The notes under the pieces are model-generated. The model was not told the origin of the DNA. It saw only the letters and a program-made list of their open reading frames with translations, and did no database searches. Positions 1-35,051 of a stretch of 35,051 nucleotides of DNA are shown here, one piece after another. The translations under genes and the position numbers were made by a program. Location: the NCBI GenBank assembly GCA_002773285.1, contig PFBM01000012.1, positions 33,852-68,902 of the forward strand. The letters run 5' to 3'. Every line of letters starts with the position of its first letter. The first letter of the stretch is position 1. Source of the DNA: Candidatus Kaiserbacteria bacterium CG10_big_fil_rev_8_21_14_0_10_59_10. GTDB taxonomy: Bacteria; Patescibacteriota; Minisyncoccia; Phycocordibacterales; UBA2100.

Positions 1-649
1 CCTCCAGCGCGGCGCGCGAGAGTACGCTGCCACTCTCATCGGCCACGAGCGTTATGAGAAGCTCGTCTTCGGTGGGAATCGCGGCATGCACGTTCGCTCC
101 GAGCGGCGTAGTGCGCAACGGTGCGAACTCCCCGGTCGTCGTCGCGCGTTCGAATGTTCCACTGAAAGCCATCACCGCTTTGCGGTCGTTCTCCGCGTGC
201 GCCGCGACGGCGCCTTGGGGCGAGAAGCGGGCCGTATAAACCTTCGGAATAAGCGTGTTGGTGAGGCGCTCTATCCGGCTCGTCTCGGGGTTCGCTTCGA
301 ATATGTACCCGGTCGAGCGCTCCATAAAGTATACGGTCGAGCTCGTTGCGGAGAATCCCATGCCCGCGACAGGCGTAGGGTTGACGCGCCACAGCCGCGG
401 GGCCTGCGCCCCCTCTCGCGTACTGTCCGCAGGTTCTATCGCAAATCCGGAAAGAAGGTTGGTGAGCGTACTCCCCAGCGCGCCGGTGAAGGCGGGAATA
501 CCCGAGCCAAACCCGCGTGCCGCGGCACCGGCTTCAACATCCGCGGTGCGCTCGCGCAAAAAGAGGTACCAACCGGCAAGTCCCGCAAGCATCAACGCCA
601 GGAGGGCGATGCCGATGTAGCGAAGCGACGTGTACGTTGAGTTCTTCAT
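1..649 (-). CDS. Hypothetical protein with N-terminal TM segment, truncated by window edge; last visible gene of the T4SS-like operon
   Basis: Not in ORF track (runs off edge). Minus-strand read from ATG at 649: MKNSTYTSLRYIGIALLALMLAGLAGWYLFLRERTADVEAGAAARGFGSG..., open to position 1. Confidence 0.75.
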   Translation of the reverse strand, partial: MKNSTYTSLRYIGIALLALMLAGLAGWYLFLRERTADVEAGAAARGFGSGIPAFTGALGSTLTNLLSGFAIEPADSTREGAQAPRLWRVNPTPVAGMGFSATSSTVYFMERSTGYIFEANPETSRIERLTNTLIPKVYTARFSPQGAVAAHAENDRKAVMAFSGTFERATTTGEFAPLRTTPLGANVHAAIPTEDELLITLVADESGSVLSRAALE

Positions 650-656
650 GGCATGA

Positions 657-1718
657 TTATTGGAACGCACCCGCGCGGAAGGCGTCGAAGCCGTCTTCGA
701 GCGTGCCAAACCGGATAGACCACGCGGCGTCCGAGCGCAGGAAAATATTCGATGTATGCGTCAGGACGAGTTCGATGAGCGCCAGCCCCGAGGAGTCCTC
801 GGCGTTTATGATGAGCCGGAAAGGATCCGCCGGATCCGCCGGTATCGGCGTGTTGTTGACGCGCCATGCATAGTCCAGCTGCGCGTCAAATGGCGTACGC
901 ACGGGAGCAAAGAGGGGCACGGCGGCGATGGTCGCCTCGATGGAAGGGGTTTGCCCTTCCGCGCCGAAGGCGCGGTGGAACAGAAGGCCGAAGAGCGGAT
1001 GCTCCTCATAGAGAAGAAGGGTCGTTTCTACCGAGGGAATACGAACGCTGCGCGTTGCGATGAGCCGGCCATCGAGCGAGGAGGCCTCGACGGATACCAC
1101 ATCGGCTCCAAAGAGAAGAGGCGCGGGCAATTCTATGTGTGCGCGGCCTCGGCCGGATAGTTCCTGCAAAAGCACGCCGTTTTTGCGCCACGAGAATACG
1201 ATACTCTCATCCGCGAGCGGGTTGCCTCCGGGCGGGACGAGGCGCGCGATCGCCGAAAGGCGCACACTGGTACCGGGGCTCGCGTGGACGCGCCCGCGAT
1301 ATAGCGGGGGCGCATATGACTCCCCGCTCCAGAGTATGTCTACCTCCGCGGGGCGAATGTTCGCGCGCGCTGTTATGACCCGCTCGTCCGCCGTGGCTAC
1401 CGCAACGGTTATCTCCGTTTCTGTGCCAAGCGCGCCGGCGGTGACGGACGCACGCTTCAAGCCGCCGCCGCGCGCGATCTCGACACCGTCCGCGAGCCAC
1501 ACGATGGCGGCGCGGTCGAGATCTATCGCACTGCTCTCGAGCGTGAGGCGTACCGTCGCGCCGGCTTCCGGATGCGCCGGCGAGAGCGTAAGCGTAACGG
1601 GCGTTCCGAACCCGGAGCCGCCGAAGCCGGGGTATGAGAAAAATTGCGCGTGTGCCGGAAGGGCGGCCGTGAACGCACATAGGCCGATGAGTCCTCCAAG
1701 TAGCGTGCAGCGGCTCAT
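657..1718 (-). CDS. Secreted/exported hypothetical protein with signal peptide, T4SS-operon associated
   Basis: 353-aa ORF; signal peptide MSRCTLLGGLIGLCAFTAALPAHA; overlaps upstream gene by 4 nt (operonic). Confidence 0.8.
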   Translation of the reverse strand: MSRCTLLGGLIGLCAFTAALPAHAQFFSYPGFGGSGFGTPVTLTLSPAHPEAGATVRLTLESSAIDLDRAAIVWLADGVEIARGGGLKRASVTAGALGTETEITVAVATADERVITARANIRPAEVDILWSGESYAPPLYRGRVHASPGTSVRLSAIARLVPPGGNPLADESIVFSWRKNGVLLQELSGRGRAHIELPAPLLFGADVVSVEASSLDGRLIATRSVRIPSVETTLLLYEEHPLFGLLFHRAFGAEGQTPSIEATIAAVPLFAPVRTPFDAQLDYAWRVNNTPIPADPADPFRLIINAEDSSGLALIELVLTHTSNIFLRSDAAWSIRFGTLEDGFDAFRAGAFQ

Positions 1719-3787
1719 ATAGGCGTAGGGGGCGGCTCATGTGCCGCCGCTGGCGTGCTCTCCGCACGGGGTTCTTCGTCCAGTATGCGAGCATCGCTCG
1801 CGATCGGCGGAGCCGCTTCGGGCACTGCCGCCTTCGGCGGCGGGGCGGGCTCTTTGGGGGGAGGCGCGGCTCCCGCGGCTTGCCGCTCAAGGCGCGCAAG
1901 CGGCGTTTCCGTATCCTCCGGCGCGGGCGCCCGTGGCAGCGCGCCTCCTTCCGCGCGCTCCTCCATGTTGACGTCCGCAAGGTCCTTTTTCGCTTTGCGG
2001 ATGGCGAGGATTTGCGATGGGTCCGAGGTGATGATCTGGTCTTCCGTGTACGAAGCAATGACCTTAATAGCCACGTGCTTCAGTCCTGCGAAGAATATGC
2101 CCTCTCCCACGTCGCTCTCGAGCAGCAAGTACTTCTCCTCATCGGTAAGTTTGAACGTCTCCTGCACGAGATCCACCGACGTCGGCGACTGGCGCAAGAG
2201 GAGCTGGATGGACGAGTTCGTTATCATGGCCGTGCCGTAGGGTGACTGGAGGAAGTCGTTCACGTCCTGCGTGATGGTCGAGAGGCCGAGGTAGTATTTG
2301 CGGCCGCGCTTTGCGATGCCAAAGAGGAACGATGCGGTGTCCTGCGACTTCATCATCCACCACGCCTCGTCGATGACAAGAAGGCGTTTGCGGAGCTCTT
2401 TGCGCACGGTGTTCCAAATATGGTGCGTGATGATGTACATCGCGACCGGCTTCAGGTCGTCCTCCATGTCGCGTACGGAAAAGACGACGAGCTTTTTATT
2501 CATGTCGACGTTCGTCGGACGGTTCATAAAACCCGACCACGTTCCCTTTGTGTATTTCGAGAGGCGCGAGACGAGCGAATCGGAGCCCTCCATGCCGGAG
2601 AGTACAAGCTCGAAGTCGGAGAGGAGCGGCGGCTCGATAGCGGCGAAATTGGAATCGGCCGTTATGTCTTTAAGCGCGTACGTCTCGGTTATCGCCTTGT
2701 CGATAATGGCGTCCTCCTCGGGGGTCAAGCCGCCGAGCATGATACGAAAAAGCCCGACAAGCGTGATGATGTTGCTTCTGAGTATGTCGGAAGGGTTCTC
2801 GTCTTCGCGCGGGATCGGCAGATCGAACGGATTAATGTGGTGTTCGGAGGAGAGCGATATGTTGAAGTAGCGCCCGCCCACCGTTTCGGCGAGATATTCG
2901 TACTCTCGCTCGGGGTCGATGACGATGACCTCGGTGTCGAACATCAAGGAGCGCAGTATTTCCAATTTTGTCGTGTAGCTTTTTCCGGCGCCTGACTTCG
3001 CGAAGGTGACCGAATTGTAGTTCTCGAGAGAGAACCTATCGAACAGAATGAGGGACGAGTTGTGCCGGTTGATGCCGTAGAGAATGCCCCGATCCGATGT
3101 GAGGTCGAATGAGATGAACGGGAAGATGGACGAGAGCGGCGCGGAGTTGAGCTTTGTGTGCACGTCGAGCTCATCCGTCGAGAGCGGCAGCACCGAGCGG
3201 AATCCCTGCTCCTGTTGGAAGAGCGCCGGCCGTATATAAACGAGGCGCGATTCGAGAATGCTCCGCACCTCGCTCTCCGTCTTGTCGACCTCCTCGCGCG
3301 TCGTGCCGTAGATGGTGAAATAGAGCCCCACCTCGAAGATGCGCTCCTGTGCCTGCTGCAGCGAGTCGCGCAGCTTCTCGAGGTCTGCATAGGCGGTGTC
3401 GAGCATCGGGTCGCGCACCATCCCCTTCTCCTCGCGGGTCGCGATCTGGCTTTGCACCTCGGCCACTTTCTTCTGGAATTTGCGCAGCATCTCGTTCGTG
3501 TCCATCGGGTGCACGAAAATGGAGATGTCGATGACCTTGTCCATATTGATGATGGGCGCGAACCAGCCCGTCGTAAGGAAGCGCGGGTAAGAGATGACGA
3601 AGAAGGTGCGCGCTATCTTCTCGCCGAGGTCGAGCTCGCGGGGGTTTATCTTCAGCGCGTGCGGCGCGATGACGTCTTGCAGATCGAGCACTCCCGTGCG
3701 GTATATCTCCTCGGGCAAGACAGGCAGCACCGCCGGCTTGTCGTCGGCGCCTCCTTTTCTGAACGGCAAGTAATCCAACAGAGACAT
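1715..3787 (-). CDS. VirB4-family T4SS ATPase
   Basis: 690 aa; Walker A-like FAKSGAGKSYTTK, VIVIDPEREYEYLAETVGGRYFNIS, LLVIDEAWWMM, STITQDVNDF motifs typical of VirB4/TraC ATPases. Confidence 0.93.
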   Translation of the reverse strand: MSLLDYLPFRKGGADDKPAVLPVLPEEIYRTGVLDLQDVIAPHALKINPRELDLGEKIARTFFVISYPRFLTTGWFAPIINMDKVIDISIFVHPMDTNEMLRKFQKKVAEVQSQIATREEKGMVRDPMLDTAYADLEKLRDSLQQAQERIFEVGLYFTIYGTTREEVDKTESEVRSILESRLVYIRPALFQQEQGFRSVLPLSTDELDVHTKLNSAPLSSIFPFISFDLTSDRGILYGINRHNSSLILFDRFSLENYNSVTFAKSGAGKSYTTKLEILRSLMFDTEVIVIDPEREYEYLAETVGGRYFNISLSSEHHINPFDLPIPREDENPSDILRSNIITLVGLFRIMLGGLTPEEDAIIDKAITETYALKDITADSNFAAIEPPLLSDFELVLSGMEGSDSLVSRLSKYTKGTWSGFMNRPTNVDMNKKLVVFSVRDMEDDLKPVAMYIITHHIWNTVRKELRKRLLVIDEAWWMMKSQDTASFLFGIAKRGRKYYLGLSTITQDVNDFLQSPYGTAMITNSSIQLLLRQSPTSVDLVQETFKLTDEEKYLLLESDVGEGIFFAGLKHVAIKVIASYTEDQIITSDPSQILAIRKAKKDLADVNMEERAEGGALPRAPAPEDTETPLARLERQAAGAAPPPKEPAPPPKAAVPEAAPPIASDARILDEEPRAESTPAAAHEPPPTPI

Positions 3788-3793
3788 ACGGGG

Positions 3794-3880
3794 TAGGTTA
3801 TAGGTGATAGGGGGTAGGTTGTAGTGTGAACATGTACATAGTGTTTTGGCGACAAGCTACCGGCTACGGGTTACTGGCTA
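3794..3880. repeat. Heptad TAG/CTA array pair between virB4 and the traC-like gene
   Basis: TAG at 3794, 3801, 3808, 3815, 3822; CTA/TTA at 3857, 3864, 3871, 3878. Confidence 0.9.
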
Positions 3881-4560
3881 TTCTCCACGGGCATCGGCTT
3901 CGAGTCTTCACCGGGGTTGAACATCTTGAACATGAGCTCCACGACCTCTTCGGTGCCGAGCTGTACAGTGCGCACGCCGGTGCGTACGAGCCCCTGCTGC
4001 ACGATGGCGATGCGCTGCTCGAGCTGCGAGACCTGTTCCTCAAACGTTTTGTTCGCTTCCTCCGCGCTTCCACGCTTGCCCCACGGATTGAGGCCGCTCA
4101 GGCCCCCCTTTTTATTAAGGACGGGCGGCGAGTACGGCACGACGACGAAAAAGTTCTTCGTCATGATGTTCGCAGCTTCGGTGAAGTTCTTGATGAACCC
4201 GATGTACTCGCGTATCTGGATGCGCATCAAGTCGTCCAGCTGCTCTTTGTACGCGGCTTCGAGTGTCGCGATGTAGGGGCGGATATCGAGCATGCGCGAC
4301 TGTACGAATATCTGCATCGAGAAGTCGAGCGAGTTGAGGAAATTTTGGAACTGTACGAGGAACGCCGTCTGCTCGTCCTCTGATTTGAGCGCAAAGTTGA
4401 TGGACGACGCGAGCAATATGGCGCGCAGCGAGCCGTCTTTCAATACGACGATGCCGTCGCGCACCTCGGACACGGGCACGAAGTCCTGCGTCGCCTTGCT
4501 GCTTGCGCGCACCGTTTCTGTTCGTTGGTCGGTATCAACCATATGCGATATAGCCGGCAT
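3871..4560 (-). CDS. TraC-like / VirB4 N-terminal-domain-like protein
   Basis: 229 aa; VPVSEVRDGIVVLKDGSLRAILLASSINFALKSEDEQ...; located between prgI-like gene and virB4. TAA stop lies inside a heptad repeat. Confidence 0.75.
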   Translation of the reverse strand: MPAISHMVDTDQRTETVRASSKATQDFVPVSEVRDGIVVLKDGSLRAILLASSINFALKSEDEQTAFLVQFQNFLNSLDFSMQIFVQSRMLDIRPYIATLEAAYKEQLDDLMRIQIREYIGFIKNFTEAANIMTKNFFVVVPYSPPVLNKKGGLSGLNPWGKRGSAEEANKTFEEQVSQLEQRIAIVQQGLVRTGVRTVQLGTEEVVELMFKMFNPGEDSKPMPVENSQ

Positions 4561-4633
4561 GTTGCAGCCGGTAGCGTGAGGTGCGGTACATATATATGCT
4601 GCGTAGTTGCATAAGCTTGGTGCTTTCTGTCGG

Positions 4634-5158
4634 TTACGAACTGCCGGCTAATTGCCGCACGCGCCCCTCGCGGGACTCTCGGACCGGCGCAACGAGCGCG
4701 TGGGCGGGGAGCGCTTCTTCCCTGTCCTCTGCCGTCGCGGTGCCCTGCGCGACGCGCTCTTTGATGTCCAAAGACCACGCGAGCTCGTGCAGACGGCTGT
4801 CGGAGAGCTTCGGAATGTACACGTCCGCCACCTTCATCGCATCGGCGGAGACGGTCTTCGGCTTTTCGAGGCGGCTGCGCCGCTCGTTGTTCCACAAGTA
4901 GAGCTTGCTGCGCATAACGTAGTAGAAGCCGCTCTCGAGCGCCGCGATGAACGGGCGGCCGTTTATGTTGAGGAACGCGAGCGCTACGCCAAGCCCGGCA
5001 AGCGACAGCACGACGGGAGCGGCGATGTAGATAGGCAGCACGCGCCACGAGAGGTACGCTGCGCCAAGCCCGCCGGCGACGTACACGAACTGTTTGAAGG
5101 TAAGCGGACCGAATATCTTATCCTCTACCTCGATGAATTGCGGTACCTGAAATTGCAT
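4634..5158 (-). CDS. PrgI family (VirB3-like) membrane protein
   Basis: 174 aa; MQFQVPQFIEVEDKIFGPLTFKQFVYVAGG..., two TM segments; next to VirB4 genes. Confidence 0.85.
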   Translation of the reverse strand: MQFQVPQFIEVEDKIFGPLTFKQFVYVAGGLGAAYLSWRVLPIYIAAPVVLSLAGLGVALAFLNINGRPFIAALESGFYYVMRSKLYLWNNERRSRLEKPKTVSADAMKVADVYIPKLSDSRLHELAWSLDIKERVAQGTATAEDREEALPAHALVAPVRESREGRVRQLAGSS

Positions 5159-5206
5159 AGCTAGCTGCTAGGGACTAGCTGCTAGCTTCTAGAGTAGGCC
5201 AGCTAG
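5158..5206. repeat. Heptad TAG array, 3' side of four-helix-bundle gene
   Basis: TAG at 5162, 5169, 5176, 5183, 5190, 5204 (all spacing multiples of 7). Confidence 0.92.
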
Positions 5207-5574
5207 CCGCGAGTCTCAAGCTTTTCAATCATAGCACGCAACATCTTGCTCACTTCGGATAAAAGTGAATTAACCTGCTCATATTCGTTTTGGGAGCAGT
5301 AGCCTAGCGTTGCCGCGATGAGTAACTGAGTCTCCATCTCCGAAGCCGAACCGTAGGCAATCGCGAGGAAATGGGTAAAGTCTTTGCGGCTACGGCGGGC
5401 CTTTCCTTCGGAGATGTTGGACGGAATTGAGACTGCACATCGGCGGAGCTGAGACGATAGTGCATATACTTCTCTTTGTGGAAAACCTTCCGTTAGCTTA
5501 TAGATAGCGATTGACAGAGTAACCGACTTTTGCCACACGATGAGGTCCTTATGCGACGATACGGCTGTTGTCAT
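5203..5574 (-). CDS. Four-helix-bundle protein (23S rRNA intervening-sequence/S23-type family)
   Basis: 123 aa; DLIVWQKSVTLSIAIYKLTEGFPQREVYALSSQLRRCAVSIPSNISEGKARRSRKDFTHFLAIAYGSASEMETQLLIA is the characteristic family signature; bracketed by inverted heptad arrays. Confidence 0.9.
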   Translation of the reverse strand: MTTAVSSHKDLIVWQKSVTLSIAIYKLTEGFPQREVYALSSQLRRCAVSIPSNISEGKARRSRKDFTHFLAIAYGSASEMETQLLIAATLGYCSQNEYEQVNSLLSEVSKMLRAMIEKLETRG

Positions 5575-5578
5575 ACAC

Positions 5579-5606
5579 TAGAAGCTAGCCCCTAGCAGCT
5601 AGAAGC
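5579..5606. repeat. Heptad TAG array, 5' side of four-helix-bundle gene (inverted relative to 5158-5206)
   Basis: TAG at 5579, 5586, 5593, 5600. Confidence 0.92.
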
Positions 5607-5618
5607 TTGAGAGCCGCC

Positions 5619-6236
5619 CTACAGAGGCGGCTCTCTATATGGATCATCCACCACCTCCGCGCGCGCGCTGCTTGTCTCCCCGGGGCGGTAGGCGGTGGAC
5701 TCCGATGGGCGCACTATTTTTACTTTCGGTTCCTTTTGGCTCTCTTGCCCGCCGCCGGCTGTTTGCTTGGATGCATCATCCTCGTCCTTTGGCGGGTGCG
5801 CTTGCGGCGGCGGCGCTCCGGCTCCGTCCGCTGGCTCTTCTCCCCCGCTCGCTTCATCCAGCACCTGCTCCCGCGCTTGCTCCACGTCGCTCACATCCTC
5901 CGCCTCGGCTTCCGGATGCTCCAGCTCGCGCTCCAGTTCCTCGCGGATGGGCTCGAACACCGACTCCGATATCGCAGCTGCGAGTGCCTCCGCGGTCTCC
6001 CTATCGACGCCGACCTCGCTCTGGATATTGTCTATGAGGTCCTTTGCCTGCTGAACGCCGAGCAATGTAAGCTGCACTTCCGTCTCCAGTGTTTCCCACT
6101 GATCGAAGTGAAGTTTGTGCGCCTCGGCCAGTTTTCGCAGGTTTTGTTGCACGTCCGCCGACGCGATCGCCTTTCTCACCGGGAGAGGAAGGGCGTCATA
6201 CCTCTCTCGAATGAGCTGCTGCAGTTCAGTATCCAT
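5619..6236 (-). CDS. Hypothetical protein with disordered acidic/proline-rich C-terminus
   Basis: 205 aa; MDTELQQLIRERYDALPLPVRKAIASADVQQNLRKLAEAHKLHFDQWETLETEVQLTLLG; operonic position. Confidence 0.8.
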   Translation of the reverse strand: MDTELQQLIRERYDALPLPVRKAIASADVQQNLRKLAEAHKLHFDQWETLETEVQLTLLGVQQAKDLIDNIQSEVGVDRETAEALAAAISESVFEPIREELERELEHPEAEAEDVSDVEQAREQVLDEASGGEEPADGAGAPPPQAHPPKDEDDASKQTAGGGQESQKEPKVKIVRPSESTAYRPGETSSARAEVVDDPYREPPL

Positions 6237-6237
6237 A

Positions 6238-8604
6238 CTACGCGGCGTGCGGAGGCGGAGGTTCCGGCGGGCTCGCTGGCGGCCGCGGTGCCGCAGGCCT
6301 CTCGGCAGGCCTTCCTTCCTCCGCCGTTTCTTTTTGCAGTGTGTCGAGCACCTGCTTGATATCTCTCTTCTTCGTGCGCTCCCCGGCTTTCTTTCGTGCC
6401 AGTTGGGCGAGCGGGTCCGTTTCCGGAGTACTTAGACCGGCTGCGCGCAATAGGGAGTTGGAGAACCTGTTAGTGGCGAGCGCGGCTGCGTTCGCTGCCT
6501 TGCTCTCCGCATATGAGCGGTCAAGGTCGGGATGCCATATACCCAACTCCTTTGCCTTTTCCTTGTGCGCATCTTCTATGCGGGCGTGCTCCCGCTTGGC
6601 CCTTTCCACTACTTTCCGTGCCGACTTGATGCGCTCGTCTTGCTGCTGCAGAGCCGTCTTGTGCTGCGATTTTTCGTGCTCGATCTGCGCCTGCAGCTCC
6701 TGTACTTTGCCGCTGTCGCCTCGCGATGCCGCATTCTCCCGCTCCTTTTCAAGCGCCTGCGTTTTGGCGCCGCTCTTCTCGATGAATTCCATCTGTTCCC
6801 TCGTTGCCTGCGTAAACGCCGTTTGTGCGGCCTGCAGCGACTTTTGCGACTCTTCGTGCATCTTCTTGAGCCCCGGGCTCGCCTCACCGACCGCGGCGAT
6901 AACGTCTTCCCGCATCTTCTTTTTCTCGTCGTCCGTGATCGTGACCCGCTCGGCCTGCTCTGCGTACCGCTCCGCCTTTTTCTCCTGCTCGCCCTGGTAG
7001 CCGCCGACCTTCTTGCCCGCGAGCGTGTCCAGTTTCTTGACCCCGGCCATTTGCTGTAAGGGAGCCGCGAGGCTGCTCTTCATCAGGTTGAAATCGCGCT
7101 TGGCGAGACCCTTCATCCGCTCAGAGCTGAAGTCGTACAGTTTCTGGCGCGTCGACCCGCTCGGCGCCCGCTTCGCTCGTTGTTCAAGTGAAGATGCGTA
7201 TTCAGCTGCCTCTCGCCCCACAGTGTGCCTGCCGATCCACCCTAAGGAGCGCGCACCCGCGGCAACACCCGCCGCGGGTATGAGCGCGGCGAAATTAAAC
7301 CCTGCGATCGATGCAGAGAAACTGCTAGCGAGGCGTATTGATACGAAAAGCAAGCCAATGGCAAGCAAGAGGAGGATAAGGGACATCCACATATTGTCGC
7401 TCATTTGTTCAGGCCTCGCCGCGAAGTTGCTTGCCGCGCTCCCCGCTCCTGCTGCCGCGCCCGCTCCGCCGACGATCTGCATGGTTACCCATAGGAAGAC
7501 GAGCAGGAGCGGCCCGAAGAGCGCGCCCTTCAAGAGCATGCTCCACCAGTTTTTCCACCCCACTATTTGATATGTTGCGGTGTTGGGTAGCATGAAAGAA
7601 GCGAACGCGATGGCGGAGGTGAGCATGGCGAACACGAGCAGCAGCGCACGCGCAACTATGATGAATGCCCCGTATAACAGAATGAGGGAAAGAGTAAGGA
7701 GGAGAATTAGGGCGACCAACCCGTAGAAAAAAGCACCGCCAACCCTCCCTGTTTTATCTGCGACATTGTTTACGACCACCGTAGAGTCGGTCCAGATATT
7801 TTTCAATCCCAGCTTTTCGTTAAAACTCTCCGCGATGCCCTGACTGCCGGATTGCGCGAGAAGGCCCCTGTGAATCTGCGCGGCAGTCAAGTTGGTGGCG
7901 TCTATCACCATTTTGCTGAAGAGCAAACTGAAGTTGAGGAGAACAGCGACGATGAGTATTTTGGCGACGAGCTTCTTTGCGCCGTAATTGATGCTGCCGA
8001 GTATCGTGGCGATGGATACAAAAACGAAAACCCCGATAATGAAAATATTCGCTATGTCGCGGAAGAGCTGCCACCCGATCTCGATCCCTCTCATTGCGCC
8101 CAGTGACTCCACCGTAGACCCGAATTCGGTTATAAGGTACCTCACGAGAGCGTCAAAAAGAGTGCCTGCGCCGAGTAAAAAGGAGGCACCTATGGCCAAG
8201 AACCACGACGCCACCCATTTTAAGAAGGGTTCCCATAGGCACTGGGAGAACCATGAATCGGGATTGAGTTTCCAGCATGAGCCGCCCGGATTCTCCACGG
8301 TTCCCTGCGTGTGCACGAGGTTTTTCAATTTCTGGATGCGGTCCAAGTCCTGCTGTGAGCAGTGAGGTAGGGGGCTTCGTGCAAAATTGCACTGGTTCTG
8401 GAGGTCGTTAAGGACCAATAAATCCTCCTCGGTGCATTCTTGTTCCGATTGACACTGCGCGGATACGTTGCTCCAGGTACAATCTCCTTCGCACGCTTGC
8501 GCCCACGCCTGGGAGAGCTCTATGCCGTGCTGCGTTATGGAGAGAGGCGTCACCAAGGCGAGGGCGAGTACGCCTATTATAAGTGTCTTGTATGCGCGTC
8601 TCAT
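6238..8604 (-). CDS. VirB6/TrbL-like polytopic membrane protein with coiled-coil C-terminus
   Basis: Track ORF extends to 8712; internal ATG at 8604 (MRRAYKTLIIGVLALALVTPLSI, signal-like) avoids overlap with the upstream gene; multiple TMs then long charged helix. Confidence 0.75.
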   Translation of the reverse strand: MRRAYKTLIIGVLALALVTPLSITQHGIELSQAWAQACEGDCTWSNVSAQCQSEQECTEEDLLVLNDLQNQCNFARSPLPHCSQQDLDRIQKLKNLVHTQGTVENPGGSCWKLNPDSWFSQCLWEPFLKWVASWFLAIGASFLLGAGTLFDALVRYLITEFGSTVESLGAMRGIEIGWQLFRDIANIFIIGVFVFVSIATILGSINYGAKKLVAKILIVAVLLNFSLLFSKMVIDATNLTAAQIHRGLLAQSGSQGIAESFNEKLGLKNIWTDSTVVVNNVADKTGRVGGAFFYGLVALILLLTLSLILLYGAFIIVARALLLVFAMLTSAIAFASFMLPNTATYQIVGWKNWWSMLLKGALFGPLLLVFLWVTMQIVGGAGAAAGAGSAASNFAARPEQMSDNMWMSLILLLLAIGLLFVSIRLASSFSASIAGFNFAALIPAAGVAAGARSLGWIGRHTVGREAAEYASSLEQRAKRAPSGSTRQKLYDFSSERMKGLAKRDFNLMKSSLAAPLQQMAGVKKLDTLAGKKVGGYQGEQEKKAERYAEQAERVTITDDEKKKMREDVIAAVGEASPGLKKMHEESQKSLQAAQTAFTQATREQMEFIEKSGAKTQALEKERENAASRGDSGKVQELQAQIEHEKSQHKTALQQQDERIKSARKVVERAKREHARIEDAHKEKAKELGIWHPDLDRSYAESKAANAAALATNRFSNSLLRAAGLSTPETDPLAQLARKKAGERTKKRDIKQVLDTLQKETAEEGRPAERPAAPRPPASPPEPPPPHAA

Positions 8605-8609
8605 AACCA

Positions 8610-10316
8610 TTACGACGTGTTTTGTACCCTCCACGCATTGAACCAGCGCTGGATGACGGACTCGTTGTTTACGTTGCACCAGCCGACGTTGGGGTCCGGC
8701 GAATCGCCCCACGCCTTGAGCGTGTCTTCGACGAGTACCGCGGCGGCGTTGTTCACGTCCTCTTGCTGCTTGATGGCGGCATTCGCCTCGGCCGCCGTGT
8801 GCAGCTGGCCTGTCGCCACCATGGTGTCGAGCCGCTCAAGGGCGGCGCGCTGCGCCGTCTGCGACGTGGTATTCGTCACGCTCGCGATGAGCTCGTCTAT
8901 GAGCGCGAGCGCGCGCTCGGATGCGTCCAGGTCGCGCGCGGTGGATGTCGCGATGGGCGCGATCTGCGAGTTTATGACGCGCTGCGACTCGACCGTCGAG
9001 GTGGCGATCTCGAGCTTGACGGGCGGGCTTGGCGGAGCGCAGTTGGTGGGCTCGCCGGTTTGCGGATCCGCGGGCCCGGTGCAGACCGACTGCTTCGCGT
9101 ATGATTCAACGGCCGGGATAATAAGCTCCCAGCAGCGCCGCTCGGCCTCGCGCAGACGCTCGATCGCGGTCGTGAGGATTTGCGCCGTTCCCGCCTTTGC
9201 CTGGCGGAACGCCGACTCGATCTGCCGAGAGTTGCGCAGTATCTCTATCGCGGCATTCACGGCGCCTTCGCGTATGCCCGCGGAGGCCTCGGCCGTCATG
9301 CGGTCGATGTATGAAGGGAGGCCCGATTGCGCGCGCGCGAGGCCGGAGAGGCCGCGCGTATCTGTCAGCAGCTGCGTCGTCAGCCCGCCCCACAGCGCGC
9401 TTACTATCTGGTCTATCTCACTCGCGTTCTCGAGCTGCCGGAACCCGGAGCCGAGCATCTGCTGGAACGAGTGTGCTACGACGAAGCCCGGCGTGAGAAT
9501 TTGCTCCTCAAGCGGGTTGAGCGGGTCGGTGGTGCGGCCGTAGTAGCCGCTCCCCCACAGCCACTGCTCGCGTATGTTCTGCTCGTCGGCGGCTATGGCG
9601 CCCGATATCTGCTCTTGAAGCAAAAGGTAGGCGCCGTAGGGATTGTTCTGCGGCTCCCGCAGCGCAGCGAGCGTGTCCCAGTAGCTTCCGCTCTCCGTGG
9701 GCGCCGTGCAAGAGAACACGGAGTTCGGCTGGTTGCGCTGCTGCAAGTACGACCGTACGACCGTCGTCCGGACCGTATTCTTGAATGCGCCGCACATGGG
9801 GGCGACGTTCGCGTCATCGACCGCGACGAGCACTATCCTGTCGGCCCGTGCGCGAAGCTCGTCTGCCTGATTTTTTACGTACTGCGCTTGTCCGCCGCGC
9901 CCGGTGTCCATCGCGCGGAGGGAGGCGGCAAGCAGGTCGGCGGTTGCGCCCTGGCGTATTTTCGAGACGACGCCGTCCAGCACGCACTCCTTGTAGACGA
10001 GGTAGCCCGTGTTCAAGGTCACCGCGGCGTCGTTGACGGGCACATAGATGCCGCCGACCGCGGAGAGCGAGCCGATGTTCGCGTACTTTGACGCATGGCA
10101 GCCGAATATGCCGTCACGCAGCAATCCGCCCTGCGCGGCGGGCGGGGTGCCGGTGTTGCCGTTTTCGTCGGCTTGAGCCTGCGAGTCGGAGGCCTCCTGC
10201 GCACGGACTATCGGTGGAGCGCCGAGCAGAGTGATGGCACCCGACAGGAAAAGCCCGCCGACAAGGAGCGCGGAGAGAGCTATCGCTGCGATTTTACCGT
10301 GTTGCCTTGCGTACAT
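8610..10316 (-). CDS. Secreted hypothetical protein, T4SS-operon associated
   Basis: Track ORF to 10367; preferred start MYARQHGKIAAIALSALLVGGLFLSG (signal peptide). Confidence 0.75.
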   Translation of the reverse strand: MYARQHGKIAAIALSALLVGGLFLSGAITLLGAPPIVRAQEASDSQAQADENGNTGTPPAAQGGLLRDGIFGCHASKYANIGSLSAVGGIYVPVNDAAVTLNTGYLVYKECVLDGVVSKIRQGATADLLAASLRAMDTGRGGQAQYVKNQADELRARADRIVLVAVDDANVAPMCGAFKNTVRTTVVRSYLQQRNQPNSVFSCTAPTESGSYWDTLAALREPQNNPYGAYLLLQEQISGAIAADEQNIREQWLWGSGYYGRTTDPLNPLEEQILTPGFVVAHSFQQMLGSGFRQLENASEIDQIVSALWGGLTTQLLTDTRGLSGLARAQSGLPSYIDRMTAEASAGIREGAVNAAIEILRNSRQIESAFRQAKAGTAQILTTAIERLREAERRCWELIIPAVESYAKQSVCTGPADPQTGEPTNCAPPSPPVKLEIATSTVESQRVINSQIAPIATSTARDLDASERALALIDELIASVTNTTSQTAQRAALERLDTMVATGQLHTAAEANAAIKQQEDVNNAAAVLVEDTLKAWGDSPDPNVGWCNVNNESVIQRWFNAWRVQNTS

Positions 10317-11169
10317 AATAGGCGCTGAGCGCGCTGAAAGCGGAAAGCAATTCCCGCTCATTTTCATTATACGTTCTTAATAGCGCGAGTGTGGTCATCG
10401 GGTCGTCCGAATAGCGGATAAGTTTCTCGAGCGTGACGGCGTATGCGCCGAGCGCATTTGCTGCGTCGAGATGGAGTTGGGCGGCGTCGGCCGGCACCGT
10501 GACGGCAAGCAGCGCCTCTTCCGCGGCGCGATAGCGGGCCGCCGCCGCTCTGAGCTCCTCAAGCCGCGCGCGGTCGCCCGTTTCCAAAAAGCGCGCGAAC
10601 GTGAAGAATTCCGGTTCCGTGTCCGTAATGAGTACGGGAAGCGCTTCACGCATGTCCGCGCGATACGAAAGCACGCGCGAAAGCGAGACGTCGCTCGTCA
10701 GCGTCAGCTCGTCCGCCGTGTGCGGTATGAAATCCGCCGATACGCGCAGGCTCTCGGCGAGTACATCCGCAAGGCGCTGCCCGCTCTCCGGCGAATAGGC
10801 GTTGTATTCCTTCAGTGTGAGGTAGCCGCCTATCAGCTGCGTTGCGATACGGTCCGCCAGGTCGGAGAGGGCCTCGTCCCCAGCCTCCTCCCCGCCGAAG
10901 TCGGTGGTCGTCGCTCGAAAGCCGAGGCGCAGCAGCTCTTCCTGCCAATCGGGAATGCCGTCACCGTTTGCGTCCAACACGCCCCACGCGGCGGTGGTGC
11001 TGCGGTAGTCCGCAAAGCGCGGCAGCTCGTGCGGCGGTGCAAACGCCTCGACGGGCGGCCGCTTTGCCATGCCGCCCGCCTGCCACCCGAGGGCCACGAG
11101 AAGCGCCGCTGCCGAGAGCGCCGCAGTGATAGAGATGGCGGACACGCCGCGAGTGAAGCGCGCTTTCAC
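10294..11169 (-). CDS. Exported hypothetical protein with a calcium-binding-like DANGDGIPDWQEE motif
   Basis: 291 aa; N-terminal TM/signal; DxNxDGxxDxxE acidic loop. Confidence 0.75.
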   Translation of the reverse strand: MKARFTRGVSAISITAALSAAALLVALGWQAGGMAKRPPVEAFAPPHELPRFADYRSTTAAWGVLDANGDGIPDWQEELLRLGFRATTTDFGGEEAGDEALSDLADRIATQLIGGYLTLKEYNAYSPESGQRLADVLAESLRVSADFIPHTADELTLTSDVSLSRVLSYRADMREALPVLITDTEPEFFTFARFLETGDRARLEELRAAAARYRAAEEALLAVTVPADAAQLHLDAANALGAYAVTLEKLIRYSDDPMTTLALLRTYNENERELLSAFSALSAYYVRKATR

Positions 11170-11198
11170 GACAATAAGTATACCAGCCGTATAGCGGC

Positions 11199-12176
11199 TT
11201 AAAATCCGACACTCGCGTTGAATGTGAACACGCTGCCCGGGTCGGAGGCGGTGAAGGTCACGCCTGCCGCTGCGAGGTATGTGGCGATGGCGATAAATCG
11301 GCCGGTGAAGACGTCTGCTGCGGCATTATACGCAAGTATCGCTTCATACATCGCCTCGTCATCCGTGCCCGCCTGCGCCACGGCGACGAGGCGCGCTCCC
11401 ATATCCTGGTAGCTTTTTGCGAGCGCGGCGTGCATCGGCGCGACGCTTGCCGGCACCGTATCGAGCTCGCCGATGGCCTCGAGTTCGCGGCCGAGCGAGA
11501 CATAATTGTTGCCGACCTGCGCGACGGCCGCGGATTTTGCCGCGCTCCCGCGGTCTTCCATGTGGTCTTTCAAGAGGATGCTCATGTTCGGATGCAGGTC
11601 GTCAAATCCGGCGATGTAGGAGCCCACCAGGTTACCGTATTCGAACAGCGCCTGCTGCTCGGGCGAGCGCTGCGGCGCGTGTTCGGTCACCGAAAGAAAT
11701 CCCTGCGGAATGAACGCGTACGATCCCGCGCCGCCATCGTCCCCCGCGCTCCCCGTTGCGCCGTTTTGTACGGTGAGCTGGCCGAGCAGCTGGAAAAGCG
11801 ATGAAAACTTCTCTTCTGTGTCGTCGGAAAAGCCGTCGGCGGAAGGCGACGAAGGTAAGATGGGCAAAAATGCGTACTCTTCCTCGCGCCGCCGCTGCTC
11901 TTCCAATAGGAGTGCGGCGTATTCGCTGCGGCTGAGGCCGCTTCCCGGGTCGTATTGTCCCTGGAAGAGCGATGGGCCGCCCGCGCCGCCCCATGCGACA
12001 CGCTCTCCGCCGCCGGCAGGCAGCGCGGAGCGCTGCGCGACCACGACGGCGCCGGCGAGAATGAGCAGGGTTGCGCCGCCGATGCCCGCCATGTAGGGGT
12101 GGTCCCGGAACCATTGCAGCGCGCGCGAGGCGTTAACCGCCTCCTCTGCGGGCTGCGGGTCTTCGAGGATGTCCAT
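11199..12176 (-). CDS. Hypothetical single-pass membrane protein; probable first gene of the T4SS-like operon
   Basis: Track ORF to 12482; ATG at 12176 (MDILEDPQPAEEAVNASRALQWFRDHPYMAGIGGATLLILAGAVVVAQ) with -10-like TATACG 8 nt upstream. Confidence 0.75.
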   Translation of the reverse strand: MDILEDPQPAEEAVNASRALQWFRDHPYMAGIGGATLLILAGAVVVAQRSALPAGGGERVAWGGAGGPSLFQGQYDPGSGLSRSEYAALLLEEQRRREEEYAFLPILPSSPSADGFSDDTEEKFSSLFQLLGQLTVQNGATGSAGDDGGAGSYAFIPQGFLSVTEHAPQRSPEQQALFEYGNLVGSYIAGFDDLHPNMSILLKDHMEDRGSAAKSAAVAQVGNNYVSLGRELEAIGELDTVPASVAPMHAALAKSYQDMGARLVAVAQAGTDDEAMYEAILAYNAAADVFTGRFIAIATYLAAAGVTFTASDPGSVFTFNASVGF

Positions 12177-12266
12177 GGTTATAGCGTATAGTGAACGGCG
12201 CATTGCGCATAGCGCGCCTATCCACACGCGCCGCGTATAGACCGGGTGCGGGTGTACAATAGATGT

Positions 12267-12614
12267 ATGCTCGCCGCTCTTCAAAGAAGCGTTGCCGCCT
12301 TGGTCGTGTTGGCGATGCTGCTCGGATTTCTCTCGCTCATCGTGCCGCGCGTCGCGCACGCGTTCCCCTTCGGCGGCCAGATAGGAACAGTGCGCCCGTG
12401 CTTCAACAATGCCATTTACGCGATGCTCGGACCGCCGCGCGGCGGGCCTTTTATATGGACACCCGCTACGAAGACGTACCAATTCGGACCACCGCGCCGC
12501 TCAGGCCAGTGGCTCCTCGGGCTCGCAAACAGCCCGTACTACTGCATTGTAAGCCGAACACCGCTTATCGTGTGGCCGGGAACGAACATTCAAATGATGG
12601 GCAGTTCAAGGTAG
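12267..12614 (+). CDS. Small exported hypothetical protein
   Basis: MLAALQRSVAALVVLAMLLGFLSLIVPRVAHAFPFGGQIGTVRPCFNNAIYAML; TACAAT 6 nt upstream of ATG; TAG stop is the first unit of a heptad array. Confidence 0.7.
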   Translation: MLAALQRSVAALVVLAMLLGFLSLIVPRVAHAFPFGGQIGTVRPCFNNAIYAMLGPPRGGPFIWTPATKTYQFGPPRRSGQWLLGLANSPYYCIVSRTPLIVWPGTNIQMMGSSR

Positions 12615-12692
12615 CTCGTAGCCGGTAGCCGGTAGCAAATACGGTGCAGGAAGCCGTAGTGTATAGAGCTACAAGCTACCGGCTACTGGCTA
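12612..12692. repeat. Heptad array inverted pair between 122-aa ORF and rsmA
   Basis: TAG at 12612, 12619, 12626, 12633; CTA at 12669, 12676, 12683, 12690. Confidence 0.92.
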
Positions 12693-13470
12693 CTCTCGCG
12701 AGGCATCGCCACGCTTCCAGCGGCACATCCTCGGCGCGCGCCTTTTCGGGAATGCCGCACGCCTCAAACACCCGAATAATATTGGGTTTCGTAAACCCTA
12801 TATTATTCGGGTGCGAGAGGTTGCTCGCCAACAGTTTTCGTTTTGATGAGAAGCCCGCGTGCACGATGTCGAAGAAACGCGCGTCCGGCACGTCCGCGAA
12901 GAATGCTTTCGAGATGTCGGTAACCGTCAAGATGGCCGAATCCACGTCCGGTGGAGGAGAAAAATTCCCGCGTCCGACCGTCCGCACAAGTCGCGGCGTA
13001 CCATACGCTTTCACCGAAAGAGAAAGGATGGATTCTTTTGCACTGGTCGCAATGCGCCGGGCGACTTCTTTTTGCACGAGAAGCGTCATCGCGCGCGGCT
13101 GCGCCTCCGCGGTCAAAAATCTCCGCAGTATCTCCCCCGTGATGTAGTAGGGAATATTAGCCGCCAGTGTGTATCCCGCGGCGTGCAATCCGCAGCGTGC
13201 GGGGTCGAAATTGCGGATATCGTCTTCTATCAGCGTCAGCCGGCGGGAGGCGATATCGTCGGCGAACACATCTCTCATATACTCGACAAGTGCCGCGTCT
13301 TTTTCGACTGCAACGACGCGCGCCCCGAGCGCAAGGAGCTCGCGCGTCAGGACGCCGCGCCCCGGCCCTATTTCAAGCACGCACTCGCCTTCTCGAAGAG
13401 GGACCGCGCGTGCAATAGCGCGCGCAATGGCGCGGTTCTTTAAAAAATGCTGTCCAAGTCTCTGCCCCAT
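12676..13470 (-). CDS. rsmA: 16S rRNA (adenine(1518)-N(6)/adenine(1519)-N(6))-dimethyltransferase
   Basis: 264 aa; MGQRLGQHFLKN, VLEIGPGRGVLTREL, ANIPYYITGEILRR motifs. Confidence 0.95.
   Translation of the reverse strand: MGQRLGQHFLKNRAIARAIARAVPLREGECVLEIGPGRGVLTRELLALGARVVAVEKDAALVEYMRDVFADDIASRRLTLIEDDIRNFDPARCGLHAAGYTLAANIPYYITGEILRRFLTAEAQPRAMTLLVQKEVARRIATSAKESILSLSVKAYGTPRLVRTVGRGNFSPPPDVDSAILTVTDISKAFFADVPDARFFDIVHAGFSSKRKLLASNLSHPNNIGFTKPNIIRVFEACGIPEKARAEDVPLEAWRCLARVASSR
12769..12813. repeat. 45-nt inverted repeat inside rsmA coding sequence
   Basis: CACCCGAATAATAT-T-GGGTTT-CGT-AAACCC-T-ATATTATTCGGGTG (20 bp plus one T-T mismatch). Confidence 0.92.
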
Positions 13471-13481
13471 ACTTGAGTTTC

Positions 13482-13559
13482 TAGCTGCTAGCTTCTAGCT
13501 GCTGGAGAAGATTGTATATGCATTGTTCTAGAAGCTAGTCACTAGAAGCTAGAAGCTAC
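13482..13559. repeat. Heptad array inverted pair between rsmA and uvrD-like gene
   Basis: TAG at 13482, 13489, 13496; TAG at 13529, 13536, 13543, 13550 then CTA 13556. Confidence 0.92.
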
Positions 13560-15529
13560 CTAATGTCATCCTCATACATATCCAGTATGCCCCGCCTGCG
13601 CGGCGCTGCGCGAGCGGATGCAAATGAAAGAAGACGCGCATCGATGTCTTCGAAGAATTCCGACGGCAGCGCGTACTCGCGTGAGCCGTACTTCAAGCGG
13701 GTCGCCGCATAGGTTAGGTAAAGATGCCGGCGCGCGCGGGTGAGCGCGACGTAAAAGAGCCGCCGCTCTTCCTCCGGGTCGCGCGGCGCGCCTCCGCCGT
13801 CGCCTTCCCGTATCGAGGGGAAAAGCCCCTGTTCGAGCCCGGTGACGAACACCGCGTCGAATTCGAGTCCTTTTGATGCGTGCACCGTCATAAGCGAGAT
13901 GGCGTTCGGTTTCTGTCTCCGCTCGCCCGTGGGGAGCGCGAGCGAATCCTGCTCGCTCATAAGCGCAGCGTCTTCAAGGAGCCGCTCAACCCCCTCCGGC
14001 GCAGGCAGCGCATCGTAGCGGGACGCGAGCGATACGAGCTCGCGCACGTTCGCAAGGCGGTCTTCGTCTTCCGCCTCGTCGCTGTCGCGGAGGGCCTTCT
14101 CCAGCCCGCTCTCAACGATCGCCGCCTGCACCGCCCGCGATGCGCTCCCGCCTTCCACTGTGCGCCGGATGCGCTCAAGCGCGGCGCGGAAATCGGCGGC
14201 TTTTTTCCGCAGCGACGGGGAGAGAGACGCGTCCTCGCCACGGGCCATTTTCTCGAGCGTTGTGTCGCCGATGCCGCGGCGCGCCGCGCGCGCCGCCCGC
14301 GCAAGGTCGCCGCGGCTCGCGGGGTTCAGCGCGAGGCGAAGATACGAAAGCACATCCTTCACTTCGGCGCGATCGAAAAAGCGCACGCCGAGGACGCGGT
14401 ATGGTAGACCTTCCGCGAGGAACGCTTCTTCAAGGGCGCGCGATTGGAAATTCTCTCGAAAAAGCACTGCCACCTCCGAGGCAGGCGTGCCGCTGCCAAG
14501 AAGCTCGCGCGCGGAGTGCGCGACGAACCGCGCTTCGTCGGCTTCCGTCGCGCCCTCGAACACAAGGATCGCCTCGCCGGTGGGATTGTCCGTAAAGAGG
14601 TGCTTTTCGTGCCGGTTGACGTTCTTTGCTATGACGGCGTTCGCGGCCGTAAGTATAGTTTGCGTAGAGCGGTAATTTTGCTCCAAAAACACTACGCGCG
14701 TGCCCGGGAAGTTTTTCTCGAACGAAAGCAGATTATCAATCACGGCCCCCCGCCATCCATAGATGAGCTGGTCGGTATCGCCGACCGCGCATATGTTCAT
14801 GCGCTCCCCGGCAAGAAGGCGCGCGATCTCATACTGCGCGATGTTGGTATCTTGGTACTCGTCTATCGTGATGTGGCTCCAGCGCTGCTGCAGCTTCGCA
14901 CGCACGTCCGCGCGTTCGCGCAGGAGCGCGAGCGCGCGAAGCAGCAAGTCGTCGAAGTCCAGCGCGCCGCCCTCGGCGGCGCGCGCGTCGTACTGCTTCC
15001 ATATGCCTGCGACTTCGCGCTCGAAGTATGACGCGGCGTTCGCCGCAAACTCATCCACCCCCACGCCCTCGCCTTTCTTGTATGAAATGCGCGAGAGTAT
15101 CGCGCGCGGGCTGAAGCGCTCGCCGAGGTTTTTCTCCTTAAGTATTGCTTTCACCGCGCGCAGCTGGTCATCGCGGTCCCAGATGAGAAAGCTGCGCTTC
15201 AGCCCCGCCTCAGCGGCGAATTCGCGCAAGAGCCGCACCGAAAGCGCGTGGAAGGTTAAGACCCACGGCGACCCCGCCGGCGCGCTGCGCGCAGAGTGCG
15301 TCTCCGCAAGAAGCGCCAGCACGCGCTCGCGCATCTCGGAGGCGGCTTTGTTGGTGAAGGTGACGGCAAGGATGCGATGCGGCGCCACGCCGGAGTGGAC
15401 AATGTGCGCTATCCGATGCGTGATGGTCTTCGTTTTGCCGGCACCTGCTCCCGCGACGATAAGAAGAGGGCCGTCTATGTGGAGCGCGGCTTCCCTTTGC
15501 CGCTCATTCAGGTCCGCTATGTGTCGCAT
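13556..15529 (-). CDS. UvrD/PcrA-family ATP-dependent DNA helicase
   Basis: GAGAGKTKTITHRIAHI, FTNKAASEMRERV, DEYQDTN, EQNYRST, MTVHASKGLEFDAVF motifs; ATG at 15529 has TATAGT 6 nt upstream. Confidence 0.95.
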   Translation of the reverse strand: MRHIADLNERQREAALHIDGPLLIVAGAGAGKTKTITHRIAHIVHSGVAPHRILAVTFTNKAASEMRERVLALLAETHSARSAPAGSPWVLTFHALSVRLLREFAAEAGLKRSFLIWDRDDQLRAVKAILKEKNLGERFSPRAILSRISYKKGEGVGVDEFAANAASYFEREVAGIWKQYDARAAEGGALDFDDLLLRALALLRERADVRAKLQQRWSHITIDEYQDTNIAQYEIARLLAGERMNICAVGDTDQLIYGWRGAVIDNLLSFEKNFPGTRVVFLEQNYRSTQTILTAANAVIAKNVNRHEKHLFTDNPTGEAILVFEGATEADEARFVAHSARELLGSGTPASEVAVLFRENFQSRALEEAFLAEGLPYRVLGVRFFDRAEVKDVLSYLRLALNPASRGDLARAARAARRGIGDTTLEKMARGEDASLSPSLRKKAADFRAALERIRRTVEGGSASRAVQAAIVESGLEKALRDSDEAEDEDRLANVRELVSLASRYDALPAPEGVERLLEDAALMSEQDSLALPTGERRQKPNAISLMTVHASKGLEFDAVFVTGLEQGLFPSIREGDGGGAPRDPEEERRLFYVALTRARRHLYLTYAATRLKYGSREYALPSEFFEDIDARLLSFASARAAPRRRGILDMYEDDIR

Positions 15530-15630
15530 CGCAGCACTATAGCACGGTGCGTCCAACGCGCCTTATTTATAGCCATTCTTTGAGTTTTGCCGTATTGACG
15601 GGTTTCTTATCCACCTGCGTAGTAAAAAGG

Positions 15631-15658
15631 CGATTGACACCCCGACTGATGAGGTTAG
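15631..15658 (+). promoter_or_regulatory. Candidate promoter for the LysM/M23 gene
   Basis: TTGACA - about 16 nt - TAGAGT. Confidence 0.5.
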
Positions 15659-15664
15659 AGTGAA

Positions 15665-15890
15665 GCAAGCGATGGTACCCCGTTTCGCTCCCGAACGGGC
15701 TCGTAGGCGTGTAGACGCGCGGCCCCCTTCAGTATTACAGCAACCATCGCGCTCCGGCGGCCCCACTGTGCGGGTGTGAGAACAAGGCAGTGGCACCTTG
15801 GCTCCGCAAAGGAAGGAACCGGATATCTGGCTTGTTTCCTAACAGACACGGAGGTTTTCCTCCTCTCTCGTTCGCGAGAGTGCCCGCATT
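15665..15890 (+). promoter_or_regulatory. Candidate structured 5' leader RNA upstream of cell-wall peptidase gene (class unknown)
   Basis: GCGATGGT/ACCATCGC outer pairing enclosing CCCGTT..AACGGG and GCGT..ACGC; second domain TCCGG..CCGGA enclosing CCACTG..CAGTGG; then CTCTCG-TTCG-CGAGAG hairpin. Confidence 0.45.
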
Positions 15891-17044
15891 CATGGGCGCA
15901 CCGCGGCGCAAGGAACAGGCCTGATCGGCCTATCGTACACAACACTACAGACCCCGACGGCAGTGCAAACTCCCGCCGGCACCATAGAAGGCAGCTCCGA
16001 CGCGCATGGGCGGCGGTTTCTGTCATTTCCCTTCTCGCGATGGTCGGGAGCGTTCTTCCGTCCATCACGGAGGCAAGCATCTTGTCGAAATTGGCTACCC
16101 TCTTGCCGAGCGCGAAGGCCGACACGGAATCCGTGGCGGCTGTAAATTTGCAAACCATTACGCTTCCGACGCCTGCCTATAATCTCGACCCTAATCCATC
16201 AAAAGGAGGCGGCGACATCACCATCGTCGACGGCACGGCGCTTCTCCCCGAAGAAGGGCCGGCAGGAACGATGGCGGACATCGTCGTGAAGCCCAAAAAC
16301 TCGACCATTAGCATCTACGTCGTGCGCGAGGGCGACACGCTCTCCGGCATCGCGGAGCTCTTCGGCGTCTCTGCCAACACCATCCGATGGGCGAACAATA
16401 TTCCTACGAGCGGCATGATACGCGTCGGGCAGACGCTCACCATCCTTCCCATCACAGGCGTGCAGTACACCGTGAAAAAAGGCGACACGCTCTCCTCTAT
16501 CGCGAAGGTGTACGGCGGCGAAGCGGAGGAAATCGCGCAGTTCAACGGGCTCGAGATGACGGCGCTCGCGGTCGGCTCGACGATAATCATTCCTGACGGC
16601 ACGCTCGCGCTCGCGCCGTCTCCTGCGCCGCGCGCGGCCCGCTCGTCTACGGCGCGCTCCTCTACAGCGAGCGCTCCGAGCAGTACGCCTGCGCAGGCGG
16701 GCTACTACATTCGTCCGCTCTCCGGCGGTACGCGCACACAGGGTATCCATGGTTACAACGCGGTCGATATTGCGGCTCCGGCCGGTACGCCCATCATGGC
16801 ATCGGCTCCCGGCGACGTTATCGTCGCGCGCAGCTCGGGCTGGAACGGCGGCTATGGGCAGTACGTCGTCGTTCGGCACGGCAATGGCACGCAAACGCTC
16901 TACGCGCACGCCTCATCCGTCATCGTGGGCGTCGGACAGTATGTGGTGCAGGGGCAGGTCATCGGATACGTGGGCTCTACGGGACAATCGACAGGGCCGC
17001 ACCTTCACTTCGAAATACGCGGCGGCCCGCGCAACCCGTTCTAG
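15776..17044 (+). CDS. Peptidase M23 with two LysM domains (exact start uncertain)
   Basis: Two LysM repeats (VREGDTLSGIAELFGVSANTIRWANNI; VKKGDTLSSIAKVYGGEAEEIAQFNGL) and M23 domain (GIHGYNAVDIAAPAGTPIMASAPGDV...GPHLHFEIR). GTG at 15776 is the only upstream canonical start. Confidence 0.9.
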   Translation: MRTRQWHLGSAKEGTGYLACFLTDTEVFLLSRSRECPHSWAHRGARNRPDRPIVHNTTDPDGSANSRRHHRRQLRRAWAAVSVISLLAMVGSVLPSITEASILSKLATLLPSAKADTESVAAVNLQTITLPTPAYNLDPNPSKGGGDITIVDGTALLPEEGPAGTMADIVVKPKNSTISIYVVREGDTLSGIAELFGVSANTIRWANNIPTSGMIRVGQTLTILPITGVQYTVKKGDTLSSIAKVYGGEAEEIAQFNGLEMTALAVGSTIIIPDGTLALAPSPAPRAARSSTARSSTASAPSSTPAQAGYYIRPLSGGTRTQGIHGYNAVDIAAPAGTPIMASAPGDVIVARSSGWNGGYGQYVVVRHGNGTQTLYAHASSVIVGVGQYVVQGQVIGYVGSTGQSTGPHLHFEIRGGPRNPF

Positions 17045-17117
17045 AAAGTCGTATGGTGTACCAGGTCATGCAATACGTGCTTGTGGTAATGCGGTTCATC
17101 GCATAGGGGGGCGCTGC

Positions 17118-17257
17118 GCGGATAACCTCTCCGAGAACCCGGCGCGCGCTCCAGCGGCGCGCGCCTTAATCCTCGGCGGACGCCGGCCCTCGCCTGCATG
17201 CAGGCGAGGGCCGTACCAAGCCGTCCGCCTGCGGGGGTTCTCGGAGAGGTTATCCGC
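17118..17257. repeat. Nested-palindrome (cruciform-type) element
   Basis: Perfect 23-bp arms 17118-17140/17235-17257 enclosing 9-bp hairpin 17141-17165, 8-bp stem 175-182/222-229 and a perfect 30-bp palindrome 17184-17213. Confidence 0.85.
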
Positions 17258-17328
17258 TCCGCTGATGTTTTATGCAGCGAGATGTTTCGGAGAGGCGCGC
17301 CCGCCCCTCTTTTGCATGCACAGCGAAT

Positions 17329-17907
17329 TTAGGAGCCGCTTTGGTCGGGCGTGAGGGTGGTGGGCTGCTCATTGAGGTAGAGCTGGACGGTTTGTACCGT
17401 CGGGAATTGGAGCGCGGTTTCTTCTATTTGAATGCGGGCGCGCGGGCCGTCGCAGACACCGGCGAGGCCGGAGAGTGAGCCGGAGAGATAGATGTGCGCG
17501 GTGCCGTCCTCCACGAGTGCCCTGTCAAACGAGAGCGTATCATTGGTGCGCGCGATAAAGTTATGCCATGAGCCGATCTCTTCCTCTTCCAGTCCGAAAA
17601 GCGTTCCGAGTGCCGCGGTGAGGTGCATGGTCGTCGTGGAGACAGTATAGGTCGCCATGACGAGGCGGTCACACCCGCGCTCGGGACCTGTCGTGACGTG
17701 CTCCGTGTCGAGGAGCGCGATACGCACGCTTGCGGTCGCGGCGGGTGGAGGCGGCGGCGGTGTCGCAGGCGGCGGTATCGTTCCGATCGGCGGCGTGCGC
17801 GCACCGTTCGTGGACTCGCCGTTTCGCGTCCAGGCGGCCCAAACGACGAGCCCGATAAGGAGCACGATGAATACCGCTATCAATATGTTCCTGCCGGTGG
17901 TGTCCAT
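17329..17907 (-). CDS. GerMN-domain-like lipoprotein/membrane protein
   Basis: N-terminal TM, proline-rich linker, then HLTAALGTLFG...AHIYLSGSLSGLAGVCDGPRARIQIEETALQFPTVQTVQLYLN. Confidence 0.75.
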   Translation of the reverse strand: MDTTGRNILIAVFIVLLIGLVVWAAWTRNGESTNGARTPPIGTIPPPATPPPPPPAATASVRIALLDTEHVTTGPERGCDRLVMATYTVSTTTMHLTAALGTLFGLEEEEIGSWHNFIARTNDTLSFDRALVEDGTAHIYLSGSLSGLAGVCDGPRARIQIEETALQFPTVQTVQLYLNEQPTTLTPDQSGS

Positions 17908-17977
17908 ATGCGCTACGCAGCTGTTTCGAGAGAAGTAAACTGCAGCGCCGTGAAAGCAAGGTGAATAGCGCGATGCG

Positions 17978-19564
17978 CTACAGGTCGCGCTGGCGATACT
18001 GCAGCGCCTCGAGCATGTGCGAAACGTCGATCGCGTCCGCGCCGGCGAGGTCGGCGACGGTGCGCGCGAGTTTTATGGTGCGGTGGAACCCGCGTGCGGA
18101 GAGCCGCAGGCGGGCGGCGGACTCGAGAAGCGCGGCCTCCGCCCTCTCCGTCAGCTTCGCAAACTCTTCGATATGCTTCGGCTTCATGTCCGCGTTGTTC
18201 GAGACATTCCTAATGCCCGCGAAACGCTTTGCTTGTGCGCTGCGCGCCCGCGCGATTGCCTCGCGCGCCCGCTCCGTTTCGCCTCCTCCGCCCTTCTTTT
18301 TTTGCGAGAGGGATTCGAGCGGCATGTCGCCCACGTGCACCCACATGTCGATACGGTCGGCGACGGGGCCGGATATTTTACGCCGGTATTTCTCGACGAC
18401 GTTCGGCATGCATTCGCAGCGCGGAGAGCCCCAATACCCGCACGGACAGGGGTTCAGCGCCGCGACGAGCATGAAACTCGCGGGGAACACCGCCGAACCC
18501 TTCGCGCGGGACACCGACACGACCCGATCCTCTAGCGGTTCGCGCAGCGCGTTCACGACATCGCGATGAAATTCCGGAAACTCGTCCACAAAGAGTACGC
18601 CGCGATGCGCGAGCGTCACTTCGCCCGGCCGCGGCGTCGTGCCGCCGCCGATGAGGGACGCGTAGCTCGACGTGTGATGCGGGGCGCGGAAAGGCGGCCG
18701 GAGCACCGCGCTGCCGGCAAGCGCGCCCGCAAGCGAGTGAATGCACGTGACCTCGATGACTTCCTCTTCCGTCAGAGGAGGCAAGAGCGCGGCGGCGGCG
18801 CGGGCGAGCATCGTCTTTCCCGTGCCGGGCGGCCCGTAGAGTGCGATGTTGTGCGCGCCGGCTGCCGCGATAATGAGCCCGCGTTTCGCGCTCTCTTGTC
18901 CGCGAATGTCGTCGAGCGTCGGCGTGTCGGGCTCGCGGACACCGAATGCCGCAGGCGCAGCGCGATGCGCAGCGAGAGAGAAATCCCCCGTTTCATCGAT
19001 ATGCCCGATAACTTCAGAAAGCGTCCGCGCGGGAAAGATGGTGATGCCGGAGACGAGCGCCGCCTCGGCGGCGTTCTCCGCCGGTACGAACAACTCCGCA
19101 AACCCGGCGTCGCGCGCGGCGACAGCGATGGAGAGCGCGCCCCGCACGGGGCGCAGTGAGCCATCGAGCGCAAGTTCGCCGGCGAAGATCCTTCCCGCTG
19201 GCTCGAAATCCAACTGTTCGGATGCGCGCAGATACGCGAGCGCGACACCGAGGTCGAACGCCGCCCCCTCTTTCTTAAGTTCTGCCGGCGCCAGTGAAAT
19301 GACTATCTTCTTGTTGCTTTTTTTCGGCGAATCGAAACGGCTGCCGGCGTTTTTTATTGCTGAGGCGACCCTGTCCTTCGCCTCCTCCACCGCCTTATCG
19401 GGCAGGCCGACAATGGAGAACGAGTGGAGTCCTTTGGCGATGTCGCACTCGACGGAAATGATGCGTGCATGGGGCAGCGCGGGTTGCGCGCTAAAGACGC
19501 GCGCGAATCCGCTCAGGCGCGCCGCGTTCCGCGTGCGCTCTGCGGCGGGCTGCTTCCCTTTCAT
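17978..19564 (-). CDS. YifB/ComM-family Mg-chelatase-like AAA+ ATPase
   Basis: SVECDIAKGLHSFSIVGLPDKAVEEAKDRV, GPPGTGKTMLA, CPCGYWGSPRCEC; ATG at 19564 with TACACT 7 nt upstream. Confidence 0.93.
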   Translation of the reverse strand: MKGKQPAAERTRNAARLSGFARVFSAQPALPHARIISVECDIAKGLHSFSIVGLPDKAVEEAKDRVASAIKNAGSRFDSPKKSNKKIVISLAPAELKKEGAAFDLGVALAYLRASEQLDFEPAGRIFAGELALDGSLRPVRGALSIAVAARDAGFAELFVPAENAAEAALVSGITIFPARTLSEVIGHIDETGDFSLAAHRAAPAAFGVREPDTPTLDDIRGQESAKRGLIIAAAGAHNIALYGPPGTGKTMLARAAAALLPPLTEEEVIEVTCIHSLAGALAGSAVLRPPFRAPHHTSSYASLIGGGTTPRPGEVTLAHRGVLFVDEFPEFHRDVVNALREPLEDRVVSVSRAKGSAVFPASFMLVAALNPCPCGYWGSPRCECMPNVVEKYRRKISGPVADRIDMWVHVGDMPLESLSQKKKGGGGETERAREAIARARSAQAKRFAGIRNVSNNADMKPKHIEEFAKLTERAEAALLESAARLRLSARGFHRTIKLARTVADLAGADAIDVSHMLEALQYRQRDL

Positions 19565-19615
19565 GAAGTGTAGTGTAGCACTCGACGCGGAGGGCCGCAT
19601 GCAGCGCTGAGCCGC

Positions 19616-19966
19616 CTACACGTTCGTCTTCGCAGCGGGGTTCGCGCGCAATCGCTCGATGGGGATGGGCGTGCCGTCGACTTCTGAAACGCCATAGGTT
19701 CCCTTCTCCATGCGCTCAAGCGCTTCTTCTACCTCTCTCAGGCGGGTCTCCAGCGTTTCGACAATGGGGACGTTCGTCGCAAGCTCTTCGATATTATCAG
19801 CGGCATCATTCGGATCCGATGCCTCACCCTCAAACCCGGTGGCCTGCGCTTGCCAATCGCCGTTCACTCTCCGGCCCCGCTCAGAGAGTTCCCCGACGAG
19901 CCGTTCGCGCTCCGCCTCCAATAGCGCACGCAATTCTTGTATCTGTGATCCATCCAGATGTTTCAT
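19616..19966 (-). CDS. DksA/TraR-family-like protein without zinc-finger cysteines
   Basis: 116 aa; ADNIEELATNVPIVETLETRLREVEEALERMEKGTYGVSEVDGTPIPIERLRANPAA. Confidence 0.8.
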   Translation of the reverse strand: MKHLDGSQIQELRALLEAERERLVGELSERGRRVNGDWQAQATGFEGEASDPNDAADNIEELATNVPIVETLETRLREVEEALERMEKGTYGVSEVDGTPIPIERLRANPAAKTNV

Positions 19967-20022
19967 AGCCCCGATTGTACATCGCTGCGGCGCCGATTCC
20001 TAGTGCCTCACTGCGCCCCGCT

Positions 20023-21309
20023 CTATAGCCGCCGATCAGCGCGCAGGCGCGACAGCGCCTCGGTGAAGGAGAAGGGGCTCTCCGCGATAATGAGAAGATC
20101 GCGCGTGGGGAACGAATAGTAGAGCTGCACCGCGCCATTATCATCCTCAAGAGCCCGCACATCGTAGTTGCGCATGACGACATCGGTGAACGCTCTCTCG
20201 ATAGGCAAACCGTTCGCGTCGAGCCGATACGCAGCAACGGGAGTAAAGATGGGCGCGAGGTCCGCGTTCATCGTTTCCTCCCATTCGAGCATCGCGGCGA
20301 AGGCGAGCTCATATGAAGCGACCTCCATCACCAGAATGGGTGCGTTCTTGTCTACCGTGTGTATGCCGAAGAAAAACTCCGGAGAGAGGGCGCGCTCAAG
20401 TTCGCTCGGGTGGCCGGTGCCGATGGCACGCAGGAACTCGCTGATGGACGCCGGCCTCTCGTGCGTCACGTCTCCTTCTGCGTTATACACGGGAACAAGC
20501 GGGACGAGCCGCACGATCGCCCCCAGCGTGGTGCCGGACGCGTGGCGCGCTTGCGCAATTGTGCGCTTCAGATCATCCGGCGGCTGCGTACCCATGGAAA
20601 ACGCCGCGGTCTGTTCGGCGAAGAGGAGAGATCCACTTCCAAAAGCCGCCGAGCCGACCTGTGCGCGCTCACCCCGTACGTATAGAACGCCGGCAATGGC
20701 TGCCACGCCGAGCGACACCAGGATGAGCGCTGTCGTTATGATGCCGAGCGTGCGGCGGCGAGCGGCGTTCGCCGCCGCGCTGCGTTCAATTTTAGTGTCG
20801 CTGCCTCGCCTCGATTTTTGCTGCTCGAGCGCGGCTGCACGGACAAAAGAAATTTTCTGATCGCGAACGACGGTTTGCAGGTCGTCTTTCAGCGTATGCA
20901 CAGATGCGATATCGTCGGGGCTCTTCGGCGCCGCTGCGCGCGCGGGAGGCGCGGATGGCTTCCGTGGTTGCGCTGTGGGCGCGGCGGCTTCGCCGGTGCC
21001 CTGCGGTTTTGCGGCGGGCTTCGCGTCGGCAGAGGCGCGGAAAGCGGCGCGCTCAGGCAATTTTGAATCGGCGAGAATGCGCTCCACTTCCCGCTGCGCG
21101 TCACTCGCCGGTGGGGAGAGCGGAGCCGCCGCCTTGCCTGCCGGCGGAGGGGGCGCGGGCGTTTGCGCAGGCACCGGCGAAGCCGGCTCTGCAGGTGCGC
21201 GTGAAGGCGCGGCCGCATCCGCGGCCGCGCCTGTATGAGCATCGCTTTGAGCGGCGTTAGATGCGCCGCCTGAATCCGTCCCCGGGTCCTTTTCTGTTTC
21301 CTCGTTCAT
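20023..21309 (-). CDS. Hypothetical membrane protein with long Ala/Pro-rich N-terminus
   Basis: Track ORF to 21411; ATG at 21309 (MNEETEKDPGTDSGG) reduces overlap with pnp; single TM ALILVSLGVAAIAGVLYV. Confidence 0.7.
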   Translation of the reverse strand: MNEETEKDPGTDSGGASNAAQSDAHTGAAADAAAPSRAPAEPASPVPAQTPAPPPPAGKAAAPLSPPASDAQREVERILADSKLPERAAFRASADAKPAAKPQGTGEAAAPTAQPRKPSAPPARAAAPKSPDDIASVHTLKDDLQTVVRDQKISFVRAAALEQQKSRRGSDTKIERSAAANAARRRTLGIITTALILVSLGVAAIAGVLYVRGERAQVGSAAFGSGSLLFAEQTAAFSMGTQPPDDLKRTIAQARHASGTTLGAIVRLVPLVPVYNAEGDVTHERPASISEFLRAIGTGHPSELERALSPEFFFGIHTVDKNAPILVMEVASYELAFAAMLEWEETMNADLAPIFTPVAAYRLDANGLPIERAFTDVVMRNYDVRALEDDNGAVQLYYSFPTRDLLIIAESPFSFTEALSRLRADRRL

Positions 21310-23461
21310 GATCGCCGCCGCGGCCGCCTTCCGATGGGGTGAGCCCTTTGCGTGAGGCAAACTCCGGATCGGCCGCTTTGATAGAAAGATTATAGCGTCC
21401 TTTCTCATCAATTTCCTTCAACACGACGGGGACTACGTCGCCGACGGCAAGCGCGTCCGATATCTTGTCGATGCGGAATGGCGCGACCTCCGAGACATGC
21501 ACGAGCCCTTCGGTGTTCGGCCCGATCTTTACGAACGCGCCGAAGTCCATAAGGCGTGTCACCGGCCCCTCAAAACGCTCCCCCACCTCGTACTCGCGCG
21601 TGAGGCCGCGTATTTCTTCGTATGCCGCTTCCGCCGCACCGTTCTTGCCCGTGATGAACACCGTGCCATCTTCTTCGATCGTTATGTCCTCCGCGCCGGT
21701 GCGTTCGCGGATGCCGTTGATGGTCTTGCCGCCGGGTCCGATGACGAGGCCGATCTGGTCGACCTTCACGTTGAGTGTCAGTATTTTCGGCGCGCGCGGC
21801 GAGATGTCGGGCCGCGGCGCGGGCATCGCGGCGCGTATAACGTCGAGTATTTGGAGGCGCGCTTTCTTTGCCTGCGCGAACGCATCCGCCAGTACCGCAA
21901 CGGGCACGCCTTCAACTTTCACGTCCATCTGCACGGCGGTCACACCCTCCTCGGTGCCCGCCACTTTGAAATCCATGTCGCCATGGTGGTCTTCCGGCCC
22001 TTGAATGTCGGTGAGCACCTTGTACACCTCCCGCGAGGCGTCGGACATCATGCCCATCGCGATGCCCGCGACGGGTTTGGCGATAGGAACGCCCGCATCC
22101 ATGAGGGCGAGCGTACCCGCACACACGGACGCCATGGAGGTCGAGCCGTTCGACGCGAGACACTCGGAAACGATGCGTATCGTGTACGGGAAATCTTCCT
22201 TCGGAGGCAAGACGGGGCGCAGCGCCTTCTCTGCGAGCGCGCCGTGCCCTATCATGCGGCGATTGAATCCGCCGACGCGTCCTGTCTCTCCCACAGAGAA
22301 CGGCGGGAAATTGTAGTGGAGCATGAAGCGCTTTTTCGTGTCCTGGAATTCGATGGTATCGATGAGCTGCGCCTCTCCCGGTCCGCCGAGCGTCACCGTG
22401 CCGAGGACGTGCGTTTCCCCGCGGTAGAACATGCCGGTGCCGTGGATGATGGGCGATATGCCGCCTGCCTGCGCAAAGAGTGGCCGAATTTCGTCGAGCG
22501 CGCGCCCATCTACGCGCTTCCCTTCCCGGATCGCAAGCGCATGCACATACTCGTCCATCTTCGTCTCGAACAGAGAGTCGGCCTCTTTCATGTCGCTTTC
22601 GGGCAAGCGCTCGGCCACTGTCCGCACCCATTCACTCTTGAGCTCGTTCATCTCGGGCTTGCCCAGCGCGCCCGCGTGGGAGGCAAGCTTCGGTTCGATA
22701 TGCTCCGCGTAGAGCGCGTGGAGTGCCGCATCTTTTTCGCGCACGGGCAGCTCGAACTTTGCGACGCCGCGTTCGGCTATGATCTCCCGCTGCCACGCCT
22801 GCAGTTTCTCGATCTCTTCACTCGCCTTTTGCAGTGCGCGCTCGAGCACGTCTTCAGGCACCTCTCGCGCACCGACCTCTATCATGTTTATGAGGCCGTC
22901 CTTGCCGCACGCCAACAGGTCGAGGCGCGCGCGCGGCGGCATCTCCTCCTCCCGCTGCTTGTATGTCGGAAGCGTGATGAAGTCGTCGCTGCCTTCTTCC
23001 AGGCCGATGCGTACGGCAGAGGCCGGGCCGTTCCACGGAATATTGGAAGTGGCGAGCGCGAGCGATGCGGCGTTTATTGCCAAAACATCCGTATCGTACT
23101 CATCTATCGAAAGAACAGAGATGATGACCTGCACGTCGCGCTTCAACCCCTTGGGAAAGAGGGGGCGGATGGTGCGATCGACCATTCGGCCGGAGAGCAC
23201 TGCCTCGTCCGACGGGCGCCCTTCGCGGCGCATAAAACGCGAGCCGAGGATGGCGCCCACGGCGTAAAATTTCTCTTCGTATTCGACGGAGAGCGGGAAA
23301 TAATCGAGGTTCGACTCACGGCTCGACATGACGACCGTCGCGAGAACCGCCGAGTTGCCATAGCGCAGCAGCACCGAGCCGTTCGCTTGATTCGCCCAGT
23401 CGTTAAATTCAGCTGTTAGTGTTTTTCCGCCGAGCTCGACGGAATACTCTTTTTTATCCAT
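21257..23461 (-). CDS. pnp: Polyribonucleotide nucleotidyltransferase
   Basis: RNase PH domains, KH (IGLVIGPGGKTINGIRERTGA) and S1 (GPVTRLMDFGAFVKIGPNTEGLVHVSEV); start MDKKEYSVELGGKTL. Confidence 0.96.
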   Translation of the reverse strand: MDKKEYSVELGGKTLTAEFNDWANQANGSVLLRYGNSAVLATVVMSSRESNLDYFPLSVEYEEKFYAVGAILGSRFMRREGRPSDEAVLSGRMVDRTIRPLFPKGLKRDVQVIISVLSIDEYDTDVLAINAASLALATSNIPWNGPASAVRIGLEEGSDDFITLPTYKQREEEMPPRARLDLLACGKDGLINMIEVGAREVPEDVLERALQKASEEIEKLQAWQREIIAERGVAKFELPVREKDAALHALYAEHIEPKLASHAGALGKPEMNELKSEWVRTVAERLPESDMKEADSLFETKMDEYVHALAIREGKRVDGRALDEIRPLFAQAGGISPIIHGTGMFYRGETHVLGTVTLGGPGEAQLIDTIEFQDTKKRFMLHYNFPPFSVGETGRVGGFNRRMIGHGALAEKALRPVLPPKEDFPYTIRIVSECLASNGSTSMASVCAGTLALMDAGVPIAKPVAGIAMGMMSDASREVYKVLTDIQGPEDHHGDMDFKVAGTEEGVTAVQMDVKVEGVPVAVLADAFAQAKKARLQILDVIRAAMPAPRPDISPRAPKILTLNVKVDQIGLVIGPGGKTINGIRERTGAEDITIEEDGTVFITGKNGAAEAAYEEIRGLTREYEVGERFEGPVTRLMDFGAFVKIGPNTEGLVHVSEVAPFRIDKISDALAVGDVVPVVLKEIDEKGRYNLSIKAADPEFASRKGLTPSEGGRGGDHERGNRKGPGDGFRRRI

Positions 23462-23630
23462 CTGCGTTGGTGCTGTTTGGATTTCAGTAGCGGCCCTTCG
23501 ACGAGCGCAGGACGACACTGCCTATCCAAACACCACGGTTATCTTGTATGCGCACACCATACCACTTTGAGCGAGGTTGGCAATCTTTCGTAACTTTGGC
23601 AGACTGCAGTGCAGCGAGAGGAGGAGCGGC

Positions 23631-23774
23631 ATGATGCAGTTTATCGATCTCGCCCCGATACATGAAGCCATGCAGTCGGCAGAATTTTTGCATGCTGTTT
23701 CGGCCGAGGGTGTTATGCAGGCAGCGCTCATCGTGTGGCTTGCATCCGGGGTCATATTCCTGACATGGGATTAG
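23631..23774 (+). CDS. Small membrane protein (47 aa)
   Basis: MMQFIDLAPIHEAMQSAEFLHAVSAEGVMQAALIVWLASGVIFLTWD; AGGAGG Shine-Dalgarno 6-8 nt upstream; hairpin immediately at stop. Confidence 0.5.
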   Translation: MMQFIDLAPIHEAMQSAEFLHAVSAEGVMQAALIVWLASGVIFLTWD

Positions 23775-23805
23775 GCGCGTCGCGGAGAACTATCCGCGAT
23801 GCGCC
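23774..23805 (+). terminator. Hairpin at the end of the small ORF (possible terminator)
   Basis: GGCGCGTCGCGGA-GAACTA-TCCGCGATGCGCC (13 bp, one G-T). Confidence 0.5.
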
Positions 23806-23826
23806 GCGCTTTTGCGGCACCTGCGC

Positions 23827-24408
23827 TTATGCGACGTCCGCATCCTCTTCAGGGGTATCTGCCGCACGCGTACGCGCGCCGAAACCGCGACGGGGCGGCC
23901 GATAATTGATGAGGTAGCGCTTCGGGTCGTTGTCGAGGTCAAGAAAGTCGTCCGACGCGTCCTTCAGCCGCTGCGAGGACGAGCGCCCGAATGACACGAC
24001 TTCGACCTGGCAGCCGCCGTGTACTTGCAAGTACTGTACGAGCGGCACAAAGTCGCCGTCGCCGGTGAGCAAGATGACGGTATCGAGTTTCGGCGACGCG
24101 GTAATTGCATCCACGGCGAGTCCGACGTCCCAGTCGGCCTTTTTGGCGCCGCCCGAGAAAATCTGCAGGTCTTTCGTGCGCATTTCGACGCCGAGCTTTG
24201 TGAGTGCCTCGAAAAACCCTTTCTCCTCGCCGCTCTCCGTGGTGACCGCATACGCGCGGGCGCGCACCAAGCGCCGTCCCGCAAGAGCGTCTTTGAGAAC
24301 GTTGCCGAAATTTACGCGCGCATGATAGATGTTCTTCGCGCTGTGATAAAGATTCTGCGTGTCGATAAAAACGCCGACACGCTGTTCGGGATGTTTAATT
24401 ATAGACAT
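23827..24408 (-). CDS. NYN-domain (LabA/DUF88-type) PIN-like RNase family protein
   Basis: RVGVFIDTQNLYHSAKN, KADWDVGLAVDAIT, LDTVILLTGDGDFVPLVQYL. Confidence 0.92.
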   Translation of the reverse strand: MSIIKHPEQRVGVFIDTQNLYHSAKNIYHARVNFGNVLKDALAGRRLVRARAYAVTTESGEEKGFFEALTKLGVEMRTKDLQIFSGGAKKADWDVGLAVDAITASPKLDTVILLTGDGDFVPLVQYLQVHGGCQVEVVSFGRSSSQRLKDASDDFLDLDNDPKRYLINYRPPRRGFGARTRAADTPEEDADVA

Positions 24409-24542
24409 AGCTTCTAGCTTTTAGCTTCTAGTAAAAAAACAGCAAACGAAACGCCTACATGCTAAAGCGCCCGCAAGTGGTACCTGCTCCGTCGCCTTCA
24501 TATTCTAACCCTAGGAGCTAGTACCTAGAAGCTAGAAGCTGT
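24408..24542. repeat. Heptad array inverted pair between NYN gene and rpsO
   Basis: TAG at 24408, 24415, 24422, 24429; TAG at 24512, 24519, 24526, 24533. Confidence 0.92.
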
Positions 24543-24553
24543 TTGAAAAAGCG

Positions 24554-24820
24554 CTACTTCTTCAAACCTAATTTCTTCGTCAGCGCGTTGTAGGCGCGCT
24601 TGTTGGTCGTTTCAAGGTACTTCAAATGCTTGCGTCGATCTGCGACGAGCCCAAGAAGGCCGCGGCGCGAGCTTTTGTCCTTGCGATGCTTGTCGAGGTG
24701 CGATGATAGCTCCTCGATGCGGCGCGTGATGAGGGCAACCTGCACTTCCGGCGAGCCCGTATCGCTTTCGTGGCGGGCGGCTTTCTGCCGCTCGTTCTCC
24801 TTTTTGCGCTTCGTAAGCAT
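24554..24820 (-). CDS. rpsO: 30S ribosomal protein S15
   Basis: 88 aa; SDTGSPEVQVALITRRIEELSSHLDKHRKDKSSRRGLLGLVADRRKHLKYL. Confidence 0.97.
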   Translation of the reverse strand: MLTKRKKENERQKAARHESDTGSPEVQVALITRRIEELSSHLDKHRKDKSSRRGLLGLVADRRKHLKYLETTNKRAYNALTKKLGLKK

Positions 24821-24871
24821 CGGCGCAATGATAGCACATTCCGCCGAATTAGCAAGTGTTTGAGCGACGTG

Positions 24872-25390
24872 CTATTCAGCCGCGCCGCCGCCCTCTGCTC
24901 CCTCTTCCACGGTGCCTAGCTCGGGCGCTTCGGGCGACATGACCGCGAGAAGCTGTATTTCAAAGATGAGCGTCGCGTTTGCGGGGATGAGTACATTGCC
25001 CTCCGCATCCACTACCCCCTCCGCGCCATAGGCAAGCTCCGGCGGAATGGATACGATGCGGCGTCCGCCCTCGCGCATGCCGTTGACTCCTATTTGGAAG
25101 CCGGGGATAAGCGGGTCAACGCCGAGCGTGAAGACCAGGGGCTGTCCCTGCGCCTCTGAACTGTCGAAGATCGTTCCGTCCTCAAGCGCCCCAATGTACT
25201 CGATGGCGACGACCATTCCCGGGACGGCCTCAGCGCCCTCTCCCACAACGATATCCTGGCCCTGCACCTGGCCTTCAAGGCCCGGTTGGTTTCCAAACTC
25301 CGAAGGGCCCAGCTGGTTCATCCACAGCCATGCGCCAAGACCAAGGAGCGCAACGAGCACGACGCTGATAACCAGGTATTTTGTATTCAT
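24872..25390 (-). CDS. FKBP-type peptidyl-prolyl cis-trans isomerase, membrane-anchored
   Basis: VAIEYIGALEDGTIFDSSEAQGQPLVFTLGVDPLIPGFQIGVNGMREGGRRIVSIPPELAYG; ATG at 25390. Confidence 0.94.
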   Translation of the reverse strand: MNTKYLVISVVLVALLGLGAWLWMNQLGPSEFGNQPGLEGQVQGQDIVVGEGAEAVPGMVVAIEYIGALEDGTIFDSSEAQGQPLVFTLGVDPLIPGFQIGVNGMREGGRRIVSIPPELAYGAEGVVDAEGNVLIPANATLIFEIQLLAVMSPEAPELGTVEEGAEGGGAAE

Positions 25391-25465
25391 GCAACAACAG
25401 TAGCACATACGGCCTCGGTGTCACGCGCGTATGTGGAAAACGCACAAAAGCGTATACTCTCTCCC

Positions 25466-26692
25466 ATGAGTGAGCCGCTAGCATCCCGCATACGCCCCGC
25501 CTCGCTCGATGAGTTCGTGGGGCAGGAGCACCTGGTACGGGTAGGAAGCGCGCCAAAAGGGCGCAGCGCAGGACCATTGCGCACCGCCATCGAGAAGAAG
25601 CAGCTCTTCTCATTTATATTGTGGGGGCCTCCCGGGAGCGGCAAGACGACGCTCGCGCGCATATACGCCAACGCGCTCGGTGCGGATTTCTACGAGCTCT
25701 CCGCCGTGGACGCCGGCAAAGAAGACATTAAGAAAGTGCTCGGTTCCGGCTCCGCTGCGGGCTACAAGCGTCAGACCGCAGGCCTTATCCCCAAGATTTT
25801 GTTCATAGATGAGATACACCGCTTCAACAAGGCGCAGCAAGATTTTCTTCTCCCCTTCGTGGAGCGCGGCGACATTACGCTCGTCGGCGCGACGACGGAG
25901 AATCCGTCGTTTGAGGTCATTGCGCCGCTCCTCTCCCGTTGTCGCGTCTTTGTGCTGCATGAATTATCGGAGGAAGATATGGCGCGCATCATCAAGCGTG
26001 CCGCTGCGGCGCTCGGCAGCCGCACACCCAAGGCGGCGCTCGAGTGGCTCGTTGCGAGCGCCTCCGGCGATGCGCGGCAAGCCATCACGACGCTTGAAAC
26101 GGCGCACAAGCTTTACGGCAAAACGACCGTAGAGGCATTGAAGGAAGCGGTGCAGTCGATGCATGTGCGCTACGATAAGAAGGGGGAAGAGCACTACAAC
26201 ACCATTTCGGCGTTCATTAAGTCGATGCGTGCCTCGCAGCCGGATGCCGCGCTCTACTATCTTGCGCGGATGGTCGAGGCGGGCGAAGACCCGAAATTTA
26301 TCGCACGGCGGATGGTGGTATTCGCGAGCGAAGACATAGGGCTCGCGCAGCCCACCGCGCTCGTTGTTGCGAATACCGTTTTCGATGCCGTTCAAAAAAT
26401 CGGCTATCCGGAGGCCGCGATAAATCTCGCGCACGGCGCGGCCTACCTTGCGCAGTGCAAGAAGGACAGGCGCGCATACGATGCGCTGTTCGCCGCGCTC
26501 GACGATGTGAAAAAATACGGCAATCTTCCCGTTCCGCTCAAGGTCCGCAATCCGGTAACAACGCTCATGAAAGGTCTGGGGTACGGCAAGGGGTATGAAA
26601 TGTATCCCGAAAAGTCGCGGAGGGAGCGCGGGGGAAGCGACGCGGAATCCTACCTTCCCGACAAGCTGAAAAAACGGAAGTATTTGAAGTAA
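25466..26692 (+). CDS. rarA: RarA/MgsA-type replication-associated recombination AAA+ ATPase
   Basis: MSEPLASRIRPASLDEFVGQEHLV, LWGPPGSGKTTLARIYAN, FIDEIHRFNKAQQD; ATG at 25466, TATACT 7 nt upstream. Confidence 0.93.
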   Translation: MSEPLASRIRPASLDEFVGQEHLVRVGSAPKGRSAGPLRTAIEKKQLFSFILWGPPGSGKTTLARIYANALGADFYELSAVDAGKEDIKKVLGSGSAAGYKRQTAGLIPKILFIDEIHRFNKAQQDFLLPFVERGDITLVGATTENPSFEVIAPLLSRCRVFVLHELSEEDMARIIKRAAAALGSRTPKAALEWLVASASGDARQAITTLETAHKLYGKTTVEALKEAVQSMHVRYDKKGEEHYNTISAFIKSMRASQPDAALYYLARMVEAGEDPKFIARRMVVFASEDIGLAQPTALVVANTVFDAVQKIGYPEAAINLAHGAAYLAQCKKDRRAYDALFAALDDVKKYGNLPVPLKVRNPVTTLMKGLGYGKGYEMYPEKSRRERGGSDAESYLPDKLKKRKYLK

Positions 26693-27303
26693 AAAGAAAT
26701 GAGCACAGTGAACGACAGACTGTTGTCTGCGTCCACTGTGCCCCCGACTCGAGCTGGAGGAGGCGGAATTTTTCTACTCCTCACGCTTGGCGCTCCGGTG
26801 GAGCGCCGCCCCACGCCAGGGGCCTTCGCCCCCCGCCCGACAGCCGTTTTTTGCACCTCCCTTACCTGGTGCCTATGCGCCATTCTGTCACGAACCGAAT
26901 GAAGGAAAGATGAAGAGCGGCACATGCGGCACTGCCTGTGTGAAAAAGATGGGCGCGGGGGTCTACGGACTCCCGCGCTCCATGCATGGTACGCCCTCCG
27001 GCCCTGCTTATCGTTGGGCGAGCAACTCGTACGCTGCCCGACGCGTGGGCTTCTCACCGCGCTCGCTCAACGTGGAGAGCGCGTCAAAGATCTCGTCCAT
27101 TGTCGGCAGCGGCTTGGTGACCGCCGCCGCATCGCTGGTTTCTTTTCTCATGACGTTCCCCTTGCCGAAGTTTCGCCTGCCTCGAACGTACTCCCGCATA
27201 TGCACGCGGTCAACTGTGGATATGTGTACAGAAAAGAGCAGTACCCATGCATGCCGCAATTCGCTATGTGTAAGAACTCCATCACGTGTGTTCAAAAGGT
27301 GAA

Positions 27304-27333
27304 GAGCGGCGCGGGAGGACTCCCGCGCCGCTC
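27304..27333. terminator. Strong GC hairpin downstream of the 27348-27791 gene
   Basis: GAGCGGCGCGGGAG-GA-CTCCCGCGCCGCTC, 14-bp perfect stem; weak U-tract on minus strand. Confidence 0.5.
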
Positions 27334-27347
27334 GCACGTTCTCCACG

Positions 27348-27791
27348 TTACCTGCCGCCGCTGAGGCGCGCGGCTATGAAGAAGATGGTGACGCCTATGA
27401 GCGCGCAGACGAACATCGGCGCGCCCAGCTGGAGCGTGAGCTCTATCTTCCTCTCGACTGAGAGGTAGAGCAGCGCCCCCACGAAGACAACGATCCACGC
27501 ACTCGGTATGAATGCCGCCGTCATCGCTGAGAGCAATACCTTCACCCAGAGAGGGATATTCATCGGGGCGAAGATGGAAACGCACAGCGCGCTCACCGCT
27601 CCGAGCGTACCTGCGGCGGCGAGCACGGGAATCCCGGCAAACGCAAGAGCGTACATGTGTCCATCGAGTACGAATTCTAGAGCCGCTGCGTAAGCGAAAC
27701 CCGTCGCGCATGCCGCAATTGTAAGCGCGAACAGCTGCGGCTTCTCGACGGCTGTGCGCGGCCTGTCGTCTGGAGGGTAGTTCCACGTCAC
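27348..27791 (-). CDS. Polytopic membrane hypothetical protein
   Basis: Track ORF to 27893 overlaps a terminator hairpin; GTG at 27791 (VTWNYPPDDRPRTAVEKPQLFALTIAACATGFAYAAALEF) fits better; 4-5 TM. Confidence 0.65.
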   Translation of the reverse strand: MTWNYPPDDRPRTAVEKPQLFALTIAACATGFAYAAALEFVLDGHMYALAFAGIPVLAAAGTLGAVSALCVSIFAPMNIPLWVKVLLSAMTAAFIPSAWIVVFVGALLYLSVERKIELTLQLGAPMFVCALIGVTIFFIAARLSGGR

Positions 27792-27857
27792 GGCCGATTC
27801 TCCCGTTTCGTTTTTCCTAGGGCACACAGTAGCTGATGCGCGCCGGCGCCGCAACAC

Positions 27858-27900
27858 AAAAAGCAGAACCGGCCGCGAGTGTCGAACTCGCAAGCCGGCT
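27858..27900 (-). terminator. Rho-independent terminator (minus strand)
   Basis: Minus strand hairpin AGCCGGCTTGCGAGT-TCGAC-ACTCGCGGCCGGTT followed by CTGCTTTTTG. Confidence 0.65.
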
Positions 27901-27908
27901 GTCGGGCT

Positions 27909-28091
27909 TCACCGGATGATTCTCCTCCGGCTGAGCCATTCGCGTATTGCACCGATGAGTGCGACGAACAAAAAGCCCGCCCCGACGACAATGAGCGCTT
28001 TCGCGCCTGCTGTCGTCTGCTGCATCGGTGCGGCTGCGAGCGTCAGCGCGCCGCACACCGCAAAGAACAAAACAAAGAACTGTATTGGCAC
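27909..28091 (-). CDS. Small membrane protein (60 aa)
   Basis: VPIQFFVLFFAVCGALTLAAAPMQQTTAGAKALIVVGAGFLFVALIGAIREWLSRRRIIR; GTG start preceded by GGAGG; followed by terminator. Confidence 0.55.
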   Translation of the reverse strand: MPIQFFVLFFAVCGALTLAAAPMQQTTAGAKALIVVGAGFLFVALIGAIREWLSRRRIIR

Positions 28092-28466
28092 CTCGTCCTC
28101 CGTCTCTTCTTCTCTTGGGTTCCTCAGTAATATTCGCTCGGACGACCAATGTCAAATGAAACGGGACGCGCGAACGGCGGGCTGCGTCTTGTTTACGTCG
28201 TCGCCCGTCCGTTTGCGGGCGGCGCGGCGCGCAGAGTACTCGTACGGATAGTTATCCGCACGCTCATCGCGTACCGCATCAAAAATGCGCCACTCGCGGC
28301 TCCCCTTCTCCGCGCGCCGCTCAAAAAAGCGCAGCGGGATGCCATTAAGGAAGGGGTGCCGGCTTGAACTCTGCCTCATGCCGCGCAGTATGCGCGCGCA
28401 TCGTGATGCGAATATGAAAATATTCGGACACCAGTGCGTGGCGAACTCGCGTAGTATCATGGACAC

Positions 28467-29270
28467 ATGCGCATTGCCTCGTGGAACGTCAACGGCATCA
28501 GGAGCGTCCATAAGAAGGGCATGTTCCTTCCTTTTATTGAGCGGGTGAAACCGGACATTGTGTGCCTCCAAGAGACGAAAGCGGCGCAAGGGCAAGCGGA
28601 AATAGATTTGCCCGCGTACGAGGAGTATTGGAACTCTGCCGAGAAGAAAGGGTATAGCGGCACGGCGATTTTCACCAAAATAAAGCCGCTCTCTGTCGCG
28701 TTCGGGCTCCCTGAAGACATTGCCGCCGAGTACAAGCTATCGGGAGACGGTTACGGCGACCCGAATGCGGAGGGGCGCGTGATCTCCGCCGAGTACGATG
28801 GATTTTTTGTCGTGACCGTATATACGCCGAACGCGAAGGACGACCTGAGCCGGCTGGAATTGCGGCACAAGCGATGGGACCCCGCATTCCTTGCATTCTG
28901 CAAGCGGCTGGAGCAGGAGAAACCGGTCGTATTCTGCGGTGACCTGAACGTCGCGCACCGCCCTGAGGACTTGGCGCACCCGAAAGAGAACGAGGGGCGT
29001 AAAGGGTTCACGCGGGAGGAGCGCGAAGGCATCGATATGTTCATTGAAGCGGGATTCGTGGACACTTTTCGTATGTTCACAAAAGAAGGAGGGCACTATA
29101 CGTGGTGGAGCCCTTTTTCCCGCGCACGCGAGCGCAACGTCGGGTGGCGCATTGACTACATATTTGTAAGCGGCGAACTTGCGCCCAAAGTACTCTCGGC
29201 GGATATACACAGCGATATTTACGGTTCCGACCACTGCCCCGTATCTATACGGCTAGATGAGAGTTTCTAA
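28467..29270 (+). CDS. xth: Exodeoxyribonuclease III / AP endonuclease family
   Basis: MRIASWNVNGIRSVHKKGM, PDIVCLQETKA, VFCGDLNVAHRPEDLAHPK, WRIDYIFVS, GSDHCPVSI. Confidence 0.96.
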   Translation: MRIASWNVNGIRSVHKKGMFLPFIERVKPDIVCLQETKAAQGQAEIDLPAYEEYWNSAEKKGYSGTAIFTKIKPLSVAFGLPEDIAAEYKLSGDGYGDPNAEGRVISAEYDGFFVVTVYTPNAKDDLSRLELRHKRWDPAFLAFCKRLEQEKPVVFCGDLNVAHRPEDLAHPKENEGRKGFTREEREGIDMFIEAGFVDTFRMFTKEGGHYTWWSPFSRARERNVGWRIDYIFVSGELAPKVLSADIHSDIYGSDHCPVSIRLDESF

Positions 29271-29289
29271 AGGACATCTCGATGTCCTT
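29270..29289. repeat. Hairpin overlapping xth stop codon
   Basis: AAGGACATC-TC-GATGTCCTT. Confidence 0.7.
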
Positions 29290-29577
29290 GAAAAAGACAC
29301 GCTATAGCAACACATTTGTGAGGTGACCGCTCAGGTTATCCACAGCGGCCGCTTTACAATGTCCGATAGACCTGTATCCTATCGGACAGGGACAGACAGG
29401 CCAAAACCTGCTATGTCCTACGTCCTTATTCACTAGCTCTTTTTTCTGCAGCAAACCAGATACACCAACCCGAAGGGAGCCGCCTGTGCACCCGCCTTGG
29501 AAACGTATCGTTCGCTTGCATCGCAGAACAACCCCTTTATGGAATAAGGAACAAACGCGGGTACTTACTGCACCCGC

Positions 29578-29649
29578 AAGAGGCCGCTTCGCGGTGGTAA
29601 CAGGTTCTAGAAACGTGTTACTGCCCCCGGAGCGGCCTTTTCTTTTTTC
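29578..29649 (+). terminator. Two-tier intrinsic terminator
   Basis: AAGAGGCCGCT..(GTAACA..TGTTAC)..AGCGGCCTTTT then CTTTTTT. Confidence 0.7.
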
Positions 29650-29706
29650 TATTCCGTCCTCTTCCCAGACGTCCGCGAGGCCGGAATTGACCCAAATTAC
29701 CACAAA

Positions 29707-29752
29707 TTACCAAGGACCGTCCTTGGTAAAATACCAAGGACGGTCCTTGGTA
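29707..29752. repeat. Palindrome array copy 1 (TTACCAAGGACSGTCCTTGGTAA family)
   Basis: 29707-29729 TTACCAAGGACCGTCCTTGGTAA and 29732-29752 TACCAAGGACGGTCCTTGGTA; followed by T6. Confidence 0.95.
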
Positions 29753-29857
29753 TTTTTTACATGTGGATTTGCATGTTTTTGTGGACAAATAGCGTTTGCG
29801 ATTGTACTGTCCACACAGAGATAGGAATAGACGAGTTACCGACCGGAGGACAGGGTC

Positions 29858-30361
29858 ATGCCCCACAGGGTGAGAGTGGCTCGTATTGCGTATTTTAGAC
29901 GAAGTACGCAAGGCGTGCTGGAAGTGCTCCTAGTCCAGAAATGGTCGGGAGTTTGGAAGTTGCCGGGTAGACGAGTTCGAGAGTGTGAGCATCCAGAAAG
30001 AGCAGTACTGCGGGAGTTCGAAAGAAAGACGGGTTTTGTCTTGCCCGTGGCGCACCGCATGTTCGAGTGCAGGTTGCGCGCCGAGTCGCCCGGGTACGTC
30101 GAGTATATTTTTTTGGCCGTTGCGCCTTACTCCGTTGATACGAAGGCCTGCGGGTACTCCGGGAACAAGGGAGCTGTGCGAAACGGAGGCATCAAGGCCG
30201 TTCGGTGGCACCCTGTGCGGGCACTTCCCAAAAAGTGGAATGATGCACCGCTCGGCACAGCATTCACACTTCCCGTCCACAGGCGGCAGATAAGGCGATG
30301 CCAGAGGCGCTTTTGGCGCGATCTGAGGCGCCCTGCAAAGAAGGTATCTAGAGAGCAATAA
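29858..30361 (+). CDS. Nudix-fold-like protein with degenerate Nudix box
   Basis: 167 aa; ARIAYFRRSTQGVLEVLLVQKWSGVWKLPGRRVRECEHPERAVLREFERKTGF; GGAGG SD upstream of ATG. Confidence 0.75.
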   Translation: MPHRVRVARIAYFRRSTQGVLEVLLVQKWSGVWKLPGRRVRECEHPERAVLREFERKTGFVLPVAHRMFECRLRAESPGYVEYIFLAVAPYSVDTKACGYSGNKGAVRNGGIKAVRWHPVRALPKKWNDAPLGTAFTLPVHRRQIRRCQRRFWRDLRRPAKKVSREQ

Positions 30362-30362
30362 C

Positions 30363-30393
30363 GGGCGCGCCGCTTTGTAGAAGCGGCGCGCCC
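30363..30393. terminator. Bidirectional hairpin between convergent genes
   Basis: GGGCGCGCCGCTT-TGTAG-AAGCGGCGCGCCC, 13-bp perfect stem. Confidence 0.65.
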
Positions 30394-30400
30394 AAGAATT

Positions 30401-31870
30401 TCAACTGACGCGGTGCTTATCGCGCAGCGCCTGGACTGCCGTATCGTCCTCTTCTGCCCGCCGCTCTTTTCCCTTCTCGCCGAGTGCTTTCAGTTCTGAC
30501 TCGGGCATGGCAAGCAGCTCTCGCGCCCGCTTTTCCAGATACGTCTCCGTATTGCGCGCGGGATCATCGAGCACTTCCTCAAGAAGCGCGTGGAGTGTCC
30601 AGCCGATACGCGGGCCGGGCGCCTCCCCCATTTCAATAATGCGTGCACCGTCAATTTTAAGCATAGAAACGGAGACCGGGTCGCGCATGGCCTCGTCCAC
30701 CATTGACATGTATTTGCGCAGTCGGAAGGGATGCGCTTTCGGGCGTCCCGTTCCTATCCGATCGCACACCCGCAAGTTGAGGAGGTCTTTGATATTGTCG
30801 GTCGAGACTCTGTTGATGACGCGACGAACTGCGGAGAGCGTTATATGGTCGGGGTCGGAGAAAAACATATGCCAGCGGACCAGCAGGTACACTTTTTCTA
30901 TCATCTCTTTCGGGAAACGAAGGTCGGCGAGGATCTTTTTTGCCATACGGGCGCCCACTACATCGTGTCCATAGAACGTCCAGTCGTTTTTTTCGTCGCT
31001 CCAGCGGCGCGTTGCCGGCTTTCCCACATCGTGCAAAAGCGCCGCGACACGCACGTCGATCGGCCACTTTTGATCGGCAGCATGCTGGAGCGTACGGAGC
31101 GAATGTTCAAATACGTCGAACGAGTGCGCCTGGTTTTGTTTGCAGCCGATGCCTTCTTCAAGCTCGGGGATGATGTACTTCAATAGGCCCAATTTTTGCG
31201 CGATGAAAAGCGCCTGCATTGGCGTGTCGCTCTCGAGCATCCGTATCAGCTCGTCGCGGACTCGTTCGCGCGAAATGGCCGCGAGTTTGCCTGCGTTCTT
31301 CGTGATGCCGGCCATGGTCTCTGCGGCAATAGTGAAATCAAGTTCCGCCGCGATGCGCACGGCGCGAAGCATACGCAGCGCATCTTCCGCGAAGCGCTCC
31401 TCGGGCGCGCCGACCGTCGCGATGACTCGACGCTCCAGATCCGCCTGACCTCCGTGCTCATCCACCAATGTGTCCGTTTCGGGGTCGTAGGCGATGGCGT
31501 TGATGGTGAAGTCGCGGCGTTTCAGGTCGGCGGAAAGCGTATCTGCCCAACGTATTTCGTCTGGTCGCCGCGCGTCCGAGTATTTTCCCTCCTCTCGGTA
31601 CGGCGTCACTTCGACGACTTTGAGGCGCAGGTCGTCTGAATCGGTTACAACGCCGACGGTGCCGAAGTCGTTCTCGTAAAACGTATTTTCATATAGGTTC
31701 TGAATGTCTTCCGGCCGTGCGCTCGTCGTGATATCCCAATCTTTCGGTTCGCGGCCGAGGAGAAGGTCGCGCACGCAGCCGCCGACGAGGTACGCTTCAT
31801 GCCCCGCCTCCTTCAATCTCGCGTGCGTTTCAAGCACAACGTTTGGCACGGCACTCTTACCGATCTCCAT
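30401..31870 (-). CDS. cca: CCA-adding enzyme/polynucleotide adenylyltransferase family tRNA nucleotidyltransferase with HD domain
   Basis: YLVGGCVRDLLLGREPKDWDITTSA, RRDFTINAIAYDP, EDALRMLRAVRIAAELDF, VAALLHDVGKPATRR. Confidence 0.93.
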   Translation of the reverse strand: MEIGKSAVPNVVLETHARLKEAGHEAYLVGGCVRDLLLGREPKDWDITTSARPEDIQNLYENTFYENDFGTVGVVTDSDDLRLKVVEVTPYREEGKYSDARRPDEIRWADTLSADLKRRDFTINAIAYDPETDTLVDEHGGQADLERRVIATVGAPEERFAEDALRMLRAVRIAAELDFTIAAETMAGITKNAGKLAAISRERVRDELIRMLESDTPMQALFIAQKLGLLKYIIPELEEGIGCKQNQAHSFDVFEHSLRTLQHAADQKWPIDVRVAALLHDVGKPATRRWSDEKNDWTFYGHDVVGARMAKKILADLRFPKEMIEKVYLLVRWHMFFSDPDHITLSAVRRVINRVSTDNIKDLLNLRVCDRIGTGRPKAHPFRLRKYMSMVDEAMRDPVSVSMLKIDGARIIEMGEAPGPRIGWTLHALLEEVLDDPARNTETYLEKRARELLAMPESELKALGEKGKERRAEEDDTAVQALRDKHRVS

Positions 31871-31929
31871 TGCGGCATTGTAGCGCGCGCATTGTTTTTA
31901 AGCGACTAAGCGCATATGATGCGCACACA

Positions 31930-32001
31930 GCTCCCGTGGTGAAATGGATATCACGCGACGCTTCGGACGTCGTATTCTAGGTTCGAGTCCTGGCGGGAGC
32001 A
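31930..32001 (+). tRNA. tRNA-Arg(TCG)
   Basis: Full cloverleaf: acceptor GCTCCCG/CGGGAGC, anticodon arm CGACG-CTTCGGA-CGTCG, T arm CTAGG-TTCGAGT-CCTGG. Confidence 0.95.
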
Positions 32002-32020
32002 CAGATTGCAAATTCCTTTG

Positions 32021-32091
32021 TGCGGGTACGGAGAATCGAACTCCGCTCTCGTCCTTGGCAAGGACGCGTTCTACCACTAAACCATACCCGC
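32021..32091 (-). tRNA. tRNA-Gly(GCC)
   Basis: Minus strand GCGGGTATGGTTTAGTGGTAGAACGCGTCCTTGCCAAGGACGAGAGCGGAGTTCGATTCTCCGTACCCGCA; anticodon GCC. Confidence 0.96.
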
Positions 32092-32232
32092 TTTGCCTTC
32101 CCGTTGCCTGTAGCGAAGGAAGGCCCTTGCTCCACCGGAGCGAGACTTCGGCGGAAAAAGCCGCTGAAGTCCGCGCAGGCGAACAGTTTCAAGATTATAT
32201 CGGATGCTCGGCTCGACACCAAGCAAAATGCG

Positions 32233-32272
32233 TATACCTCTCCCATGTCCGGCCGGACATGGGAGAGGTATA
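32233..32272. repeat. Perfect 40-bp palindrome
   Basis: TATACCTCTCCCATGTCCGG|CCGGACATGGGAGAGGTATA. Confidence 0.95.
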
Positions 32273-32274
32273 TG

Positions 32275-33249
32275 TTACGGAAGCACCATGGGCAGGGACG
32301 AGGAGGGCGTGTCCTTTTTCCAGTAGAGCGCGGCGTACCCCAGCGCGGCGATAACGATGAGCGCGAGCGGGAACCACCGCTCTTCGCGGCACGTCTCAAA
32401 GCTAAGCCACACGAGAAGCAGGAGCACGAGGGGTACGAGGATCGCTGCGGCTACCCTCCCCTGGCTCGCAAGCACTTCTTTCGGCTTCCAATATGCGAGG
32501 GCGCCCATCCCGAGCGCGTAGAGAAGCGCCAAGAGGCCAAGGAGCGGGGAAACCGGTCCTGCCGATGCCTCGCACCATGATTCGAAGCGGTCGCGCATGC
32601 TGCTGAGGAGTGTGACGGCGTCCGGCGGAAAGACATTCGTGCCTGTCGCGGTAGGCGGTATGGACGTCGCCGCCCCATCCCCGTTCTCGTCGCTGTCCGA
32701 TACGGACGGCGGCGGGGGTGTCGGCGTAGGTGCCGGCGGTTGGGCGGCAGGTTGCGAGGCGGGAACACTCGGCGCACTCGGCGGCACATACGCCGATGCT
32801 CCGGATACGGGACCAACCGTGAAGGTCGCAACGGTCATGCACACCGTATGGCCGACTCCCCTTCCCTCAAGCATCGTGACAGACACGTCCACGGCGCGGC
32901 CAAGCGGCATCCGCGCCACATCCACATGCATGCGCACCTCCTCTGCGACACCCGTACCCAGCCGTGTGATTTGCGAGAATGGGTACGAACGGTCACCCAC
33001 CGAGGCAGCGATGCCGACGTAGGACGAAGGCCGAACAGTTATGTCGAACGAATGGAGCTCGCCGTCGTAGATGTATGGCGTGAAATTCGTTACGCTTACC
33101 GCATTGCATTGTCCGGTGACGGGAAGAATGGGGAGCGTTTGCACCGTATCCGCCAGGGCCGATGTGGGCGCAACAGCGGCGAGGCCTATCGCAAGAAGCG
33201 ACGAGACCACCCAGGCCGATGTTTTTCGCGAATGCGCACGCGTATCCAT
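32275..33249 (-). CDS. Exported multi-TM hypothetical protein with Pro-rich linker
   Basis: MDTRAHSRKTSAWVVSSLLAIGLAAVAPTSALADTVQ signal; beta-rich N domain; SDSDENGDG; C-terminal TMs; ATG at 33249. Confidence 0.75.
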   Translation of the reverse strand: MDTRAHSRKTSAWVVSSLLAIGLAAVAPTSALADTVQTLPILPVTGQCNAVSVTNFTPYIYDGELHSFDITVRPSSYVGIAASVGDRSYPFSQITRLGTGVAEEVRMHVDVARMPLGRAVDVSVTMLEGRGVGHTVCMTVATFTVGPVSGASAYVPPSAPSVPASQPAAQPPAPTPTPPPPSVSDSDENGDGAATSIPPTATGTNVFPPDAVTLLSSMRDRFESWCEASAGPVSPLLGLLALLYALGMGALAYWKPKEVLASQGRVAAAILVPLVLLLLVWLSFETCREERWFPLALIVIAALGYAALYWKKDTPSSSLPMVLP

Positions 33250-33413
33250 ATTCAAATGTGTAGTTCCAACCTAATACGGCTGAGCTCTTGCGGTCAAACA
33301 AAATATGAGTTCCAACACAGTGGTGTGCCGCGACCAAGCTCGGACTGCCCCGTCCCTCCGTTGTGCCCATACCCCGCCTTACATTCACAACATCAAGGAC
33401 AAATTACCAAATA

Positions 33414-33478
33414 TTACCAAGGACCGTCCTTGGTAAATGTACCAAGGACGGTCCTTGGTAAACCCGGTCCTTGGTAAA
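33414..33478. repeat. Palindrome array copy 2 (TTACCAAGGACSGTCCTTGGTAA family) plus half-unit
   Basis: 33414-33436, 33440-33460 full units; 33463-33478 half unit CCCGGTCCTTGGTAAA. Confidence 0.95.
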
Positions 33479-33567
33479 ATCCTGAATCATTAAGGAGATA
33501 CCTGCGTTTGTGACCATTCGGACCGTAGATTGCGTTCCAGAGGAGGCTAGATTGGTTACATAAACGG

Positions 33568-33604
33568 TGTGGAATGTGGATAACACTGGGGATAGTGTGG
33601 ATTA
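33568..33604 (-). promoter_or_regulatory. DnaA-box-like cluster
   Basis: TGTGGAATG (33568), TGTGGATAA (33575; exact reverse complement of TTATCCACA), TGTGGATTA (33596). Confidence 0.5.
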
Positions 33605-33807
33605 AAAGGACAATTCTAACCACGTCCGATGTCTCCAACATGAAGAACAAATGAAAAGGCTTTATTTCACGCCAATATTTACAAACATGTCTGATTTGAT
33701 GAATATATACACACTGTTGGACAGCTACGACAAAGGACATGCCCTTGACTGTACTATATGTGCTACCTAAGCTATTAATTTATATCTTCATGTGTTACTA
33801 AGAAACG

Positions 33808-33821
33808 TTTTCACGTGAAAA
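33808..33821. promoter_or_regulatory. parS-like site 1
   Basis: TTTTCACGTGAAAA. Confidence 0.7.
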
Positions 33822-33862
33822 TGATGCCCAAAATATATGCTGAGGCGGCTGTCCACAATGAC

Positions 33863-33876
33863 ATTTCACGTGAAAT
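33863..33876. promoter_or_regulatory. parS-like site 2
   Basis: ATTTCACGTGAAAT. Confidence 0.75.
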
Positions 33877-33918
33877 AAGAATCGCCGTACGTGTACGCGT
33901 GATTCTACACAGCAGACC

Positions 33919-33930
33919 TTTCACGTGAAA
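33919..33930. promoter_or_regulatory. parS-like site 3
   Basis: TTTCACGTGAAA. Confidence 0.7.
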
Positions 33931-33981
33931 TCAGAGTACAACCATGCCCAGTGCCCGTGCTACCATATGCACATTACTGCC

Positions 33982-34377
33982 ATGGTCCGAAGAAAATCCG
34001 AGATTGGCGCTTTGGGAGAGAAAATCGCAGCACGATTCCTCGAAACGAAGGGGTATCGAGTCGTAGAGAGGAATTACCGCAAGCCATGGGGAGAAATTGA
34101 TCTGATCGCGGAGAAAGAGGGGATTATGCGTTTTGTGGAGGTTAAATCTGTCTCCCGTGAAGCGCTACCAGACATTTCACGTGAAATGGACAATCGGCCG
34201 GAGGAGCTCGTAGATAGGCGCAAACTACAGAAAATAGCCCGTGCAGCCGCTCTATATATGGAAAGCCGGGGCGACAAGAGAGAGTATCAAATCGACGTTG
34301 TGGGAGTAATCATGGACGTCGTCTCCCGCAAAGCACGCTGCCGACTATTCGAGCAGGCGCTCGAGGATAATCTATAG
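33982..34377 (+). CDS. YraN/UPF0102 family putative endonuclease
   Basis: MVRRKSEIGALGEKIAARFLETKGYRVVERNYRKPWGEIDLIAEKEGIMRFVEVKSVS. Confidence 0.9.
   Translation: MVRRKSEIGALGEKIAARFLETKGYRVVERNYRKPWGEIDLIAEKEGIMRFVEVKSVSREALPDISREMDNRPEELVDRRKLQKIARAAALYMESRGDKREYQIDVVGVIMDVVSRKARCRLFEQALEDNL
34174..34187. promoter_or_regulatory. parS-like site 4, inside yraN
   Basis: ATTTCACGTGAAAT, encodes part of DISREMD. Confidence 0.75.
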
Positions 34378-34426
34378 GACATAAAGGACATAGATGGTGT
34401 CCTTTACGAAGGTGCTCATTCTGGCA

Positions 34427-34497
34427 TCGGGGCGCCGAGAATCGAACTCGGTCTACTTGCTCCCAAAGCAAGCGTACTACCGGTATACTACGCCCCG
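34427..34497 (-). tRNA. tRNA-Pro(TGG)
   Basis: Minus strand CGGGGCGTAGTATACCGGTAGTACGCTTGCTTTGGGAGCAAGTAGACCGAGTTCGATTCTCGGCGCCCCGA; anticodon TGG. Confidence 0.95.
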
Positions 34498-34611
34498 TTT
34501 CTTTGCTTCCAGCAATAGTACGGCATTTTGCGCCGTTAACCTAATGCACAGCGCTTGGCGTTAGAAAATGTCTCACGTGAATCCGCGGTATACTTTCAAC
34601 CGTTCGTAGGT

Positions 34612-35051
34612 ATGCAATGGTACGCCAAAACGGTTGAGGAGGTCTTTCGTGAGCTGCACTCGCGGGAAGACGGCCTCACGGCATCCGAGGCGAAGCAGCG
34701 CTTGGATGAGCATGGGGAGAACCGGCTGCCGGAAACGCCGCCGCCCTCGCTCATCAGTATATTTATCCGACAGTTCGAGAGCCCTCTTATTTACATTCTT
34801 GGGGGCGCTGCGGCGGTAGTTTTTCTGATGGGGGAGTGGATAGACGGCAGCGTCATACTCTTTATTCTCCTTTTCAACGCGATCGTCGGCTCTGTACAGG
34901 AAGGCAGGGCAGAGAATGCACTGCGCGCCCTGCGCTCTCTCGTCGAGACCCGTGCAAGCGTCATCCGGGGCGGCGTAGAGGAAAATATTTCCGACAAGTG
35001 CATCGTCCCGGGGGATGTCATCGAGCTTACCGAGGGCGACAAAGTGCCTGC
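34612..35051 (+). CDS. Cation-transporting P-type ATPase, N-terminal part (truncated by window edge)
   Basis: Not in ORF track (runs off edge). MQWYAKTVEEVFRELHSREDGLTASEAKQRLDEHGENRLPETPPPSLISIFIRQFESPLIYILGGAAAVVFLMGEWIDGSVILFILLFNAIVGSVQEGRAENAL...PGDVIELTEGDKVP. Confidence 0.93.
   Translation, partial: MQWYAKTVEEVFRELHSREDGLTASEAKQRLDEHGENRLPETPPPSLISIFIRQFESPLIYILGGAAAVVFLMGEWIDGSVILFILLFNAIVGSVQEGRAENALRALRSLVETRASVIRGGVEENISDKCIVPGDVIELTEGDKVP

Follow-up and report, generated by a model that had tools for sequence, protein, structure and literature searches.

A probable family of selfish hairpin elements with heptad-array arms and S23-type four-helix-bundle genes, related to the intervening sequences of 23S rRNA

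The 35,051-nt stretch of Candidatus Kaiserbacteria DNA analysed here (the window) contains an S23/IVP-type four-helix-bundle (4HB) gene enclosed by two mutually inverted arrays of 7-nt units. Our analysis suggests that this arrangement probably represents a widespread family of selfish hairpin elements that are kin to the intervening sequences (IVSs) of 23S rRNA, have arrays of 7-nt units as arms and carry a 4HB gene in some copies, while most copies have none.

The window element and its gene-less relatives

The 4HB gene (P0001; 5203–5574, minus strand) encodes a protein of 123 aa that matches PF05635 (137.9 bits, E value 1.7e-40, cut-off 33.8), TIGR02436 (133.8 bits, E value 2.7e-39, cut-off 24) and the solved structure 2GSC (XCC0516, five chains; phmmer, 5e-28). 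Its upstream arm, a period-7 run of four heptads (5578–5602, minus strand), lies 3 nt ahead of the ATG, and the inverted downstream arm of five heptads (5161–5192, minus strand) lies 10–12 nt after the stop codon and ends 2 nt ahead of the ATG of prgI. The arms show the motif [TAGNNNN]n at one end and [NNNNCTA]n at the other, and they pair with each other in the minus-strand RNA fold. Written in one reading direction, they read CTAGCTG-CTAGGGG-CTAGCTT-CTAG and CTAGCTG-CTAGGGA-(CTAGCTG)-CTAGCTT-CTAG; the preliminary description of this DNA held that they differ mainly by one lost heptad, and the difference indeed amounts to one heptad and one base. The same description placed the gene as an interruption of a T4SS operon, and this order is confirmed: prgI (4634–5158, minus strand; PF12666, 1.5e-8) is the host gene downstream of the insertion, and a 205-aa gene (5619–6236, minus strand; C-terminus ...DPYREPPL) is the host gene upstream. 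Both the arm alignment and the RNA folds show the complementary, stem-forming ends of an IVS; the location is that of a protein-coding operon and not of an rRNA helix. No catalytic gene was found inside the element, the enclosed ORF matching PF05635 and, below cut-off, only the bAvd model. A second 4HB gene of the window genome (locus L002, contig C6, 3695–4012) has TAGCCAC/TAGGGTA arms and sits between LemA-like and HtpX-like genes, a site that is occupied in at least five congeners.

Arrays of this type are abundant in the window, where 14 in-phase TAG/CTA runs of at least three units occur (200 Markov-1 simulations: mean 0.04, maximum 2) and 12 of at least four (none in the simulations). 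Inverted gene-less pairs had been described at three sites, all of which we recovered (12612–12692, 13481–13558 and 24408–24540), together with a fourth, more diverged pair at 3794–3880 that was absent from the earlier list. The first consists of a GTAGCCG-type arm (12612–12635) and a second arm (12669–12692) that holds the TAG stop of KsgA (12676–12678) in register; the minus-strand RNA fold of 12605–12700 has a z-score of −6.4. The second pair (fold z = −2.1) comprises a KsgA-side arm (13481–13503) and an arm whose last unit is the TAG stop of UvrD (13528–13558; stop at 13556–13558). At the UvrD–KsgA junction of an empty relative, the TAG stop is already present (AGGTAG|GGTATACCC), and this stop is the first array unit in the window genome. 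The third pair (fold z = −1.8) lies at the S15–NYN junction, where 79 nt of native intergenic DNA separate an arm whose end forms the NYN start as CTATG (24408–24431) from the S15-side arm (24511–24540). In the fourth, one arm (3794–3824) ends at the start of a VirB4/TraG-like gene, and its partner (3853–3880; minus strand TAGCCAG TAACCCG TAGCCGG TAGCTTG) contains the TAA stop of a 229-aa gene in register. Stop codons were in register with the array in 23 of 57 cases, a figure that is descriptive only and partly trivial, since a TAG-rich array brings its own in-register stops.

Gene-less pairs also occur in relatives. Those of genome G013 measure ~90 nt, with four to five heptads, a spacer of 19–38 nt that is unconserved in sequence and four to five inverted heptads; commonly a TAG stop precedes them and a CTATG start follows, and they share their heptad type with the arms of one 4HB gene of G013 itself. 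The inverted pairs of ~90 nt in G013 and G011 are dispersed intergenically in the manner of REPINs, with arms that are tandem heptads, not REPs.

Two further features of this genome are recorded for completeness. A perfect palindrome (TACCAAGGACCGTCCTTGGTA) forms two tandem pairs in the window (29704–29752 and 33415–33462) with a period of 24–25, and a second KsgA-like rRNA adenine dimethylase gene (contig C9, 5028–5777) is 60 % identical to that of the window.

Heptad arrays around four-helix-bundle genes in other bacteria

A lack of heptad arrays beside 4HB genes elsewhere would have counted against the preliminary description, and such arrays are present: a period-7 or period-8 array was detected in at least one flank of 133 of 144 distinct 4HB genes. 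This sample combines a scan of GTDB contigs (70 relatives), the loci of the window's family and 25 diverse genomes or records; it was seeded by sequence similarity to one protein, draws on MAG contigs and covers Patescibacteria, Bacteroidota, Bacillota, Treponema, Cyanobacteria, Proteobacteria and others. The 99 % limit of shuffled sequences was exceeded by period 7 in 68 % of the flanks upstream of the gene and 67 % of those downstream; the corresponding figures were 19 and 16 % for period 8 and 1–8 % for other periods. Shuffles provided the threshold in place of random windows from the same loci, which are useless for this purpose and themselves exceed the period-7 limit in 4 % of cases because they contain gene-less arrays. 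Nearly all of the 70 GTDB relatives with flanks read have arrays at both ends of the 4HB gene. No array was called for 11 of the 144 genes, and none was seen on reading several Xanthomonadaceae loci.

The array unit varies by lineage, being CTAGNNN or TAGNNNN in Kaiserbacteria and other Patescibacteria, GAGTTAC or GAGTTGAC in Bacteroidota, AGCTTTN in Selenomonadales and TAGGTTC in Treponema. Cyanobacterial plasmid 4HB genes are flanked by GGGAGTA, AAAAGCT and CAGGTGA, heptamers of the STRR kind. The 8-nt period is a genuine variant (GAGTTGAC, CAGTGCGG), and arrays of 8-nt units surround 4HB genes in Bacteroidota, Nitrospirae and Liptonbacteria (L064, L066, L053, L072 and L253). The cyanobacterial plasmid elements (L117, L118, L119 and L121) interrupt operons, some of them in antisense orientation, and the operons concerned encode ribonucleotide reductase subunits, cas6–cas4 (two species) and ABC transporters.

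Arms match within an element. Among 95 elements with both arms, the mean alignment score was 19.1 for the inverted and 7.7 for the direct orientation, vs 6.4 when arms were aligned in inverted orientation with those of other elements, and the inverted alignment exceeded the direct one in 95 % of these elements. The median number of units per arm was 4.5, and AG was the commonest dinucleotide of the unit consensus in gene direction (59/78). Array type tracks 4HB protein identity (Mantel rho 0.47; permutation maximum 0.19), and arms and gene are therefore inherited together. That sequence instability alone, in the form of tandem slippage and imperfect-palindrome correction, produced the arrays, with the 4HB genes present by chance, is very improbable. 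Such a process fits the varying number of units, the matching of arms within an element and the change of heptad type at orthologous sites, as expected of concerted hairpin evolution; however, it does not account for the link to a single protein family in different phyla, for periods being limited to 7 and 8, for the covariation of array type with protein identity or for the near-identical hairpins at different 23S helices described below. Instability is disfavoured as the full explanation, while slippage or palindrome correction may be the way in which the arms of an element stay matched.

Arrays and 4HB genes also co-occur at the genome level. In 70 family genomes, at least three matches to the TAG-array pattern were present in 34/36 genomes with a 4HB gene vs 7/34 without (p = 1e-10), leaving two genomes with a 4HB gene and no TAG arrays and seven with arrays and no 4HB gene. 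The association persisted within the genus (32/33 vs 6/19, p = 5e-7), this being the one control for phylogeny behind these counts. The pattern gave 2076 matches vs 55 for a reversed control pattern.

Two alternatives assign the mobility of the hairpins to another enzyme acting in trans. In the first, an HUH (Y1) transposase of the RAYT/TnpA kind moves them and the 4HB protein is a passenger or helper, which we consider quite unlikely. A Y1_Tnp domain is present in 35/36 genomes that have a 4HB gene and in 18/34 that lack one, and the inverted-pair hairpins resemble REPINs; against this, the elements contain no HUH gene, Y1 genes are widespread in general, no period-7 array exceeds the limit in the DNA surrounding one Y1 gene of the window genome and two array-rich genomes, both incomplete, have no Y1 match. 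In the second, a reverse transcriptase copies the structured RNA with the 4HB protein as an accessory like Avd, which shares a fold family with 4HB proteins and has a reverse transcriptase as its partner (PMC10053308). We regard this as highly improbable: the window protein falls below the cut-offs of the Avd (NF033474; 25.4 vs 80 bits) and bAvd (33.3 vs 40 bits) models, the window genome has no RVT_1 match and no template or variable repeats were seen in it, and reverse transcriptases are not associated with 4HB genes among the family genomes (13/36 with vs 10/34 without, p = 0.6).

Site occupancy, movement and hairpins in the 23S rRNA

Occupancy of the prgI site is patchy. In the flank upstream of prgI in 63 family genomes, 17 sites are occupied by a 4HB gene with arrays, 3 are decayed and 43 are empty, the latter without arrays, so that the gene is not fixed at this operon position; fixation in all relatives would likewise have counted against the preliminary description. 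Of the decayed sites (L164, L165 and L133), those of G018 and G054 retain arrays and a disrupted 4HB gene, and that of G013 has a 4HB remnant without arrays. Heptads at the occupied sites differ between species. Many empty sites have a TATAAT-like box just ahead of the prgI ATG that is missing in occupied ones. The native promoter region is absent from the occupied junctions, so that the event there is a replacement, or an insertion with deletion, and not a clean insertion. No target-site duplication was seen at prgI, UvrD–KsgA or S15–NYN, where the empty and occupied junctions have either diverged too far or differ by replacement, and no excision product of the element was seen.

At the S15–NYN junction, inspection of 46 genomes by eye revealed a two-armed pair in ~20, one arm in five and an empty site in 20. 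In the relative G038, a 4HB element occupies the position of the gene-less pair of the window. The gene-less pairs at this junction bracket the native promoter region, with heptads that differ among the ~20 genomes; hence, not every pair is simply an element minus its gene. The earlier view of gene-less pairs as empty derivatives accordingly stands as far as kinship with the element is concerned and does not extend to all pairs.

These sites also bear on the proposal that the 4HB protein is a post-transcriptional regulator of the host, the arrays being selected operator sites and its own gene being autoregulated. The adjacency of arrays to start and stop codons and the two-armed S15–NYN pairs, present in ~20 of 46 genomes with differing heptads, would suit such a role, and the TAACTGA heptamers of Beggiatoaceae have been proposed as translational regulatory sites (PMC4679880). 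Even so, host regulation seems unlikely, given that occupancy is patchy between congeners, the host genes have no common function, hairpins including recent duplicates lie within 23S rRNA and some genomes have arrays and no 4HB gene.

The 4HB tree (43 proteins) shows both stability and movement. Elements at the same site tend to group together (site A requires 7 changes, vs 14 after shuffling), and inheritance is therefore largely vertical. One supported clade (96/94), however, unites elements at LemA–HtpX, S15–NYN (L105) and elsewhere, with arms mostly of the TAGCCAC/TAGGGTA type, and within this clade the gene and its arms have moved between sites together. The AtpG–AtpD junction (L039 and L226) and the site upstream of RpiB (L102 and L233) each reappear with distantly related 4HB subfamilies.

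The 23S rRNA gene of the window genome (G000; full length by the LSU model) contains three heptad-arm hairpins. Near E. coli position 289, three species (G000, G031 and G038) have a heptad hairpin in place of the short native hairpin of seven relatives; the heptads differ among the three and are self-complementary in each, the loops are similar (ATGCAGCAATGCA in G000) and the fold z-scores are −9.9, −7.2 and −8.6. Two hairpins of G000, at ~1167 (helix 45) and ~1717, are 92.6 % identical over 135 nt (L399, contig C5, 2843–2976 and 3509–3640) and absent in three relatives, and G038 has near-identical heptad hairpins at ~539 (helix 25) and ~1167. For RNA pairing of the arms and for movement of the hairpins, the strongest evidence in this study comes from the heptads that compensate at a single helix and from the recent copies found at two. 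Helices 25 and 45 are classical IVS sites, at which an extended stem replaces the native tetraloop, and the Coxiella IVS, which is excised by RNase III, carries an S23 ORF (PMC4990558). Because the window genome itself has these heptad hairpins in its 23S rRNA, including one at a classical IVS site, the IVS with an S23 ORF is the closest known kind of element. The preliminary description had likened the window element to RAYT/REP systems, as an autonomous element with MITE-like kin; a portable unit of gene and arms with gene-less kin is what we find, and the rRNA IVS is the nearer parallel.

Other rRNA observations were made in passing. An additional insertion of 888 nt lies near E. coli position 2511 in the 23S rRNA of G000. 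A motif (CCAAGGTCGGACCTTGG) similar to the window palindrome fills an extended 23S hairpin of G033 (L405) and may therefore represent another class of hairpin insertion. BLAST searches with E. coli 23S and 16S rRNA revealed no 4HB gene inside rRNA among the other loci analysed.

A possible mechanism and comparison with known systems

Each end of such an element is an array of ~4–5 units, 7 nt long or, in certain lineages, 8 nt, and the two ends are mutually inverted, so that its transcript can form a long stem with regular mismatches; these mismatches could be part of the signal. Some copies hold the 4HB gene in the loop, and most a short spacer or native intergenic sequence. Copies probably persist where an RNA hairpin is tolerated, namely at stop–start junctions within operons and in 23S rRNA terminal loops, in which they constitute IVSs. 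The 4HB protein is predicted to bind the arms as a pentamer, perhaps with one unit per subunit, and thereby to protect, mark or help spread the elements.

The pentamer is suggested by structures of relatives. The Xanthomonas S23/IVP protein has been described as a homopentameric torus (PMC4990558), and two relatives of solved structure, 2GSC and 2RLD, have five chains each. For the window protein, single-sequence AlphaFold modelling gave low confidence (pLDDT 45). Residues conserved at 85 % are mostly located in P32–G57, with R60, G75, S76 and E79 in addition. A pentamer and arms of 4–5 units together suggest a stoichiometry of one unit per subunit; TRAP, for comparison, binds its triplets. 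A far broader proposal, which we put forward tentatively and consider possible rather than likely, is that a ring of five 4HB proteins reads 7- or 8-nt units, one per subunit, on either hairpin RNA or ssDNA and acts in trans to spread or protect gene-less hairpins by the hundred, and that this selfish system is the common source, across bacteria, of IVSs and of the heptamers of Xanthomonas, Nostoc, Beggiatoa and Bacteroidetes. The association described here turns three puzzles, namely the abundance and role of S23/4HB proteins, the origin of heptamer repeats and the nature of 23S IVSs, into one testable question. Binding to the arms can be assayed directly for a protein family whose function is unknown, and the covariation of arrays with the gene can be checked in any genome collection.

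Among known systems, IVSs with an S23 ORF (Coxiella and Leptospira; PMC4990558) share with the window element the protein family encoded in the loop, the stem-forming complementary ends, the patchy presence and the replacement of a native tetraloop helix, and the window's genus has heptad hairpins at the helix 25 and 45 sites. They differ in that the window element lies in a protein-coding operon, has gene-less copies spread over the genome and ends in arrays of 7-nt units, which we encountered in no IVS paper within an incomplete coverage of the literature. A catalogue of rRNA insertions in CPR bacteria includes 23S_rRNA_IVP ORFs and short IVSs and leaves repeats unmentioned (PMC11270868). 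The Avd and bAvd proteins of diversity-generating retroelements are alike in fold family and, by published structures, in being pentamers, whereas the window protein scores under their family cut-offs and its genome showed neither template/variable repeats nor a reverse transcriptase. REPINs and RAYTs similarly combine two inverted arms separated by a short spacer with numerous gene-less copies and a single candidate gene family; the window element, in contrast, has no HUH transposase, and its arms are tandem heptads rather than a single REP palindrome.

The remaining comparison, with published heptamer repeats, relies on their published descriptions. Xanthomonas and Nostoc have GGGAATC and GGGGATT heptamers, those of Xanthomonas mostly in arrays of four units and forming 70–75 convergent inverted pairs per genome (PMC4692102), and TAACTGA repeats occur in Beggiatoaceae, Cyanobacteria and Bacteroidetes (PMC4679880); neither report names a causal gene. 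Like the arms described here, these repeats and the STRRs of cyanobacteria are intergenic arrays of 7-nt units. Unlike them, they have not been reported with a link to a four-helix-bundle gene, and we found no text joining heptamer repeats with S23/IVP or four-helix-bundle genes in the literature covered, which was incomplete. Arrays of the STRR kind are nevertheless present at the ends of the cyanobacterial plasmid 4HB genes read here.
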